The position numbers and the translations under genes were made by a program. Positions 1-64,000 of a stretch of DNA of 64,000 nucleotides are shown here, piece by piece. Each line of letters opens with the position of its first letter. Positions within the stretch are counted from its first letter, which is position 1. This DNA comes from Anaerolineaceae bacterium (GTDB taxonomy: Bacteria > Chloroflexota > Anaerolineae > Anaerolineales > Anaerolineaceae): positions 516,078 to 580,077 of the forward strand of contig JAENYZ010000002.1 of the NCBI GenBank assembly GCA_016841525.1. Direction: 5' to 3'. The notes beneath the pieces are model-generated. The model was not told where the DNA came from, ran no database searches, and saw only the letters and a list, made by a program, of their open reading frames with translations.

Positions 1-2151
1 GAGTGGGAGGTAAAAGACCTGATCACCGGTGAACAAAACCAGCTTCGAATCCTGTTCCATTCTCCTGTTAAGTATGTAGAAGAACGCCAAAAGAAAGCAC
101 CGCTTTTGTCCCCGGACCAATCCATAGCGGGCGGTCCATATTTGCGGAAAGCCCCCTGCCAATGGGGATGGGATTGGGGTCCTAAACTGTCGCCAATAGG
201 GATTTGGAAAGATGCTTACTTTATGGGTTGTAAGATAGCAAAGTTTGAGTCCATCCATGTCCGGCAAAAGCACTTATTTGACGGCAGTGTTGAGCTCAGT
301 GCTGAGGCTCGAATCACACTTTGTAATGACGAGCATCTTCAGATGTGTATGACTCTGGAAGATCCTGGAGGGTATGTATTTGCGACGACATGTAAATTTT
401 TGGATGGCTGCGCCCGAGCGATGATTGAAATTCCAGACCCTGTTCTATGGTGGCCCAGTGGTTATGGGGAACAGGCGCTTTATGACGTACGAATTTCCCT
501 GGCTACCGAAGATGAAGTGCTCCTTGACAGGCAAAATTTTCAGATTGGCTTGCGGAGGGTGGAACTCAAGCAAGAACCGGATGAATTTGGAGAAAGTTTC
601 ACTTTTATTGTCAATGATGTTCCAATTTTTGCTAAGGGATCAAACTGGATACCTGTAGATTCTTTTCCAACTCGAATTAGCCGAAAAGACATCGAGCGCC
701 TGATTGGGGATGTTGCTCGGGCGAATCACAATATGATCCGGGTTTGGGGCGGCGGGTTTTATGAAAGCGAGGATTTCTATGATCTTTGTGACCAATTTGG
801 TTTGCTTGTCTGGCAGGACTTCCCCTTCGCGTGCAGCATTTATCCACTTGATGATCCTGCGTTTTTAGAAAACCTTTACCAGGAAGTCATCGATAATGTC
901 AGCCGGATTAGGCATCGAGCCAGCCTGGCATTGTGGTGTGGTAATAATGAAATGGATCAGGGTTGGGAGCAGTGGGGCTGGGAAACTGAAGAATTACAGA
1001 AATACCAGGAACCTTATAAGACTTTCTTCTACGAGACTTTACCTGGCTGGTTGAAAAAGCTTGACCCGGACACACCATACTGGTTCAGCTCACCTTCTTC
1101 TGGAACAGCCTTTGAAAACAGCAACAGCAATGAAGGTGGCGACGCACATTACTGGGACGTGTGGCATGGCAGTAAGCCGTTCAGTGCCTATCGAGAACAA
1201 TATCCGCGCTTTATGAGCGAATTCGGTTTCCAATCCCTGCCGCCGTTAAAAACCATCCAGACTTATGCTGATGAAAACCACTGGAACCTGACGGATTACC
1301 TGATTGAGCATCACCAACGCAGTCCTTATGCAAGCGCGATGTTTTTGGCACAAATGGCACTTCATTTTATGATGCCCGTGGATTTTCCATCGCTTGTTTA
1401 CCTGACGATGGTCTTACAGGCTGAAGGGATTCGTTACGGTGTGGAGCATTGGCGGCGCAATCGCCATCGGGTAAGTGGAACACTCTACTGGCAGTTGAAT
1501 GACTGCTGGCCGGTGGCATCCTGGTCAAGCCTGGATTATTTTGGCAGGTGGAAAGCACTGCATTATGCAAGCCGGCGATTTTATGCGCCATTGCTGCTGT
1601 CTATTGAAGATGACCTGGAAAATGCAAGAATGAAACTACATATCACCAATGATTTGCAAAATACCTGGGAGGGGCAGGTGGTTTGGCGCTTGATGTGTCT
1701 GGATGGTGAGGTTCTGGAATCAGGCGAGCTTGACATCTATACTGAACCCCTATCGTCTGCGATGATATTTGAAAAGGGTTTTGATGAGTTAACACTGCAG
1801 GAAAAACGTGAGACCTTATTTGTCGCCCAGCTTCTCAAGGAAGGCAAGTCGGAAGTAACACAGCTGGCAACCTTTGTCCCGAACAAACATCTGCAGCTTG
1901 TCAATCCGCAGCTTCAGGCATATTTACGACAGGCTGAGGATGAGACATGTGAAATTGAAGTCGAATCTAATTACCTGGCGCGATTTGTAGAGCTTTCCCT
2001 GGATATTGCTGATGTGGTTTTCAGCGACAATTATTTTGATGTTCTGCCCGGTGAAACGGTACGGATTACATGCCCGATGCCGGAAGGATGGTCAATTGAT
2101 GACATGGCACGGTCACTAACCGTTTTTTCGCTCTACGATAGTTTTGCCTGA
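1..2151 (+). CDS. Beta-mannosidase, GH2 family (5' end cut off by window)
   Basis: The frame is open from base 1, so the true start lies upstream and about 716 residues are visible. It hydrolyses terminal beta-D-mannose from mannans or glycoprotein glycans. The early stretch KAPCQWGWDWGPKL is typical of GH2 beta-mannosidases. The acid/base Glu is in WCGNNEMDQGW (codon at 949-951) and the nucleophile Glu in FMSEFGFQS (codon at 1219-1221). The C-terminal third matches the beta-sandwich domains after the TIM barrel. No signal peptide can be judged because the N-terminus is missing. The GH38 alpha-mannosidase at 11519 fits the same substrate class. Beta-galactosidase or exo-glucosaminidase activity is less likely given the WGWDWGPK signature. 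Confidence 0.92.
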   Translation, partial: EWEVKDLITGEQNQLRILFHSPVKYVEERQKKAPLLSPDQSIAGGPYLRKAPCQWGWDWGPKLSPIGIWKDAYFMGCKIAKFESIHVRQKHLFDGSVELSAEARITLCNDEHLQMCMTLEDPGGYVFATTCKFLDGCARAMIEIPDPVLWWPSGYGEQALYDVRISLATEDEVLLDRQNFQIGLRRVELKQEPDEFGESFTFIVNDVPIFAKGSNWIPVDSFPTRISRKDIERLIGDVARANHNMIRVWGGGFYESEDFYDLCDQFGLLVWQDFPFACSIYPLDDPAFLENLYQEVIDNVSRIRHRASLALWCGNNEMDQGWEQWGWETEELQKYQEPYKTFFYETLPGWLKKLDPDTPYWFSSPSSGTAFENSNSNEGGDAHYWDVWHGSKPFSAYREQYPRFMSEFGFQSLPPLKTIQTYADENHWNLTDYLIEHHQRSPYASAMFLAQMALHFMMPVDFPSLVYLTMVLQAEGIRYGVEHWRRNRHRVSGTLYWQLNDCWPVASWSSLDYFGRWKALHYASRRFYAPLLLSIEDDLENARMKLHITNDLQNTWEGQVVWRLMCLDGEVLESGELDIYTEPLSSAMIFEKGFDELTLQEKRETLFVAQLLKEGKSEVTQLATFVPNKHLQLVNPQLQAYLRQAEDETCEIEVESNYLARFVELSLDIADVVFSDNYFDVLPGETVRITCPMPEGWSIDDMARSLTVFSLYDSFA

Positions 2152-2171
2152 AATGAATGCTTTAATCGAAA

Positions 2172-3290
2172 TCAGAGTGTTTCGCTAATGATTTCGAATA
2201 GTTTGTCGCCCGCGATTTTCCAGTTGAGTTTTGAGTCAAAACGGTCCCTGGCCGCGACTCTGTATCTTGAGTAGCGGTCTTTATCATTGATCAACGCAAT
2301 CATTGCCTCAACATAAGCTGATGGCGGGCTGTGTTTCGTGAGAACGATACCGGTGATATCATCCTGAACTGATGTTGCTAAACCGCCAGCAGCATTAGTA
2401 ATAGTGGGCAGCCCAAATGCTGCAGCTTCACTGATGACGATGCCGGCAGAGTGAAACCTTGAGGGATGGATCAATAAATCTGCCCATTTGAAAAAATCGA
2501 AATAAGCCTGTAATTCATCGGGGTCTTCTTTTTTGTAGACACCCATAAATTTAACGTGAGTCTGATCTTCTCCTGAATAACCGACTAATCTTAATTCCGT
2601 GGGATAATCCTGCTCATTCATGATATTTGCAGTTTCAATAGCAATATCCATACCGCGTAAATGAAAGCGTTTGCCTACCAGGAGCAGCCTGAAGGGTTTG
2701 CTGATATCTTTTATGATTTGTTTTTTATCAGGCAAAATGTGCTCTGGGATATATGCCGGTATGGGCAGAACGCTCACTTTGTCAGGGTCTTTTTGATATT
2801 GGGTTTTGATTACCTCAGCACTTTCTTCGCTGAAGGTGATCAGGCGATTGCATTCTCTTATGACCCTGGACTCCCACTTTTCCATAATCCAAAAACCGAG
2901 TTTGGAAAATTCAGGCCAGATATCTTTGGTCCATTTAAGGCTTGAGTCACACATGTAAACGAAGGGGCGGTCGATATGAGCATGCACCATGGGCGCTGAA
3001 TACTTGGAAAATATGACATCGGGTTGATATTTTTCAATTGCCCGGTTAACAATTACACCGTGCTTTTTTAACGCAGAGGGATAATATTTGATCCACCGTT
3101 TTTTTGAGAAGATTTGATAGACCTTTGTAATGATTTTTTCAATGAGATTCGGTGTATCTTCCAACGGCTCAACCAGGAACATTTCGGTTTCCGTTTGTCT
3201 CTTAAGCATATTATAGGCGCCGTAGTCGGAGCCGCTGTATTCATTTTGAACTTTTGGTGACCACCTTCCAGGAACATAAAGTATTTTCAT
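2172..3290 (-). CDS. Glycosyltransferase family 4 (GT-B fold)
   Basis: The 372-residue protein starts at MKILYVPGRWSPK. I chose this Met over one 18 bases upstream because a GGAG Shine-Dalgarno sits six bases before it. The C-terminal half carries the GT4 pattern: RLLLVGKRFHLRGMD, then LRLVGYSG, HPSRFHSAGIVISEAAAFGLP (donor-binding E-x7-E type motif) and TNAAGG. Enzymes of this type transfer a sugar from a nucleotide-sugar donor to a glycan or lipid acceptor in the cytoplasm. The acceptor cannot be told from sequence. It converges on the beta-mannosidase with only 20 bases between stops and is divergent from the sulfurylase gene. No polysaccharide cluster surrounds it here. Confidence 0.85.
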   Translation of the reverse strand: MKILYVPGRWSPKVQNEYSGSDYGAYNMLKRQTETEMFLVEPLEDTPNLIEKIITKVYQIFSKKRWIKYYPSALKKHGVIVNRAIEKYQPDVIFSKYSAPMVHAHIDRPFVYMCDSSLKWTKDIWPEFSKLGFWIMEKWESRVIRECNRLITFSEESAEVIKTQYQKDPDKVSVLPIPAYIPEHILPDKKQIIKDISKPFRLLLVGKRFHLRGMDIAIETANIMNEQDYPTELRLVGYSGEDQTHVKFMGVYKKEDPDELQAYFDFFKWADLLIHPSRFHSAGIVISEAAAFGLPTITNAAGGLATSVQDDITGIVLTKHSPPSAYVEAMIALINDKDRYSRYRVAARDRFDSKLNWKIAGDKLFEIISETL

Positions 3291-3394
3291 ACCAGTCTCC
3301 AAATTCATTTAGGTTTCGATTTTAATATAACATACATTGCTGACAAAAGTGCGAGATGGCTTTTTGATATGATACACCAGTAATGATTATCAAA

Positions 3395-3424
3395 TTGCCG
3401 CCTTGGGGGAGAATGTGCTACAAT
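3395..3424 (+). promoter_or_regulatory. Sigma70-type promoter of the sulfurylase/kinase gene
   Basis: TTGCCG at 3395-3400 and TACAAT at 3419-3424 are separated by 18 bases, and a TGC extended -10 element precedes TACAAT. The predicted start of transcription near 3431 lies downstream of an in-frame ATG at 3383, which argues against that ATG and for the start at 3464. Confidence 0.55.
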
Positions 3425-3463
3425 AAGCCGGTTATTCAAATTATGAAGGGAATTTACAGAAAT

Positions 3464-5209
3464 ATGCATAACGAGGAAAGTTTTTTAATCTCACCCTATG
3501 GTGGAAAATTAATCGATTTGATGGTGAAAGGGGATGAAAGAGAAGAATTATTAAAGAAAGCAAGTACCTATCCTACGGTACAGCTGACGCCGCGTCAGAC
3601 CCATGACATGGAGCTGCTGGCTGTGGGCGCTTTTTCGCCTTTAGATCGCTTCATGGGACAGGATGACTATCAATCAGTATTGGACACCATGACCCTGGCC
3701 GATGGCACAGTTTGGCCGATTCCGATCACATTGACAATTGATAAGGAAGATTTACCCGACCAGGCAGATTGGGTGACCCTGCGAGATGTTCATAACCAGA
3801 TCATGGCGGTAATGCGACTCGAAGAGGTGTTCCGTTTCAATTGGAAGGAAGAAGCACAAAAGGTCTACGGCACCAATGACCTGAAGCACCCCATTGTATC
3901 CGAGATGGCAGGTTGGGGCGATCTGTGCATATCCGGTGAATTGTTCGTGTTGAATTTACCTGCTTATGACGATTTTGTTGAATTGCGCCTCAGTCCTGCA
4001 GAGACTCGGGCAAAATTGGAAGCGTTAGGGAATAAAAACGTCGTTGCTTTTCAAACCCGCAATCCGATGCATCGCGTTCACGAAGAGCTGACCAAACGCG
4101 CAAGCAAGCAAATTGGCGGTAGTTTGTTGATCCATCCTGTCGTCGGAATGACCAAACCCGGGGATGTTGACCATTACACACGGGTTCGAATTTATAAAAC
4201 GCTGGTTGAGAATTACTATGACAAAAACACCCTGTTGAGTTTGCTGCCGTTGGCGATGCGTATGGGCGGTCCGCGTGAAGCTGTGTGGCATGCCATTATC
4301 CGACGCAATTACGGCGCTAACCATTTCATTGTCGGTCGTGACCATGCTGGTCCGGGTAACGACAGTGAAGGTCGGCCATTTTACGGTCCGTATGATGCGC
4401 AGGAATTGTTGATCAAAGTGCAAAACCAGGTGGGCGTGAAGATGGTCCCATTTGAAATGATGGTGTACCTGCCGGATGAAGATCGTTATGTGCTGGCATC
4501 CAACGTGCCGGAGGGCGCTAGAGTCTCTACCATATCGGGCACACAGGTACGGGAAGATTACCTGGCAAAGGGACTCCCCCTTCCAGATTGGTTCACACGA
4601 CCCGAATCTGCCCAGATTTTGCTCGAAGCACACCCACCGAGACATAAACAGGGTTTTTGCATCTGGTTCACTGGGCTGAGCGGCGCTGGAAAATCGACCA
4701 TTGCCAAGCGTCTGACCAATATGCTGCAGGAATACGGACGCAATCCAACAGTGCTGGACGGTGATGTCGTAAGAACCCATCTTTCCAAGGGTTTGGGCTT
4801 TAGCAAAGAGGACCGCGATACCAACATTCTGCGGATCAGCTTTGTTGCGGGTGAGATTGTCAGACACACCGGGACTGTGATTTGTGCTGCGATCAGTCCT
4901 TACCGACAGGCGCGGCGTGAAGCCCGGAAGATGGTACCCGAGGGACATTTCCTTGAGGTTTTTGTCGACACACCTTTAGAGGTCTGTGAACAGCGTGATA
5001 TCAAAGGGCTTTACGCTCGGGCGCGTTCTGGAGAACTCAAGAACTTTACAGGGATTGACGATCCTTACGAGGAACCCATCGAGCCCGAGGTCCGTGTTGA
5101 AACGGTTGGAAAAACCCCCAAAGAAAATGCTCGAGAGATCATTGATCATTTGATCGCTGTTGGATATTTACAGGAGTTCAACAATCACAACGGGAATAAC
5201 AGGCCATAG
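3464..5209 (+). CDS. Bifunctional sulfate adenylyltransferase / adenylylsulfate kinase
   Basis: About 581 residues fuse ATP sulfurylase (first ~390) to APS kinase (last ~190). Sulfate plus ATP gives APS, which is phosphorylated to PAPS for assimilation or sulfation. Sulfurylase motifs are QTRNPMHRVHEE, MRMGGPREAVWHAI, GRDHAGPG and ISGTQVRED. The kinase part has an intact P-loop GLSGAGKST, DGDVVR and a lid region with GLYARARSGELKNFTG. The intact P-loop separates it from fungal sulfurylases, whose kinase-like tail is regulatory. The start MHNEESFLISPYGG begins where the family usually begins and follows the promoter at 3395-3424. A Met seven codons upstream (3443) is an alternative. No sulfite or APS reductase genes are nearby. 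Confidence 0.93.
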   Translation: MHNEESFLISPYGGKLIDLMVKGDEREELLKKASTYPTVQLTPRQTHDMELLAVGAFSPLDRFMGQDDYQSVLDTMTLADGTVWPIPITLTIDKEDLPDQADWVTLRDVHNQIMAVMRLEEVFRFNWKEEAQKVYGTNDLKHPIVSEMAGWGDLCISGELFVLNLPAYDDFVELRLSPAETRAKLEALGNKNVVAFQTRNPMHRVHEELTKRASKQIGGSLLIHPVVGMTKPGDVDHYTRVRIYKTLVENYYDKNTLLSLLPLAMRMGGPREAVWHAIIRRNYGANHFIVGRDHAGPGNDSEGRPFYGPYDAQELLIKVQNQVGVKMVPFEMMVYLPDEDRYVLASNVPEGARVSTISGTQVREDYLAKGLPLPDWFTRPESAQILLEAHPPRHKQGFCIWFTGLSGAGKSTIAKRLTNMLQEYGRNPTVLDGDVVRTHLSKGLGFSKEDRDTNILRISFVAGEIVRHTGTVICAAISPYRQARREARKMVPEGHFLEVFVDTPLEVCEQRDIKGLYARARSGELKNFTGIDDPYEEPIEPEVRVETVGKTPKENAREIIDHLIAVGYLQEFNNHNGNNRP

Positions 5210-5270
5210 GAAAAAGCAAAGAATAATATTTCGAGGGCTTGGGTCATAAGACTTTGGAAAAAATGAAATC

Positions 5271-5315
5271 AACGAGGCTGCAATTCATCTAAAATTGCAG
5301 CCTCGTTTTATTTTT
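5271..5315 (+). terminator. Rho-independent terminator after the sulfurylase/kinase gene
   Basis: A perfect 15-bp stem (5271-5285 with 5293-5307) encloses a 7-base loop and runs into a T-rich tract. It lies 62 bases after the stop and probably also protects the converging TetR gene. Confidence 0.9.
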
Positions 5316-5361
5316 GAATTTTATGGGGAGACCAATCTCTGGCTTGGCAGATTTGGCTTTT

Positions 5362-6042
5362 CTATTCTACTGCCAGAAACTTTTCACTTTGATCGGGATT
5401 GCGCTTTAAACCAGCCTCGATGATGTCCATTATGTTGCTCAGCAATTGCAGGATTTCTTTGTCCTCATTAATTTCCTGGTAGTCTAAGTTGTTTTTCGTC
5501 AGGTTCAGACGATTTATGAAATATTTGCCAAGTTGATAATAGATCACTTCTAAAACATAGGCAGCCAGGTCGGTATCAATCCAAACGGCGACGTCCCCAT
5601 GGACAAGACCTTGAGTTAATAATTGTTTGAAAAATTGAGTTGTCCCCCGGCGCTGCAATTCCTCTTTCATTTCTGGAAAAGGGATTTCTTCAATAAAGGC
5701 TCGATAAGCAATTTTGGCAAGGCGCGGCTTGTGAACCTCAAAATAGACTGCTGACAAGAAATGCAAGCGCAAGTAATCAAACAAACTTGCATCTTTTCCA
5801 GGGACAGGCAGCTTTTTAAGAATGTTGAATCGCTCTTCTGTACCATATTCAATCAAATATTGATACAGCTCTTTTTTGTTATCAAAATACTGGTAAAAAC
5901 TACCTTTAGCAATTTTGGCTTTCCGCACAATTTCTGACACAGATGCTGCGGTATAAGAGTTTTCCGCAAATTCAGTGATGGCAATATCGAGAATTTTTTC
6001 TCTTTTCCCATCTGGAAGATTAAAAAAGGTTTTCTTAGGCAT
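5362..6042 (-). CDS. TetR/AcrR family transcriptional regulator
   Basis: The 226-residue protein has an N-terminal TetR helix-turn-helix (residues ~10-57), ending with the signature KAKIAKGSFYQYFDNKKELYQYLIEYG. The rest is a helical ligand-binding domain without recognisable specificity. A Shine-Dalgarno (AGGA) precedes the ATG. It is divergent from the sugar symporter at 6217 with a 174-base shared region, the usual arrangement for a repressor that controls the neighbouring transporter and itself. The ligand is unknown, and I found no convincing palindromic operator in the shared region. Confidence 0.9.
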   Translation of the reverse strand: MPKKTFFNLPDGKREKILDIAITEFAENSYTAASVSEIVRKAKIAKGSFYQYFDNKKELYQYLIEYGTEERFNILKKLPVPGKDASLFDYLRLHFLSAVYFEVHKPRLAKIAYRAFIEEIPFPEMKEELQRRGTTQFFKQLLTQGLVHGDVAVWIDTDLAAYVLEVIYYQLGKYFINRLNLTKNNLDYQEINEDKEILQLLSNIMDIIEAGLKRNPDQSEKFLAVE

Positions 6043-6216
6043 TGTGTGTTTCCTGCTTTATTTGTTTAGAATTTTTACAAGGTTTATTTTCCATCCAAGT
6101 ATTGTAACCGACATCTTGTATCAGGGGGGAAATGGGTCAAAAGAGCAATTTATCCAATGATTTTCATGTAAAATTAGGAGAACCTGACCATATGATCTCT
6201 ACTGCGAGGAAATTCA

Positions 6217-7626
6217 ATGATACAAAACGGTGTTGTAGAAAATCGCTTGAGCTTAAAAACGAAGGTTTATTATGGTGTCGCATCATTTGGAACCTCACTT
6301 GTTTCCAGTGTTTTTGCAGCATTATTGCCTATTTTTTACCAGGATTATTTAGGTCTATCTGCCCGTTGGATTGGTATCGCTTCGGCGATTTATGCTGTAT
6401 GGAATGCGATCAATGATCCCTTGTTTGGTCATATTACGGATAATACCCACTCCAAACTTGGGCGTCGAATCCCTTATTTGCGTTTTACCGCGCCATTTTT
6501 GTGTTTAACTTTTATTCTTGTATGGTTTGCGCCGAAAGGGGCGGGGGACGTGCGTTTGTTCTGGTGGATGCTTATCACAATGCTGCTTTATGATACATGC
6601 TATACCATTGTAGGACTGGTTCACGGTGCATTAATGCCTGAACTTTCTGAGTCGGATTTGGAAAGAAATGAACTTGCGATTTCATCCTCGATTTTTGGTT
6701 TGATTGGTTATGTCTTTGGATTTCTCTTGCCTGACCTGTTCCGGCCGCAATCTGGCAGTCAGGATACCTCGCTGTTGACATTGCAGCTTTCTATGGTCGC
6801 CATTGGGGTCACAGCCATGTTTTTGATTCTTCTGACTACCTTTAAGGTCAAAGAACGGCGTGAATTTGCAATTATTGATAAACCGATCAAACTCTGGTCA
6901 TCCTTCCAATACACCTTTACCAGCAAACCCTTTTGGGTATTCGTTTCTATGAATTTTTTATTAACATTCATGGAGTCATTAGCAACAGGATCAATTTTTT
7001 ACCTGGGGGACTATGTCACCAAAACCAGCACGATCGTTTTGCTGGTTTATTTGTTTGCGCCACTGGGCCTGGCTATCCCGCTTGCAAGACCCATGGTCAA
7101 ACGCTTTGGAATATTAAGAGCACAGCAAATCTATTTATTAATTGGTGGGATCGGCCTGGTTTCCCTGACATTTCTGCCTGTGAGTTTGATCCCAATAGGG
7201 CTTATCCTGGCGGGCTTGGGGCTTTCGGGGCAGCAAACCATCACATACAACTTGCTTGCCCAGGTGATTGATGACGATGAGGTACGCACCGGTTCCAGGC
7301 GTGAGGGTGCCTTCTACGGGGCAAATGCCTTGCTGACAAAGCCAGCTCAATCTTTATCCTTATTTTTGACTGCCTTCATACTGGAACAATCGGGCTTTAT
7401 CACACGTGCCATGAATAATGGCGAAATTTTCTTAAGCCAGGCAGGATCAGCCCTTTTTGGCATTCGCACAATTGTCGGGCTTATCCCCGGATTGTCGATG
7501 TTGATAGGTGCTGGGATTCTGTTTTTGTTTCCCTTAAAGGGGGAGCGATTAGTATCCTTGAAGGTAACAATTTTAAGCATGCATGCTGACAAGGCGTCTC
7601 AATTAAAACAATTAGAGGGGGAATGA
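6217..7626 (+). CDS. GPH-family (MFS) sugar:cation symporter
   Basis: The 469-residue membrane protein has about twelve hydrophobic segments. The N-terminal region YGVASFGTSLVSS, the AIYAVWNAINDPLFGHITD stretch and the loop SKLGRRIPYLRF are characteristic of the glycoside-pentoside-hexuronide branch of the major facilitator superfamily (MFS_2). These carriers import sugars with Na+ or H+. GAGGA lies six bases before the ATG. It is divergent from a TetR regulator and followed after 16 bases by a chromate-transporter-family gene, so the two are probably co-transcribed. With mannosidases and a beta-glucosidase nearby, an oligosaccharide substrate is plausible but not shown. Confidence 0.85.
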   Translation: MIQNGVVENRLSLKTKVYYGVASFGTSLVSSVFAALLPIFYQDYLGLSARWIGIASAIYAVWNAINDPLFGHITDNTHSKLGRRIPYLRFTAPFLCLTFILVWFAPKGAGDVRLFWWMLITMLLYDTCYTIVGLVHGALMPELSESDLERNELAISSSIFGLIGYVFGFLLPDLFRPQSGSQDTSLLTLQLSMVAIGVTAMFLILLTTFKVKERREFAIIDKPIKLWSSFQYTFTSKPFWVFVSMNFLLTFMESLATGSIFYLGDYVTKTSTIVLLVYLFAPLGLAIPLARPMVKRFGILRAQQIYLLIGGIGLVSLTFLPVSLIPIGLILAGLGLSGQQTITYNLLAQVIDDDEVRTGSRREGAFYGANALLTKPAQSLSLFLTAFILEQSGFITRAMNNGEIFLSQAGSALFGIRTIVGLIPGLSMLIGAGILFLFPLKGERLVSLKVTILSMHADKASQLKQLEGE

Positions 7627-7642
7627 AAGCAGGCACGATTTG

Positions 7643-8782
7643 ATGAATAATCGCCTTTATCAGGTTGGCAGTTCATTTATTAAATTAGGTTTCACAGCTT
7701 TTGGCGGTCCAGCAGCCGCGATTGCTATGATGCGGCAAGAGTTTGTCCTCAAGCGCAAATGGTTGAGCGAGGAGGAATTTCTCGATTTTATTGGAATTTC
7801 TAATTTAATTCCAGGACCGAATGCAACGGAACTTGCCATGCATATCGGTTATAAACACGCTGGTTGGTCGGGCTTGGTGGCGGCAGGTATCTGTTACATA
7901 TTGCCAGCGATGGTTATTGTGTTGGGATTTGCCCGGGTTTATCTGGAATTTGGTGCTTTACCCTCTTTAGAAGGTGTGCTTTATGGGATCAAGCCCGTTG
8001 TGATTTCCATTTTGCTGCACGCTTTGTGGGGAATGCTGAAACCCCGTTTGCGGTTATCAATGGGATTGGGAATTTCTATCATTGTTTTAGCAGCATATTT
8101 GTCGGGTGTCGGTCCACTGCCATTGTTGTTGGGAGGTGGGGTTTTATTAGCTGCATTGAGCTTTGTCATAAACAATCGCGACGGTCCGCTTCAATTTTTG
8201 GGGATTTTACCCTTCTTTTTGGGTTCACCTGGAAGTGTTATAGCCACAGTCCCATTCAGCTTTTTGCGTTTGTTTTGGGTCTTCTTAAAAGCAGGTGCCT
8301 TGATGTACGGCAGCGGTTATGTGCTGCTGGCTTTCATCCAGGATGACCTTGTTGAAAAATTGGGTTGGATTACACAGGGACAGCTTTTAGACGCGATTGC
8401 GGTTGGCCAGATTACACCAGGACCGCTGTCAACAACAGCAACCTTTGTGGGTTTTATTACCGGCGGATTATGGGGGGCTTTGCTAGCAACTTTTGCCATG
8501 TTTTTACCCGGTTTTATTTTTGTTGCAGTTACTCATCCCTTTTTGAATAAATTGCGCGAATCAAAAGTGGGCAGTGGGTTCCTGGATGGTGTCATTTACG
8601 CTTCTATTGGCTTGTGGGCAGGGGTTACCTGGGAAATCATCGGTGCTGCCCTTGTAGATCCAATAACGGTTGTTATAACCTTATTCTCTTTGATCATGCT
8701 GTTTGGTTTTGGTTTAGACTCTATTTGGCTTATTTTAACCGGGGGTTTGGTAGGATGGCTGACGGGTTGGCTTGGGGGTTGA
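7643..8782 (+). CDS. chrA: Chromate transporter family protein (ChrA, two CHR domains)
   Basis: The 379-residue membrane protein has two repeated CHR domains. The N-terminal copy contains LGFTAFGGPAAAIAMM and IPGPNATELAMHIGY. The C-terminal copy contains GSGYVLLAFIQDD and the matching VGQITPGPLSTTATFVG. The duplicated PGP motif is the family hallmark. Characterised members export chromate; many homologues have no proven substrate. The ATG at 7643 is preceded by an in-frame TTG one codon earlier; the Shine-Dalgarno is weak. Its position 16 bases after the symporter suggests one transcript under TetR control. Confidence 0.88.
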   Translation: MNNRLYQVGSSFIKLGFTAFGGPAAAIAMMRQEFVLKRKWLSEEEFLDFIGISNLIPGPNATELAMHIGYKHAGWSGLVAAGICYILPAMVIVLGFARVYLEFGALPSLEGVLYGIKPVVISILLHALWGMLKPRLRLSMGLGISIIVLAAYLSGVGPLPLLLGGGVLLAALSFVINNRDGPLQFLGILPFFLGSPGSVIATVPFSFLRLFWVFLKAGALMYGSGYVLLAFIQDDLVEKLGWITQGQLLDAIAVGQITPGPLSTTATFVGFITGGLWGALLATFAMFLPGFIFVAVTHPFLNKLRESKVGSGFLDGVIYASIGLWAGVTWEIIGAALVDPITVVITLFSLIMLFGFGLDSIWLILTGGLVGWLTGWLGG

Positions 8783-8935
8783 CCTCAATTTACTGGCAAA
8801 ATCTTTTTACAATAAGAATGATGCAGTATTTGATTATTTCTCAGTTTTTGAGCACGTAAGAGTCATAAAAAACAATTGTTAGAGAAAAATTCACTTAAGT
8901 GGAGATCGACTTTATAAGTTAGCACCAGTTATGTG

Positions 8936-8941
8936 TATAAT
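8936..8941 (+). promoter_or_regulatory. -10 element upstream of the phosphofructokinase-family gene
   Basis: A consensus TATAAT directly preceded by TG lies about 40 bases before the start codon. The -35 is poor (TTATAA at 8912-8917, 18-base spacing). Confidence 0.4.
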
Positions 8942-8976
8942 TACAATTGCAAAGGTCTTGATCAGGAAGGATGGGA

Positions 8977-10101
8977 ATGATGGTGAAAAAAGTTGGTATT
9001 TTAACCGCAGGCAGTGACTGCCCTGGATTGAATGCGACCATTCGAGCCTTTGGTAAAGCAGCTCGCAGCACCTATGGGATGACATTAATAGGGTTTAAGG
9101 ATGGCTTCCGTGGATTAATTGATGATCGCACGGTTGATCTTGGCGGCGACGCTTTATCTAATATCCTGACGACCGGCGGAACTGTGCTGGGAACAAGTCG
9201 TGATGTGCCTCATCAAATTGTGGTAAATGGCGAAAAAATTGATAAAACCAAAGATGCAGTAGCGGTCTACAAGAAAAATAAACTGGATGCCCTGGTTTGT
9301 ATCGGCAGCGGCGAAACCCAGGAAGTCGCCAAACGGCTGACACAAGAAGGCTTGAACCTGCTGACCATCCCTAAGTCAGCCAACAATGATGTTCCTTTCA
9401 CAGACATAACCATTGGATTTGACACTGCAATGGATACTGCCACAGAGGCAATTGATCGGCTGCACAGCACTGCCAACAGCAATCATCGCATCATCATTGT
9501 GGAGATCATGGGTCGCGATGTTGGCTGGTTGACTCTTGGCGCAGGGCTTGCTTCCGGTGCGGATGTGATCCTTATCCCTGAAATTCCATACAATATTGGA
9601 AAAATTTCTCAAGCAATTCTTGAGCGCAAACAGGCTGGAAAGATGTTCAGCATTATTGCTGTTGCTGAAGGCGCAAACTCGTCTGAATTAGTTGCATTTT
9701 TTGAACGTTCTGCGAAAATCAATCGCAAGGTCCACAATGGCGAGACGCAGGAAGTCAGCCAGGAGCGGATGGATGAATTAAAAAAGAAGTACACAGGCCA
9801 AACATTGATGCTCGCTAATCGCCTTGAAGAGACCACAGGCATTGAAAGCCGCATTACGATCTTAGGCTATCTTTTGCGCGGCGGAGCGCCTTCTGCTCGT
9901 GACCGTGTTCTGGCAACACATCTTGGCACACGGGCTGCTGATCTGGTTGCAGAGGAAAAATTTGGGGTGATGGTAGCTTATCAGCACGGTGATACCGTGT
10001 GTGTTCCCCTGGAAGATGTGGTAGGCAATGAAAAACCTGTGCCCCTGGATCACCCCTGGATTATTGGTGCCAGGCATGTGGGTGCTGTCTTTGGAGATTA
10101 G
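8977..10101 (+). CDS. 6-phosphofructokinase-family protein with altered active-site motifs
   Basis: The 374-residue protein has the PfkA fold signatures: GILTAGSDCPGLNATIR (nucleotide loop), IMGRDVGWLTLGAGLASGAD with ILIPE, and GGAPSARDRVLAT near the C-terminus. Two catalytic segments differ from the family. The usual GGDGS / GGEDT loop reads GSGET (from 9304), and the usual PKTIDND reads PKSANND, putting Asn (codon 9382-9384) where the catalytic base Asp normally sits. Family members phosphorylate fructose 6-phosphate with ATP or PPi. Whether this one does is open. The start at 8977 is chosen because AGGAAGG lies six bases before it; an ATG at 8971 abuts the same Shine-Dalgarno. It is a lone gene. 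Confidence 0.85.
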   Translation: MMVKKVGILTAGSDCPGLNATIRAFGKAARSTYGMTLIGFKDGFRGLIDDRTVDLGGDALSNILTTGGTVLGTSRDVPHQIVVNGEKIDKTKDAVAVYKKNKLDALVCIGSGETQEVAKRLTQEGLNLLTIPKSANNDVPFTDITIGFDTAMDTATEAIDRLHSTANSNHRIIIVEIMGRDVGWLTLGAGLASGADVILIPEIPYNIGKISQAILERKQAGKMFSIIAVAEGANSSELVAFFERSAKINRKVHNGETQEVSQERMDELKKKYTGQTLMLANRLEETTGIESRITILGYLLRGGAPSARDRVLATHLGTRAADLVAEEKFGVMVAYQHGDTVCVPLEDVVGNEKPVPLDHPWIIGARHVGAVFGD

Positions 10102-10174
10102 TGCCTGATTGAATAGCTCTACATAAAATGGAAAGCCCCGGCCAATAAAAATAGTCGGAGGCAGACCTCAGGCA

Positions 10175-11260
10175 TCATTCATAGAGCGCTTTGATTTTTT
10201 TACAAACTTCAATATTCTCTAATAAATCCGTGTTATCACAAATTTGATCGATGCTCCCCAAATTGCGCGGCAGTGCCATCACTTCCGGATCTTCAATCTG
10301 GGCGTAAAGGGCATTTGCAAATCGAGCTGCATGGGGAACGAGGAAGGGCCGATCGTAGAAATTGCTTATTTCAGGTTCAATAATTTGTGTAAGACCCAGT
10401 TTATTATGCGCTTCAGAGAAAAATAAATAGGCTTTGCTAAGATGTTTTTGTCTTTCCTGCCAATTTTTACTGGATAAGATGTTTTGAAAAATGGGGAGAA
10501 TTTTTGGGGCTATTTCTAAACGCTGAAATGCAGATCCGAACCATTTTCGATAAGGTGGATAAATCCTATGCATTAAGAAACCCAAAAGCATTAAATCCTG
10601 AACCAGCCTGGCTGCGATTAACTGCGATCCCAACTCATCATCAACTGAACCAGTGCGCCCCACGAAGGGCTCATCCTGGTCAATTCTTTGCCATTGGTTG
10701 GCAAGCAAGTACAGCCAAATATCATGGGGATACCAGCGCATCTTGTCGCGAAATGCAGTGATGATTCCGGGATCATCGTGATAGACTCGTCCTGCTTGCA
10801 GGGTCGCCAATCGCTGCTGTGGGATGGTTAACCATGTTTTTACGGAAATGGGATGATTGATATCGACACCATGATATTCAGAAAACCATTTTTCGGGTGT
10901 TGTGATCTCGATCATGTGATGAATGGGGTAGGTATCTTTATAGGATATTACGCCGCCATCAGCATAAGGCTCAGCAAAGTTTGTGGGAAAGCTAAGGATA
11001 TCGAAGGGCAAATAGTTGGAAAAATAATCATCCAACTGATCACTATAGGCAGCGTAAATTTCCTGGGATAAATAAAGACTTAATTTCGGTCCCCATCCAT
11101 GATCCATTGACATGGGTGTATCAAATCCCAATACATCCGAGCCATAATCCAGTCGTGCTGCTGCATAAGCAATTTGAGGGAATTTTTCTTTCATTATGGG
11201 CTTCACTGCGTCTAAGAAAAATCTTTCACTCAGCTCAAGCCCGGGAATAAATTTATTCAT
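10175..11260 (-). CDS. DUF4037 domain protein (nucleotidyltransferase-like)
   Basis: The 361-residue cytosolic protein opens with FIPGLELSERFFLDAVKPIM, followed by YGSDVLGFDTPMSMDHGWGPKL. The G-S-x-x-L-G and D-H-x-W-G-P pattern is how DUF4037 proteins begin and resembles the GS...D motif of nucleotidyltransferases. The rest is helical, with conserved-looking aromatic stretches such as RWYPHDIWLYLLANQW. The molecular function of the family is not established to my knowledge. AGGAAGAG precedes the ATG. The gene stands alone, converging on the phosphofructokinase-family gene. Confidence 0.75.
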   Translation of the reverse strand: MNKFIPGLELSERFFLDAVKPIMKEKFPQIAYAAARLDYGSDVLGFDTPMSMDHGWGPKLSLYLSQEIYAAYSDQLDDYFSNYLPFDILSFPTNFAEPYADGGVISYKDTYPIHHMIEITTPEKWFSEYHGVDINHPISVKTWLTIPQQRLATLQAGRVYHDDPGIITAFRDKMRWYPHDIWLYLLANQWQRIDQDEPFVGRTGSVDDELGSQLIAARLVQDLMLLGFLMHRIYPPYRKWFGSAFQRLEIAPKILPIFQNILSSKNWQERQKHLSKAYLFFSEAHNKLGLTQIIEPEISNFYDRPFLVPHAARFANALYAQIEDPEVMALPRNLGSIDQICDNTDLLENIEVCKKIKALYE

Positions 11261-11436
11261 GTCGATTTCTCTTCCTGATATCTTGATGGATTAATTATAA
11301 GTAGTTAATCAATACCTGAAGCATCATTCTCCCTGGTGTAGATTCGTAAACACATCAAGTAGGTTAAGCCTTGTTTGCAATAAGTTTGACCCCTCAAGCA
11401 GTCAGAATTCCAGGGAGACGCGCTGATATCACAGGG

Positions 11437-11442
11437 TATAAT
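11437..11442 (+). promoter_or_regulatory. -10 element of the alpha-mannosidase gene
   Basis: TATAAT follows GGG about 76 bases before the start codon of the GH38 gene. I see no good -35. The remainder of the 258-base gap shows no other clear signal. Confidence 0.4.
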
Positions 11443-11518
11443 TTCGGATAATGATTTTTAAAAAATTTAGGTTTTGAAAAGTTGTCGAACATCGAAAAGA
11501 AATAGAAAAGGATAAGCA

Positions 11519-14500
11519 ATGGCTCTGACCAAAGAATGGCGTCATCGCATCATGGCATGGCGTCTTGAACTCTCAAAACACCTTTACCAACCAATCGGGA
11601 CGATCAATCTTGAGGCAGCTTTTACGAAGGCGCAGTATTCTTTGGAACAGGCTTTGGAAACACTCAAATTTGTTCCCGTTTCACCCGAAACAGCATGGGG
11701 CGGCAAATGGGAATACGGCTGGTTCAAAGGTGAATTGACCATCCCTGATTTTGCGGAAGGGCAAACCATTGCCTTGATGCTGGATGTTGGCAGAGAAACC
11801 AAAGTGACAATGGAATTGCGGGGGGATGAAATGGTTCCTGTCCTTGAGGAAGACGTTGCTGAAGCAGCAGTATATATTAACGGGGATTATGCTGGTGCAA
11901 TGGATTACCAGCATAAGGTTTTGTTTTTTACAGATGCTGCAAAAGTTGGGGAGCGCTTCAGTGTGGTGATGGAAGCTTACGCAGGGCATGGCCCGCGTGA
12001 ATGGCGCAGCGGTCCGACACCGCCTGATCGTGAAACCGTGCCTGAACCTCCAGAAATGCAATGCAAAGTTGGTGAGAATCATTTTGGAATTTGGAATGAG
12101 CTGGCGTATCAGCTTACCATGGATGTTGAAACTCTTTATGACCTGCGTGATAACTTGGATGAGGACTCACTGCGTGTAATGGAAATAGATGAAGGGTTGA
12201 AGGATTTTACATTAATCGCAGATTTTGAAGCCCCACCAGCACAGATGATGGCGAGTTTCCAGGCTGCCCGTGACCGACTTAAGCCGCTATTTGAAAAGAA
12301 AAATGGTGACACAACACCCGAGATGATTGCCTTCGGTCATGCGCACCTCGATGTCGCCTGGTTGTGGCCGCTAGCAGAGACCGAACGAAAATGCGTGCGG
12401 ACATTCAGCAGCCAGCTTGCGCTGATGAAGCGATATCCCGAATATAAATTTTTACAATCACAGCCGCATTTGTACCAGATGGTCAAAGACCATTACCCTG
12501 ATTTATATGACAAAGTTATGGAAGCTGTCTCGCGCGGTCAATGGATCCCGGAAGGTGCTGCCTGGGTTGAGCCAGATACAAACATCACCGGAGGGGAAAG
12601 CCTGATCCGCCAGTTAATACACGGTAAGCGATTTTACCGGGATGAGTTCGGTGTGGACTGCCAGCTGCTGTGGCTGCCAGATGTATTCGGTTATTCGGGT
12701 GCTCTTCCGCAAATCATACTCGGCTGTGGGGTTCGATTCTTTTCTACCCAAAAGATCTTTTGGGCTTATCATGGGGGAGAACCCTTCCCATATAATACCT
12801 TTATCTGGGAGGGGATCGACGGTTCACAGGTTATGGCGCATTTTCACTATGAGTATTCCAGCGAGGTCAAACCATCGGAGGTGATCAATCGCTGGAAAGA
12901 TCGGGTGCAAAAGGATGGCTTTTCTGCCAGGTTGTTCCCATTTGGTTGGGGCGATGGCGGCGGCGGCGCAACCCGCGAGCATTTGGAATCTGCCCGCAGG
13001 TTGAAAAACCTGGAAGGTGTACCAAAGTTTCGCATAGATAATCCGGTGAACTTTTTCCTTGAGCAAGAAAAAGTCGGATGGCCGGAAGCAAAATACGCTG
13101 GTGAACTCTATTTCCAGGCACACCGAGGGACTTACACCTCACAGGCGAAAACAAAGATGCTGAACAGGCACTGCGAAAATGCGCTTCGGGATGCGGAAAT
13201 TTGGGGTGCTGTGTCAAAAACCATGGGTTTATTCAAATTCCCTTATGAAGCATGGGACGCAGCCTGGAAAAAGCTCTTGTTGAATCAATTCCATGATATT
13301 CTGCCCGGTTCTTCCATCCATCGCGTTTATGAGGAGGCTGAGGAACAATTGGGTGAGGTGCTGGAATCTGGGGAAAACTGGATGGAGGCAGCTCAAAAAG
13401 CTTTAATAAAGGAGAAAACGGGGATCAGCTTCTTCAATTCGCTTTCATGGGATCGCTGTGAACTGGCAGCGCTGCCTGAAGGCTTAGAAGGGATTCGTTC
13501 TTCAGGTGACAAAGAACTAGCTGTGCAAGTTGTTGGCAACAAACATTACGCTGAAGTGAAGGTCCCTGCGTTCGGATGGCAGGGATATTTGCCTGCAGCG
13601 CCTGGACCCTATGACAATACGATCAGGGCAAATGAGCAAGTGTTGGAAAACGACCTGGTGCGGGTGAACTTCAATGAATTTGGTGAAATCACCAGTATTT
13701 ATGACAAAGAAAAAGAAGATGAGCTCACTGCAGGCTTATGCAACAGCTTGAAGATGTACCAGGACATCCCCAGTGCTTTTGACGCCTGGGATATCGACAG
13801 CATGTATCGATACCGACCGGTTGATATGCTGGAAAAGGCTGAGATTAGCGTGGAGGCGAGCGGACCCTTATTTGGCAGCCTGCTCATCAAAAGAAATCTT
13901 AACAACTCGAGCATGGTGCAGAGAATCACTTTGCGTCGAAACTCACGTCGAATGGACTTCCAAACGCTTGTTGACTGGCAGGAACGTCACAAGCTTCTAA
14001 AAGTCAATTTCCCGGTGGACTACCGGGCACGAGAAGCCTTACACGAGATCCAATTTGGACACATCACAAGGCCAACACATCGCTCGCGAGAAATTGACCG
14101 GGACCGGTTTGAAGTCTCGAACCATAAATGGACGGCATTAGCAGAGCCGGACCGGGGGTTTGCGATTTTGAACGATTCAAAATATGGTGTGGATGTGCTT
14201 GACAACAGCATTAACCTGACATTGTTAAAATCACCCCTGGCACCTGATATGACCGCAGACCGGGGGCAGCAAGCTTTTACCTATGCCTTTTATTTCTGGA
14301 ATGGACCATTTTTTGAGAGCGGGCTGGTTCAGCAAGCTTACCAATTAAATATCCCGTTACGCATGATTGAGGGGTATGCAGAGTCTCAAAGTTTGTTCAG
14401 AATTGATCAACCAAATGTCATACTTGAAACCGTCAAACCTGCTGAGGACAGTACTTCGGGTGATATTATTTTGCGATTGTATGAATCGATGGGTAATAAA

Positions 14501-14656
14501 ACGCAAATCCGGTTGACCAGCAGTCTGCCAATTAAGCGAGTTTTCCAGGCGGATATGCTTGAAAATATTAAAGAGGAATGCACTTGGACGGAAAAAGGTC
14601 TTGAACTGGATTTTCGACCTTTTGAGATAAAGACATTTAGATTGGTGATGCAGTAG
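11519..14656 (+). CDS. Alpha-mannosidase, GH38 family
   Basis: The 1045-residue enzyme has an N-terminal beta-sandwich (first ~250 residues) before the catalytic domain. The zinc/substrate site is visible as GHAHLDVAWLWPLAETERK, the nucleophile Asp in WLPDVFGYSGALPQI, and a zinc His in NQFHDILPGSSIHRVYEEA; the rest forms C-terminal beta domains. The length and lack of a signal peptide match cytosolic class II alpha-mannosidases, which remove alpha-mannose from oligosaccharides after import. AGGA lies about seven bases before the ATG. The gene is monocistronic, between DUF4037 (divergent) and the DUF438 gene (convergent). With the GH2 enzyme it suggests breakdown of mixed alpha/beta mannosides. 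Confidence 0.95.
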   Translation: MALTKEWRHRIMAWRLELSKHLYQPIGTINLEAAFTKAQYSLEQALETLKFVPVSPETAWGGKWEYGWFKGELTIPDFAEGQTIALMLDVGRETKVTMELRGDEMVPVLEEDVAEAAVYINGDYAGAMDYQHKVLFFTDAAKVGERFSVVMEAYAGHGPREWRSGPTPPDRETVPEPPEMQCKVGENHFGIWNELAYQLTMDVETLYDLRDNLDEDSLRVMEIDEGLKDFTLIADFEAPPAQMMASFQAARDRLKPLFEKKNGDTTPEMIAFGHAHLDVAWLWPLAETERKCVRTFSSQLALMKRYPEYKFLQSQPHLYQMVKDHYPDLYDKVMEAVSRGQWIPEGAAWVEPDTNITGGESLIRQLIHGKRFYRDEFGVDCQLLWLPDVFGYSGALPQIILGCGVRFFSTQKIFWAYHGGEPFPYNTFIWEGIDGSQVMAHFHYEYSSEVKPSEVINRWKDRVQKDGFSARLFPFGWGDGGGGATREHLESARRLKNLEGVPKFRIDNPVNFFLEQEKVGWPEAKYAGELYFQAHRGTYTSQAKTKMLNRHCENALRDAEIWGAVSKTMGLFKFPYEAWDAAWKKLLLNQFHDILPGSSIHRVYEEAEEQLGEVLESGENWMEAAQKALIKEKTGISFFNSLSWDRCELAALPEGLEGIRSSGDKELAVQVVGNKHYAEVKVPAFGWQGYLPAAPGPYDNTIRANEQVLENDLVRVNFNEFGEITSIYDKEKEDELTAGLCNSLKMYQDIPSAFDAWDIDSMYRYRPVDMLEKAEISVEASGPLFGSLLIKRNLNNSSMVQRITLRRNSRRMDFQTLVDWQERHKLLKVNFPVDYRAREALHEIQFGHITRPTHRSREIDRDRFEVSNHKWTALAEPDRGFAILNDSKYGVDVLDNSINLTLLKSPLAPDMTADRGQQAFTYAFYFWNGPFFESGLVQQAYQLNIPLRMIEGYAESQSLFRIDQPNVILETVKPAEDSTSGDIILRLYESMGNKTQIRLTSSLPIKRVFQADMLENIKEECTWTEKGLELDFRPFEIKTFRLVMQ

Positions 14657-14730
14657 GGAAAAAGTAAAAATGATTGTGTTTTTCAGCACAACCATTTTTC
14701 GTTTCATCTTAGACTTTTGGAAGAGGTATT

Positions 14731-15960
14731 TTATTTGTTGTAGTCTGGTGAATCATCCAGCAATCGCTTTTCACCTTCCAACGCACGGATCCCTGTGACA
14801 TTTTGTGAGACCTCGATGCAGCCTTTGTATTCACCCTGATCATTATGAAGTGCAAAATAACGAATGTGGATAAATTGGCCGGCCATCTCGATCCAAAACT
14901 CAGCTACATCACGTTTACCTGAGCGAAAATCATCCAGTATTACCTGGACTTTGTGAACGCTTTGTGGGGGATGGCATTTTGTGACTTCCCGGCCGATGAT
15001 CGCGGGTGAGCGATCAAAAATACGCTCTCGCCCCTGTGTGAAATAGCGAACGTGGTCATATTCATCCACAAAGGTCACATCAACGGGTAAGTGGGTCAGC
15101 ATCTGGTTGATTTGTTCCTGGGTGAGGGCACCCGTGGATAAGAAGATCAGTCCGTCAGCTTCCATTTTCATGGGCAATTCTTGGGCTTCAGGTGTTTCTT
15201 CTTCTGTTGGTTTCCATGAATCTCGCGGGGTGACGTTAAAATATCCGATTTCTTCTTCTTGTGCTCGGATTTGGCCCCATTCACCTTCTGTGAGACGGTT
15301 AAGGGCTTCGGGAAAGAGTACTTTTTCTTCTTTGTAAATCATTTCCTGAATGTTTTGAGAAAGCTCTAAAAATTGTGAGGTAGCTTCTTCTACTTCAGGT
15401 TCATTGCCGTTAATGTGTTGTGTGAACGCTTTAATTTGAGCACGGATCTCATTGTCCACTCCCCACATGACCTGTGATGGTCCTTCAAAGTTTTTCTTTT
15501 CCAAAAACGGGAAAAGCAAATTCTCTTTGCGGGAATAATGTTTCTCAATCGCTGCCAGGTTGACTGCCTGGTTTCTTAAAGATTCTAAAGCGCCCTCTTC
15601 ACCATCCTGCCAGTCGATTAATGTATCCTCCATGGCTTCAAGCAAGCGCATGGTTACTTCGTTTTCCATGCGGAATGTAAAAACGGGGTGCCCCGGTAAA
15701 GATTCGGGTGCAGGTTCTTCGTCCAGTGAATCACGAAAGACAGCGACGTGCAGGTCGCATAAGCGCTGGATCTCACCCACAGACACACCGTCGCTGATCA
15801 ATGCACGTTCAGCATCGGCGATATCTCCGGCTGTTGCACCCTGGATGGCGTGTCCAAATTCGCTTTTTAAGTCTTCGACAGTTTCGCCTGCGTGAAGCCG
15901 TTTGATGACCTCTTTCAGTGCTTCTTTACGTCGGCTGACATTATTAATGTGTTCACTCAT
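14731..15960 (-). CDS. DUF438 / hemerythrin / PAS sensor protein
   Basis: The 409-residue protein has three parts. Residues ~10-80 match DUF438 (KEALKEVIKRLHAGETVEDLKSEF). Residues ~95-235 form a hemerythrin-like four-helix bundle with metal-ligand candidates in HYSRKENLLFP and IYKEEKVLFPE. The last ~120 are a PAS domain (DRSPAIIGREVTKCHPPQSVHKV, then FRSGKRDVAEFWIEM). Such proteins are thought to sense O2, NO or redox state, but no output domain is present. GGAGG precedes the ATG. It is the last gene of a leftward set with a ferredoxin (28-base gap) and a Crp/Fnr regulator. Confidence 0.88.
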   Translation of the reverse strand: MSEHINNVSRRKEALKEVIKRLHAGETVEDLKSEFGHAIQGATAGDIADAERALISDGVSVGEIQRLCDLHVAVFRDSLDEEPAPESLPGHPVFTFRMENEVTMRLLEAMEDTLIDWQDGEEGALESLRNQAVNLAAIEKHYSRKENLLFPFLEKKNFEGPSQVMWGVDNEIRAQIKAFTQHINGNEPEVEEATSQFLELSQNIQEMIYKEEKVLFPEALNRLTEGEWGQIRAQEEEIGYFNVTPRDSWKPTEEETPEAQELPMKMEADGLIFLSTGALTQEQINQMLTHLPVDVTFVDEYDHVRYFTQGRERIFDRSPAIIGREVTKCHPPQSVHKVQVILDDFRSGKRDVAEFWIEMAGQFIHIRYFALHNDQGEYKGCIEVSQNVTGIRALEGEKRLLDDSPDYNK

Positions 15961-15988
15961 TGATACCTCCAGATATCTTAATGATTAC

Positions 15989-16210
15989 TCAGGATAAATA
16001 ATTAGAACCCCACGTTACGGTTAAGGGTGTTCGGATCGCACCTGTGGGACAGAGTGCTTCACAGTCTGTGCAATAGGTGCAAATTGAAGGTTGGCGTAAT
16101 TTGGGGCCTTGATCTGTCATTTCAAGCGCATTTTCAGGACATCCACTGACGCATAAACCGCATTTGGTGCAGCGGTCTAAATTAATGATAGGTTGTGCTT
16201 CAAAATTCAT
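15989..16210 (-). CDS. Small 2[4Fe-4S] ferredoxin
   Basis: A 73-residue protein with two cysteine clusters, CTKCGLCVSGCP and CTYCTDCEALCP, each able to bind a [4Fe-4S] centre. The start MNFEAQPI is preferred over an in-frame ATG 21 bases upstream because AGGAG lies five bases before it. It is a one-electron carrier in the cytoplasm. Placed between a Crp/Fnr regulator and a hemerythrin/PAS protein, it may pass electrons to or from that sensor; this is inferred from order only. Confidence 0.9.
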   Translation of the reverse strand: MNFEAQPIINLDRCTKCGLCVSGCPENALEMTDQGPKLRQPSICTYCTDCEALCPTGAIRTPLTVTWGSNYLS

Positions 16211-16291
16211 TAGATCTCCTGGGTAATGCATTATCCATCATAGCATATTGGGGGAAGCGGGCATACGACAAAAGTCTTTTAGTGAACAGGT

Positions 16292-16960
16292 TTACACATC
16301 ATAATTTTGTGCTTCGCTCATCAAGGCTTCGTAATCAAGCAAAATGATTCTTTGACGGTCTCTTTCAATTAATCCTTGAGATTCGAATTCCCGAAGCAGG
16401 CGGCCAACCACATCCCTAACAGTGCCAATGTGGGCAGCAATTTCATCCTGGGTCCATCCACCTGCATATTGGGGGCGTTCTGCCAAATCAATCAGGAACT
16501 GTGCCAGGCGTGAACGTACGGTGTATAAGGATAAATTGGCAGCCAGACTGGTTGTTTTTGCCATCCGCTTTGCTAAATTCCGTAAAAGTGCGGTAGAGAA
16601 ATCAGGATACTGCGAGAGAAAATCATCAAAATCATTGGCAAGGAGGACAAGCACTGTTGAATCTGTCAGGCTCTCAACAGAGGCATGATTGATCCTGTCC
16701 TCCTTGAGCAGTGAGATCACATTCACAGGTTCGCCTGCACCCAGCCTTGCGAGAATTTGGATGCGTCCGTCTCGATTCATCCGGCTTACCCTTAATTGAC
16801 CTGACAGGACAAAATAACAAGCTTCAGCTGACATACCTTCGATTACCAGGTTGTAACCGGTGTGAATTTCTCGTTGAAAAGCACGCCCCGCTAAGGCGTT
16901 AAATGTCCCAGGATTTAGTGTAGCAAAGAATTCGAGACTTATCAGGCTTTGGCTGTCCAA
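16292..16960 (-). CDS. Crp/Fnr family transcriptional regulator
   Basis: The 222-residue protein has a cyclic-nucleotide-binding-like beta-roll (residues ~10-125), a dimerisation helix and a C-terminal winged helix-turn-helix (WTQDEIAAHIGTVRDVVGRLLREFESQG). The N-terminal Cys cluster of FNR is absent and the phosphate-binding Arg of CRP is not present in GEPVNVISLLKEDRINHASV, so neither an Fe-S cluster nor cAMP is the likely effector. A haem/NO or other small-molecule signal is possible. It heads the leftward set with ferredoxin and DUF438-hemerythrin. A palindrome at 16990-17011 lies just upstream and may be its own operator. Confidence 0.9.
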   Translation of the reverse strand: MDSQSLISLEFFATLNPGTFNALAGRAFQREIHTGYNLVIEGMSAEACYFVLSGQLRVSRMNRDGRIQILARLGAGEPVNVISLLKEDRINHASVESLTDSTVLVLLANDFDDFLSQYPDFSTALLRNLAKRMAKTTSLAANLSLYTVRSRLAQFLIDLAERPQYAGGWTQDEIAAHIGTVRDVVGRLLREFESQGLIERDRQRIILLDYEALMSEAQNYDV

Positions 16961-16989
16961 AATGGTCCTCTCGAAATAATTTGATGGTG

Positions 16990-17011
16990 AAAATAAGCCT
17001 GTTCTTATTTT
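16990..17011. promoter_or_regulatory. 22-bp perfect palindrome, candidate Crp/Fnr-type operator
   Basis: The half-sites AAAATAAG and CTTATTTT are exact inverted repeats around a 6-base spacer. The layout suits a dimeric Crp/Fnr protein. It sits 30 bases from the Crp/Fnr start codon and about 64 bases from the GH3 start codon, so it could control both divergent genes. The sequence differs from the E. coli FNR and CRP consensus. Confidence 0.55.
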
Positions 17012-17029
17012 ACCTGTCTTAATTCAGTT

Positions 17030-17035
17030 TATAAT
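17030..17035 (+). promoter_or_regulatory. -10 element of the GH3 beta-glucosidase gene
   Basis: TATAAT is 39 bases before the ATG. The expected -35 position (about 17007-17012) is overlapped by the palindrome at 16990-17011, so a bound regulator could block or recruit polymerase there. Confidence 0.45.
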
Positions 17036-17074
17036 ATTTAATATATGTCTGGTTTCATTAAAGGAGAGTGATCA

Positions 17075-19564
17075 ATGATACAAAATTTGTATTCAGAGGA
17101 AGTTGAAAATTTATTAGGGCAGATGACTTTGCCGGAAAAAGTAGCCCTGTTATCCGGGAAAAACAACTGGGCGACAATGCCTATTGAGCGATTAAACCTT
17201 TCATCGATCGTTGTGACAGATGGTCCACATGGCGTTCGAACAGGTGGGCAGGGTTCAGGCAGGTTGGTAAGCAAAGCGACAGCCTATCCAACTGGCATTT
17301 CAATGGCATCCACCTGGAACAGGGAATTGATCAGACGGGTGGGTATTGGTCTGGGCGAGGAAACTCGCCATCTCGAATGCCACATCCTGTTGGGTCCCTG
17401 TGTGAACATCGTTCGGTCACCCTTAGGCGGGCGCAATTTTGAAACCTATTCCGAAGATCCCTACCTTGCAGGACAGATTGGGATTGCATATGTAAAGGGT
17501 TTGCAGAGCCTGGGTGTTGGCGCTTCGGTCAAGCATTTTGCCGCCAACAACCAGGAATATGAGAGGTTTCGTGGGAATTCAGTGGTGGATGAACGAACTT
17601 TAAGGGAAATCTACCTGCCGGCATTTGAAAGCATTGTCAAAGAAGGGCATCCCTGGACGGTCATGTGTTCTTATAACAGGGTGAATGGTGATTATGCCAG
17701 TGAAAATGAAATTTTATTGCGAAAGATTCTCAAGGAGGAATGGGGTTTTGAAGGCGCAGTTGTTTCCGATTGGAACGCTGTCCATGACATCTTCAAACCA
17801 GTTATAGCGGGTTTGGACCTGGAAATGCCCGGACCGGCGCGTTATTTTGGTGAAGACCTGGTGGCAGCCGTCAATAACTGGCAGTTGGATGAGAAATTTG
17901 TGGATGAAGCTGCTCGACGGATTTTAAGGCTTTTATTCTGGACAGGTGTAATAGGCGAGGCTGATTATCCTGAAGGCAGTGGTGATACACAAGCGCACCG
18001 TGCTTTAGCACGAGAAGTCGCTGCAGAGTCAATGGTTTTATTGAAAAATGAAAACCAAATCTTGCCGCTTGACCGGAAATCCATCAAGAAGTTGGCGGTG
18101 ATCGGTTTGAATGCAGACCAGGAGATTAGCGGCGGCGGCAGTTCTCGCGTTGATCCTCCCTACTGGGTGACGCCCTTGCAGGGATTGCGGGAGAAACTTG
18201 CGAATGAAATAACCGTTGAATTCGAACCGGGCTATGATAACCGTGTTTCTCCAACAATTGTTCCGGATGAATGCCTGACACATCTCGATGGTAAAACCCC
18301 TGGCCTGGAAACAACTTTGTATAACAATATGGATCTTTTGGGTGAACCGGCACTGGTGCGTGTTGATTCAAGAATTCAACACTGGTGGAGCGGAGGCGGT
18401 CCTGAGCAAGGAGTCATTGATCCTGAAGCGTTCAGCATTCGATGGCGGGGAAAATTCACTTCGCCTATATCTGGTGACACCCGTTTCTTCCTCAGCAATA
18501 CCGGCACCTCAAGGCTTTGGATTGACGGGGAATTGTTATTGGAAAATGCTGTTAGCCCGGCGGCATCATCAAATTTGAATTGGGATGAGATCGAGAAGAG
18601 TGTCAATTTTAACCTGGAAAAAGATCGTCAGTATGATTTGAAGATTGAGTATGAGAGCGGCATAAATAATATGCATGCTTTTTTCAATTTTGCCTACCTT
18701 CCGTCACTCAATTTGGAAGGTGACTTGCTTACTCGAGCTGTTGACCTTGCCAGGCAAAGTGATACAGCCGTGGTTGTTGTAGGGTTTGCCGATATGTACG
18801 AAAGTGAAGGACATGATCGACCCAACATGGATCTGCCGGGTGGTCAGGATGCCCTGGTTAAAGCCGTCGCTGAGGTCAATAAAAACACCATTGTTGTGGT
18901 CAATGTTGGTGCGCCTGTGGCGATGCCGTGGGTGGACTTAGTGGATGGCATACTGCTGTCCTACTATCCTGGCCAGGAGGGTGGCCATGCCCTGGCGGAT
19001 ATCTTATTTGGTGATGTTAATCCTTCAGGAAAGCTGACCGTCAGTTATCCTAAGCGCCTGGAAGATAACCCTGCCTATTTGCACTACCCCGGATGGAAAG
19101 ACGTCCAATATGGCGAAGGTTTGTTTGTCGGCTACCGATATTATGACTCAAAGGATGTGGCAACAGCGTTCCCCTTTGGGCATGGATTGAGCTATACAGA
19201 CTTCTTATACAGCGAAATTGCATTGCCAAGTGAGGTATCCACGGGCGAGGATTTCAAAGTTTCGGTGACCGTTGAAAATACTGGCAATGTGCCTGGCAAA
19301 GAAGTGGTTCAGCTTTATGTCAGGGATGTTCAATCGAAGTTAATTCGACCTTTTAAGGAGCTAAAAGGGTTTGATAAGGTGCTGCTTGACCAGGGTGAGA
19401 TAAAGGTTGTGGAATTCACCCTGACACCTCGAGACCTTTCCTATTATGACCCCTATCAAGAAGCCTGGGTGGCAGAACCCGGCGAATTTGAGGTGCTTGT
19501 CGGTGCAAGCTCCCGAGATATTCGTTTACAAGGGCGTTTTGAATTGAAAGAGGCGTATAACTAA
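17075..19564 (+). CDS. Beta-glucosidase-type GH3 hydrolase with PA14 insert
   Basis: The 829-residue enzyme has the GH3 N-terminal barrel with the nucleophile Asp in VVSDWNAVHD. The alpha/beta C-domain is split by a PA14 carbohydrate-binding domain (residues ~420-545: WRGKFTSPISGDTRFFLSNTG). A fibronectin-III-like domain follows (ENTGNVPGKEVVQLYVRD). The KHFAANNQEYERF and CSYNRVNG segments are typical of beta-glucosidases in this family. No signal peptide is seen, so it probably acts on imported oligosaccharides. AGGAG lies seven bases before the ATG. Beta-xylosidase or related specificity cannot be excluded. It has its own terminator. Confidence 0.93.
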   Translation: MIQNLYSEEVENLLGQMTLPEKVALLSGKNNWATMPIERLNLSSIVVTDGPHGVRTGGQGSGRLVSKATAYPTGISMASTWNRELIRRVGIGLGEETRHLECHILLGPCVNIVRSPLGGRNFETYSEDPYLAGQIGIAYVKGLQSLGVGASVKHFAANNQEYERFRGNSVVDERTLREIYLPAFESIVKEGHPWTVMCSYNRVNGDYASENEILLRKILKEEWGFEGAVVSDWNAVHDIFKPVIAGLDLEMPGPARYFGEDLVAAVNNWQLDEKFVDEAARRILRLLFWTGVIGEADYPEGSGDTQAHRALAREVAAESMVLLKNENQILPLDRKSIKKLAVIGLNADQEISGGGSSRVDPPYWVTPLQGLREKLANEITVEFEPGYDNRVSPTIVPDECLTHLDGKTPGLETTLYNNMDLLGEPALVRVDSRIQHWWSGGGPEQGVIDPEAFSIRWRGKFTSPISGDTRFFLSNTGTSRLWIDGELLLENAVSPAASSNLNWDEIEKSVNFNLEKDRQYDLKIEYESGINNMHAFFNFAYLPSLNLEGDLLTRAVDLARQSDTAVVVVGFADMYESEGHDRPNMDLPGGQDALVKAVAEVNKNTIVVVNVGAPVAMPWVDLVDGILLSYYPGQEGGHALADILFGDVNPSGKLTVSYPKRLEDNPAYLHYPGWKDVQYGEGLFVGYRYYDSKDVATAFPFGHGLSYTDFLYSEIALPSEVSTGEDFKVSVTVENTGNVPGKEVVQLYVRDVQSKLIRPFKELKGFDKVLLDQGEIKVVEFTLTPRDLSYYDPYQEAWVAEPGEFEVLVGASSRDIRLQGRFELKEAYN

Positions 19565-19585
19565 ACGAACCCAGAATTAGCAATA

Positions 19586-19624
19586 AAACTCGCATGGTTG
19601 TGTGTTGATCCATGCGAGTTTTTA
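19586..19624 (+). terminator. Terminator after the GH3 gene
   Basis: A perfect 12-bp stem (19586-19597 with 19610-19621) and a T tract, 22 bases after the stop codon. Confidence 0.88.
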
Positions 19625-19663
19625 AATATGTGTTAGTAAAGTTGATTGGCGGTTTACTGCGCC

Positions 19664-20278
19664 TTAAGAAAATTCACTTGAATTTGGCCCCCAGGGACGT
19701 TCATCAACGGATTCATAGGGCAAGATTTTAAAGTTTAGTCTTCCCTGTGCTTCGAATAAGACCTGGTCAAAAGCTGCTTCAAGAGAGCTGTTTGTGCCCC
19801 TGATGTTCTCAACCACATCTGCGCCCCACTGGATATAATCGCGTCTTCTTTCCAGCGGCCAATCTTCCGGAGGGTCATTGAGGATATCGCGGCAGTTGAT
19901 CAATTTATCAGCCAGCTTGACGATTTTTCCCTCATAGGAAAGATTAGGTGCATGGATGACCTGGTTCCGTTTGCGATCCATTTTCTCTTCCGATTTGTCA
20001 TCGGTTACTTCCAGCACAATTGATAAGACCTTTTCTCCAAAGTGGTCTGCGATCTCCTGTTCTGTTGTTCTTGTGTCTTCAAGGGTATCATGGAGGATGG
20101 CTGCCGTTAATATGCGCGTGTCATCGATATTACCTACCTCGTAAATCGCACGTGCCACAAGCAGTGGGTGGGTGATATAAGGTGAGTGGTGTTTGTTTTT
20201 TCGCACCTGTCCCTGGTGTTTTTCAGCAGCAAAAACCGCAGCATCAAGAATGGTCAGGAAATCCAGTTCTTTATCCAT
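19664..20278 (-). CDS. HD-domain (p)ppGpp hydrolase-like protein (MESH1-type)
   Basis: The 204-residue protein is essentially a single HD domain. Metal ligands are seen in HSPYITHPLLVA, AAILHDTLEDT (the HD pair) and KIVKLADKLINCRD. This is the hydrolase half of RelA/SpoT without synthetase, TGS or ACT domains, as in small alarmone hydrolases. It would cleave (p)ppGpp or a related nucleotide 3'-pyrophosphate. It follows the NYN protein by 85 bases on the same strand and could share its transcript. The substrate is inferred from family only. Confidence 0.82.
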   Translation of the reverse strand: MDKELDFLTILDAAVFAAEKHQGQVRKNKHHSPYITHPLLVARAIYEVGNIDDTRILTAAILHDTLEDTRTTEQEIADHFGEKVLSIVLEVTDDKSEEKMDRKRNQVIHAPNLSYEGKIVKLADKLINCRDILNDPPEDWPLERRRDYIQWGADVVENIRGTNSSLEAAFDQVLFEAQGRLNFKILPYESVDERPWGPNSSEFS

Positions 20279-20363
20279 GGTTTTTCAATACCTTTCAAAA
20301 ATACCTTTTATAAACAAAACAGATGCAGCTTTTTACTGCACCTGTTGTGATTTCGCTTTTGTT

Positions 20364-21125
20364 CTAATCTCGCAAGCGGATCTCAATGATCGCGCCGCCT
20401 GCGACCTTGCGCATTTCAATCCAGCGGCCGTGGTTTTTTATCATCTGCGATAATTGTCGGTGGCCGTAACTGCGGGGGTCGAAGCCCGGGTCAATTCGGC
20501 GTAAGGCTGTGCCCACCTCGGAAAGCCGGGTCCAACCGTCATCGTCGGGGCCGACCATATCCATCGCCTGGCTAACCAGTTCGACAAGTTCTTTCTCCTG
20601 GGTGCTCATGTGATTTGTCTTACGGGGTTTGCTGCTCGCGCTGCTGCCCCTGCGGCTTTTGAGGTTTTCAGTGTAGATAAAAACATTGCAGGCACTGACG
20701 AAAGCGCGCGGCGTTTTCTTCTCACCAATACCCACCACAAGCATGCCGCTTTCACGGATGCGGGTTGCCAGGCGTGTGTAATCGCTGTCGCTTGAGACCA
20801 GGCAAAAGCCGTCCACCTGGTGGGAATGCATGATATCCATTGCGTCAATGATCATGGCGCTGTCGGTGGCGTTTTTCCCCACTGTATAACGGAATTGCTG
20901 AATGGGCTGAAAGGCATGAATATTGAGCGTGTCCTTCCAGGAGTTCATGTTGGGCGTGGTCCAATCGCCGTAAACTCTGCGAATGGTTGCACTTCCGTAC
21001 TTACCGGCTTCTACCAGGATCTGCTCGATCAGTGAAGCCTGGGCGTTGTCACCATCGATCAGGATGGCGATGCGTCTTTCGATATCTTCAAAACTTTCTT
21101 GCTGCATTTGTGTCGTTCTTGCCAT
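20364..21125 (-). CDS. NYN-domain (PIN-like) putative ribonuclease with OST-HTH domain
   Basis: The 253-residue protein has an N-terminal NYN/LabA-like domain with the acidic residues of a PIN-type nuclease: AILIDGDNAQ, KNATDSAMIIDAMDI and LVSSDSDYTRLATR. The C-terminal ~75 residues (ELVELVSQAMDMV through WIEMRKVAGGAIIEIRLRD) match an OST-HTH/LOTUS RNA-binding module. This pairing is known in bacterial and eukaryotic RNA-handling proteins; the target RNA is unknown. It probably cleaves or binds RNA in the cytoplasm. The HD hydrolase gene lies directly downstream. Confidence 0.85.
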   Translation of the reverse strand: MARTTQMQQESFEDIERRIAILIDGDNAQASLIEQILVEAGKYGSATIRRVYGDWTTPNMNSWKDTLNIHAFQPIQQFRYTVGKNATDSAMIIDAMDIMHSHQVDGFCLVSSDSDYTRLATRIRESGMLVVGIGEKKTPRAFVSACNVFIYTENLKSRRGSSASSKPRKTNHMSTQEKELVELVSQAMDMVGPDDDGWTRLSEVGTALRRIDPGFDPRSYGHRQLSQMIKNHGRWIEMRKVAGGAIIEIRLRD

Positions 21126-21271
21126 GTGTAAATTAATCCTAATTCCATTCCTTACTTTTCATTATTTGATTGATTGTACCGTGAATTGGACAGGATTATA
21201 AGTGGGGATAAATTGTGATGAGGCGATGTAAAAGACGGTTGGTTTTACACTGGATAAATAAAATTTTTCAG

Positions 21272-21322
21272 GTAGGGACTCGGCACGAAGTGTCGAGTAA
21301 TCGATAACAACCCAGCCCCTAC
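21272..21322. repeat. REP-like imperfect palindrome between NYN and MsrB genes
   Basis: GTAGGG (21272-21277) and CCCCTAC (21316-21322) form outer arms around an inner hairpin (21279-21286 with 21290-21297, one G-T pair, GAA loop). No T tract follows on either strand, so a terminator is unlikely. The form resembles dispersed extragenic palindromes, but only one copy is in this window. Confidence 0.5.
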
Positions 21323-21346
21323 GCGCGGATCTTATCGATCATTTTT

Positions 21347-21748
21347 TTATTCTTCTTCCGGTACAAATTTTAACGCGACGGAATTAATGCAAAAACGCAA
21401 CCCGGTCGGTTTGGGTCCATCCTTGAAGACGTGACCAAGATGGGCATCACAACGGGCACAGGAAATTTCTGTTCGACGCATACCAAAGCTGTTATCCTGG
21501 AGGTATTCGATATGTTCTTCGTTTACTGGTTTAAAGAAGCTTGGCCACCCTGTACCGGAAGTGAATTTATTTTCTGATGAAAAGATTGGCAGGTCACAGC
21601 ACACGCAGTGGTATACCCCATCCTGTTTGTGATCATAGAACATGCCGCAGAAGGGCGGTTCGGTCCCCTTACGTCGGGTGACCTCATATTGCTCCTTGGT
21701 CAGCTGCGCTCGCCATTCGGCATCGGTTTTTTGTATTTTTTCGATCAT
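21347..21748 (-). CDS. msrB: Peptide-methionine (R)-S-oxide reductase
   Basis: The 133-residue enzyme reduces methionine-R-sulfoxide in proteins. Zinc ligands are the pairs CVCC and CARC, the conserved SGTGWPSF motif is present, and the catalytic Cys is in [10 protein letters not shown] near the C-terminus. A GAGG Shine-Dalgarno precedes the ATG. The length equals stand-alone MsrB; no MsrA is fused or adjacent. It is a cytosolic repair enzyme. Confidence 0.95.
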
Positions 21749-21922
21749 TTTATGCTCCTCAATATTTCTTATCTATCTTTATATTACCGGAACATATTTG
21801 AATATCACATAATTTGTACAAGGGTTGAAGTGATAGAAAAAATGGAAAGGGTTTGTAGAAATATTAAAAATTTATAAATTACTGGTTTGGTCTAAAATTT
21901 GCAACCTAATATCAAGCAAATG

Positions 21923-21951
21923 GGCAAAATGATGAGCATTTTGCCTTTCTT
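21923..21951 (+). terminator. Orphan hairpin with T-rich tail
   Basis: A perfect 9-bp stem GGCAAAATG / CATTTTGCC with a 5-base loop is followed by TTTCTT. It is on the + strand but the preceding gene (msrB) runs the other way, so it may end a short untranslated RNA or have no role. Confidence 0.45.
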
Positions 21952-21999
21952 AAATATTTATATCTTATGAGATACGGACAAAATCCCGTTTTTTTGGTG

Positions 22000-22005
22000 T
22001 ATAAT
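22000..22005 (+). promoter_or_regulatory. -10 element of the subtilase gene
   Basis: TATAAT immediately preceded by TG. It would give a leader of about 270 bases before the ATG at 22282. The -35 is weak (CGGACA at 21975-21980 with 19-base spacing). Confidence 0.45.
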
Positions 22006-22281
22006 TTTTGTTGGAGGCCATTTAACAAAACGGCATATGCACAGCGGTCTAATTTTTGGCTATAAGGGATAGTTATTTGAAAGCAGAACAAATAATGTGA
22101 GGTTGATTGAAGGATTTATGAATGTAATCGATCCTGCTTATGGCTTTAAATTTGTGTGCATCGCAGTTGTTTAAAATCAATTTATTGTTAAGGAGTGAGT
22201 GTATGAAATTCAGGAGGTGCCTATTTTAAAAATTTCATTATTCTTTTCCGTATCTATTTACTATTTAACAGGAGTTAAAAA

Positions 22282-25200
22282 ATGAAAAGAAAGTTGTTTA
22301 AACTATTCACAATTGTATTGATGGCCAGCTTTGTGTTTTCGCCTGCAATTGCGCAAACACCAACTGCTGACCAGCCACCCAAGTTCCCGGTTAACGAAGG
22401 TTTAGAACCTGTAGGTGACCTGGGACTGGGTGAGAAATTCTCACAAGTTGAACCTGATGAGGTCATCAACTTTGACAAGGTATCTCGATACATCGTCTTG
22501 TTCGAAGATGAATCACTGGTGGTTCATCAGGGTGCTGCTGATCGAGCGGTTGACCCTGAAGCCTACCTGGAAGAATTGGCCTCAAAGCGCACATCAACAC
22601 TTGCTGCTGCAGAAGCAACTATTGGACGCAGCATTGAAGTACGGTATGTGTATGATGTGATCTTGAATGGTGTCTCTGTAGAGATGACCCGAGGCGAAGC
22701 GCTGCAGCTTGAAAATGTCCCCGGTATTCGAAAAGTCTTGCTGGACACCACTGAGACATTGGATACCGACGCAGGCCCAGCATGGATTGGTGCTGATACC
22801 ATTTGGGATGGCAGTGCCGTACCGGATGCCATTGGCAACAAAGGTGAGGGAATCCTTGTCGGTATGATCGACAGCGGCATCAACTTTGACCACCCATCCT
22901 TCAGTGATACACCTGCAGATAGCTTTGTTTATGAGTGGGCGGGTGACTACCTGGGTGTTTGTGCTCCCGGTGCTGATCCGAATTATGCTGCAGCCTGTAA
23001 TGATAAACTGGTGGGTGCCTATACTTATACCGATGACAATCCTGCAGAACCCATCACCCCCGAAGACAGCAACGGCCACGGCACGCATACTGCCAGCACG
23101 GTTGCAGGAAATGCTGTTGAAACCGAATTCATGGGTGAGACAGTCACAGTTTCGGGCATGGCACCGCACGCTCAGATCATTGCTTATGATGCCTGCTACC
23201 CAACACCAACCGGCGGTTCCTGTGCAGGTGAAGACCTGTTAGCTGCAGTGCAGCAGGCTGTTCTGGATGGTGTGGATATCATTAACTACTCCATTTCTGG
23301 CGGCGAAAATCCCTATGGCGATGCTGTAGAGCTGGCATTCCTGGAAGCCTTCGATGCAGGTGTGGTCGTTTCAGCTTCCGCTGGGAATAGCGGCCCCGAT
23401 GCAGGAACAGTAGGACACCGCTCTCCCTGGGTGATCACCACAGCTGCCTCAACCCACAATCGAAAATTCACAAGCCAGGTTAATTTCTCTGATCCCCTTT
23501 ACCAGGGCATTGCGACACTTGCTGGCGAATTACCATTCACAACTGAGTTTGTTGGTGCAGATGTTAAATTTGCTGGTGAAGACGGCAACCCCCTTGGCTG
23601 CCTGGATCCAGGTTATACAACCGATAACTTTTATGATGGTGCAGTTGCTTTGATACAGCGCGGCACCTGTACATTCACTGAAAAAGTTGTTACAGCTGAA
23701 GCCTATGGTGCATCTGCGGTATTGGTCTTCACCGATGACCGCGCGCCTGGCGCAATGGCTGTTGACGGCAGCACGGTGCCCAACGTTATGCTGGATATTT
23801 CTGGTGTATTGGGTTTGGAAATTGCAAACTGGGTTACAGCGCAAACCGATGAAACCGTAGATATTTCAACCGTGGGGTATTACCTCAATGATGCTTACGG
23901 CGATATCATGGCTGATTTCAGTTCGCGCGGCCCGAATAACACATTTGATGTGCTCAAACCTGATGTCACGGCTCCTGGTGTTGAAATTCTGGCAGCCGTT
24001 CAGGATGGTACTATTGCACCCAGCCCTGATGCAGAATTTGACCTTTATCAAGGTACATCGATGTCCAGCCCCCACGATGCCGGCGCAGCAGCTTTGCTTT
24101 ACGCCCAGCACCCCACTTGGACACCTGCCATGATCAAATCAGCATTGATGCTGACAGCCTATGATGAATTGGTCAAGGAAGACAAGACCACCCCGGCAGA
24201 CCTGTTTGATATCGGTGCAGGCCATGTCCGGTTGGAAATGGCTGGTTTGATTGGTTTGGCGATGGATGAAACTTACGACAATATGCTTGCTGCGGACCCA
24301 TCTGAAGGCGGCGACGTAAAAACCCTTAATATCCCCAGCCTTTATAACAGCCAATGCGTGGGTGAGTGTTCATGGACACGCACATTTACCAGCGTTGCAG
24401 GTGTTTCTGCGACTTACACCGTTACAGCACCTGACTGGATCACAGTTGATCCGGTGGAATTCACCATCGACCCGGGAGCGACACAGGAAATTACAATTAC
24501 CGCTGACGTTGCGGGGCTTACCGCTGATGAATGGGCTTTTGGCAATATTGAGTTTAATACCTTAGCACTTCATACTGGTGGCAAGGAAATTTCCGATGTA
24601 GCTGTTCCAGCGGCGGTTTTGCCAGTGGCAGCCAACCTACCAGAATGGGTTTCTTTTGAATCACACCGTGATGCAGATTCCGACACGATTTCAGATTTGA
24701 TCGCTGTGGAAATTACGGATCTAACCGTGGACACCTATGGGTTTGTTAAGGGTGAGCCGATTGACATTGAGCTGGCTGAAGACCCAACCAACGGTGATGC
24801 ATTTGATGATCTTTCACAGGTTTGGTACACCACTATTGATATGACAAACGGTGCTGCCCGGGCTGTAGCTGAAATTACTGCTTCAACGGCACCTGATGTA
24901 GACCTGTTCTGGGGCTTTGACGTCAATGATGACGGCATGCCGCAATCAGGTGAGCTTTATGAATCAAGTGCGACGGCGACCGCCTTTGAGTACTTGAGCG
25001 ATTGGGGCTTCCCCCCTGGTTTTTATGATGTCTGGGTACTCGTTCAAAACTGGACAGGTTCCGGTACGGCAACCGATGATATCACCCTGACACTGGGCGT
25101 TGTACCATGGGAGCCTGTTGCACCTCCGACTATGACGGTTCTTGGCCCTGAAACCAATCCTGCTGGCGTTCCCTTTGAACTGGATGTCCTCTGGCACGAT

Positions 25201-26952
25201 ATTGACACAGAGGAAGGCGACCGGCTTTACGGTATGTTTGATGCCTATGCCGATGCAGCTTATGCGACCTGGATTGGCCTGACTGAAGTAGACGTTGTGC
25301 GCGGCGCGGACGATGTGGTCAAAACAGCCGATGTTGAAATGGCTGAACCCGGTGATACGGTGACCTATACCATCACAATCAATAACTTCTCAACAAACCC
25401 CCTTGAATATACGATCTATGATGTGTTACCTGAGGGTGTCACTTATGTGCCCGATTCAGTGACAGGCGGTGCCGTTTATGATGATGGTACCAACGCAATC
25501 ACATGGTCAGGTACTGTTGAAGCAAGTTACCGTGATTATGTTGCCACCACCAGCGCGGAAGATCCTGCCTGTACCCTGGCGATTATGGCAGACGGAGACC
25601 CAACAGATGCTTACCTGGATTGGAAGACAACCAGTTACGGCTTCAGTGCCAATTCAAGCATTTTTGGTGAATTCTGGTATGGCGGATTCTCCGATTACGA
25701 ACCCTTCAATTACTACGGCATAGATTATACTGGCATGGACTTTACTGATGATGCCCGAGTTGGTTTTGATATGCTCGGATATGATTATATCAACCAGGAA
25801 TTCCCAAATCCTGCTGAGCCGAATAATACCCTGGGCATGTTCTGGGATGATTTTGTTGTTCAATACGACGCAGCCACAAACAAAGGCGTGTCATTGGTTG
25901 GTGATGGTGAAAGCTTCGCAACCGTTGAATATGATGATATCTACCTGTATGATTTCCCTGAATACACCATGGATGTTGAGATAGGTTTCTTCCTGCAACC
26001 GGATGATACACCAGGCGCTTATGAAGTTGTATACGCCTACGACAATATCACCCCTGGCTTCTTTGATGTCGCCACAGGTACTATCGGTATGGAAAATGTT
26101 GATGGCACGCAGGGTACAACCTTCAGTTACAATGATACCGAACTCACCATTGCAGATGGTTCCGCGATTTGTTTCGACTGGAAGCTCCTGGCGGCACCTC
26201 CTAAGGAGATCACCTTCCAGGTGACGGTTGATGCTGAATCATTCATAGGTGAGATTGTCAATGAAGCACTCCATGACAATGACCACTTGGGCACGGATGA
26301 GGAATCTGCTCTGGCAACCTTTGCTTTACCGGCAATCGAACCAGTGATCAATGAATATCTTGCTGATCACTCTGGATCGGATGTAGTTGAATACGTTGAG
26401 ATTTTTGGTACCGAGGAGATTGATTACTCTGCTTATACAGTATTAGAGATCGAAGGTGATAGCGGCAGTACAGTTGGTTATATTGATCATGTCATTCCTG
26501 TTGGAACTACCGACATCAATGGTTTGTACCTCGCTTCGCTCAATGCAAACGATCTTGAAAATGGAACGATCTCTCTATTGCTTGTGAAGGATTTCACCGG
26601 CGCATACGGAGAGGACATCGATACGGATGATGATGGCGTGATTGATTATGAACCATGGTCCGCAATGGTCGATTCGGTCGGAGTCTTTGACGGCGGCGTT
26701 GACGATATTGCATATGGGCCAACAATTCTTGAACCTTATTTTGATGGATTTGCATATGATCCAGGTGGCGCTTCACGTATTCCGGATGGTTATGATACAG
26801 ATGCCCCGTCAGATTGGGTTCGGAATGACTATGATGGCGCTGGCCTACCCGGTTTTACTGGTACACCTGAGTTTGGTGAAGCTTACAATACACCAGGCGA
26901 TTTCAACAGGATTGTACCCATAAATCTCTATCTGCCGATAATTTTGCGATAA
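22282..26952 (+). CDS. Large secreted subtilisin-like serine protease (S8)
   Basis: 1556 residues. A Sec signal peptide (MKRKLFKLFTIVLMASF, ending near AIAQ) is followed by an I9-type propeptide (~residues 70-150). The catalytic triad is Asp in VGMIDSGINFDHP, His in SNGHGTHTAS and Ser in GTSMSSPHDAGAAALL; AGNSGP carries the oxyanion Asn. A PA domain is inserted between His and Ser (ALIQRGTCTFTEKV). Beta-rich domains follow, including a DUF11-like repeat (PGDTVTYTITINN) and a lamin-tail-like region (VINEYLADHSGSDVVEYVEI). It ends in INLYLPIILR, a tail shared in form with the protein at 54394. An AGGAG Shine-Dalgarno and its own terminator flank it. It likely degrades extracellular protein. Confidence 0.95.
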   Translation: MKRKLFKLFTIVLMASFVFSPAIAQTPTADQPPKFPVNEGLEPVGDLGLGEKFSQVEPDEVINFDKVSRYIVLFEDESLVVHQGAADRAVDPEAYLEELASKRTSTLAAAEATIGRSIEVRYVYDVILNGVSVEMTRGEALQLENVPGIRKVLLDTTETLDTDAGPAWIGADTIWDGSAVPDAIGNKGEGILVGMIDSGINFDHPSFSDTPADSFVYEWAGDYLGVCAPGADPNYAAACNDKLVGAYTYTDDNPAEPITPEDSNGHGTHTASTVAGNAVETEFMGETVTVSGMAPHAQIIAYDACYPTPTGGSCAGEDLLAAVQQAVLDGVDIINYSISGGENPYGDAVELAFLEAFDAGVVVSASAGNSGPDAGTVGHRSPWVITTAASTHNRKFTSQVNFSDPLYQGIATLAGELPFTTEFVGADVKFAGEDGNPLGCLDPGYTTDNFYDGAVALIQRGTCTFTEKVVTAEAYGASAVLVFTDDRAPGAMAVDGSTVPNVMLDISGVLGLEIANWVTAQTDETVDISTVGYYLNDAYGDIMADFSSRGPNNTFDVLKPDVTAPGVEILAAVQDGTIAPSPDAEFDLYQGTSMSSPHDAGAAALLYAQHPTWTPAMIKSALMLTAYDELVKEDKTTPADLFDIGAGHVRLEMAGLIGLAMDETYDNMLAADPSEGGDVKTLNIPSLYNSQCVGECSWTRTFTSVAGVSATYTVTAPDWITVDPVEFTIDPGATQEITITADVAGLTADEWAFGNIEFNTLALHTGGKEISDVAVPAAVLPVAANLPEWVSFESHRDADSDTISDLIAVEITDLTVDTYGFVKGEPIDIELAEDPTNGDAFDDLSQVWYTTIDMTNGAARAVAEITASTAPDVDLFWGFDVNDDGMPQSGELYESSATATAFEYLSDWGFPPGFYDVWVLVQNWTGSGTATDDITLTLGVVPWEPVAPPTMTVLGPETNPAGVPFELDVLWHDIDTEEGDRLYGMFDAYADAAYATWIGLTEVDVVRGADDVVKTADVEMAEPGDTVTYTITINNFSTNPLEYTIYDVLPEGVTYVPDSVTGGAVYDDGTNAITWSGTVEASYRDYVATTSAEDPACTLAIMADGDPTDAYLDWKTTSYGFSANSSIFGEFWYGGFSDYEPFNYYGIDYTGMDFTDDARVGFDMLGYDYINQEFPNPAEPNNTLGMFWDDFVVQYDAATNKGVSLVGDGESFATVEYDDIYLYDFPEYTMDVEIGFFLQPDDTPGAYEVVYAYDNITPGFFDVATGTIGMENVDGTQGTTFSYNDTELTIADGSAICFDWKLLAAPPKEITFQVTVDAESFIGEIVNEALHDNDHLGTDEESALATFALPAIEPVINEYLADHSGSDVVEYVEIFGTEEIDYSAYTVLEIEGDSGSTVGYIDHVIPVGTTDINGLYLASLNANDLENGTISLLLVKDFTGAYGEDIDTDDDGVIDYEPWSAMVDSVGVFDGGVDDIAYGPTILEPYFDGFAYDPGGASRIPDGYDTDAPSDWVRNDYDGAGLPGFTGTPEFGEAYNTPGDFNRIVPINLYLPIILR

Positions 26953-26976
26953 GATTCAGTAATTCACTCACTATTT

Positions 26977-27010
26977 ATCCCTGCTCTCCAAAAGAGGGCA
27001 GGGATTTTTT
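26977..27010 (+). terminator. Terminator after the subtilase gene
   Basis: A 12-bp stem with one G-T pair (26977-26988 with 26993-27004) followed by six T, 24 bases past the stop. Confidence 0.88.
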
Positions 27011-27213
27011 GTTACATCTTGAGCAAGTTGTGAGCAGAAAATCCTCAATTGATACGCATTTGTTATATCTAAATCAGTTTTAAATCCCCCCATGCATACA
27101 ATTCAATGTTAAAATAATATGTGGATAAGAAATAATCAATCAAATTTTCTTCGTAGTTTCTCCTTTATTTACAGTTAGATATTCCTCATACCTTGGTTTT
27201 TGGAGGTGGCAAG

Positions 27214-30200
27214 ATGGACCAGATCTTTATCGCACGGGAACAGCAGCTAAAGCAGTTGAGCGAGTGGTTGGCGCAGGCGGTTGCAGGGCATGGCCAGGTG
27301 AGCTTTGTCAGCGGGGAGGCTGGCAGCGGCAAGAGCACCCTTGTTAACGAATTCATCAAACGGGCACAGAAGCAGGACAAGGACCTGGCAGCAGCTGTAG
27401 GCTTGTGTGATGCCCAGACGGGCTTGGGTGATGCCTATTTGCCCTTCAGGGAGGTAATGGGGCAGCTGACGGGAGATGTGGATGCTAAGCTGGCACAGGG
27501 CGCCATCACCCAGGAGAATGCGGGCAGACTGAAAAATATGCTGGTGCTGGCTGGGCAGGCGATTGTGGACGTGGGCCCGGACTTGATTGGCGTATTTGTG
27601 CCGGGTGTAGGGCTGGCGACCAAACTGGGGACCTTTGTGGCGGAGAAAGTCGGTTGGCTGGAGAAGCTGGAAAAGCTGGTAAACAAGCCCAAGGAAAAGC
27701 TGGGAGAAAGCGGCATCCAGGAAAGCCACATCTTTGAGCAGTACGCCAACGTGCTGTGTCGGATATCGGAGAAGAATCCATTGCTGATCATCCTGGATGA
27801 CTTGCATTGGGCTGATGCCGCCTCAATCAATTTGCTGTTTCACCTGGGGAGGCGAATTGGAGAGCATCGCATCATGATCCTGGGTACCTATCGCAGTGCA
27901 GAGGTGGCCATTGGCCGTGGTGGGGAGCGGCATCCGTTGGAAAAGGTGCTGGCAGAATTCAAGCGTTACTTTGGAGAGATCATTCTTGACCTGGATCAAG
28001 CAGTTGAGGAGGAGGGTAGGTCCTTTGTTGCTGAATTTTTGGGGACGGAACCCAACAAACTGGATGAAGCATTCAAAGATAAGCTTTACGAGCATACCGG
28101 TGGACATCCCTTGTTCACTGTGGAACTGCTGAGGAATATACAGGAGCGCGGTGACCTGGTAAAAGATCAAGAAGGGTTGTGGATAGAGAGTCAGTATTTG
28201 GATTGGAACAAATTACCAACGAAAGTGGAGGGTGTGATTGAGGAACGGATTGGCCGTTTGCAGGCGGAGTTAAAAGAGGTTCTGACGGTGGGAAGCGTGC
28301 AGGGAGAGGACTTCACAGCAGAGGTTGTGGCGCGGGTGCAGCAAGCTGAGGCTGGGGGCTTGATCCGGAAGTTGAGCGGAGAATTGGAGCGTCAGCACCG
28401 GTTGGTGCATGGGGAGGGGATCAGGCGGTTAGATCCGGGTGGACAGCGACTATCCCTATTCAGGTTTCAGCACAATCTATTCAGGTCCTATTTATACAAT
28501 GAATTAAGCGAAGCTGAACGTGTCTACCTGCATGAGGATGTGGGGAGGGCGTTGGAGGCGCTGTATGCCGAGCAGGCGGATGAGATTGCCGTGCTGTTGG
28601 CACTGCATTTTGAGAGGGCAGGGGTGGACGATAAGGCGCGACACTACCTGCAGAAGGCAGGTGAGCAGGCCGCTGAAAGATATGCCAACGAGGAAGCGAT
28701 TGAATACTTCACCCGGGCGCTGGAGATGACGCCTGAGACAGAGCTTGAAAAACGTTATGAACTATTGTTATTAAGGGAAAGTATCTACAGTCAAAAGGGA
28801 GATGTTGAATTACAACAACAGGATATTGACACTTTGATGGATATTGTTTACCAGGTAAATAACGAACACTGGTTGGCTGAAGTGTTATATCGAAAATCTC
28901 AATATAATCAAAGGGTTGGTGATTTCCAATCAGTCGTGGAAATTGCAAATGATCTGATTCGACTCTCAGATGTCTTGCATGATAACAAAGTTAAAATTAG
29001 AGGTCATCTTGTGGCGGGAGTGGCTGAAACAAGCAGAGGGAATCAAGAGATTGCCAGAGATCATTTAGTAAAATCCTTGGAATTAGCAAGCAATGAAGGG
29101 CGGCAGCACGAAGAAATGCAATGTTTGAGAAGTCTTTCCAGCATTGAAAGAGAACAAAGCAACTTTGATGAAGCCATTACCTATTGTAAAAGCGCTTTAG
29201 AGTTAGCTAAAAAAAATTATGAAAGAATTGAAGAAAGCAAAATATTAATCATATTAGGAAATCTTTCAAGTGACCAGGGCAATGAAAGCAAAGCGCGATT
29301 CTTTTATGAGGAAGCTTTGCCAATCCTAAGAGAGGTTGGATCGCGACCTAATGAAGCGATACTGCTGAGCAATATGGGTTGTACCTATGCCAATAAGGGT
29401 GATTATAGAACTGCATTACCCTATTTTGAGCAAGCACGGAAAATAAGTCACGATGTGGGTTATCGTGAAATGGAATGTGTTGCCCTTGGCAATCTTGGTG
29501 AGCTATCTGCATCCTTAGGGGATTTTATTGAAGCTAAAAATTACTTCAATGAGGCTCTAGAAATCAACAGGGAAATAGGATATAAATTTTCGGAAATGAT
29601 CGTTTTAAGTCAATTGGGACAAATATTTGAAAGTCTTGGAGAATATTCGCTGGCTAGAGAATATCTTGAAAAATCACTCTTACTCACTATTGAATTAGAA
29701 TCTAAAGAGTGGGAGGTTAAGCTGCATTCAGAAATTGGTAGGCTGTTAGATGCCGCTGGTTTATATAATGAGGCAAATGAGGAATTAATTAAGGCTATTG
29801 AAATTACTAAGAATTTTGATGTTAAATCGGAAGAATGTGATGCATGGGCGTATCGAGGTTTATTGCTTCATCATTTGAATCAGAATCGAGAAGCGGAAAC
29901 TTCTATCAATAAAGCTTTAAATATTGCAAATGGTATAGACGTGGAATCAACTGAGAGATTTGCATATCTGCATTTGGGTAATGTTTTAACCTCATTAGAA
30001 AATTATGATAAGGCCAGAGATTGTTATTCAAAATGTATAAAAATGGCCAATATTATGGGACAAACTTATTTGATTCCCGAAATACAAGCTGGTCAGGCAA
30101 GGGTTGCTGTGTTAGAAGGCAAGCTGGATGAGGCGATGAAATATATTGAGCAGATTCTGGATTACCTCAAAAACCGCAATCTAGTCGGCACAGATGAACC

Positions 30201-30396
30201 CATGCGCATCTACCTGACCTGCTGCCAGGTTTTGCAAGCAGTTGGCGATCCTCGTGCAGACGAGATAATCACACAAGCCCACAGTATTCTGGAAGCGCGG
30301 GCAAACGAGATCACTGATGATGTGATGCGTCAATCTTATCTTGAAAATGTAGAAGCCAACCTGGCTGTCCTTCAGGCATACCATGGGCTTTCTTGA
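27214..30396 (+). CDS. AAA/STAND ATPase with TPR array
   Basis: The 1060-residue protein starts at MDQIFIAREQQL; GGAGG lies seven bases before this ATG, so an in-frame TTG further upstream is not needed. Residues ~1-330 are an AAA_16-type ATPase (P-loop SGEAGSGKST; Walker B-like LLIILDDLHWAD). Residues ~490 to the end are about a dozen TPR units (for example LSNMGCTYANKGDYRTALPYFEQA). No DNA-binding, kinase or enzymatic output domain is visible, so it may be a scaffold or switch. Codon and base use change inside the gene: G-rich to about 28730, AT-rich to about 30130, then mixed. Relatives are found at 46273 and 56131. Confidence 0.85.
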   Translation: MDQIFIAREQQLKQLSEWLAQAVAGHGQVSFVSGEAGSGKSTLVNEFIKRAQKQDKDLAAAVGLCDAQTGLGDAYLPFREVMGQLTGDVDAKLAQGAITQENAGRLKNMLVLAGQAIVDVGPDLIGVFVPGVGLATKLGTFVAEKVGWLEKLEKLVNKPKEKLGESGIQESHIFEQYANVLCRISEKNPLLIILDDLHWADAASINLLFHLGRRIGEHRIMILGTYRSAEVAIGRGGERHPLEKVLAEFKRYFGEIILDLDQAVEEEGRSFVAEFLGTEPNKLDEAFKDKLYEHTGGHPLFTVELLRNIQERGDLVKDQEGLWIESQYLDWNKLPTKVEGVIEERIGRLQAELKEVLTVGSVQGEDFTAEVVARVQQAEAGGLIRKLSGELERQHRLVHGEGIRRLDPGGQRLSLFRFQHNLFRSYLYNELSEAERVYLHEDVGRALEALYAEQADEIAVLLALHFERAGVDDKARHYLQKAGEQAAERYANEEAIEYFTRALEMTPETELEKRYELLLLRESIYSQKGDVELQQQDIDTLMDIVYQVNNEHWLAEVLYRKSQYNQRVGDFQSVVEIANDLIRLSDVLHDNKVKIRGHLVAGVAETSRGNQEIARDHLVKSLELASNEGRQHEEMQCLRSLSSIEREQSNFDEAITYCKSALELAKKNYERIEESKILIILGNLSSDQGNESKARFFYEEALPILREVGSRPNEAILLSNMGCTYANKGDYRTALPYFEQARKISHDVGYREMECVALGNLGELSASLGDFIEAKNYFNEALEINREIGYKFSEMIVLSQLGQIFESLGEYSLAREYLEKSLLLTIELESKEWEVKLHSEIGRLLDAAGLYNEANEELIKAIEITKNFDVKSEECDAWAYRGLLLHHLNQNREAETSINKALNIANGIDVESTERFAYLHLGNVLTSLENYDKARDCYSKCIKMANIMGQTYLIPEIQAGQARVAVLEGKLDEAMKYIEQILDYLKNRNLVGTDEPMRIYLTCCQVLQAVGDPRADEIITQAHSILEARANEITDDVMRQSYLENVEANLAVLQAYHGLS

Positions 30397-30444
30397 TTTG
30401 GGACAATCTTTAAATGTTTGATCTACTTCCCTTTGATTTGTTAT

Positions 30445-31083
30445 TCACAAACTGAAACCACACGTCCTCAATATCGTCAGCGCAATTAGCATGTGGCCTT
30501 CCCGGGTCGGATGAACCCGGTCTGCTGTCCAGTACTTCGTGGGCTTGGAGAGCATTGCCCAATCGAAGGCGGGCTGCAGGTGTACAACAGGAAGATCAAA
30601 TTCCTCACCGATCGTATCAACAGCAGACTGGTATTCGCTCAGTTTTTTACGGAATGGGTTTTCTTCATTTTGTTCCGCTAAATATGGTGCAATAAGGCGG
30701 ATTTCCATCCTTGGAACGGTCCGTGCACCTCTTAGCAACTGCTTATAGGTGTTGGTAAACTCAGGAAGCGAGACCGCTTCATCCCGATCACCTTCGAAGT
30801 AGCGCCAAACATCATTCACACCGATAAAGATAAATAACCAGTCAGGGCTGATTTCAAGTACGTCCGACCGCCAGCGGGATTTGAGGTCCAGGATGGTGTT
30901 CCCGCTGATCCCTTTGTTGATCACGTTGAGTTTTAGTTCGGGATAGCCCGCCTGGAGCAGGTCATGGATGAGATGGACATAGCCGTCACCTAACGGGTTG
31001 AAGGCGGGTTCTCTTCTGCCGCAGTCGGAGATGCTGTCACCGATGAACTCGATGGTTTGTTTAGCCTTGAATAAGAGCGTCAT
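30445..31083 (-). CDS. SGNH/GDSL hydrolase
   Basis: The 212-residue enzyme has the SGNH blocks in order: IEFIGDSISD (Ser nucleophile), NKGISGNTILDL (Gly), IFIGVNDVW (Asn) and TADRVHPTREGHML (Asp and His). Such enzymes hydrolyse acyl esters of lipids or of acetylated sugars. No signal peptide is present, so a cytosolic carbohydrate esterase is the more likely role. AAGGAA precedes the ATG. It converges on the AAA/TPR gene. Confidence 0.88.
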   Translation of the reverse strand: MTLLFKAKQTIEFIGDSISDCGRREPAFNPLGDGYVHLIHDLLQAGYPELKLNVINKGISGNTILDLKSRWRSDVLEISPDWLFIFIGVNDVWRYFEGDRDEAVSLPEFTNTYKQLLRGARTVPRMEIRLIAPYLAEQNEENPFRKKLSEYQSAVDTIGEEFDLPVVHLQPAFDWAMLSKPTKYWTADRVHPTREGHMLIALTILRTCGFSL

Positions 31084-31182
31084 TTGAAGTTCCTTTTGGT
31101 ATTGTCTTAAGACATATTATAAATGCCTTTTTGTAAGGGTGCTTGGGATTCTGATGGTGAATTGAATTTGTGGTTATTATTT

Positions 31183-31250
31183 CCCCCTGTTTGCAGGGGG
31201 TATCCCTCATTCGTCACGCCTTTGGCGTGCCACCTTCCCCCGAGGGAAGG
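31183..31250. repeat. Triple-hairpin palindromic repeat (same family as 40531-40665)
   Basis: Three hairpins follow each other: 31183-31200 (CCCCCT/AGGGGG type), 31215-31229 (CACGCC/GGCGTG) and 31233-31250 (CCTTCCC/GGGAAGG). CCTCATTCG precedes the second. The order CTCAT-C-G, small hairpin, CCTTC hairpin equals the right arm of the element at 40621-40665, although the stem sequences differ. Confidence 0.65.
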
Positions 31251-31394
31251 CATCTGGTGGTCATGGATTAAGATGTGGTTAGCAATCCAATATTGGTCCT
31301 CACTTCTTTCGTAGTGATCGTGCCTCATCCATCACGTCGTATCTCCTCTGCACCTAAAGGTGTTACGCTGCGCTTCAGGGAAGGCTCAAAGTGT

Positions 31395-31427
31395 GTCACG
31401 TAGGTTGCTAATGCAACCATACGTGAC
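31395..31427. repeat. Hairpin with one bulged base
   Basis: GTCACGTA-GGTTGC and its inverted copy (GCAACC-A-TACGTGAC) pair over 14 bp with one extra base and a 4-base loop. No T tract follows. It adjoins the repeat cluster and may be part of a degraded element. Confidence 0.45.
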
Positions 31428-31499
31428 CTGCGCCAAAGCAAAGGTCCTTCGAATGACCAAATTTTTATCTGAAAAAGAATTTACAGGAAGAATGTCATA

Positions 31500-31528
31500 T
31501 TGACTTCAGTATGCCAATTAAATAGAAT
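31500..31528 (+). promoter_or_regulatory. Sigma70 promoter of the arsR-permease operon
   Basis: TTGACT (31500-31505) and TAGAAT (31523-31528) with the ideal 17-base spacing; predicted transcription start near 31535, inside the operator candidate at 31532-31555. Confidence 0.65.
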
Positions 31529-31531
31529 CGC

Positions 31532-31555
31532 TTATATGCAAAAATTGATATATAA
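31532..31555. promoter_or_regulatory. Candidate ArsR operator, site 1
   Basis: A 24-base imperfect palindrome with TTATAT and ATATAA ends, containing ATATGCAAAAA. It directly follows the -10 and covers the predicted transcription start. The second copy at 31904-31925 shares ATATGCAAAAA and a (C/G)ATATAT right end. Confidence 0.55.
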
Positions 31556-31566
31556 TAAGTTCTGTT

Positions 31567-31890
31567 ATGAATACTTACAAAACGAAGGCTGATCTATTTC
31601 ACATCCTGTCCCACCCGGTTCGCTTGCAGATCCTGGATGAACTGCGCAAGCGGCAGGCTTGTGTCTGCCATCTGCAGGCTGTCACCAAGCGTCCCCAGGC
31701 TTACGTCTCCCAGCAATTAAAGATTTTGCGGGATGCTGATTTGGTGATCGACGAAAAAGACGGACAGAATGTTTTTTATCGCCTGACCTGCGACTTGACG
31801 CGTGAATTACTCAAAGAAACAATAGGTCAGGCAGGCGGACCCAGCCATCCGGAAGGCTGCACCTGCCCATTTTGTTCGCAGGAGAAATAA
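31567..31890 (+). CDS. ArsR/SmtB family metal(loid)-responsive repressor
   Basis: The 107-residue protein is a winged helix-turn-helix (FHILSHPVRLQILDELRK, then QAYVSQQLKILRDADLV). The metal-binding-type motif ACVCHL lies in the alpha-3 region where ArsR proteins have ECVCDL, and a second cysteine group, GCTCPFC, lies at the C-terminus. Both support sensing of arsenite, antimonite or a soft metal. No clear Shine-Dalgarno precedes the ATG. The permease and a thioredoxin-like protein follow in the same direction, giving a self-regulated efflux operon. Confidence 0.9.
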   Translation: MNTYKTKADLFHILSHPVRLQILDELRKRQACVCHLQAVTKRPQAYVSQQLKILRDADLVIDEKDGQNVFYRLTCDLTRELLKETIGQAGGPSHPEGCTCPFCSQEK

Positions 31891-31903
31891 AATTTTTAAC
31901 TGA

Positions 31904-31925
31904 ATATATGCAAAAAAACATATAT
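31904..31925. promoter_or_regulatory. Candidate ArsR operator, site 2
   Basis: Perfect 7-bp inverted repeat ATATATG / CATATAT around an 8-base A-rich spacer, just before the Shine-Dalgarno of the permease. It closely resembles site 1 and could tune the distal genes separately. Confidence 0.5.
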
Positions 31926-31936
31926 AAGGAGCCAAT

Positions 31937-33292
31937 TTGAACATCGCGAACACCATTTTCAACTTGCTGCAATCAGGCCTGGGTGGGCTTGCTGCCTATT
32001 TGGCTGCCCACGTGCTCTTATGCCTGCTGCCTGCATTCTTTATTGCCGGGGCTCTGGCAGCCCTGATGCCAAAAGAAGCTATCACCCGTTATTTAGGACG
32101 GGATGCACCAAAGTGGATTTCTTACCCGGCTTCAGCTCTTGGCGGGTTTTTTCTAGCGGTTTGTTCCTGCACGATCATGCCCTTGTTTGCCAGCATCTAC
32201 AAAAAAGGCGCCGGACTGGGACCGGCGATCACCTTTTTATTTGTTGGTCCGGCAGTTAATATTCTGGCAATTTCTTTCACCGGGGTTCAAATTGGGATGG
32301 ATATTGCCCTTGCCCGGGTGATCTTATCGATGGTCTTTGGTGTTCTTATTGGTTTGTTGATGGCCTGGTTCTTCAGGAAAGATGATGCCGCCCACGCAGA
32401 AGAAGCTAACAACAATAATATGTTCGCTGCAAAATCAACTATTCCAGGCCGGACAATTGTTTTCTTTTTGCTGCTTCTTGGCACCCTGCTGGCTGGCACT
32501 TTGCAGATTGGCCTTTTTAGAAATGTCTTTTTTGAATTCACAGTTCCTGGCTCCTGGCCCTCAAATCTTCAGAATTTCCTGGACAGCCTGATCCCACCCG
32601 ACCCCAGTTTGGGCATCGAAGGTGTCAGCGTTCATGGGCTGTTTTTGATCATTTTGTTGATTTTGATCGGCGTGTTTGCAATAAAGGGTTTCAAGGATCT
32701 TTATGAGGGATTTTCAACCTGGACTTATATCACCCTGGGATTGATCACGCTGACGTTGATCGCGGCTTCGTTTTCTGTCATGACGACTGAAGCAGGCTTG
32801 GAGATTGGTTTCAACGGGCGATTAATTGCTGAAACCCTGCTGTTGGCAGGCGCCTGGTGGATGATGGCGAAGAAATTTGAAGAAAGCCAACGTCAGGAAT
32901 GGCTTTGGGAGACATGGCGTTTTGTTAAGCAAATCATCCCATTGCTGCTGGTGGGTGTTTTTGCGGCATCCATTGCACGCGCGCTGATCCCTGCGGTCTG
33001 GATTCAAACCCTGGCAGGGCGAAACACGATCTGGGCGAATTTAGCTGGCGTGATTTTTGGCGTGTTCATGTACTTCCCAACATTGGTTGAAGTACCTGTA
33101 GCTCAAACATTCCTATCTTTGGGTATGCATCGGGGACCTTTATTGGCTTATTTACTGGCGGATCCCGAGTTGAGCTTGCAGTCGATCCTGATCACCAATT
33201 CAGTCATTGGTAAAAAGAAAACGGCGGTTTATGTCATTTTGGTAGCGATATTCAGCACCCTTGCTGGCTTGATATTTGGTTGGTTTGTATAA
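31937..33292 (+). CDS. ArsP/DUF318-type permease
   Basis: The 451-residue membrane protein has about ten hydrophobic segments. The repeated LGGFFLAVCSCTIMPLFASIYKKG and VGPAVNILAI segments are typical of the permease family (DUF318), which includes ArsP, an exporter of trivalent organoarsenicals. The Cys pair in AVCSCT is the likely metalloid site. The start is a TTG with AAGGAG six bases upstream. It lies between ArsR and a CPKC thioredoxin-like protein, the standard set for this family. The substrate could also be another thiophilic compound. Confidence 0.88.
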   Translation: MNIANTIFNLLQSGLGGLAAYLAAHVLLCLLPAFFIAGALAALMPKEAITRYLGRDAPKWISYPASALGGFFLAVCSCTIMPLFASIYKKGAGLGPAITFLFVGPAVNILAISFTGVQIGMDIALARVILSMVFGVLIGLLMAWFFRKDDAAHAEEANNNNMFAAKSTIPGRTIVFFLLLLGTLLAGTLQIGLFRNVFFEFTVPGSWPSNLQNFLDSLIPPDPSLGIEGVSVHGLFLIILLILIGVFAIKGFKDLYEGFSTWTYITLGLITLTLIAASFSVMTTEAGLEIGFNGRLIAETLLLAGAWWMMAKKFEESQRQEWLWETWRFVKQIIPLLLVGVFAASIARALIPAVWIQTLAGRNTIWANLAGVIFGVFMYFPTLVEVPVAQTFLSLGMHRGPLLAYLLADPELSLQSILITNSVIGKKKTAVYVILVAIFSTLAGLIFGWFV

Positions 33293-33313
33293 AATATAAA
33301 GGAGATTTTAAAA

Positions 33314-33556
33314 ATGGAAATAAAAATTTTAGGCGGCGGATGTCCCAAGTGTCATAGATTGGAAGCTGTGACGCGCGAAGCTGTTCAGGATTTAGGACTT
33401 GAAGCGACATTTACAAAGGTTAAAACCATGCCTGAGATCATGGTATATGATGTCATGACAACACCTGCCCTGGTTGTTGATGAGAAGGTTTTATCTTCAG
33501 GCCGCATCCCGAGCCGTGAAGAAATTAAAGGCTGGCTCGCCGAGTTTACGAACTAA
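33314..33556 (+). CDS. Small thioredoxin-like protein (redox-active disulfide type)
   Basis: The 80-residue protein has the thioredoxin-fold start MEIKILGGGCPKCHRLE with a CxxC (CPKC) active site and the cis-Pro region TTPALVVDEKVLSSG. Proteins of this type are annotated as small redox-active disulfide proteins and often accompany ArsP permeases. It may reduce or shuttle a metalloid-thiol adduct to the permease; this is inference. AAGGAG precedes the ATG, and the gap from the permease is 21 bases. Confidence 0.88.
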   Translation: MEIKILGGGCPKCHRLEAVTREAVQDLGLEATFTKVKTMPEIMVYDVMTTPALVVDEKVLSSGRIPSREEIKGWLAEFTN

Positions 33557-33702
33557 AATTTCGGGATAATAGAAAAATAATTTTGGGATTATGCATTAAT
33601 CGATAATCCCATTTTCTATTTAACCACCTTAAATTTTGTTCGAAAAATCGCGATACTGCATGGTAAAATTTTTGGCGAAAGGACTTCAAAACGGAGGACA
33701 GA

Positions 33703-34029
33703 ATGAAAAATAAGAAAAGCAAAACATATATGATTTTAGCATTGGTCTCAATTTTTGTAATTGCATGCCCTGGCTGTGTACTGACAGTGACAGGGTTCAG
33801 AACTTTATTGGGATCCTTTGGCACGGTTGAAGGCAGTGACAGCTTTTTTACTTATTTGATTTACGGTTTCAGGCAAGGGGGATGGTTGATTTGTCTTGGC
33901 GGCGTTTTGATTTGGGTCCCAATCATTCTTGGTATTATTGCCCTGGTTAAAAACAAGAAAGAAGACAACATTGAGCCATTGGAGCCCACGGGGGCATCCA
34001 GGGATGACCCGATCCCGCCAGCAAGTTGA
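33703..34029 (+). CDS. Small membrane protein of unknown function
   Basis: 108 residues with two hydrophobic spans, ~9-32 (ILALVSIFVIACPGCVLTVTG) and ~62-82 (GWLICLGGVLIWVPIILGIIA), and a charged, Pro-rich tail. CGGAGGA lies close before the ATG. No family is recognised. The gap of 146 bases from the thioredoxin-like gene makes operon membership uncertain. A terminator follows. Confidence 0.65.
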   Translation: MKNKKSKTYMILALVSIFVIACPGCVLTVTGFRTLLGSFGTVEGSDSFFTYLIYGFRQGGWLICLGGVLIWVPIILGIIALVKNKKEDNIEPLEPTGASRDDPIPPAS

Positions 34030-34050
34030 TTTCTTTTGATTTAAATTAAA

Positions 34051-34087
34051 AATCCCAGGGTTGATGCTTTCCCTGGGATTGTTTTTT
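34051..34087. terminator. Bidirectional terminator between convergent genes
   Basis: Perfect 10-bp stem AATCCCAGGG / CCCTGGGATT with a 10-base loop. T tracts follow on both strands (TTTTTT at 34082-34087; on the minus strand TTTTTAATTT). It serves the small membrane protein and kamA. Confidence 0.88.
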
Positions 34088-34104
34088 AACGCGAGTTCTA
34101 AACT

Positions 34105-35442
34105 TTAATCATCCTGCTTTTTACCATCACCAATACCTCTTGGGATCCATTTTTCAGCATTTTCACGTAAGCGGTGCACCAAACCACCGCGTTCGTGCAA
34201 TCGATCAAAACCTTCGGGTTTGATCGCCAGTTCTTCGCCCTCCAGCAAGCCAAACACGCCGCTTTGACCGGGCTCCAGTGTTTCGTCGACGAATGGTTTG
34301 ACCAGTGATGGATCAATAGGTTTGTAATCGAGGGGTTCTTCGTAGGTGGTAATGTAACCCTCATAATTTCGCAAAACCACCTTATGATCGGAGTAACTGA
34401 CGAGGTAATTGGGGTTGAGTGGGATCTTCCCGCCGCCGCCAGGCGCGTCCACCACATAGGTGGGTACTGCGAATCCCGATGTATGACCGCGCAGGGATTC
34501 GATAATTTCAATGCCTTTGCCGATGGGTGTACGGAAGTGTCCTGCACCATGTACCAGGTCGCATTGATAGAGATAATAAGGGCGTACACGAATCCGGACA
34601 AGGTCGTGGACAAGCTTTCGCTGGATGTGGGGGTCATCATTCACCCCTGCCAGAAGAACCGATTGGTTACCAAGGGGAATGCCTGCTCGTGTTAATTTAT
34701 CGCAAGCCTGGGCCAACTCTGCCGTGATTTCGTTGGGATGATTGACGTGTATGTTCAGCCATAAAGGATGGAATCTTTGCAGCATCTCGCATAGGTCATC
34801 CGTCACGCGCTGGGGCATGAATACCGGCACACGGGAGCCAATTCGGATGATTTCAATATGAGGAATGTCACGCAGGGCGGTGAGGAGGCGCTCCAGAACT
34901 CTGGGAGCCAGCGTCAGGGGGTCGCCGCCGGAGAGAAGGACGTCACGCACCTGGGGTGTCCTGCGCAGATAATCAAGCTGTGCTTCAAAATCTTTGGATG
35001 AAAAGGTTTGCGAGGGATCGCCAACGATGCGAGAGCGGGTACAGTAGCGGCAGTAACTGGCGCACTGGGTTGTCACCAGCATCAGCACACGGTCCGGGTA
35101 GCGATGCACCAGGCCTGGAACTGGCGAATGCGCATCCTCTGCGAGAGAATCTTCCATTTCGCCGGTGAAGGGTATGATCTCGCCGGCGGTGGGGATGATT
35201 TGTAAGCGGATTGGGTCCAGTGGATTGTCAGGGTCAATCAAAGAGGCAAAATAGGGTGTGATATCCACCCTGAATAAGCCGCGCTGACTGAGGGCTTTAC
35301 GTTCGCTTTCGGTGAGGGTGACGATTTGTTCAAAATCCTCAATGGAGTTCAGGCGGTGACTTAGCTGCCAGCGCCAATCTTCCCATTTTTCATCGGGGAT
35401 ATCAGCAAAAGCGGGTGCCCGATTTGATGCGAATGCTTGCAT
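34105..35442 (-). CDS. kamA: Lysine 2,3-aminomutase family radical SAM enzyme
   Basis: The 445-residue protein has the radical-SAM cluster CASYCRYCTR, the DVLLSGGDPL motif and the PLP-site region VPTYVVDAPGGGGKIPLNP followed by LRNYEGYITTYEEP, all diagnostic of L-lysine 2,3-aminomutase. It converts L-lysine to beta-lysine in fermentation or for N-acetyl-beta-lysine osmolyte synthesis. The length favours KamA over the shorter EpmB. The acetyltransferase AblB and lysine-fermentation genes are not adjacent. AAGGAG precedes the ATG. Confidence 0.9.
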   Translation of the reverse strand: MQAFASNRAPAFADIPDEKWEDWRWQLSHRLNSIEDFEQIVTLTESERKALSQRGLFRVDITPYFASLIDPDNPLDPIRLQIIPTAGEIIPFTGEMEDSLAEDAHSPVPGLVHRYPDRVLMLVTTQCASYCRYCTRSRIVGDPSQTFSSKDFEAQLDYLRRTPQVRDVLLSGGDPLTLAPRVLERLLTALRDIPHIEIIRIGSRVPVFMPQRVTDDLCEMLQRFHPLWLNIHVNHPNEITAELAQACDKLTRAGIPLGNQSVLLAGVNDDPHIQRKLVHDLVRIRVRPYYLYQCDLVHGAGHFRTPIGKGIEIIESLRGHTSGFAVPTYVVDAPGGGGKIPLNPNYLVSYSDHKVVLRNYEGYITTYEEPLDYKPIDPSLVKPFVDETLEPGQSGVFGLLEGEELAIKPEGFDRLHERGGLVHRLRENAEKWIPRGIGDGKKQDD

Positions 35443-35516
35443 TTAGACTCCTTTTCTAAATATATGCAGTACTTGTTAAATTGTCCTTTTGGTCTTTTAC
35501 AAAATTATAAACAAAC

Positions 35517-35975
35517 TTATTCTGATCCGGGTTGAATTGTCTCTAATTCGCTGAAGAAATATGCCCGATCATTCTTATCAGTAATTTTTGCCCCTGCTTC
35601 TTTCGCCTGTAAGATGTATTTCGCGGTTTCGACCTCATCACCTGCAAGCTTGAATGCCCTTGCCACAGCTTCATAAGCGAAAGCCAAATCGAATCCTTGC
35701 AGATTGCTCTCTAATGTGACCTTCAAACAACGGTCAGCATGATAAAGGCAGGGTTCAGCGCGTTTCAGAATTGCATAGACACGGCTGATGAGCCATTCAC
35801 CCCGAGCTATGTTCACCGCTTTTCCAGCGATCTCCCAATGATAACGTGAGGCATGTGCTGCATTGATCATGCGATCGATATCTTCCTGGGATCGATCATC
35901 CTTTTCAATTAAGGTCCATGTCTGGTTGAAGCACTTAATTGCAATAGATTTGTGTAACTCAAGTCGGTCTTCCAC
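35517..35975 (-). CDS. Hypothetical alpha-helical (TPR-like) protein
   Basis: The 152-residue all-helical protein has segments such as WEIAGKAVNIARGEWLISRVYAIL and GFDLAFAYEAVARAFKLAGD that look like TPR pairs. No catalytic motif or signal peptide. It is the downstream neighbour of prs, with a 26-base gap, so co-transcription is likely. I do not recognise a defined function. Confidence 0.75.
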   Translation of the reverse strand: MEDRLELHKSIAIKCFNQTWTLIEKDDRSQEDIDRMINAAHASRYHWEIAGKAVNIARGEWLISRVYAILKRAEPCLYHADRCLKVTLESNLQGFDLAFAYEAVARAFKLAGDEVETAKYILQAKEAGAKITDKNDRAYFFSELETIQPGSE

Positions 35976-36001
35976 ATTATCTCCAGGTCATATCAAAGGG
36001 T

Positions 36002-36991
36002 TTATTCATTGAACATGGCGCCGACACTTCGGCCTTCGTTTGCCCGTTTGATCACCTCTCCGAGCATGGGTCCAATAGATAGAACTTCAAGGCGATCACC
36101 AAACAGCGCTCGGTCTTCCGGTGGTATATACACTGTATTGAGGGTAATAAACCGTGTGACTGGAAGGGCAGCCAGCCTTTGGGCAGCGTTATTTGCCAGC
36201 ACAGGGTGGACGAAGACCATGTATATGTTACGGGCTTTATATTTTTTAAGTATTTCAACGGCATGAACCATTGACCCGCCGGTGCTGACCTCGTCGTCAA
36301 CCAGTATTACATCCCGATTTTCAACATCACCGATCACGCTCATTGAACGTGGGTTCTTAATATCCACGGTTCGCTTTTTCTCAATAAAAGCCAATCCTGT
36401 ATTGAGAAGATCGGCATAATCCCGACCTTTTTTTGCAAAACCAAGGTCAGCCGTGACAACGACCGGGTTGTGCAATCTGGGTGCCAGGTCGAGCAAACGA
36501 TCTTTGATGATGTGAAAGCCGCGCAAAACATCGCCCGGAATTGTGAAGAAACCCTGAATTTGCCCTGCATGCAGGTCGAAGGTCATGTAACGATCTGCGC
36601 CAGCGATGACGATCATATCTGCCACAAGACGGGCTGTGATCGGAACACGCGGCATATCTTTTTTGTCTGATCGCCCGTAGGTCAGGTAAGGGACGACAGC
36701 AGTGATGCGACCCGCTGAGTCCAGCTTGAGGGTCTGGATCAGGATCAGTAATTCCATCAGGTTGCGGTGAACAGGCGCTGAGGTGGTTTGGATGACATAG
36801 CAATCCTGTCCTCGAACGCTGGAGTGTAATTTGATAAATAAATTTTCATTGGGAAATTCGATGATGTCCCGTCCACACAAGGGATGCCCCAAATAATCGG
36901 AAATCTCCTGGCTCAACCCGGGCATCGAGGTGCCGGCAAATAGTTTGATATTTCCATATAATAAATCGTGCTGCATGTGTGGGGTCGCCAT
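36002..36991 (-). CDS. prs: Ribose-phosphate pyrophosphokinase
   Basis: The 329-residue enzyme makes PRPP from ribose 5-phosphate and ATP for purine, pyrimidine, His and Trp synthesis. Motifs: NENLFIKLHSSVRGQDCYVIQ, TYGRSDKKD, the divalent-metal region DLHAGQIQGFF, and the PRPP-binding loop ILVDDEVSTGGSM. The loop has E-V-S where classical enzymes have M-I-D, so it belongs to a divergent subgroup. AAGGAG precedes the ATG. It lies in a leftward series with GNAT and AspRS. Confidence 0.92.
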   Translation of the reverse strand: MATPHMQHDLLYGNIKLFAGTSMPGLSQEISDYLGHPLCGRDIIEFPNENLFIKLHSSVRGQDCYVIQTTSAPVHRNLMELLILIQTLKLDSAGRITAVVPYLTYGRSDKKDMPRVPITARLVADMIVIAGADRYMTFDLHAGQIQGFFTIPGDVLRGFHIIKDRLLDLAPRLHNPVVVTADLGFAKKGRDYADLLNTGLAFIEKKRTVDIKNPRSMSVIGDVENRDVILVDDEVSTGGSMVHAVEILKKYKARNIYMVFVHPVLANNAAQRLAALPVTRFITLNTVYIPPEDRALFGDRLEVLSIGPMLGEVIKRANEGRSVGAMFNE

Positions 36992-37006
36992 ACAGGTTAT
37001 CTCCTT

Positions 37007-37579
37007 CTATTCCTTTTCATCGATTTGTTTCCAATTTTGCCATTCATCTTTAATAACACTCATAAAATGAATGTCCTGGTACTGCCCATGTTGATAGTCA
37101 CCATCGCGAAATGTGCCTTCAAATTGAAAGCCTGCTTTTTCATAGGCTCCAATGCCGCGTTTGTTTTTTGCAAATACCTGCAGCCAGATGCGATGAAGGT
37201 TGAGGGTGTTAAAGCCGAGTTCAAGCAACAATCGCATTGTTTCCGTGCCGTAACCCTTATCCCACCAGGATTTTTCACCTATCATAATCCCGATCTCAGC
37301 AGAACCGATGCGCCAGTCGATATCATGAAACTGGCAGTTTCCAATCGGCGTGAATATTTCCGGGTTGTCCTGGTCTTTTACTTCGATGACCAGCACATGT
37401 TCACTGGCAGTTTTTTTCATCATGGAATCATACCAGTGCTCTTCTTCATAACGAGATATTGGCGCAATGAACAGGAGGTTCTCAGCCACTTCTTCATCAT
37501 TAATCCATCTTAAGAAGTTTGGGATGTCCTCTTTTTCAGCTGCCCGAAGGCGTATGCGTTCACCATGAATATTGGGCAT
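37007..37579 (-). CDS. GNAT family N-acetyltransferase (RimJ/RimL-like)
   Basis: The 190-residue protein has the GNAT core: IGIMIGEKSWWDKGYGTETMRLLLELGF (acetyl-CoA site) and LHRIWLQVFAKNKRGIGAYEKAGFQFEGTFRDGD trimmed around the conserved N-x-x-A/G-x-x-x-Y-E-K-x-G-F. It transfers acetyl from acetyl-CoA to an amine on a protein, peptide or small molecule; the acceptor is unknown. It is 15 bases upstream of prs and 24 bases downstream of aspS on the same strand. Confidence 0.88.
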   Translation of the reverse strand: MPNIHGERIRLRAAEKEDIPNFLRWINDEEVAENLLFIAPISRYEEEHWYDSMMKKTASEHVLVIEVKDQDNPEIFTPIGNCQFHDIDWRIGSAEIGIMIGEKSWWDKGYGTETMRLLLELGFNTLNLHRIWLQVFAKNKRGIGAYEKAGFQFEGTFRDGDYQHGQYQDIHFMSVIKDEWQNWKQIDEKE

Positions 37580-37603
37580 TCAACACCTGCCTGTACCTGG
37601 TTG

Positions 37604-38923
37604 TCAGGGTGATAAGCGGGTCGGTCCGCGGAACAGGTACACTGCCTCACGGATATTTGACAGATTCAACATGATCATCAAGAAACGGCTGAGACCAAAA
37701 CCAAAGCCGCCGTGCGGCGGTGTGCCATAACGGAAATAATTCAAATAGCTATCGATCGGTTCCAGGGTCAGTCCTTTTGCAAGGGCTTGTGTTTTGAGAA
37801 TTTCGTAACGGTGTTCCCTTTGTGCGCCGGTTGCCACCTCCAAGCCGCTGCCTAAAAGGTCAAAGCTGCGTGTTATTCCCTGGTTGTTTGGATTGAGCAT
37901 GTGGTAGAAGGGACGGGCTTCAAAAGGCCAATCGGTTACAAAGACGTAATCAGCTCCCTCGGTTTCTTTGAAATGTGCACCAATAGCTCGTTCGGCACCT
38001 GGGTCAAGGTCAAATTTCTTTTCTGGCGGCAGCTTGTAACCAATTTTTTCGAGTAGATCAAAGGCTTCTGCCATGGTGATCCTGGGGAAAGGCACAGAGG
38101 GTACTTGCAGCGTCACATCGAAGGTCACTTTTATTGCATCACCGTGTTTTTCAAGGACTTTTTGATATGTGAAAGCCAGCCAGCGTTCCATAAAAGCCAT
38201 CACATCTTCGTGAGAATCTATCCAGGAAATCTCCATATCAACGCCAGTGAACTCTGTCATGTGCCTGGATGTAAAGGAAGGGTCAGCTCTGAAAACAGGG
38301 CCAATTTCAAAGACACGTTCGTAACCGGCAGCCATCGCCATTTGTTTATAGAACTGCGGCGATTGTGCTAGATAGGCTGTGGTCTCGAAGTAGGGAAGGC
38401 TGAAGAGTTCTGCGCCGCTCTCGCTGGGTGCGCCCATGATCTTTGGGGAGTGCATTTCGATGAAGTCGCGTTCAATCCAATATTCCCGCATGGCTTGTTC
38501 GGCTGTTGTTTGTACTTCAAAAATCAGCCGGTTGATATCACGTCGCAAGTCTAAGTATCGCCAATCTAGGCGGTAGTCCTGGTCTGGCAGATATTCACCG
38601 AAGGGTTCAAAGGGCAGCGGGATTTCTGCAGCGTTTTCGACAATCAGATCTTCGAGCTGAATTTCGAGCCCGCCTAATTTAACCACTTTATTTTCAACGA
38701 CTTTTCCAATGATTGTCAGGGCGGATTCCGTTCCCAATGTTGAGATGGTCTGTGCTAATTCAAGATTGCCTTTTTTATAATGAGCCACCTGTACCAAACC
38801 AGTGCGATCGCGGATGATGAGGAACTGCATGTTTTTCTGATCGCGCAGGGTGTGCAGCCAACCCTTGATCATCACCTGCTGATCGATGTGTTGATATAAA
38901 TCTTTAATGTGTGTGCGTTCCAT
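37604..38923 (-). CDS. aspS: Aspartyl-tRNA synthetase, archaeal/eukaryal type (probably non-discriminating)
   Basis: The 439-residue class IIb synthetase has an N-terminal OB-fold anticodon domain (residues ~1-105) followed directly by the catalytic domain: YLAQSPQFYKQMAM, FRADPSFTSRHMTEFTGVDMEI (motif 2) and FGFGLSRFLMIML...LFRGPTRLSP (motif 3). It lacks the ~120-residue GAD insertion of the ~590-residue bacterial enzyme. Short AspRS of this kind in bacteria are often non-discriminating and load tRNA(Asn) with Asp for GatCAB. GGAG precedes the ATG. An AsnRS is the main alternative. Confidence 0.85.
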   Translation of the reverse strand: MERTHIKDLYQHIDQQVMIKGWLHTLRDQKNMQFLIIRDRTGLVQVAHYKKGNLELAQTISTLGTESALTIIGKVVENKVVKLGGLEIQLEDLIVENAAEIPLPFEPFGEYLPDQDYRLDWRYLDLRRDINRLIFEVQTTAEQAMREYWIERDFIEMHSPKIMGAPSESGAELFSLPYFETTAYLAQSPQFYKQMAMAAGYERVFEIGPVFRADPSFTSRHMTEFTGVDMEISWIDSHEDVMAFMERWLAFTYQKVLEKHGDAIKVTFDVTLQVPSVPFPRITMAEAFDLLEKIGYKLPPEKKFDLDPGAERAIGAHFKETEGADYVFVTDWPFEARPFYHMLNPNNQGITRSFDLLGSGLEVATGAQREHRYEILKTQALAKGLTLEPIDSYLNYFRYGTPPHGGFGFGLSRFLMIMLNLSNIREAVYLFRGPTRLSP

Positions 38924-38980
38924 ATATGAATTCTCCTGTAAATCTTATTGTAAAGTAATAATGACAAAAATTAAAAATAA

Positions 38981-40000
38981 CTACAACAACAAATCAAGCG
39001 CCTCAATTGGGCTGCGCTTGCGTTGTATGATTTCAGCCAGAAGGGCCTGGTATTTCTCTTCATCAAGGTTTTCTTGCCATTGGTCTACTAATTTGTCCTT
39101 GATCAATGCTTCAAGGTCTTTTTCAAGGCGGTAAGCTTCTTTTACTTTCCACAAATCAGAAGACACAAGGTAGGCTTTGTGCCGGCGGATATCATCGACC
39201 AGGGTATCAATGCCGCTGCCTTCAATTGCGGTCACCAGTCGAATTGGGGTTTCCCAGCCGGTTTTTTCATCCTTTTGATTTGTGTTGACTTTCTTCTCTG
39301 CGAGCGATCGCATCAGGTGCTTGCTTGCAGCAGTCATGCCGCCGCCGCGAGACATTTCAAGCATGATTTTTAGGGCTCGAGCGGTATTTTCGGCTTCAGG
39401 ACGATCAGCTTTATTGACCACCAAAATATCTGCAATTTCAAGAATGCCGGCTTTGATCGCCTGGATATCATCGCCCATGCCCGGTGCTTCAACGACAATC
39501 ACAGTATGAGCCAAACGCGCGATATTTACTTCTGCCTGGCCAGCGCCGACGGTCTCAATCAGAATGATATCAAAGCCTGCGCTATCTAAAAGCGTCGCAA
39601 AGGCTGCTGTGCTGTGTGCCAGACCTCCCAAAGCACCGCGAGATGCCATTGAACGGATGAAGATGCCCTTGTCCCCAGCTAAATCCTGCATTCGGATGCG
39701 ATCTCCTAATAGGGCACCGCCTGAATAGGGGCTGGTTGGATCAACAGCAATAATGGCGATTTTGGGCGGTTTTTCATTGATGGAACTCTGCCGAAAGGCT
39801 TTTGCCAGCTGGTTGACAAGGGTGCTTTTCCCTGACCCGGGTGCACCTGTTACGCCAACAAGGTGAGCATTCCCTGTGAATGGGAATAAAGTCGCTTGGA
39901 GTCTTTTACTATCAGGTGTATTGTTCTCTACGGCGGTCAGAGCACGGGAAAGGGCAAGCCGATTGCCGCTGCGGATTGCTTCGGCGTCAATCATAATCAT
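38981..40000 (-). CDS. meaB: MeaB/ArgK-type G3E GTPase (methylmalonyl-CoA mutase chaperone)
   Basis: The 339-residue P-loop GTPase has GVTGAPGSGKST (Walker A), IAVDPTSPYSGGALLGDRIRM, SRGALGGLAH, ETVGAGQAEV and VVNKADRPEA (the N-K-x-D guanine motif). MeaB guards and reactivates adenosylcobalamin-dependent methylmalonyl-CoA mutase. It starts two bases after the stop of the B12-binding subunit gene, so the two are clearly one transcript. The large mutase subunit is not in the window. Confidence 0.93.
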   Translation of the reverse strand: MIMIDAEAIRSGNRLALSRALTAVENNTPDSKRLQATLFPFTGNAHLVGVTGAPGSGKSTLVNQLAKAFRQSSINEKPPKIAIIAVDPTSPYSGGALLGDRIRMQDLAGDKGIFIRSMASRGALGGLAHSTAAFATLLDSAGFDIILIETVGAGQAEVNIARLAHTVIVVEAPGMGDDIQAIKAGILEIADILVVNKADRPEAENTARALKIMLEMSRGGGMTAASKHLMRSLAEKKVNTNQKDEKTGWETPIRLVTAIEGSGIDTLVDDIRRHKAYLVSSDLWKVKEAYRLEKDLEALIKDKLVDQWQENLDEEKYQALLAEIIQRKRSPIEALDLLL

Positions 40001-40002
40001 TA

Positions 40003-40410
40003 TTATTCACTTTTGGGAATGATAGCTGTTTTAATCTCAGCAACGACTTTTTGTGTGTCTGTTCCAGGTCCGTAAACTGCATAGACGCCCTTTTCTTCAA
40101 GGTTGGGGATATCATCTTCAGGGATAATGCCGCCAACGAATACTTTTACATCATTAAGGCCGTTTTGGGTCAACTTATCGATCACTGCGGGGACCAAAGC
40201 ATTGTGCGCACCTGAAAGAATGGATAAACCGACAACATCGACATCTTCTTGCAGGGCAGCTTCCGCGATCATGTCCGGTGTTTGGCGGAGCCCGGTGTAA
40301 ATGACTTCCATTCCGGCATCGCGCAGTGCACGGGCGATCACCTTCGCGCCGCGATCATGGCCGTCAAGGCCTGGTTTAGCGATTAACACTCGAATTTTTT
40401 TATCCGTCAT
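40003..40410 (-). CDS. Methylmalonyl-CoA mutase small, cobalamin-binding subunit
   Basis: The 135-residue protein is a stand-alone B12-binding domain: the DGHDRG motif supplies the lower axial His, followed by LSILSGAH and GGIIPEDD. In two-subunit mutases it joins a separate catalytic chain to interconvert succinyl-CoA and methylmalonyl-CoA. The next gene, two bases on, encodes MeaB. It could also serve a related mutase (isobutyryl- or ethylmalonyl-CoA). Confidence 0.9.
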
Positions 40411-40796
40411 TCATTTCTCCATGTCTTTTGTTTGCATCCCTGATTATACCGCGTTCAATGAATGGAATAGATAAACTGTTCGTTATTACTCAGGCCAAAG
40501 TAGGGGTGCTTATACGAGAGAGAGATTAAGGCTTCCCCTCGAGGGGAAGCTGTCCGCGAAGCGGACTGATGAGGTGGATTGTTCTAATCAGAGTAATTAT
40601 TAATCACGATTAATCCTTAACACCTCATCCGGCGCTGTGCGCCGCCTTCTCCTCAAGGAGAAGGCTTTAAAATACTGCTAAGTTCTGAGAAACAATAATG
40701 GAAACTGACAAAGCCTGAGCAGTTACAAAAATTCTATTAATTGCGAGGTGGATACAAAATAAAGCTCTTAACTGTTTGATAGTTGTTTTGGTTTTA
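40411..40796. other. 386-base intergenic region with composite repeat
   Basis: Apart from the 135-bp composite palindromic element (40531-40665), the sequence is AT-rich and shows no coding frame with a ribosome binding site. Promoter signals for the B12-binding subunit gene are not obvious. Confidence 0.6.
40531..40665. repeat. Composite inverted-repeat element of four hairpins
   Basis: Left arm: perfect palindrome 40531-40550, hairpin 40552-40566, then TGATGAGGTG (40567-40576). Right arm: CACCTCATCC (40621-40630), hairpin 40631-40643, hairpin 40644-40665. The two arms mirror each other in order and in the 9-bp GATGAGGTG / CACCTCATC boundary, around a 44-base AT-rich centre. Stem sequences differ but remain paired. 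Confidence 0.75.
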
Positions 40797-41324
40797 TTAG
40801 CTGTGGTACTTGTCGACCCCCTCGGCAAATAATATCTCTCCGTAAAAAATTCGATGAAAATCACGGTTTGGATAATGTCGATAAATACTTTCATCTAAAA
40901 AGTGCGCTGGGTTTAAGTCATCAGCATATATTTTCTGGAATTCGATTACAAGCTCTGCTTCTTTGAAAGTTGGTGCTGCCACGACGGATCCTGGCTCAGG
41001 CGTCAAGCCTGATTCCCCAATCTTATCCCCATCCCGGCCGGATGTTGTTCCTAAAAAGCTCAGCGCTTTGTGATGTTTTTTGGGAAATGCCGAAACGGTA
41101 AAGGTTTCATATTTTTCCATGAAATTAAAGGTATGGCGTGAGAACCTGACGGCGACAAAAGCGAAGGGTTTGCTCCACATGGTCCCCAGGGCACCCCAAC
41201 CGATCGTCATGGTGTTAAAGTCCTTTTTTTCAAAATCACCGCTGGTTAGCAGTGCCCATTGGTGATGGAAGAGGTGGTGGGGCCGGACTTGAAGTTGTGC
41301 TATTTCAATTTGTTTTCTATGCAT
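40797..41324 (-). CDS. Flavin reductase-like FMN-binding protein
   Basis: The 175-residue protein has the split-barrel flavin reductase pattern: HHQWALLTSGDFEKKDFNTMTIGWGALGTMW trimmed here to its key residues T-I-G-W, then VRFSRHTFNFMEKYETFTVSAFP and the LSFLGTTSGRDGDKI segment. Such proteins bind FMN and reduce flavin or act as small oxidoreductases. The start MHRKQIEI is chosen because AAAGGAG lies six bases before it. It is a lone gene, divergent from ruvB. Confidence 0.82.
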   Translation of the reverse strand: MHRKQIEIAQLQVRPHHLFHHQWALLTSGDFEKKDFNTMTIGWGALGTMWSKPFAFVAVRFSRHTFNFMEKYETFTVSAFPKKHHKALSFLGTTSGRDGDKIGESGLTPEPGSVVAAPTFKEAELVIEFQKIYADDLNPAHFLDESIYRHYPNRDFHRIFYGEILFAEGVDKYHS

Positions 41325-41466
41325 GTTGGCTCCTTTCAATTTTATGATGATACCATCAATTTTTTGTTTTCATTAATTAACTGGCTGGCTGTTTGCTCTG
41401 TGTATTAAATTGTAATTTTGGAAATGTGCTCTGAAAAAATTGAAGAATGAAAAATTCAGCTTCGGG

Positions 41467-41472
41467 TATAAT
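41467..41472 (+). promoter_or_regulatory. -10 element close to the ruvB start (possible leaderless transcript)
   Basis: TATAAT ends seven bases before the ATG at 41480, and no Shine-Dalgarno precedes that ATG. Transcription would start at or next to the A of ATG. No good -35 is visible. Confidence 0.45.
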
Positions 41473-41479
41473 CGTGTCT

Positions 41480-42511
41480 ATGACGACAGAAGAAAACGAC
41501 CGCATCATTGATGGCAAACCAAGGCCTGAAGATCAATTTGACCGCGCATTACGCCCAAGTTATCTGGATGAGCTGATTGGGCAGGAACAAATCAAAGAAA
41601 ATCTGAAAATTTTGATTGAAGCTGCAAAGCTTCGTTCTGAAGCCCTGGACCATGTGCTGTTTTATGGGCCGCCCGGATTGGGAAAGACCACCCTTGCACA
41701 CATTCTTGCAAATGAGATGGGTGTCAGCATCAAAGTGACTTCCGGCCCGGCCATTGAAAGGGCGGGGGACCTGGCTGCTATCCTGACAAATTTACATGCC
41801 GGGGATATTTTATTTATCGACGAAATCCATCGCCTTGGTCGTGTGGTTGAGGAAGTGCTCTACCCGGCGATGGAAGATTTTTCACTGGATATCGTTATCG
41901 GGAAAGGACCGGCAGCAAGGTCTATCCGATTGAAGCTGCCGCATTTTACCGTGGTCGGGGCAACAACACGATTGGCGCTGGTCACATCACCCTTACGCGC
42001 GCGTTTTGGTGCCACATACCGATTGGATTACTACCAGATTGACCCACTTGTGGAAATTGTTGAACGCGGCGCGGGTTTACTTCAGGTTGAATCCAGCAGT
42101 GATGGCCTGCTTGAAATTGCCAGACGCGCAAGGGGTACGCCTCGCATTGCATTGAGAATGCTGCGGCGGGTACGGGATTACGCCCAGGTGCGTGCGGACG
42201 GCGAAATTACGTGGGAAGTTGCCCAGGCTGCCCTGGACCTGCTCAATATTGACGGGCAGGGTCTGGATGATCTTGACCGACGTGTGCTCTTATGCGTGAT
42301 TGAAAAATATGATGGCGGTCCTGTGGGCTTGAATACAATTGCTGCTTCTGTGAGCGAAGAACCTGACACGATCATGGATGTTGTTGAACCTTATTTGCTT
42401 CAATTAGGGTATTTAGAGCGAACATCCCAGGGTCGTCAGGCAACACGCAATGCCTACGATCATCTTGGCCTCGATTTTCGGGACGCCAGTGCTCAACAAA
42501 AGCTGTTTTGA
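41480..42511 (+). CDS. ruvB: Holliday junction branch migration helicase RuvB
   Basis: The 343-residue AAA+ motor drives branch migration with RuvA and RuvC. Visible: [18 protein letters not shown], Walker [13 protein letters not shown], Walker [11 protein letters not shown], the sensor [18 protein letters not shown], and the winged-helix C-domain ([16 protein letters not shown]). The start MTTEENDRI is chosen over an ATG at 41447, which lies upstream of the -10 at 41467. It is followed after 16 bases by queA, a common bacterial pairing. ruvA and ruvC are not here. Confidence 0.96.
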
Positions 42512-42527
42512 GGGTGGGGAATTCAAA

Positions 42528-43550
42528 ATGAGAACAGCTGACTTTGATTATAAGCTGCCTAAAGCGCTTATTGCACAAACGCCGGTTACACCCCGGCATG
42601 ATTCCCGTTTGTTGGTATTAAACCGCAAAAATAGATCGCTTGAGCACACGAAATTTTGGGATATCGACCAATTTTTAAACCCGGGTGATTTACTGGTGGT
42701 TAATGAAACCCGCGTGATCCCCGCGCGAATTTATGCACATAAACAACCCGGTGGGGGAAAAGCGGAATTATTATTATTGAAGAAACATGGATTGCAAACA
42801 TGGCGGGCATTGGGTGGTGGGAAAGGCTTAAATGTTGGGCGAAAATTAAGCATCGAGGATGGGCTTGAGGCGGAAATTGTTGAGGTGCTTGAAGGTCCTG
42901 AGCGGTTGGTTCGCTTCAGCCAGCCAATTGAGCCTTACCTCGAAAAAGTTGGTCATGTGCCGCTGCCGCCCTATATCCATAAGAAATTGGACGATCCAGA
43001 ACGCTACCAAACAGTGTATGCTAAAGAACCCGGTTCGGCAGCTGCACCAACGGCTGGGCTGCACTTTACACCCGAATTGATGTCAAAATTAGAGCAAAAA
43101 GGGCTTCAATTTGCGCGTTTAACGCTGCACGTTGGCCTGGACACCTTTGCACCGGTGACGGAGACGGATCCCAGCCACCACAAGATCCATACGGAGTGGT
43201 GTGAGCTTGATGATAGGACCGCAGATCAAATCAACAAGACAGAGCGCAACGGCGGGCGGATTATCGCAGTTGGCACCACCAGCGTTCGCACCCTTGAGAC
43301 TGCAGCGGCAAAGGCATCAGATGGGCAGCTGGTCTCACCTTTTTCGGGTCCAACAAATCTGTACATTCTCCCTGGTTTCGAATTCAACATTGTGGATTTG
43401 ATGATCACGAATTTTCACCTTCCGAAATCAACGCTGCTGATGCTTGTTAGTGCTTTTGCAGGTCGAGAATTAATCCTGGAGACTTATAAAAAAGCTGTGG
43501 AAGCGGAGTATCGTTTCTTTTCTTTTGGCGATGCAATGTTGATTTTATAA
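42528..43550 (+). CDS. queA: S-adenosylmethionine:tRNA ribosyltransferase-isomerase (queuosine synthesis)
   Basis: The 340-residue enzyme transfers the ribosyl part of SAM to preQ1 in tRNA, forming epoxyqueuosine. Family motifs: DFDYKLPKALIAQTPV, NPGDLLVVNETRVIPAR, GSAAAPTAGLHFTPEL, HTEWCELDD, AVGTTSVRTLE and TNFHLPKSTLLMLVSAFAG. The start MRTADFDY matches the usual N-terminus; a purine-rich GAGGGTGGGG lies upstream. It is co-transcribed with ruvB. Confidence 0.95.
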   Translation: MRTADFDYKLPKALIAQTPVTPRHDSRLLVLNRKNRSLEHTKFWDIDQFLNPGDLLVVNETRVIPARIYAHKQPGGGKAELLLLKKHGLQTWRALGGGKGLNVGRKLSIEDGLEAEIVEVLEGPERLVRFSQPIEPYLEKVGHVPLPPYIHKKLDDPERYQTVYAKEPGSAAAPTAGLHFTPELMSKLEQKGLQFARLTLHVGLDTFAPVTETDPSHHKIHTEWCELDDRTADQINKTERNGGRIIAVGTTSVRTLETAAAKASDGQLVSPFSGPTNLYILPGFEFNIVDLMITNFHLPKSTLLMLVSAFAGRELILETYKKAVEAEYRFFSFGDAMLIL

Positions 43551-43624
43551 GGCGATTTTGGTGTAATTATTGCATCTTTCACTGTAGAAATGTTAATATT
43601 TAATAGAATTCTTATAAAAAATAG

Positions 43625-43653
43625 TTACAAGCTTGCCTTTAAAATGCTATAAT
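43625..43653 (+). promoter_or_regulatory. Promoter of clpC
   Basis: TTACAA (43625-43630), 17-base spacing, TATAAT (43648-43653) with a TGC extended -10. It gives a leader of roughly 48 bases. I see no CIRCE or CtsR-type operator around it. Confidence 0.65.
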
Positions 43654-43706
43654 TCAAATGTTCTAATTTGAATGCATTTTCAAAAATTAACAAGGACAAA
43701 ACTATT

Positions 43707-46178
43707 ATGATGCGATTTGATCGTTTTACAGAACGTGCCCAGGAAGCAGCCCAACGGGCAGCTGAGATAATCCAAAGATATGGGCACAACCAGATTGATA
43801 CTGAACACATTCTGCTGGCGTTGATTGAACAACCCCAGGGTGTGATTTCTCAATTGCTTGAGATATTGAAAATTGATCCCGATAATTTTATGGAACGCCT
43901 GGATTACATCCTGCGTACCAGCCCTAAAGCGAACATCTTTGGCGGCGGGTCAGGCCAGGTTTTCATCACCCCCAGAGTTAAGCGGATTATTGACCAGGCG
44001 AACCAGGAAGCCAACCGGTTGAAGGATGAATATATCTCGACCGAGCACATTTTCCTTGCCATTTTAGGCGAACGGAATACACCTGCGGCGCGATTATTAG
44101 AAGATCTTGGTATCACGCGCCAGCGTGTGTTGGAAGCTATTGATGAATTACGCGGCGGTCAGAAGGTGACGGATCCTAAAGCAGAATCACGTTACCGCAC
44201 CCTTGAAAAATACTCTCGAGATTTGACGACCATGGCACATGAGGGCAAGCTGGATCCCGTAATTGGTCGTGATGTTGAAATCTTGCGTTTGATCCAGATC
44301 TTATGCCGCAGGACAAAAAACAATCCGGTTTTAATTGGTGAGGCTGGCGTAGGAAAGACGGCGATTGTTGAGGGTCTGAGCCAGAAGATTGCCACCAATG
44401 ATGTGCCTGAAATCTTGATGGGTAAGAAAGTTGTTTCCCTGGATTTGGGTGCAATGATCGCCGGATCACGATTTAGAGGTGAATTCGAAGAGCGGCTGAA
44501 GGCTGCTATTGAAGAAATTCAGCGTTCTGATGGTGAGATCATCCTGTTTATCGATGAGCTGCACACCGTTGTTGGTGCCGGTGCTGCACAGGGCGCGATG
44601 GATGCTTCAAGCATGCTCAAGCCTGCCCTGGCACGCGGTGAATTGCAATGTGTCGGCGCAACGACGTTGGATGAATACCATAAGCATATCGAGAAGGATG
44701 CCGCACTAGAACGGCGTTTTGCACCGGTATATGTTGAGGAGCCATCTGTTGATGATACTATTGACATGCTGCGGGGGTTGCGAGACCGATACGAAGCCCA
44801 TCACAAGGTGACCTTTTCCGATGCGGCACTGGTAGAAGCAGCAAAACTTTCGTCACGTTATGTGACGGATCGACGCCTTCCTGACAAAGCGATTGACCTG
44901 ATCGATGAAGCCGCTGCTAAACTGCGGGTGGCTTTATACTCTCTGCCTGATGAACTCAAAAACTTGAAGACGGAAATTGACCGTTTGTTAAAAGAAGAAG
45001 AACAGGCCGGGGTTGAACGAGATTACGAACGTGCAGCCCATATGAAGTCAGAACGTTTGAAAATTGAAGAAGAATTCAAAAAAGGTCGAGATGCCTGGGA
45101 ACAGGATCATAAACTGGACGAGGTGGTTGACGTCAATGATATTGCCGAAGTGATAAACCAGTGGACGGGTATCCCGGTTTCGCAGATGATGGAAGATGAA
45201 AAAGATAAGCTGCTCCAGATGGAAGAACGAATTCATGAGCGATTAATCGGTCAAAAAGAGGCTGTTGCAGCAATTGCCGATGCCATTCGCCGTGCTCGCA
45301 GCGGTTTGAAAGACCCCAGACGCCCCATTGGTTCCTTTATCTTTATAGGGCCATCTGGCGTTGGAAAAACAGAGCTTGCAAAAGCCCTGGCTGAATTTAT
45401 GTTTGACGATGAAGAAGCCATGGTTCGAATCGATATGAGTGAGTATCGAGAGCAGCACACTGTTTCCCGCTTGTTTGGTGCTCCCCCAGGATATGTGGGT
45501 TACGAAGAAGGCGGTCAATTGACCGAAGCTGTTCGACGGCGTCCGTACAGGGTGGTGTTGTTTGATGAAATTGAAAAAGCGCATCCTGAGGTTTGGAATG
45601 CCCTCCTGCAAATTTTGGATGATGGGCGTCTGACTGATGGACAGGGCAGAATGGTTGACTTTCGTAACACGGTTCTGATCATGACCAGTAACCTGGGCAC
45701 GGAATATGTGAACAAAAGTGGTACTTTAGGATTCCTGGGAACGCAAACTGAAGGGGATCAAGCCAACCGCGAGAAAATAGAAAAAGCTTTGAAAGGTGCA
45801 TTCCGCCCAGAATTCCTGAACAGAATTGACGAAATCATTTTGTTTTCGTCACTATCAAAAGAAGATATGCTCGAGATTGTTGATCTTCAGATGAAAGACA
45901 TCCAGAGCCGATTATCAGAGCATGGGTTGAATGTTGAAATAACGGATGAAACCAGAACATGGCTGGCAGAGAAGGGTTATGATCCCGCCTTTGGTGCAAG
46001 GCCTCTAAAACGAGCTTTGCAAAAGCATGTAGAAAGCCCACTCTCGATCAGCTTACTTTCTGGTGAATTTGTTCGGGGTGATACCGTCGTTGTCGATATC
46101 GTCGAAGATGAACCCGCGTTCACGAAGAAGGAAACAGTGAAAGTTGCAAAAACAGAGACCGCTGATGTGAATGGATAA
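43707..46178 (+). CDS. clpC: ATP-dependent Clp protease ATP-binding subunit ClpC
   Basis: The 823-residue class I Hsp100 unfolds proteins for ClpP. Domains: Clp N-repeats (residues ~1-145, [14 protein letters not shown]), AAA1 (Walker [14 protein letters not shown]), a UVR-containing middle segment ([20 protein letters not shown]), AAA2 (Walker [22 protein letters not shown]) and the C-terminal small domain. The start [12 protein letters not shown] matches the family; AAGGA lies ten bases upstream. It is monocistronic with its own promoter and terminator; no mcsA, mcsB or ctsR neighbours are present. Confidence 0.95.
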
Positions 46179-46214
46179 CCGCCAATATAAAAATGTAGGT
46201 TATCAATTGGAACA

Positions 46215-46245
46215 AAAAGAGATGCCGAATTTTGGCATCTCTTTT
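46215..46245. terminator. Bidirectional terminator between clpC and the SpoIIE fusion gene
   Basis: A perfect 12-bp stem AAAAGAGATGCC / GGCATCTCTTTT with a 7-base loop; the A/T ends supply T tracts on both strands. The genes converge here. Confidence 0.88.
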
Positions 46246-46272
46246 AAATTAACTTGAATTGAGTTAAGTGAT

Positions 46273-49200
46273 TTATGTCGGGTTTTCCTCATTTAATTTT
46301 GCGAGGACAATCAAAGTGATATCATCCAGACGCGGTGCGGTGCCAATAAAATCCTGAACCCTTTCAAGGATTTTGTTTCGATATATCTTGGCTGATGTGC
46401 TGAATTCTTCTTTGAGAATTTCCAGCAAACGTTCGTTTCCAAAGAATAAACCCGAATTGTTTTGGGCTTCTGGAATACCGTCTGTGTAAAGAACGAGCAC
46501 TTCACCCGGCTTAATGTGGATCTCTTTTTCTTCCCAAAGGACATCTTCAAATAAACCCACCAGGGTCCCAGTTTTATCGAGCTGATCAATATTAATTTTG
46601 TCATCTGATTTTCTGAGTAAAAATGGCGGGTTATGACCGGCATTGACATATCTGAAGGTCCCTTTTTCAGGATCAAGGATGCCAAAAACGACGGTCAGGA
46701 AGATCCCGCGCTGGGTATCGCTGAGGATGCGGCGGTTGACGTTTTGAAGAACTTCCTCTGGCTGCAATTTGCTTTCGCCAGCATAGGTACGAATTAAGGT
46801 GCGGCTCATCGCCATATAAAGCGCTGCGCCCGCGCCTTTATCGCCCACATCTGCAACAACAATGGCGATTTTCCCATCATCGAGGTGGATAAAGTCATAA
46901 AAGTCGCCGGAGGTCTCTCTTGCAGGCAGAAGTTTACTTGAGAAATCATAACCAGGTATAATAGGCGAGTGGATTGGGATAAATGTATTTTGGATGCGGC
47001 CAGCCTGAACCATTTCCTGGGTGACCTTTCGATGTTCGATAGCCTGTGCCCTTGCGACGTGCTTTACCTGCCGTAATTTTTCAATGATCACATCCGGGTA
47101 ATAGGTTACACCCATCTCTTTGAATCCACCGAGAGATTCCCGCAGATAATTCTGTGCCTGGTCAACATCTTCGGGTTCATTTCGACTCAGGTAGGTTAAT
47201 CCCAAATCAAGCCAGACCCGTGCACGCCACCAGGCGCCTTCCATTTTCTCAAGCATTTCTGCCGCTTCTGTAAACTTTTCTATGGCGGTTGGATAAAGAT
47301 TCTGTGCTGCTTCAGCCCTTGCTTGTGCGATCATCAGCCTGACGCGATCTTGAATGATAGGTTGTGTTTTATAGATTTCACTTGCTTTTTCCAATGCCGC
47401 TTGCGATTGTTCAAAATTACCTTTTAGAGCCTGAATGTCACTGAGTAAACAATGATAGGCAACGCTTTGACTGATTTTTGCTTCATCGCTTGTCAGCAGG
47501 GAATCTTTGAGCATACTTAATGCAATATCAATATCTGACCGGTTCCCTTTTTTGTCTTCCAATAAATGAGGTTCAACAATAACCTCAGCCAATGTCTGGT
47601 CAGCCTCAAGCACTCTCTCAAGGTCATTAATTTGCCGGCTGCGGTCAATAAGATCAGTGAAAATTTCCACAGCATAAGAGAATTGGCCTTTTAAGCGGGC
47701 AAGGGTTCCCTCGAGGAGGATCTGGTTGAGGGTGTTTTCCTCCAGATATGCATCCTGTCCTCGGGACCCCTGGCGCATTTGCTCAATAAGCTTGCTGGCG
47801 TCATCGAAATCTGCTAACCAAAGGGATGCCTTTGCAATAGATTGCAAAATTCGTTGTTCATCAGAAATACCGCCAGCTCTGTTTCCGAGCTGGATCGCGC
47901 GTTTCCGATAATCACGTGCTAACCTGATCTCACCTAATGTGTCAATTACAGCGGCCAGGTTGATATAGGCACGTGACGCCGGCCCATGCAGCTTATGTGA
48001 TTCGCTGATCTTGACCGCCATTTCAAGGGCTGCCATGGCTTGTTCTGGCTTGACGTTTGGTAAGATGCCAATTGTCGCAAGGGATTCTGCCTGGACATCA
48101 AAGGCATCAAGGCGCTTTGCCATTTCAAGCGCTTGTTCACTAAATGCTCGTGCCATGGCGGGCTGGTTATTGAACAGGTAGGCACGACCTGTCTCGTGAA
48201 GCAGGTAAGCAATATCAGGGCTTTCGATGGCACCCTCGACAGCCTTCAGTCCTTCCAGGCAAATCTCTAAACTTCGTTTTGGATCGTAAGCCCACCAGGC
48301 AGAACGGGCTGACCTTGCAAAGACTCTCGCAAGGGAATCTGAATTTCCTAATTCTTTATGGTGATGTGTGGCGTTTTTCCAAGCCTGGATTGCTTCACGG
48401 TGCTTGGATTGTTGAGAAAGGGCTTCGCCAAGGTCTGTATAAAGGTGAGCTAAACGATCCGGGTCCCTTGTGAGCGTGATGGCCTGCCTGAAAAAATTTT
48501 CAGCCTCGGCGTTTGCAAAGGCATCCATGGAAACATGGCCGGCAATATCCAGGTAGTAAAAAGCTTTTTCTGTTTCCTGCCCCTCAAGAAAGTGGTGGGC
48601 TAATTGTGATGCCAAACGTTCTTCCTGGTTCGGGTAGCGATTCTCCAAAGCTATCCCAACTTTTAGATGCAGGTCGATCTTATCCGCTTCGAAAATTGAG
48701 TTATAAGCTGCCTCGTGCAGGAGGATATGCTGGAACTGGTAGTAGAGTTGTGGTTTGACCTGGGCAACTTTAACCATGCCGAGGGACTCGAGGGTGTTTA
48801 ATTGTGCCATCAATGGAATGTCCGGGGCAACTTCTTTAATCACATCTTCAAGGATCTGTTCCTGGAAAGTGCGCCCAATCACGCTGGCAACCCTGAGGGT
48901 AAGTTTTGCGCCCGAAGGTAAACGATCAATGCGAGCCGTTATCAAGCCCTGTAAGCTGTCCGGAATTTTCTGCGGGTCCATTTTTGTATCAACGATCCAG
49001 CGCTCATTGCGTTTGATTAACACGCCTTCATTGATCAACATGCGCATCAATTCTTCGATGAAATACGGATTTCCTTCAGATTTTTCTAAAACAGCACGAT
49101 GGATGATCCCCGGAATTTGATCTGCGTTAATGATTGATTTTATTAGGGATTGGCTTTCTTCTTTGTTAAGATTGTTCAGGGAAATTTCTGTTAAACGAGG

Positions 49201-50637
49201 TCCGTTTTGCTCCCTGGCTTCTTTCACCAAGCGCCACCCTTCGGAATCACGATCTTCTCTGGTGACCAGACAGAATAGAATTGGACATGTTGAGGTCAGG
49301 GAAAGCATATCGATCAGAAAATCAATTGAAGAAGAATCCGCCCATTGAAGGTCCTCGAGGATGAGCACCAGCGGCTGCTGAGCAGCCAACCTTTGAAACA
49401 TGATTCGAATGCTGTTGAGGTACTGCAAACGCAATTCTGAGGTATTCAGACTGTGAATGTGGCTTTCTTCATCTGCTGACAATGGAATACCTAAAAGGTG
49501 AATAAGGTATTGAGAGGTAGATACTGTATCTCTGTCATCCTGAACTTCCAAGTTGAATTGAATGGCAGTTTTAATTTCCTGTTTTGTTGGTGTTTCTGAA
49601 AGATCAAGCGCCTGGCGAACCAGGTTTTTCAACAGGTGAAATGCTAATTCTCTTCCGAAAGATAGCGCATGAGCCTCAATCCAACGGATGGGGTGAGGTT
49701 GTGTGATGGATTTCGATGCGCGTTTCCATTCAAGAATCAATCGTGATTTACCGATTCCCGGGTCACCAAGAACCAGTCCAACACGACCCAGACCGGCAAG
49801 AACGGTTTCGCTGAGTTCCAATAACAAGTCCAATTCTCGTCTTCGTCCGATCATTGGTGTTTGCTGCCTTGTACTTAACTTATGTGGACTTTTTTGCTGG
49901 GTGGGGATTTGATCTAACTTCCAGAGATGGATGGCATTCTTGCCGTCGCTGCACAAAATTTCGTCCAGGGAAGTGCACTGCACGAAGGGTTTCAAGAAGA
50001 AGTAAGTGTCATCAAACAGCAGCGCCTGGCAGCGAGGAATGTCTGCATTGATTGCCCAATCCAGGCACTCGAGAGTTTCATTTGCTGATTGAAAATCGAA
50101 CTTTAAATTCGATTTTACGTCACCAAGAATGATAGGACCCGTATTCAGGACAACGTGCAGCTGCAGGGGGATCTCATGAGAAGCCTCGATGTCCTGGCTG
50201 ATTATTTTATTTTCTTTTAAAATCGAATCGGCCGCATGGACTGCCCGCAGGGGGTCATCTTCATGACTGACCGGCGCGCCAAAGAATGCTAAAACCGTAT
50301 TCTCCCATAATTTTGCGATGGTACCCTCATATTCGAAAATGATCTTTGAAAACCGATCGAGGGCATTGTTTAATACGAATGTTCGTTCTTCATCAGGTAT
50401 GGTTTTTGTAAAGTCTTCGACATTTGCAACGGAAAACATCAGCGCTGTCACATTGCGGCGCTCTTTTGAGATATAAGAGGCCGTGCGCATCTTTTGAACG
50501 AATGAAGTGGGTGCATTTACCGCTAAACGGGAAAAATATAAGTCTTCCAGAGCTGGGTTGACAGGTATGGGCGTACCGCAGATTTTACAAATGTGGTCTA
50601 AATGACCGAGTTCCGATTGGCAATTTTTGCATTTCAT
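46273..50637 (-). CDS. Zinc ribbon / degenerate cyclase / STAND ATPase / TPR / SpoIIE-type phosphatase fusion
   Basis: 1454 residues. Residues 1-25 are a zinc ribbon (CKNC, CKIC). Residues ~60-215 resemble a class III nucleotide cyclase (VTALMFSVANVEDFT; FFGAPVSHEDDPLRAVHAA), but both metal Asp are replaced (Ser69 and Asn113 by my alignment), so it is probably inactive. Then an AAA_16 ATPase (VLGDPGIGKSR; LVLILEDLQWAD), TPR units (~680-1180) and a C-terminal PP2C/SpoIIE phosphatase with its metal residues (ETSGDFYDF, VVADVGDKGAG, VNAGHNPPFLL, VLYTDGIPEA, LDDITLIVL). It is likely a cytosolic switch whose output is Ser/Thr dephosphorylation, for instance of an anti-sigma-factor antagonist. It is divergent from the cNMP-binding-like gene at 50805. 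Confidence 0.88.
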   Translation of the reverse strand: MKCKNCQSELGHLDHICKICGTPIPVNPALEDLYFSRLAVNAPTSFVQKMRTASYISKERRNVTALMFSVANVEDFTKTIPDEERTFVLNNALDRFSKIIFEYEGTIAKLWENTVLAFFGAPVSHEDDPLRAVHAADSILKENKIISQDIEASHEIPLQLHVVLNTGPIILGDVKSNLKFDFQSANETLECLDWAINADIPRCQALLFDDTYFFLKPFVQCTSLDEILCSDGKNAIHLWKLDQIPTQQKSPHKLSTRQQTPMIGRRRELDLLLELSETVLAGLGRVGLVLGDPGIGKSRLILEWKRASKSITQPHPIRWIEAHALSFGRELAFHLLKNLVRQALDLSETPTKQEIKTAIQFNLEVQDDRDTVSTSQYLIHLLGIPLSADEESHIHSLNTSELRLQYLNSIRIMFQRLAAQQPLVLILEDLQWADSSSIDFLIDMLSLTSTCPILFCLVTREDRDSEGWRLVKEAREQNGPRLTEISLNNLNKEESQSLIKSIINADQIPGIIHRAVLEKSEGNPYFIEELMRMLINEGVLIKRNERWIVDTKMDPQKIPDSLQGLITARIDRLPSGAKLTLRVASVIGRTFQEQILEDVIKEVAPDIPLMAQLNTLESLGMVKVAQVKPQLYYQFQHILLHEAAYNSIFEADKIDLHLKVGIALENRYPNQEERLASQLAHHFLEGQETEKAFYYLDIAGHVSMDAFANAEAENFFRQAITLTRDPDRLAHLYTDLGEALSQQSKHREAIQAWKNATHHHKELGNSDSLARVFARSARSAWWAYDPKRSLEICLEGLKAVEGAIESPDIAYLLHETGRAYLFNNQPAMARAFSEQALEMAKRLDAFDVQAESLATIGILPNVKPEQAMAALEMAVKISESHKLHGPASRAYINLAAVIDTLGEIRLARDYRKRAIQLGNRAGGISDEQRILQSIAKASLWLADFDDASKLIEQMRQGSRGQDAYLEENTLNQILLEGTLARLKGQFSYAVEIFTDLIDRSRQINDLERVLEADQTLAEVIVEPHLLEDKKGNRSDIDIALSMLKDSLLTSDEAKISQSVAYHCLLSDIQALKGNFEQSQAALEKASEIYKTQPIIQDRVRLMIAQARAEAAQNLYPTAIEKFTEAAEMLEKMEGAWWRARVWLDLGLTYLSRNEPEDVDQAQNYLRESLGGFKEMGVTYYPDVIIEKLRQVKHVARAQAIEHRKVTQEMVQAGRIQNTFIPIHSPIIPGYDFSSKLLPARETSGDFYDFIHLDDGKIAIVVADVGDKGAGAALYMAMSRTLIRTYAGESKLQPEEVLQNVNRRILSDTQRGIFLTVVFGILDPEKGTFRYVNAGHNPPFLLRKSDDKINIDQLDKTGTLVGLFEDVLWEEKEIHIKPGEVLVLYTDGIPEAQNNSGLFFGNERLLEILKEEFSTSAKIYRNKILERVQDFIGTAPRLDDITLIVLAKLNEENPT

Positions 50638-50792
50638 GAAAGTATGACTATTCCCAGGACGATTTATGGATATATTTTATCATATTTATATGCTTATAAC
50701 AATACAAAGACAAGAACAATTATAAACAAAATTCAACCCTTTGGTTGTTTCACCAATTTTCATCCACCGTTTATTAAACGCTTAACTTGTTT

Positions 50793-50798
50793 TATACT
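50793..50798 (+). promoter_or_regulatory. -10-like TATACT just before the start codon at 50805
   Basis: TATACT ends six bases before the ATG, and no Shine-Dalgarno is present, which again would give a leaderless mRNA. The -35 is unclear. Confidence 0.35.
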
Positions 50799-50804
50799 TG
50801 GGGT

Positions 50805-52469
50805 ATGGAAATTGAACCTCGCGATATTATGGATATCCTTGAGCATGTGCCCTTATTCAGTCACCTAGGTGAACTGGATATAAGCCGTTGGGCAGGTCTG
50901 TTTAAAGTTGAGAATTATAAAAACGGGCAATTGATTTTTGATTTTGATGATCCTGCTCAGGCGATGTATATCCTGTATGAAGGAAATGTGCAGCTCAATC
51001 TCTATGACGAAGCAGAAACTGAGTCCTTTGCCAAACTGGGGAAGGGGGATTTGTTTGGTGAAGAAGCCTTATTATTTGATGACCCTCGTTATTACAGTGC
51101 TGCGGCTGTGGGAGAGACGACCCTTTTAAGGCTGGATATTGACCATTTTGTTTATCTTCAGGATGAATATCCCGGTCTCTTAGACAAGCTTGATGTGTTA
51201 ATTCGAAGCCGGCATTTATCAACACAGGTACCCTTGTCCTGGCTGCAAGATGATGAATATGTGCATGTGATCACACGCAGGCACAAGGCAAGATTGTGGC
51301 AAAAAATGATTCCGCCGCTTATCCTTTTATTGACAGGAACGATTGCTGGGCTTCTTTTCCAGTATCGCTGGTTCACTGAAAGGTTTTTGGGTTGGATCGT
51401 TTTAGGCTTTTCTGTATTTTTAAGCATCGCATGGGGGATTTGGGCATATTTTGATTGGCGTAATGATTACTTCATTGTGACCAATAAGCGGGTCGTTTGG
51501 ATTGAAAAAGTCGCCTTTATTTATGAGAGCCGCCAGGAAGCGCCTTTAAGAACCATTATGTCTGTGGGACTCAATAGATCAAGGATCGGGAGCATTTTTG
51601 GTTTTGCGGATGTCGTGGTTCAAACCTATGTCGGCACGATTCGCCTGCGAGATTTAGCCCATGCGAATGCCATCGGCAGCATGATTGAAGCTTACTGGCA
51701 CCGTGCTGAGTCCTTTGATCGCCGCCAGGAATCACAAATCATGGCTGAGAAGCTGCATGAAAAATTAGAATTACCCTGGCGTCATGATGAGGATACGAAA
51801 CCCAATAAAATTGAAAGGCGGGAAAAAGAGGAACGCCTGGTCTCTGAAGCAACAAGAGAGCCGGGCTTCCTCACCTGGTTATTTTCCGACTTCTTAAGAT
51901 TGCGTTATGAGGAAAGCGGGGATATCACTTATCGAAAGCACTGGTTTTTGCTGCTGAAAGCGATTTGGCTTCCCTCGCTCCTAATGCTGATGACACTCGG
52001 ACTGGTCGCTGCCAGGCTGGGTGGGGTTTTATCCTTCCTCCCAATTACCAGCACCCTGGTCATACTTTCCCTTGCCCTTTTTGTTTTCTTTATTTGGATC
52101 CTTTATCAATATGCAGATTGGCGCAATGATATTTTTAGAATCACCTTTGACCAAATTTTGGATATCGATCGTAAACCTCTCGGAAAGGAACGGCGGCGTT
52201 CAGCGCCGTTAGAAAATGTGCTCAGCATTGAATATGAGCGACTTGGTTTTTGGGGCTTTTTGCTGAACTTTGGAACGGTTTATATTTCTGTTGGCAATAC
52301 ACGATTGACCTTTGACTATGTGTACAACCCCTCAGAAGTCCAGCAGGATATCTTTTACCGGATGGGCGAGCGCCTCGATAAAATTCGTCAATATGAGGTT
52401 GATTCAGAACGCGAAAGGGTTTCTGAATGGATCGCCAGCTATCACCGAAAGACCAGGCAGAATGGTTGA
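50805..52469 (+). CDS. Membrane protein with cyclic-nucleotide-binding-like domain and two bacterial PH-type domains
   Basis: The 554-residue protein has a cNMP-binding beta-roll (residues ~10-125) with the cassette FGEEALLFDDPRYYSAAAV, keeping the Glu and Arg of PKA-type pockets though YY follows Arg. Two similar halves follow. Each has a pair of membrane spans (PPLILLLTGTIAGLLF and WIVLGFSVFLSIAWGI; IWLPSLLMLMTLGLVAA and a second) ending in a DWRND motif. Each then has a PH-like beta-domain (ITNKRVVW-type, here FIVTNKRVVWIEK; and FRITFDQILDIDRKP). It may sense a nucleotide at the membrane. The start at 50805 is preferred over one six codons upstream. Confidence 0.75.
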   Translation: MEIEPRDIMDILEHVPLFSHLGELDISRWAGLFKVENYKNGQLIFDFDDPAQAMYILYEGNVQLNLYDEAETESFAKLGKGDLFGEEALLFDDPRYYSAAAVGETTLLRLDIDHFVYLQDEYPGLLDKLDVLIRSRHLSTQVPLSWLQDDEYVHVITRRHKARLWQKMIPPLILLLTGTIAGLLFQYRWFTERFLGWIVLGFSVFLSIAWGIWAYFDWRNDYFIVTNKRVVWIEKVAFIYESRQEAPLRTIMSVGLNRSRIGSIFGFADVVVQTYVGTIRLRDLAHANAIGSMIEAYWHRAESFDRRQESQIMAEKLHEKLELPWRHDEDTKPNKIERREKEERLVSEATREPGFLTWLFSDFLRLRYEESGDITYRKHWFLLLKAIWLPSLLMLMTLGLVAARLGGVLSFLPITSTLVILSLALFVFFIWILYQYADWRNDIFRITFDQILDIDRKPLGKERRRSAPLENVLSIEYERLGFWGFLLNFGTVYISVGNTRLTFDYVYNPSEVQQDIFYRMGERLDKIRQYEVDSERERVSEWIASYHRKTRQNG

Positions 52470-52565
52470 TGGCTTTGATCATAAATAGACGTCGATTAGG
52501 TTTATTGAAGTTCTAAATTTCCATTTTCAGCCTTGAGCAGGTAAAATTTGTTTTGGAGAAAAACA

Positions 52566-53069
52566 ATGACAATACGAAAAATTACAACATTTCCAGAAGA
52601 GGTTTTACGCCAGGATGCTGAACCCGTAGAGGTTTTTGATGAGGATCTGGCAAAATTAATAGATGACATGGTGGACACCATGCGTGAAGCACCGGGGGTG
52701 GGTTTGGCAGCCCCTCAAATTGGTATTTCAAAACGAATCATCGTTGTTGAGTTTGGTCACGAAGAGGATGAGACCGTCCCAAACCAATTGTATGTAGTGA
52801 TCAATCCTGAAATTATTAAAGAATCCAATGACAAGGTGTCTGGTATTGAAGGCTGCCTTTCTGTGCCGGGTGTTGTGGGTAATGTAGATCGCTCACGCGC
52901 GGTCACTGTTCGTGGGCAAAACATTCACGGCAAACCGGTTAAGATAAGAGCACAGGGATGGCTTGCACGCATTTTTCAACATGAGATCGATCACATCAAC
53001 GGCGTTCTGTATACGGATCGCGCTGAAGAAATTTGGAAGCCTGAACACGAAGATTTGGATACAATCTAG
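52566..53069 (+). CDS. def: Peptide deformylase
   Basis: The 167-residue metalloenzyme removes formyl groups from nascent N-terminal Met. The three motifs are GVGLAAPQIG, EGCLSVPG (Cys metal ligand) and QHEIDHINGVLY (HExxH). GGAG precedes the ATG at 52566; an in-frame TTG at 52548 contains that Shine-Dalgarno and is rejected. recF starts six bases after the stop. Confidence 0.95.
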   Translation: MTIRKITTFPEEVLRQDAEPVEVFDEDLAKLIDDMVDTMREAPGVGLAAPQIGISKRIIVVEFGHEEDETVPNQLYVVINPEIIKESNDKVSGIEGCLSVPGVVGNVDRSRAVTVRGQNIHGKPVKIRAQGWLARIFQHEIDHINGVLYTDRAEEIWKPEHEDLDTI

Positions 53070-53075
53070 TCAAAA

Positions 53076-54293
53076 ATGCATTTAAATCGCCTTTCACTGA
53101 CCAATTTTCGAACATTTTCCCGGTTGGATCTGGATATCCCCCGGGAAATATTGTTGTTAGTGGGCGGAAACGCTCAGGGTAAAACCACCTTATTAGAGGC
53201 GATTTATTTTCTTTCAACCTTTACCTCATTTCATGCCAGTTCCGATCGCCAGCTGATCAATTTCACATTGCCCGAGAGCCAGCTTACTGTCGGCAGGATT
53301 GTCGGCGAGTTCACCCGCAAAGATGGTAACCACAGGCTGGAAGTACGCTTGATCCGGGAGCCTAATGGCTACAATGGCAGCACACGGTTTCGGAAAGAAG
53401 TGCTTCTGGATGGGGTCAAGCACCGTATGAACGAAATTGTCGGGCGGTTTAACGCGGTGATCTTCCTTCCCCAAATGGCGAGAATTATTGAAGAGGGACC
53501 ATCCGAGCGACGTCGATACCTGGATATGAGCATATCGCAGGTCTCTCCGCATTATGTCAAACATTTAAGTGATTACAATCAAACCTTAACCCAGCGGAAC
53601 GCGTTGTTGAAGCAGCTTGCTGAAAGAGGTGGGGATCCGGAGCAGCTGGCAGTCTGGGATGGGATGTTAGCACGCCACAGTGCTTTCATCATCAAGGAGC
53701 GAATTCGTGCGATCAGGGAGATTGAAGAAGAAGCCAAACGCCTTCATTATGCCCTGACTGATGGTCGAGAAGTCCTGCGTTTAGATTACCAACCCGCCTA
53801 TGACCCGCTTGCAGTCCCTGAAGGTCAAATGTCGCTGACGATTTCGACCGTGGCCGACCGATCAGGCATTGAAGCAGCGGAAATTGAGCAGGGCATGCTT
53901 GCTGCTTTGAAGAAACTGCAGCGAGAAGAGATCGCAAGAGGGGTCACCACGATTGGGCCGCATCGGGATGAATTGCGCTTTTTAAGCAACCAGGTTGACC
54001 TGGGCGTTTACGGCTCCCGCGGGCAGAGTCGGACAGCATTGTTGGCGCTTAAACTGGCTGAAGTCAACTGGCTGCACCAGCGCACAGGTGAGTGGCCGGT
54101 ATTACTTCTGGATGAGATTATGTCTGAATTGGATACGCGACGTCGGTTGGATTTGCTGGCATCGTTGTCGGAGTGTGACCAGGCAATTCTCACATCTACG
54201 GACTTATCCATGTTTGATGAGCATTTTGTGGACACCCACACCCATTGGTGCGTTGAAGGGGGCATGGTCTTGCCAGAGGATCAAAATGTATGA
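53076..54293 (+). CDS. recF: DNA replication and repair protein RecF
   Basis: The 405-residue ABC-type ATPase loads RecA at gaps with RecO and RecR. It shows LTNFRTFSRLDLD, Walker A GGNAQGKTTLLEAI, the signature YGSRGQSRTALLALKLAE and Walker B VLLLDEIMSELDTRRR. It is somewhat longer than the ~360 residues of many RecF proteins. It has no Shine-Dalgarno and probably relies on translational coupling with def, six bases upstream. Its usual partners dnaA, dnaN and gyrB are absent. Confidence 0.93.
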   Translation: MHLNRLSLTNFRTFSRLDLDIPREILLLVGGNAQGKTTLLEAIYFLSTFTSFHASSDRQLINFTLPESQLTVGRIVGEFTRKDGNHRLEVRLIREPNGYNGSTRFRKEVLLDGVKHRMNEIVGRFNAVIFLPQMARIIEEGPSERRRYLDMSISQVSPHYVKHLSDYNQTLTQRNALLKQLAERGGDPEQLAVWDGMLARHSAFIIKERIRAIREIEEEAKRLHYALTDGREVLRLDYQPAYDPLAVPEGQMSLTISTVADRSGIEAAEIEQGMLAALKKLQREEIARGVTTIGPHRDELRFLSNQVDLGVYGSRGQSRTALLALKLAEVNWLHQRTGEWPVLLLDEIMSELDTRRRLDLLASLSECDQAILTSTDLSMFDEHFVDTHTHWCVEGGMVLPEDQNV

Positions 54294-54393
54294 TCTCTTA
54301 TATTTTTCTCAATAATTGTTGTCGTAGATGCCCTAATTTTAACTTTTTAGGGTTTGTTCCTGTGTTAATCCATCGTAAAGCCTGCGTGTAAAA

Positions 54394-55674
54394 TCATTTC
54401 AGTATTAGCGGCAGGAAATTTTTTAAACCTGCAACCATGATTTTGCCACGGATGTTCTGGAAAGAATCACGCTCATACTCCCAAACAGCCATATAGGTGA
54501 TGTGACCGCCAGCTAAAGCAACGTTGGTTCGATCTTCATCGCCATAAGGGTGAACGATGGCAAAACTTGTTCCGAGTGTCCAATCGGGTTGAACTAACCG
54601 GCCCCAAATTCCGAATTTCAGATTGGTATAGCGAGTTTGCCAGGCAACCAGGTACTCATCGCCCGCATAATTACATGTCACATCGGATTCCTGTTCTGGC
54701 GATGTTGTGTCATCAATTTCTTTTACAGCGCCAAGAACACCATCTCCGCTCATCAAACGAGCATATATGGCATCATTAGGCGTCCCCAGATCAGATTGAT
54801 CGGACTGCCAGGTGATCATGTATTGATTAGCACCTCTACAGGCAGCAACTGCAGGTTTTGTTTCAGTGGCTGGCCAACCTGCGATGCTGAATTCACCACC
54901 AAAATTTGTTAATAAATTGCCGGTGAAGCGTGTGGCCAGGATGTTGTGTGTGTTGTCATAGACAACCAGGTATTCGTTCCGCGCCAGGTTATAATCCACA
55001 TCGACGTGGGTTCGGTGTTCCGTATAGGTATCATCGTATATTGTCAGGTCTGCACTTAAAGTTCCATTTTCTGCATTCACTCGCTGCAAAGAAATATTAG
55101 CTTTCAGGACACCTGCCTGGTCAGTATTGTTCCAAACCACAAGGTATTCTTCCATTGACCTAGCGTACACTACTTTGGGATTCCACTGCTGGTTTGTGTA
55201 ATTGCAGATCGAAAATTTATTCACGGTGGGGTTGGGGCCATTCCAGGGTATGAAGCGGCCGTGGACGTCCCAATTGGTGCCATTACCATTGATGTCAAAA
55301 ATGAACACCACAAGATACCGATCGTTAACCGGATCGTAAGACACATCGGGCTGGGCGCTGTCTTTGGTTGCATCGGCATAGACATTGAATTCCTGGATGA
55401 GTTCACCTGTTGTGGAAACTCTTGCACCTGAGATCACACGTTTACCAGTTTCCAAGGTGGTGTGCCACACAACCAAGTATTCGTGGTGTTTCCAGTTGTA
55501 GGCTGCAGATGGCAGGTATTCCATTGTGTCCAAATTTGAAAAAATAATCTCATCACCCATGTCAGGTATGCCGCCCCTTGTATTGAGCTCGTCCGCATAA
55601 ACACCTCCTTGCCCAACTACCAAAACAGCGAAAACAAGCAGGATCAAACTGAGCAACCTTTTTTTAATCGACAT
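54394..55674 (-). CDS. Secreted seven-repeat protein, probable beta-propeller
   Basis: The 426-residue protein has a Sec signal peptide (MSIKKRLLSLILLVFAVLVV, cleavage near VYA). About every 50 residues an E/R/Q-Y-L/M-V/A-V-W segment recurs: EYLVVWHTT, RYLVVFIFD, EYLVVWNNT, EYLVVYDNT, QYMITWQSD, EYLVAWQTR and TYMAVWEYE. Seven copies fit a seven-bladed propeller. No catalytic residue set is evident; a binding role is possible. It ends in LKNFLPLILK, like the tail of the subtilase at 22282. It has a GGAGG-type region before the ATG and no close co-directional partner. Confidence 0.75.
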   Translation of the reverse strand: MSIKKRLLSLILLVFAVLVVGQGGVYADELNTRGGIPDMGDEIIFSNLDTMEYLPSAAYNWKHHEYLVVWHTTLETGKRVISGARVSTTGELIQEFNVYADATKDSAQPDVSYDPVNDRYLVVFIFDINGNGTNWDVHGRFIPWNGPNPTVNKFSICNYTNQQWNPKVVYARSMEEYLVVWNNTDQAGVLKANISLQRVNAENGTLSADLTIYDDTYTEHRTHVDVDYNLARNEYLVVYDNTHNILATRFTGNLLTNFGGEFSIAGWPATETKPAVAACRGANQYMITWQSDQSDLGTPNDAIYARLMSGDGVLGAVKEIDDTTSPEQESDVTCNYAGDEYLVAWQTRYTNLKFGIWGRLVQPDWTLGTSFAIVHPYGDEDRTNVALAGGHITYMAVWEYERDSFQNIRGKIMVAGLKNFLPLILK

Positions 55675-55824
55675 CTTATCCTCCTATCCACTTTAAACAT
55701 TGAATATTGTTCAAATACAAACTGGTTAATAAGAATCATCACCAATATTTAACTTTTTTTAACACCTTCCTACAGCGACAAATATTGAACGATGTACTGC
55801 CAACGGTTTTTATTTCAGCACTCC

Positions 55825-56034
55825 TCAAATCTCCTGTGTATGTGGTGATCCAACTTTTTCAACCTGCTCTTGCAATATGGTAAAAAAAGCCTCCGGGCAT
55901 TTAAAGTTCCAGCTCTGACCGCTCTGGATGCATTCCAATTCTCCATGCCATTCCTCCTGTGATTTACCAGAGTCCTGACAAGTGCTATTCCATATACGGA
56001 TAAGAAATGAAGCGTAATCAGTCAAATTAGGCAT
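55825..56034 (-). CDS. Small conserved-looking protein, 69 residues
   Basis: The sequence runs from MPNLTDYASFLIRIW through WHGELECIQSGQSWNF to a short amphipathic helix PEAFFTILQEQV. It resembles, from memory, small Chloroflexota proteins with an F-L-x-R-x-W start and W-x-G-E-x-x-x-I-Q-S-G-x-x-W-x-F core; this recollection is not verified. It lies 96 bases downstream of the SARP-type regulator gene on the same strand and may be co-transcribed. Function unknown. Confidence 0.6.
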   Translation of the reverse strand: MPNLTDYASFLIRIWNSTCQDSGKSQEEWHGELECIQSGQSWNFKCPEAFFTILQEQVEKVGSPHTQEI

Positions 56035-56130
56035 GAGAGTCTCTTGAGGATATAAAAAACCTGTTGAGTTTCTAACAACAGGTTAACACATTCAGGACTA
56101 CAAATTGACTACATACTTGATACAAAAAAT

Positions 56131-59100
56131 TCAATCAAAGCTATGAATCTCGAGGTATTGCTGCCGTAATTTTGGGTCGGGGATATGTTTTGCCTTAGCG
56201 TCGATTATGTCTTTGGCTTGCTGGTTGTATTTGTCTGATGCGCTAAGATTTCCGAGGCTCTTTAGAATAAGGGATTGTGCGCGAAATATTTCTTCGGCCC
56301 CCAGCCAGCATTCCCCTGCGCTAGCTATCAATTCCATTGCCGCCCGGGTATGCTCTGCGGCAGTAACAGGGTCTCCAATTGCCAGGTGTGCCAGACCTGA
56401 TTCAACTTCACCGAACATCAAGCAAGCTGGCAGAACCACCTCCCTAGCAATCTGGATTGCACGGGCAGCATATTCCAGTGCGGTTTCTCCATCTCCGCAC
56501 AATCGATAGGCACGAGCCAAAACTGCCAGAGCCCTCGATAAACCTTCATTACATTCGCTTTCCTTTGCAGCTTTTATTGCTTTTTCAAGGTAAATCATTG
56601 AGGATTCTAGCTGCCACGCCTGGATTTTGACCATCCCCAATCCCGTCAACGCAATAATATAACGGCGGATGTGACCAATTGGGTGTGCATGGTCCGAAGC
56701 TAATTCAAGCCAGTGCTGAGCTTGATGGAAATCGCCAAGGTGATAATAAGCCAGTCCAATCCCTTCTTCAGCGGCTACCCGACCATGGGTGCTGTGCAGT
56801 CCCAGCTCCAATGATAATGCCTGATGAAAAAGCTGAAGCGCGTCAAAATAATTTCCCTGACATATCTCCCAATAACCTGACCAGGAAAGTCCATAGGCTT
56901 CAGCTGAGCGCGCCCCAATTTTTCGTGCAAGCTCCAGGCTGCTTGTTAGATTTTGTTTTGCTTCGTTGAGAAGTCCCATCTTCAAATATGTCGCGCCTAT
57001 GTCCAAACCTGCCCAGGCAAGTCCATTATCATCTCCGACTTCTTGATGACAGTGATAGGTTTGTTTTTGCAGATCGAGCGCGCGTTGATAATTCCCCATG
57101 TGAAAATAGACATAACCCAGTGTGTGGCTAAGATGGCGCCGTGTCTCTATTTCAGTATCCGCAATCTTTGAAAGGGCTGGTTCAAGAACTGATAATGCCT
57201 GGCGTGGTTCACCCAGGAAATAATGACCAAAACCAATCTGATTTATTAATAATGCTTGAACCGCACTGTCTTGTGAGTTGTTGGAAAAATCCAAAGATTG
57301 TTTAGCCTCTGCAATTGCTTCTTCATACTGGGCATCAAGGTTCATGAATATTGTTTTCTGCAGGCTGATCTTAATCATAAGATCAGGGTTCTTGCTGATT
57401 TCAGCCAATTTTGTTAATAAAGCCAGGTCCTTATCCCGTTTTTCTAAGTTACCACGCAAATGGTTTTGATGTGCCCTATCAATCAAGATTTCAACCCGTT
57501 TGGTCATATATTCAATTCTTGAATAATTGTGGTCAACACGATCAAGCAATACTAACAAACGCGCCTGGTGTCTCTCAGACTCTTCCCAGGCAAATAATGC
57601 CTCAGCCCGTTTAGCTGCCAGTTCATGATATTCAATCGCCTTATCATTCTCACCCCCCATGTCAAAATGATATGCTAATGCTTCAACAGAGCCAGAGTCT
57701 AATTGCTCAAGAACCCAACCCGCTCGGCGATGTAAGAGCTGCTGTCGCATAGGGTGTAAAGTTTCTTCGACTGCTCGCCTGATAAGATCGTGTTGGAAGG
57801 AGTAGGTGCAGGGGTCAGAATCAAGTGAAATGAACTGGCGTTTGATTGACTCCTCCAGTCCATTACTTGTCTCAATTTCACTGCGTCCAGACTGCAGATG
57901 TATCATATCAAAACTAAAACATTCGCCAAAAACAGCTGCTGCCTCTAAGATCTGACGTGATAGAGGCTTTAGCCGGCGGAGACGTTCTTCTACAGCCTGG
58001 CGAATGCTCTCTGGTAAAGGCAGGTTGTTAATACTTGAAATATCTCTTTCAAGTTTTCCGGTCTCCTTAAGAGTCCGAAGGGTTTCTATCATCAGGAAAG
58101 GATTGCCCATTGTAGATTTCTGTAAGCGTTTAGTAAAGTGACCCTCTTTATCTTCTGAACCGATGAAGTGATTGATAATTTCTCCAGTTGCTTGGCGGTC
58201 CAATCCCTTTAAGATAATCTCAGTGAGGACCCCGACTCGACTCAGGGCATGCTTAAGGTCAATAACTGCCTCGGTTTCCTCACAGCGGTAAGCACCAATA
58301 AAAAGCAAGTGGCTTTGCATTATTCTTTTACTTAAATAAACCAGCCAATCCATCGTAGTGCTGTCTGCGTTATGTAAATCGTCAATTAAGAAAACCAGCG
58401 GATCATGGTTTTTTGATAACAATAAAAATACCTGAACCAGCGCCTCGAAAAGTCTAAGGCGTGCTTCACCTGGTTCGGCTGGGAAAATGGTTGATAATTC
58501 TGGTAGGGGACTCCTAAGTTCTGGTAATAACCGGGTTAATTCGGCGGTCCAAACCGGCGGCAACGCCATTTTTGATATTTCAGGACTCAAAACAGAGCGC
58601 AATGCCTGAACAATCGGTTGATAGGGCAAGTGCTTATTTTGAGTCTGGCATGTTCCTGATGCAACCAGGGTTTCTTGACTTAAGGCGTTAATGAAGTCCT
58701 GAATTATGCGCGTTTTACCAATGCCAGCTTCACCGGAAATCAAAAGAATATTACCCCGTCCAGACCTAACGTTTTCTAAAACATTATTTATTTTACTGAG
58801 TTCTTCCCGTCTTCCAACCAGAGGTATTTTCTGGCTGGGTAATGTCAACCAGGTTTGCTCATGGTACAGGGTTTGAGAAGGCAATAATTGACCATGGAGA
58901 ATAGATTGATAAATCGAACGGGTTTCTATAAGCGGTTTAATCCCGAGTTCGCGTTCAAGGTTTCTTGTGCATGACTCAAATTGGCGAAGTGCTGATTGTC
59001 GATCGCCTGAAGCCGCATAGAAAACCATCAATTTCTGGTGTATCTCCTCGGCTAACTCGTTTACTGCCAGGTACTTTTGAGCGTAAGCAATTGCTTTATC

Positions 59101-59613
59101 GTATTCCCTTCGCGACGCCCACTCTTCAATTAATCGATCCAAGGTTTTTAAGTAATTTTTCTCAAAATTTTGTCCCTCAAGAAACAGCCACTCTTCAAAC
59201 CTGGGAGATCCAGGTAAGGAAAAACCAGCCAACAAAGGGCCGCGATAAAGTTCAACAGCTTGAATCAGGGTTTCCAAAGTGGACTGCTCTTCAGAAGGCC
59301 TGGTTAACCGCAAAAAGCGCTCGGTGTCTGTCCACAGGCAATCACGATTAAGTTGTAGATAATCTCTTGAAGATTGGATGAGTTCAGGGTCTGGCAGAGC
59401 CAGGTGAAGGTGCGCTAGTAGATGGCTGAGGTTGCGCCTGGCAGTGGCGTCCTCATGATCAGGCCAAAACATGTCGCACAGGGTATCCCTGGGTAATTTT
59501 TCTAAACTGACGGCTAACCTGTAAAATAGAGCCCGCACCTGGCGCCGCGGTATATTAAATGACAGGTTTTCTTTCTTTAGAATTACTGGACCCAGGAAGA
59601 ATAAATGATACAT
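56131..59613 (-). CDS. SARP/AfsR-like regulator: winged helix, BTAD, STAND ATPase and TPR
   Basis: 1160 residues from MYHLFFLGPVIL. Residues ~1-90 resemble an OmpR/PhoB-type DNA-binding domain (RRQVRALFYRLAVS). Residues ~95-245 are a bacterial transcriptional activator domain (LIQAVELYRGPLLAGF; YAASGDRQSALRQFESC). An AAA_16 ATPase follows (LISGEAGIGKTRIIQ; LVFLIDDLHNADSTT), then TPR units to the end. It should activate transcription in response to an unknown ligand or ATP state. A GTG 16 codons upstream is an alternative start; neither has a strong Shine-Dalgarno. The small 69-residue gene lies downstream; the beta-helix lipoprotein gene is divergent. Confidence 0.87.
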   Translation of the reverse strand: MYHLFFLGPVILKKENLSFNIPRRQVRALFYRLAVSLEKLPRDTLCDMFWPDHEDATARRNLSHLLAHLHLALPDPELIQSSRDYLQLNRDCLWTDTERFLRLTRPSEEQSTLETLIQAVELYRGPLLAGFSLPGSPRFEEWLFLEGQNFEKNYLKTLDRLIEEWASRREYDKAIAYAQKYLAVNELAEEIHQKLMVFYAASGDRQSALRQFESCTRNLERELGIKPLIETRSIYQSILHGQLLPSQTLYHEQTWLTLPSQKIPLVGRREELSKINNVLENVRSGRGNILLISGEAGIGKTRIIQDFINALSQETLVASGTCQTQNKHLPYQPIVQALRSVLSPEISKMALPPVWTAELTRLLPELRSPLPELSTIFPAEPGEARLRLFEALVQVFLLLSKNHDPLVFLIDDLHNADSTTMDWLVYLSKRIMQSHLLFIGAYRCEETEAVIDLKHALSRVGVLTEIILKGLDRQATGEIINHFIGSEDKEGHFTKRLQKSTMGNPFLMIETLRTLKETGKLERDISSINNLPLPESIRQAVEERLRRLKPLSRQILEAAAVFGECFSFDMIHLQSGRSEIETSNGLEESIKRQFISLDSDPCTYSFQHDLIRRAVEETLHPMRQQLLHRRAGWVLEQLDSGSVEALAYHFDMGGENDKAIEYHELAAKRAEALFAWEESERHQARLLVLLDRVDHNYSRIEYMTKRVEILIDRAHQNHLRGNLEKRDKDLALLTKLAEISKNPDLMIKISLQKTIFMNLDAQYEEAIAEAKQSLDFSNNSQDSAVQALLINQIGFGHYFLGEPRQALSVLEPALSKIADTEIETRRHLSHTLGYVYFHMGNYQRALDLQKQTYHCHQEVGDDNGLAWAGLDIGATYLKMGLLNEAKQNLTSSLELARKIGARSAEAYGLSWSGYWEICQGNYFDALQLFHQALSLELGLHSTHGRVAAEEGIGLAYYHLGDFHQAQHWLELASDHAHPIGHIRRYIIALTGLGMVKIQAWQLESSMIYLEKAIKAAKESECNEGLSRALAVLARAYRLCGDGETALEYAARAIQIAREVVLPACLMFGEVESGLAHLAIGDPVTAAEHTRAAMELIASAGECWLGAEEIFRAQSLILKSLGNLSASDKYNQQAKDIIDAKAKHIPDPKLRQQYLEIHSFD

Positions 59614-60085
59614 ATGGTTCTTTGATAGGATATTGTTTGGTGTGCACCTCAGAAATTTCACATAGCAATAAATGATGTTCTGTGCATTTAAAGGGATCCT
59701 TTGCTTTTAATCACACAGATGATTGTGGGATGCTGTGAAGCTGTCGTTTTTTATCCTCCCCCTGATATTTCATTAGCAACAGGCTGCAAAGCTATCTGCT
59801 CGTTTTTCATGGTTAAATTATATCAGGATTTAATTTCGATTTTTTACAACGAAAAATTATTCTAATCACAATTATCACTCAATAAATTTCAATCGGCTTG
59901 TGAATAAATTTCTCCCGAATGTTTCCTCCAAAATTATTTGATATTGGGTAGGTATCACCGAATTAATAAATTTGTTAATGATAGATCGTTGTTAAAGCAG
60001 ATCCTTACTTACTGCGAAGCCAGGCCTGCTATTTAATGTATAATTTGTTAAATAAAGCGCCCTCAAATTAATATTCCTTTGATAA
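59614..60085. other. Shared upstream region of the SARP-type and beta-helix genes
   Basis: About 470 AT-rich bases with a -10 element at 60039-60044 for the lipoprotein gene. I see no strong palindrome, terminator or further coding frame. Confidence 0.5.
60039..60044 (+). promoter_or_regulatory. -10 element of the beta-helix lipoprotein gene
   Basis: TATAAT directly preceded by TG, about 41 bases before the first ATG; no convincing -35. Confidence 0.4.
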
Positions 60086-61645
60086 ATGGATTCGAATATG
60101 AATTGGATTTTAGGCAAGAAATTTGTTTATGTTATTCATTTAAGCCTGGTGTTTTGTTTGATCTCTTGCAGTGTCCCGATCCTTTTTCGGAGTGCTGATG
60201 ATGATGCATCGCTACCAGAAGAGGCAAGTACCTCTTTTCAAAAGTCTGATGCTGAAACATCCTTTAATGCATCCCCGATAGAGGATATTAATTGCACTTA
60301 CATTGTGGCATCCTATGGGGATGACAGCAAACCCGGCAGCGAAGAACAGCCCTGGGGGACTTTCCAGGGGGCAGCAGCCTTAGCTAAGCCTGGTGATACG
60401 ATTTGTTTTCGAGATGGAACTTACCATATGGTAGATACGTACCTGTCGAAGTCGGGGGATACGGATGCACTGATTACCTTCGCAGCGTACCCTGGTGAAA
60501 TGCCGATTCTTGATGGGGATGGGTCGGCAAATGAGTTATTGGTTTTAGAAACCGCCGTTACCCACCTTCGGATCAGTGGATTTGCTTTGAGGAATTTCCG
60601 CATTTGGGGCATACTCTTATCTGGTGAGAATCGCTACATTTTCCTGGACCACCTCGATATTGAGGGTGGAGAAGCAGGTATCCGCTTCACCTATGCCGCA
60701 TCGGCAGAGGAACCACCTCAGGAAGGAATTGTGGAATACGTTCTGTTGGAAAACAGCCTGATTCACGGAAGCCAGTACTCTGCTGTGGATTGCACGCCAG
60801 GACCATGCAATCATATGATCATCCGCCAGGTTGAAGTCTATAATACCGGTTTGACAGGCGAATCCTTTTATGGTTCAGACGGTATTGAATTCGCTCGTGG
60901 AGGGGATATCCTGGTTGAGGATTGCTATGTCCATGATAATGGTGGGGACGGGATTGACTTGGGCTCAAGGGATCGTGAGGGAGATGTTCAGGGCGTGATC
61001 GTGCGACGGAACAAGGTGGTACGTAATCACCTCAACGGCATCAAGGTGTGGGCTGGCGGCAAGATCGAGAATAATATCATTTGGGGCTCAGGGGACAGCG
61101 CGATTTGGTCTGGTTCCTTCGATTGTGATATCGAAATCATCAATAACTCTGTGGCATATAATTTATGGGACACTGCGTATTCTGGACGCAATTGGGCGGT
61201 TGCTGTTGGCTATCCGGAAGAAATGCCAAACCCATCCGTCAATCTAACCCTGGTCAATAACATATTTGCCTTTAATGCAGATCCCCTGGAAGGTGGACCT
61301 ACCGGAGTATACCTTGGACCGGGCGTTCAGTTGGTTGAGGAAGGCCATAATATCTACTACAGTAATTCACAGGAAGAAATCACCGTCGATGTAGGCGAAG
61401 GCATGGGATTTTCACGGGATGACATTGTTGGAGGCGTTTGGGCAGCCTATTCTGGTAAGGGCGTTGGTAATATTGGCCTCGATCCACTGTTTCTCTCTGG
61501 CTGGCCTGATGTTAATCTTAAATTGCTTAATGGCAGCCCTGCCATCGACGCAGGATTAATTGACTTTGCTCCTTCCGTGGATTTTGAGTCAGCAGTGCGT
61601 GATAATGCCCCCGATATTGGGGCTGACGAAGCGAGCGGCTATTAA
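60086..61645 (+). CDS. Right-handed beta-helix lipoprotein (pectate-lyase-like fold)
   Basis: 519 residues. The hydrophobic N-terminus ends in a lipobox (CLISC), so it is probably lipid-anchored outside the membrane. A disordered Ser/Glu-rich linker follows. From ~residue 75 a DUF1565-type start appears (YIVASYGDDSKPGSEEQPWG; AKPGDTICFRDGTY), then parallel beta-helix rungs with repeated N/D-x-I-x-x-N turns (ILVEDCYVHDNGGDGIDLG; IEIINNSVAYN). It ends in PAIDAG and DIGADEASGY. Such folds bind or cleave acidic polysaccharides, but no catalytic residues can be assigned. An ATG at 60098 with GGA seven bases upstream is an alternative start. Confidence 0.82.
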   Translation: MDSNMNWILGKKFVYVIHLSLVFCLISCSVPILFRSADDDASLPEEASTSFQKSDAETSFNASPIEDINCTYIVASYGDDSKPGSEEQPWGTFQGAAALAKPGDTICFRDGTYHMVDTYLSKSGDTDALITFAAYPGEMPILDGDGSANELLVLETAVTHLRISGFALRNFRIWGILLSGENRYIFLDHLDIEGGEAGIRFTYAASAEEPPQEGIVEYVLLENSLIHGSQYSAVDCTPGPCNHMIIRQVEVYNTGLTGESFYGSDGIEFARGGDILVEDCYVHDNGGDGIDLGSRDREGDVQGVIVRRNKVVRNHLNGIKVWAGGKIENNIIWGSGDSAIWSGSFDCDIEIINNSVAYNLWDTAYSGRNWAVAVGYPEEMPNPSVNLTLVNNIFAFNADPLEGGPTGVYLGPGVQLVEEGHNIYYSNSQEEITVDVGEGMGFSRDDIVGGVWAAYSGKGVGNIGLDPLFLSGWPDVNLKLLNGSPAIDAGLIDFAPSVDFESAVRDNAPDIGADEASGY

Positions 61646-61951
61646 ACATGGAGAATTACAATTCACAATCAGGCATTGTTGGTCGTATGGTTTCAGCCAT
61701 ATCTGCCAGGAAATGCCATATTTTGGCCATCAACCAGATCAGAGTGGAAATTCGGTATTATGATGGATGCGGTCAACTTCACACTATGATTAAGAAAAAG
61801 GTATTATTTTAAGGACAAAAGGAGCAAGTCAGAAAACGTTCAGGATAATTGGTATTGAAGCCTGGTTAGATTTAGAAATTGAGATCATGACCAAAATTCA
61901 GGACTTTATCCTAAATAAAGACATTACAATCGCATTAGGAGATAGGAATCA
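61646..61951. other. 306-base intergenic region
   Basis: No coding frame with a ribosome binding site and no strong hairpin. AGGAG at its end serves the nitroreductase gene. Confidence 0.5.
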
Positions 61952-62530
61952 ATGGACCTTAAAGAACTCGTAATAAAAAGCCGCAGTTACCGCCGGTTTG
62001 ATGAATCATTTCAGGTGGATGGTGAAATTTTATACCACCTGGTGGAATTAGCGCAGTATTCACCAACGGGCAATAATATGCAGCCGTTGAAATTCTGGTT
62101 GAGTAACACACCGGAAATGAATGGGAAGATTTTTCATTATCTTGGCTGGGCTGGTTCTTTAAAAGATTGGGATGGCCCAGAAGAAGGAGAGCGTCCAGCG
62201 GCGTACATCATTATTTTAGGTGATACGGACGTCCAGCTGAGCTTTGGGGTTGATCACGGAATCGCTGCCCAGAGTATGAAGTTAGGCGCAACAGAACAAG
62301 GGCTGGGGAGCTGCATGATTGCTTCTATCCAACGAGAGGCTCTGCATCAATCCCTGGGGATCCCGAAGCGCTACCAAATTTTACTTGTGCTTGCGCTGGG
62401 AAAACCAGTTGAAACAGTTGTGACTGAACTTATCCGTGAGGATGGGTCAGCAAAGTACTACCGTGATTCGGAAGGTGTTCACCATGTTCCGAAGCGCAGT
62501 TTGGATGAGCTGATTGTACATGATGTTTAA
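61952..62530 (+). CDS. Nitroreductase family protein
   Basis: The 192-residue protein has the FMN-binding features of the family: SRSYRRFDESFQVD near the N-terminus, YSPTGNNMQPLKFW, then DHGIAAQSMKLGATEQGLGSCMI with its A-x-Q-x-M-x-L pattern, and LALGKP. These enzymes reduce nitro compounds, quinones or other electrophiles with NAD(P)H, as dimers. AGGAG precedes the ATG. It is monocistronic with its own terminator. The natural substrate is unknown. Confidence 0.9.
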   Translation: MDLKELVIKSRSYRRFDESFQVDGEILYHLVELAQYSPTGNNMQPLKFWLSNTPEMNGKIFHYLGWAGSLKDWDGPEEGERPAAYIIILGDTDVQLSFGVDHGIAAQSMKLGATEQGLGSCMIASIQREALHQSLGIPKRYQILLVLALGKPVETVVTELIREDGSAKYYRDSEGVHHVPKRSLDELIVHDV

Positions 62531-62548
62531 GTCTTGTGGATTAAATGT

Positions 62549-62584
62549 AAAAAGCCGAAGCAATTTTTATGCTTCGGCTTTTTT
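62549..62584. terminator. Bidirectional terminator between nitroreductase and SIS genes
   Basis: A perfect stem AAAAGCCGAAGC / GCTTCGGCTTTT with a 9-base loop and T tracts on both strands. Confidence 0.92.
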
Positions 62585-62588
62585 GGAT

Positions 62589-63644
62589 TTACCAGGTTTC
62601 AGTGACCTTATTTAAGCCGCGAGGGTTATCCACGTCAAAACCGCGAGTATGCGCCAGGTACATGGCAAACATCTGTGCCGGGAGGATGGCTAGGATGGGG
62701 GAGAGCCATTCAGGGATCCCTGTTGGCAGCCGCATGGAATGATCTACCATTTTCAATAAGTCAGGCTGATTGCTGATCAAAATGACCTCAGCTAATCGGT
62801 TTTGAACTTTTTCAACCATCATTTTCATTTCAGCATTCATTTTACCTTCAGGGGCAATCACAAAGGCAGGAAAACCCCGATCCATCAGGGCAACCGGTCC
62901 GTGAAGGAAATCGGCACTGGAATAAGGCTCGGCGATGGTATATGTGAGCTCCTTCAATTTCAGGGAAAACTCAAAAGCTGAAGCATAATTGAAGCCTCGA
63001 CCTATGGTGACGCAATGGGTCATGTAGCGATAGCGTTCAGCCAAATCATCAATAAGCGCTTCATTTTCAAAGATCAAATCAATTTTGTCAGGAAGCATTT
63101 TGAGGTCTTCCTGTGCATGGCTTGAATTATCCAATGCTGCTGAAAGGATGGCGAGCGTTGTTAGCTGGGATGTGTAGGTTTTGGTTGCTGCAAGGGATAG
63201 TTCTTCCCCGGCTTGCAAATCCAAAACAATATTTGCCGCCTTCCCAAGGTCTGATCCCGGGTAATTGGTAATGGCAGCCGTTAAAGCACCCTGATTTTGG
63301 CCTTCTTTTAGCACAGATACGATATCCGGGCTTTTTCCGCTCTGGCTGATCCCCAGAACTAGGGTGTTGGTTAGCTCTGGCGGCTGACGATAAATGGTGA
63401 ACAGGCTGGGTGTAGCAAGGCTGACAACCATCCGATTGTGCGCGCCAAGGAGATATTTTGCATAACGCCCAGCGTTATCGCTGGTTCCACGTGCAGCGAT
63501 AAAAACATGCTTGATTCCCCGGTCTTTGATTTGTTTTGCTAATGCTTTGATTGATTTCTGTGGAACACTGACAAGCTCCCGGATCAGGGCGGGTTGTTGG
63601 TGGATTTCCCGGTATAAATGGGTTTCTTCGATAGGTTTCATCAT
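62589..63644 (-). CDS. Double SIS-domain sugar isomerase/deaminase (GlmS-like without glutaminase)
   Basis: The 351-residue protein has two SIS domains: HVFIAARGTSDNAGRYAKYLL with LGISQSGKSPD, and IGRGFNYASAFEFSLKLKELTY with SSADFLHGP. The C-terminal FDVDNPRGLNKVTETW matches the isomerase end of GlmS, but there is no N-terminal glutaminase. Such proteins include NagB-II glucosamine-6-phosphate deaminases and AgaS-type enzymes, so it probably acts on amino-sugar phosphates. It ends five bases past the shared terminator and starts 33 bases after the stop of the partial gene at the window end. Confidence 0.85.
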   Translation of the reverse strand: MMKPIEETHLYREIHQQPALIRELVSVPQKSIKALAKQIKDRGIKHVFIAARGTSDNAGRYAKYLLGAHNRMVVSLATPSLFTIYRQPPELTNTLVLGISQSGKSPDIVSVLKEGQNQGALTAAITNYPGSDLGKAANIVLDLQAGEELSLAATKTYTSQLTTLAILSAALDNSSHAQEDLKMLPDKIDLIFENEALIDDLAERYRYMTHCVTIGRGFNYASAFEFSLKLKELTYTIAEPYSSADFLHGPVALMDRGFPAFVIAPEGKMNAEMKMMVEKVQNRLAEVILISNQPDLLKMVDHSMRLPTGIPEWLSPILAILPAQMFAMYLAHTRGFDVDNPRGLNKVTETW

Positions 63645-63677
63645 TCTCCAAGATATGTGTCTTTTTTGTATGAGAAT

Positions 63678-64000
63678 TTATTCGAAATGTTCTTTGGCAA
63701 GGTCAATAGCCTCATTTGTATTCAGGTTTTCGGTTTTTGAAAAAAGATCGCTTTCTCCAATAGCCGGGTTATGCAATAAAGATAAAGCCTGGGTTTGAGA
63801 AATGCCCATTTCAACTGCCCTGGCAATCGCCAGCGGTGGTGTTTTTTCGGGGTTCAGGTCAATCAGCGGGCCGAAGAAATTTACGACCTCATAGGCGGCT
63901 TCAAAGGGACCGGCTGAGAGGTGAACGCCGTTGGTGTTAATGCCGACTTCCGACTGTCCGTATTGCTCTGGGTTGGCATATAAAGCGCCGCGAATGGAAT
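63678..64000 (-). CDS. C-terminal part of a nucleoside-diphosphate kinase-family protein (cut by window end)
   Basis: The last 106 residues are visible. SIRGALYANPEQYGQ followed by INTNGVHLSAGPFEAAYEVV and NFFG parallels the NDK end, where S/T-I-R-G-x-F precedes N-x-V-H-x-S-x-x-x-E-x-A; the His would be the phosphorylated residue. A ~60-residue extension follows that standard ~150-residue NDKs lack. NDKs balance nucleoside triphosphates. The match rests on this short stretch, so the call is moderate. It is upstream of, and probably co-transcribed with, the SIS gene. Confidence 0.5.
   Translation of the reverse strand, partial: SIRGALYANPEQYGQSEVGINTNGVHLSAGPFEAAYEVVNFFGPLIDLNPEKTPPLAIARAVEMGISQTQALSLLHNPAIGESDLFSKTENLNTNEAIDLAKEHFE

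Follow-up and report, generated by a model that had tools for sequence, protein, structure and literature searches.

The window, a stretch of 64,000 nucleotides from an Anaerolineaceae bacterium, contains a gene for a protein of 1454 residues. Its order of domains is zinc ribbon, pseudo-cyclase, AAA_16 STAND ATPase, TPRs and SpoIIE/PPM phosphatase. This fusion of five modules, proposed in the initial annotation, was borne out by Pfam, by phmmer against the PDB, by an AF2 model and by the Cys positions. The features of the gene and its neighbours are the following:

46273..50637, minus strand: whole gene, 1454 residues, ATG start (ORF call, Pfam, PDB phmmer, full-length orthologs)
50554..50637, minus strand: single zinc ribbon, residues 1-28, Cys 3, 6, 17 and 20 (Cys positions; Pfam DZR sub-threshold)
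49918..50466, minus strand: pseudo-cyclase domain, residues 58-240 (CyaB match, AF2 model, Foldseek, VIA)
50431..50433, minus strand: S69, first metal Asp position (HMMER alignment to CyaB)
50299..50301, minus strand: N113, second metal Asp position (HMMER alignment to CyaB)
50068..50070, minus strand: E190, transition-state Asn position (alignment)
50056..50058, minus strand: W194, transition-state Arg position (alignment)
49279..49851, minus strand: AAA_16 STAND ATPase, residues 263-453 (Pfam)
49744..49767, minus strand: Walker A GDPGIGKS, residues 291-298, intact (sequence)
49351..49371, minus strand: Walker B LVLILED, residues 423-429, intact (sequence)
47104..48804, minus strand: TPR region, residues 612-1178 (Pfam TPR_12 and family-specific profile)
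46981..47103, minus strand: predicted linker helix of 41 residues, 1179-1219 (AF2; inside VIA spans to RssB)
46303..46881, minus strand: SpoIIE/PPM phosphatase, Pfam residues 1253-1445, with D1263, D1386, D1438 and D1439 (Pfam, alignment, model)
43668..46178, plus strand: convergent neighbour, an ATPase which we take to be ClpC-type, synteny conserved, not part of the system
50787..52469, plus strand: divergent neighbour with cNMP-binding and bacterial PH domains

Three modules exceed their Pfam cut-offs: AAA_16 (72.2 bits against 32.6, E 1e-19), TPR_12, which is C-terminal to it (54.4 against 30.1, E 1.5e-14), and SpoIIE (162.7 against 25, E 1.3e-47). The zinc ribbon is matched in Pfam by DZR only, below threshold (12.2 bits against 27.3).

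The phosphatase has the Pfam match and metal Asp residues of SpoIIE/RsbU-type PPM enzymes, and a helical linker predicted with middling pLDDT. D1245 lies just N-terminal to the Pfam edge and, along with D1263, D1386, D1438 and D1439, is unchanged in all 20 of the relatives aligned, in agreement with the earlier description of its metal motifs as intact. In the single-chain AF2 model the linker is one continuous helix from the end of the TPRs towards the phosphatase, with pLDDT of about 69-79 over most of its length. This helix lies inside the stretch that VIA aligns to RssB 3eq2 and 3f7a, the alignment to 3eq2 covering model residues 24-298 (Z 24.7, 253 aligned); in structure the phosphatase model comes closest to Rv1364c (Z 27.8) and SiaA (Z 27.7), both ahead of RssB. 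The phosphatase fold, the metal residues and the helical linker ahead of the domain are shared with P. aeruginosa RssB and B. subtilis RsbU (alignment and models, with PMC12143880). The available text of PMC12143880 reports that the linker drives dimerisation of RsbU and proposes the same for further PPM phosphatases. The sensor differs, being a pseudo-cyclase-STAND-TPR assembly here and a receiver domain or an RsbT-binding dimerisation domain in the RssB/RsbU class.

The pseudo-cyclase domain

Guanylate_cyc (PF00211) was absent from the Pfam matches of the 1454-residue protein even at E 10, but phmmer matched it to CyaB (3r5g), with Ser and Asn at the metal sites. This match covers residues 58-234 (E 2e-11; E 1.8e-12 with the domain alone). 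The AF2 model of the domain (pLDDT 87) has a class III cyclase fold, closest to CyaB in Foldseek (TMt 0.85, E 5e-14) and to Cya2 in VIA (Z 22.6, rmsd 2.7 over 190), so the fold landmarks described earlier are kept in the prediction.

The motifs read earlier, V63-T-A-L-M-F-S69 and K109-L-W-E-N113, were correct, and the HMMER alignment to the solved CyaB places S69 and N113 at the sites of the two metal Asp, as had been claimed. In the AF2 model S69 closes the first strand and N113 lies in the turn joining the next two. The domain has the predicted fold of an active class III nucleotidyl cyclase but neither the metal Asp pair nor the transition-state Asn and Arg. None of the 11 genus sequences retains a metal Asp or this Asn; the Arg is replaced in 10 and retained in one. 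A dead cyclase joined to a live-looking phosphatase is a stronger case than first claimed, because the Asn and Arg are also replaced, all the genus sequences share the loss and the domain is under purifying selection.

The gene is carried by 11 of 16 genus genomes. The conservation of its cyclase domain was followed in 46 columns, each of them shared by 11 or more of the 13 intact relatives. Sixteen of these are unchanged in all 11 pseudo-cyclases, including F119-P122, H125-E126, D128-P129 and T166-G167; the four catalytic columns are not among them. Another 15 have been lost in every one of the 11; only three of these are catalytic, therefore the divergence of the domain is wider than its catalytic sites. 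Across nine orthologs 53 of 178 cyclase-domain sites are invariant.

Nei-Gojobori dN/dS was computed for six pairs, of which window-L041 and L040-L034 were left out with saturated cyclase-domain dS. The other four gave 0.068, 0.091, 0.070 and 0.094 in the cyclase domain and 0.114, 0.112, 0.095 and 0.090 in the phosphatase, one of them, L037-L038, having a dS of 1.8, close to saturation. The cyclase-domain values (0.07-0.09) resemble those of the AAA, TPR and phosphatase regions. Higher and noisy values belong to short pieces (zinc ribbon, residues 29-57 and linker 236-260), the maximum being 1.19 in the 25-residue linker. Judged by this likeness in dN/dS to the other large regions, the pseudo-cyclase probably serves some function other than catalysis.

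Relatives and genomic context

The architecture was identified at E 1e-150 in 4 of 298 class genomes, counting the genome of the window and with one in the two-gene form, and within these samples the earlier remark that it seems unusual holds. Five loci split the protein into two genes, one for cyclase-ATPase and the other for TPR-phosphatase. Outside the genus, relatives bearing the phosphatase keep both Asp in seven of the eight readable cases. The exception is L078, a fused protein whose shortened cyclase region lacks all four catalytic residues. A careful tree of 26 rows, built without L029B1, L039, L042, L044, L110 and L112, places L078 beside the genus (support 86/85), and a quick tree built from the TPR and phosphatase part places it beside L025 (83). 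The cyclase may thus have been lost once or twice in the genus and L078; a single dead-cyclase clade of the two was not rejected (p-AU 0.42). The gene is dispensable, since G365, a genus genome 96% complete, has no match to it at 1e-100.

The genome of the window has a single PF00211 match, the intact class III cyclase L047:13428-16814. This protein shares the order zinc ribbon-cyclase-AAA-TPR and differs in keeping both Asp, the Asn and the Arg and in lacking a phosphatase domain. Downstream of the cyclase-AAA-TPR gene, L047, G337 and G375 have a separate gene for a cNMP-binding SpoIIE protein. The genome of the window contains an RsbV-like STAS gene adjoining an RsbW-like HATPase gene, L046:7929-8339, and the candidate STAS substrates are L046:8351-8686 and L048:4099-4434. 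SpoIIE-type matches were found in six places, the present gene included, and the partner-switch cluster carries its own GAF-SpoIIE phosphatase; the target of the present phosphatase may for these reasons be other than the partner-switch STAS protein.

Proposed mechanism and alternatives

The preferred reading, to which we give a probability of about 0.6, is a STAND switch in one polypeptide with an RsbU/RssB-type PPM phosphatase as output, the pseudo-cyclase as a dimerising or allosteric module and a STAS protein as target. The TPR array and the zinc ribbon would receive a signal, upon which the intact AAA_16 ATPase, judging from the STAND family, would change state or oligomerise. The pseudo-cyclase, lacking the residues that make cAMP or cGMP, would survive as a dimerising or allosteric domain. 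The rearrangement would pass along the 1179-1219 helix to the phosphatase which, activated as a dimer, would dephosphorylate a STAS anti-anti-sigma protein in an RsbV/RsbW-type partner switch. That the N-terminal part gates the phosphatase is plausible from the architecture, the two-gene pairs and the predicted continuous helix; the initial annotation suggested this role for the cyclase domain.

The earlier suggestion of a nucleotide sensor is possible and distinctly less probable. The pseudo-cyclase would bind ATP, ADP, cAMP or a similar nucleotide without metal, and its occupancy would gate the phosphatase. The one hint in the domain is K109, presumably at the position of the base-contacting Lys of class III cyclases, which is Lys in 11 of 11 pseudo-cyclases and R, H, Q or K among the 13 intact relatives. 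An invariant site is however unremarkable, because these pseudo-cyclases all come from one genus and nearly a third of the domain (53/178) is invariant in nine of them; the metal contacts and transition-state residues are also lost. Residue 183 is Q in 9 of the 11 and mixed in the intact relatives, and allosteric binding of ATP or cAMP is suggested for Mclx2/3 in the available part of PMC4452763. The conservation of the domain would be accounted for equally well by a dimerising or allosteric scaffold. Slightly more doubtful is an extended version in which joining the phosphatase to a cyclase-STAND-TPR receptor short-circuited a second messenger: the domain, no longer needed as an enzyme, would have turned into a sensor that binds adenine nucleotides without metal, with K109 fixed, and gates the phosphatase, while the genome would hold a parallel version in trans, formed by the intact cyclase-STAND-TPR protein and the separate cNMP-binding SpoIIE gene.

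Mere decay, with the gene reduced to a phosphatase and a vestige, is very unlikely. The shortened region of L078 without catalytic residues and the 15 conserved columns lost throughout the genus point in that direction, but the low dN/dS, similar to that of the other regions, the invariant sites and the complete predicted fold do not, and present constraint already argues against decay within the genus. Just as improbable is a cyclic-nucleotide circuit formed with the cNMP-binding neighbour. The two genes are divergent neighbours in all eight genus loci holding both sides, and the FGEE motif is conserved in the eight neighbours compared. This partnership is weakened because 12 of 13 genus genomes have the cNMP-binding gene. 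One of them is G365, which is without the phosphatase gene and where the clpC-type and cNMP genes adjoin with nothing between; besides, a dead cyclase yields no cNMP. The least credible alternative, in which the domain would pair with L047:13428-16814 to form a heterodimeric cyclase, appeals to the fact that class III cyclases are dimers with shared active sites and to the single PF00211 match of the genome, and was set aside because the domain, having lost both the metal and the transition-state half-sites, could complete neither, and PF00211 was not found in the gene-bearing G253 (97% complete) and G757 (95% complete).

Relation to known systems

Dead cyclase domains occur in bacteria, their role being mostly conjecture. 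The closest precedent is found in Mclx2 and Mclx3 (Rv1358 and Rv2488c) of mycobacteria, described in the available part of PMC4452763 as cyclase-AAA-LuxR proteins without catalytic residues, that is, a cyclase-homology domain, an AAA/NB-ARC domain and an output domain. According to that text Mclx2 lacks one metal residue and the Asn, Mclx3 lacks the Asn only and both seem to lack the selectivity residues, whereas the present domain has lost both Asp together with the Asn and the Arg. The output is LuxR DNA binding in Mclx2/Mclx3 and a PPM phosphatase here, where the LuxR HTH of the Mclx proteins was not found; the zinc ribbon present here is not mentioned for them in that part of the paper. 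A dead cyclase next to an AAA/NB-ARC domain thus has a precedent, with another output.

Catalytically inactive cNMP cyclase domains are also described in vWA-MoxR conflict systems, as suggested nucleotide binders or dominant negatives (PMC7159879, available part); vWA and MoxR domains were not found by Pfam in the 1454-residue protein. TOMM_kin_cyc (TIGR03903) matches residues 55-695 with 217.4 bits, below the NCBIfam cut-off of 705.75. In the available text of PMC12088040, TPR, cNMP_binding and zinc ribbons are mentioned together with PP2C, and the words 'cyclase' and 'AAA' are absent from it. Among the literature matches listed for the architecture and for inactive cyclases, no title or abstract start describes the combination.

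A STAND ATPase has here been given a phosphatase output, and a single family comprises intact-cyclase, dead-cyclase, fused and two-gene forms, all with the same phosphatase; a non-catalytic role of the cyclase domain is therefore testable by comparing these natural relatives.

Domain composition and the cyclase active site

The protein is encoded by one open reading frame:

46273-50637, minus strand, 1454 aa

The Pfam models above cut-off were AAA_16 (residues 263-453), TPR_12 and SpoIIE (1253-1445), and the zinc ribbon is formed by four Cys at 3, 6, 17 and 20. The Pfam cyclase model had no match listed in this protein, even at E 10. The cyclase-like domain of the initial annotation is nevertheless supported by the solved CyaB (3r5g), matched at E 1.8e-12 in a sequence search with the domain alone as query, and by the AF2 model of residues 30-262 (built from 23 sequences; pLDDT 87, pTM 0.85), a predicted structure that compares with CyaB at TMt 0.85 and with Cya2 at Z 22.6 (rmsd 2.7 over 190 residues).

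In the alignment to CyaB, its two Asp are matched by S69 and N113. The model places S69 close to where strand 31-41 ends and N113 in the turn joining strands 77-82 and 85-90 (strands in model numbering). The four catalytic positions, placed via the alignment, correspond to the two metal Asp and the transition-state Asn and Arg of the family. Both Asp and the Asn are kept by all 13 intact relatives and the Arg by 11. The 11 distinct pseudo-cyclases from the host's genus contain S (3) or T (8) at the first Asp, N (8), K (2) or Y (1) at the second, E (9), D (1) or Q (1) at the Asn, and W, L, N or I at the Arg, which is kept in one. None keeps either metal Asp, and for the window protein this agrees with what was first read from the sequence. 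Forty-six columns are conserved in 11 or more of the 13 intact relatives; 16 of these are unchanged across all 11 genus sequences and 15 are kept by none; just 3 of these 15 are catalytic, which counts against a purely catalytic loss.

Cyclase-domain dN/dS was 0.068 (window-L045), 0.091 (window-L033), 0.070 (L033-L045) and 0.094 (L037-L038), two further pairs being saturated. The same four pairs of loci gave 0.068-0.135 for the AAA, TPR and phosphatase regions, 0.051-0.076 for the stretch 456-611 and higher values for the short zinc-ribbon and linker pieces. Of the 178 cyclase sites, 53 do not vary among nine orthologs. Judged from sequence, the domain seems enzymatically dead but not in decay.

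Phosphatase output, predicted linker helix and possible target

The phosphatase Asp residues are invariant in 20 of 20 aligned sequences, and the metal motifs are intact as first described. The nearest solved sequences were RssB (3es2, 3eq2), and the best structural matches of the AF2 model of residues 1150-1448 (pLDDT 87.5) were Rv1364c (Z 27.8) and SiaA (Z 27.7). A single helix, 1179-1219, predicted with moderate confidence (pLDDT about 69-79 for most of its length), heads to the phosphatase and is included in the RssB-aligned span (3eq2, model 24-298, Z 24.7; 3f7a, 25-299, Z 24.2). PMC12143880 reports that in RsbU such a linker folds into a coiled coil, dimerising the phosphatase and so turning it on; RsbU is there compared with RssB, and the mechanism is proposed to be general. 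By analogy, the phosphatase studied here might be switched via a linker coiled coil and dimerisation.

The own genome contains three STAS matches, one of them adjoined by an RsbW-like HATPase gene. This cluster has its own five-GAF SpoIIE protein and the SpoIIE part of the window protein matches six places in the genome, itself included, so the choice of phosphatase target is one that we infer.

Distribution and gene arrangement

At 1e-100 the gene was identified in 11 of 16 genus genomes, in 7 of the 8 that are >=90% complete and <=5% contaminated, and in 8 of 101 family genomes, two of which (G351 and G298) matched in the N-terminal half only, with no SpoIIE in the stretch examined. Four of the 298 class genomes sampled matched at 1e-150, own genome counted, and the union of dead cyclase and phosphatase, initially thought unusual, can be called uncommon in these samples.

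A scan of named genomes identified at least 21 loci, a lower bound since it ran on two short patterns; several are from the same genomes as the sampled loci. Eleven are fused with SpoIIE, five are two-gene with SpoIIE, one (L036) is cut off at its start and four (L039, L042, L043 and L044) lack SpoIIE in the matching gene. All are labelled Chloroflexota MAGs (Anaerolineae, Anaerolineaceae, Brevefilum) with the exception of L036, from a Desulfosarcina MAG; its gene nests within the Anaerolineaceae genus clade in the tree, and the contig is probably mis-binned. Another STAND-phosphatase pairing is seen in L039 (3322-11707), where a SpoIIE gene lies immediately upstream of a pair of AAA-TPR STAND genes; the second of the pair starts with Ser/Thr-kinase-like sequence.

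A search with L017, an intact relative, gave matches at 1e-120 in 25 of 400 genomes of the phylum. Fifteen regions were fetched, 14 from these matches and one from the family matches. One of them, L078, adds another fusion, its cyclase dead; the remaining 14 had no SpoIIE in the stretch examined, the cyclase and TPR parts being in one gene in 3 and in separate genes in 11. These 11 split receptors, a cyclase-AAA gene plus a TPR gene (L079, L080, L081, L082, L084, L085, L086, L088, L089, L091 and L092), belong to other Chloroflexota genomes and had no phosphatase in the stretch examined.

Among SpoIIE-bearing members from beyond the genus, the cyclase can be read in eight (L027 is masked in this region). 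Seven keep both Asp, fused in L025, L030 and L031 and two-gene in L026, L028, L029 and L032; five of them also keep Asn and Arg, the Arg position being Q in L025 and H in L032. The eighth, L078, has none of the four residues. In the two-gene loci, gene A is ZnR-cyclase-AAA and gene B TPR-SpoIIE, overlapping by 4 bp in L026, L027, L029 and L032; in L028 the overlap varies with the start that is taken. In L029 (5506-12502) a single gene A precedes a tandem pair of TPR-SpoIIE genes, with 4-bp overlaps at both junctions, giving two phosphatase halves to one receptor half. The two-gene forms alongside fusions support a functional tie between receptor and phosphatase halves. In the tree (two-gene rows joined; outgroup of seven rows without SpoIIE), support is 95/96 for a single clade of all rows with SpoIIE and 100/100 for a single genus clade. 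L078 may share the cyclase loss of the genus, p-AU for a single dead clade being 0.42.

A clpC-type gene and a divergent cNMP-binding/PH gene flank the phosphatase gene in all 8 genus loci readable on both sides. The cNMP-binding gene is present in 12 of 13 genus genomes, and in G365 (L113) the site is empty: the cNMP-binding and clpC-type genes are direct neighbours, and the STAND-phosphatase gene is missing from between them. The linkage looks positional, not functional.

Possible counterpart in trans and similar known systems

The sole PF00211 match of the own genome is a ZnR-cyclase-AAA-TPR protein, encoded in this set:

L047:11529-16814, all on one strand: ZnR-cyclase-AAA-TPR gene with intact catalytic residues, 143-aa gene, then cNMP-binding SpoIIE gene

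The same order was identified in G337 (L119) and G375 (L120; small gene of 147 aa); with the own genome, these two make up the genus genomes matched by PF00211 (3 of 13 sampled, 3 of the 6 better ones). G253 and G757 carry the pseudo-cyclase gene and had no PF00211 match. The cyclase and cNMP-binding SpoIIE genes may form a cAMP circuit, and the set appears to be an equivalent, in trans, of the fused protein.

The ATPase/TPR part of the window protein is also matched by a 1176-aa protein at 56131-59661 (minus), by about 27751-28743 (plus) within a 1079-aa open frame, and by eleven further own-genome proteins.

No description of a cyclase-STAND-TPR-SpoIIE protein was found among the matches listed in open-licence literature. 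The combination of a dead cyclase, AAA/NB-ARC and an output is already described for Mclx2/3 (PMC4452763), and inactive cNMP cyclases are described for vWA-MoxR systems (PMC7159879). The cyclase-STAND-TPR-SpoIIE protein with a dead cyclase is real, conserved and uncommon, and is of a kind with dead-cyclase proteins already known.
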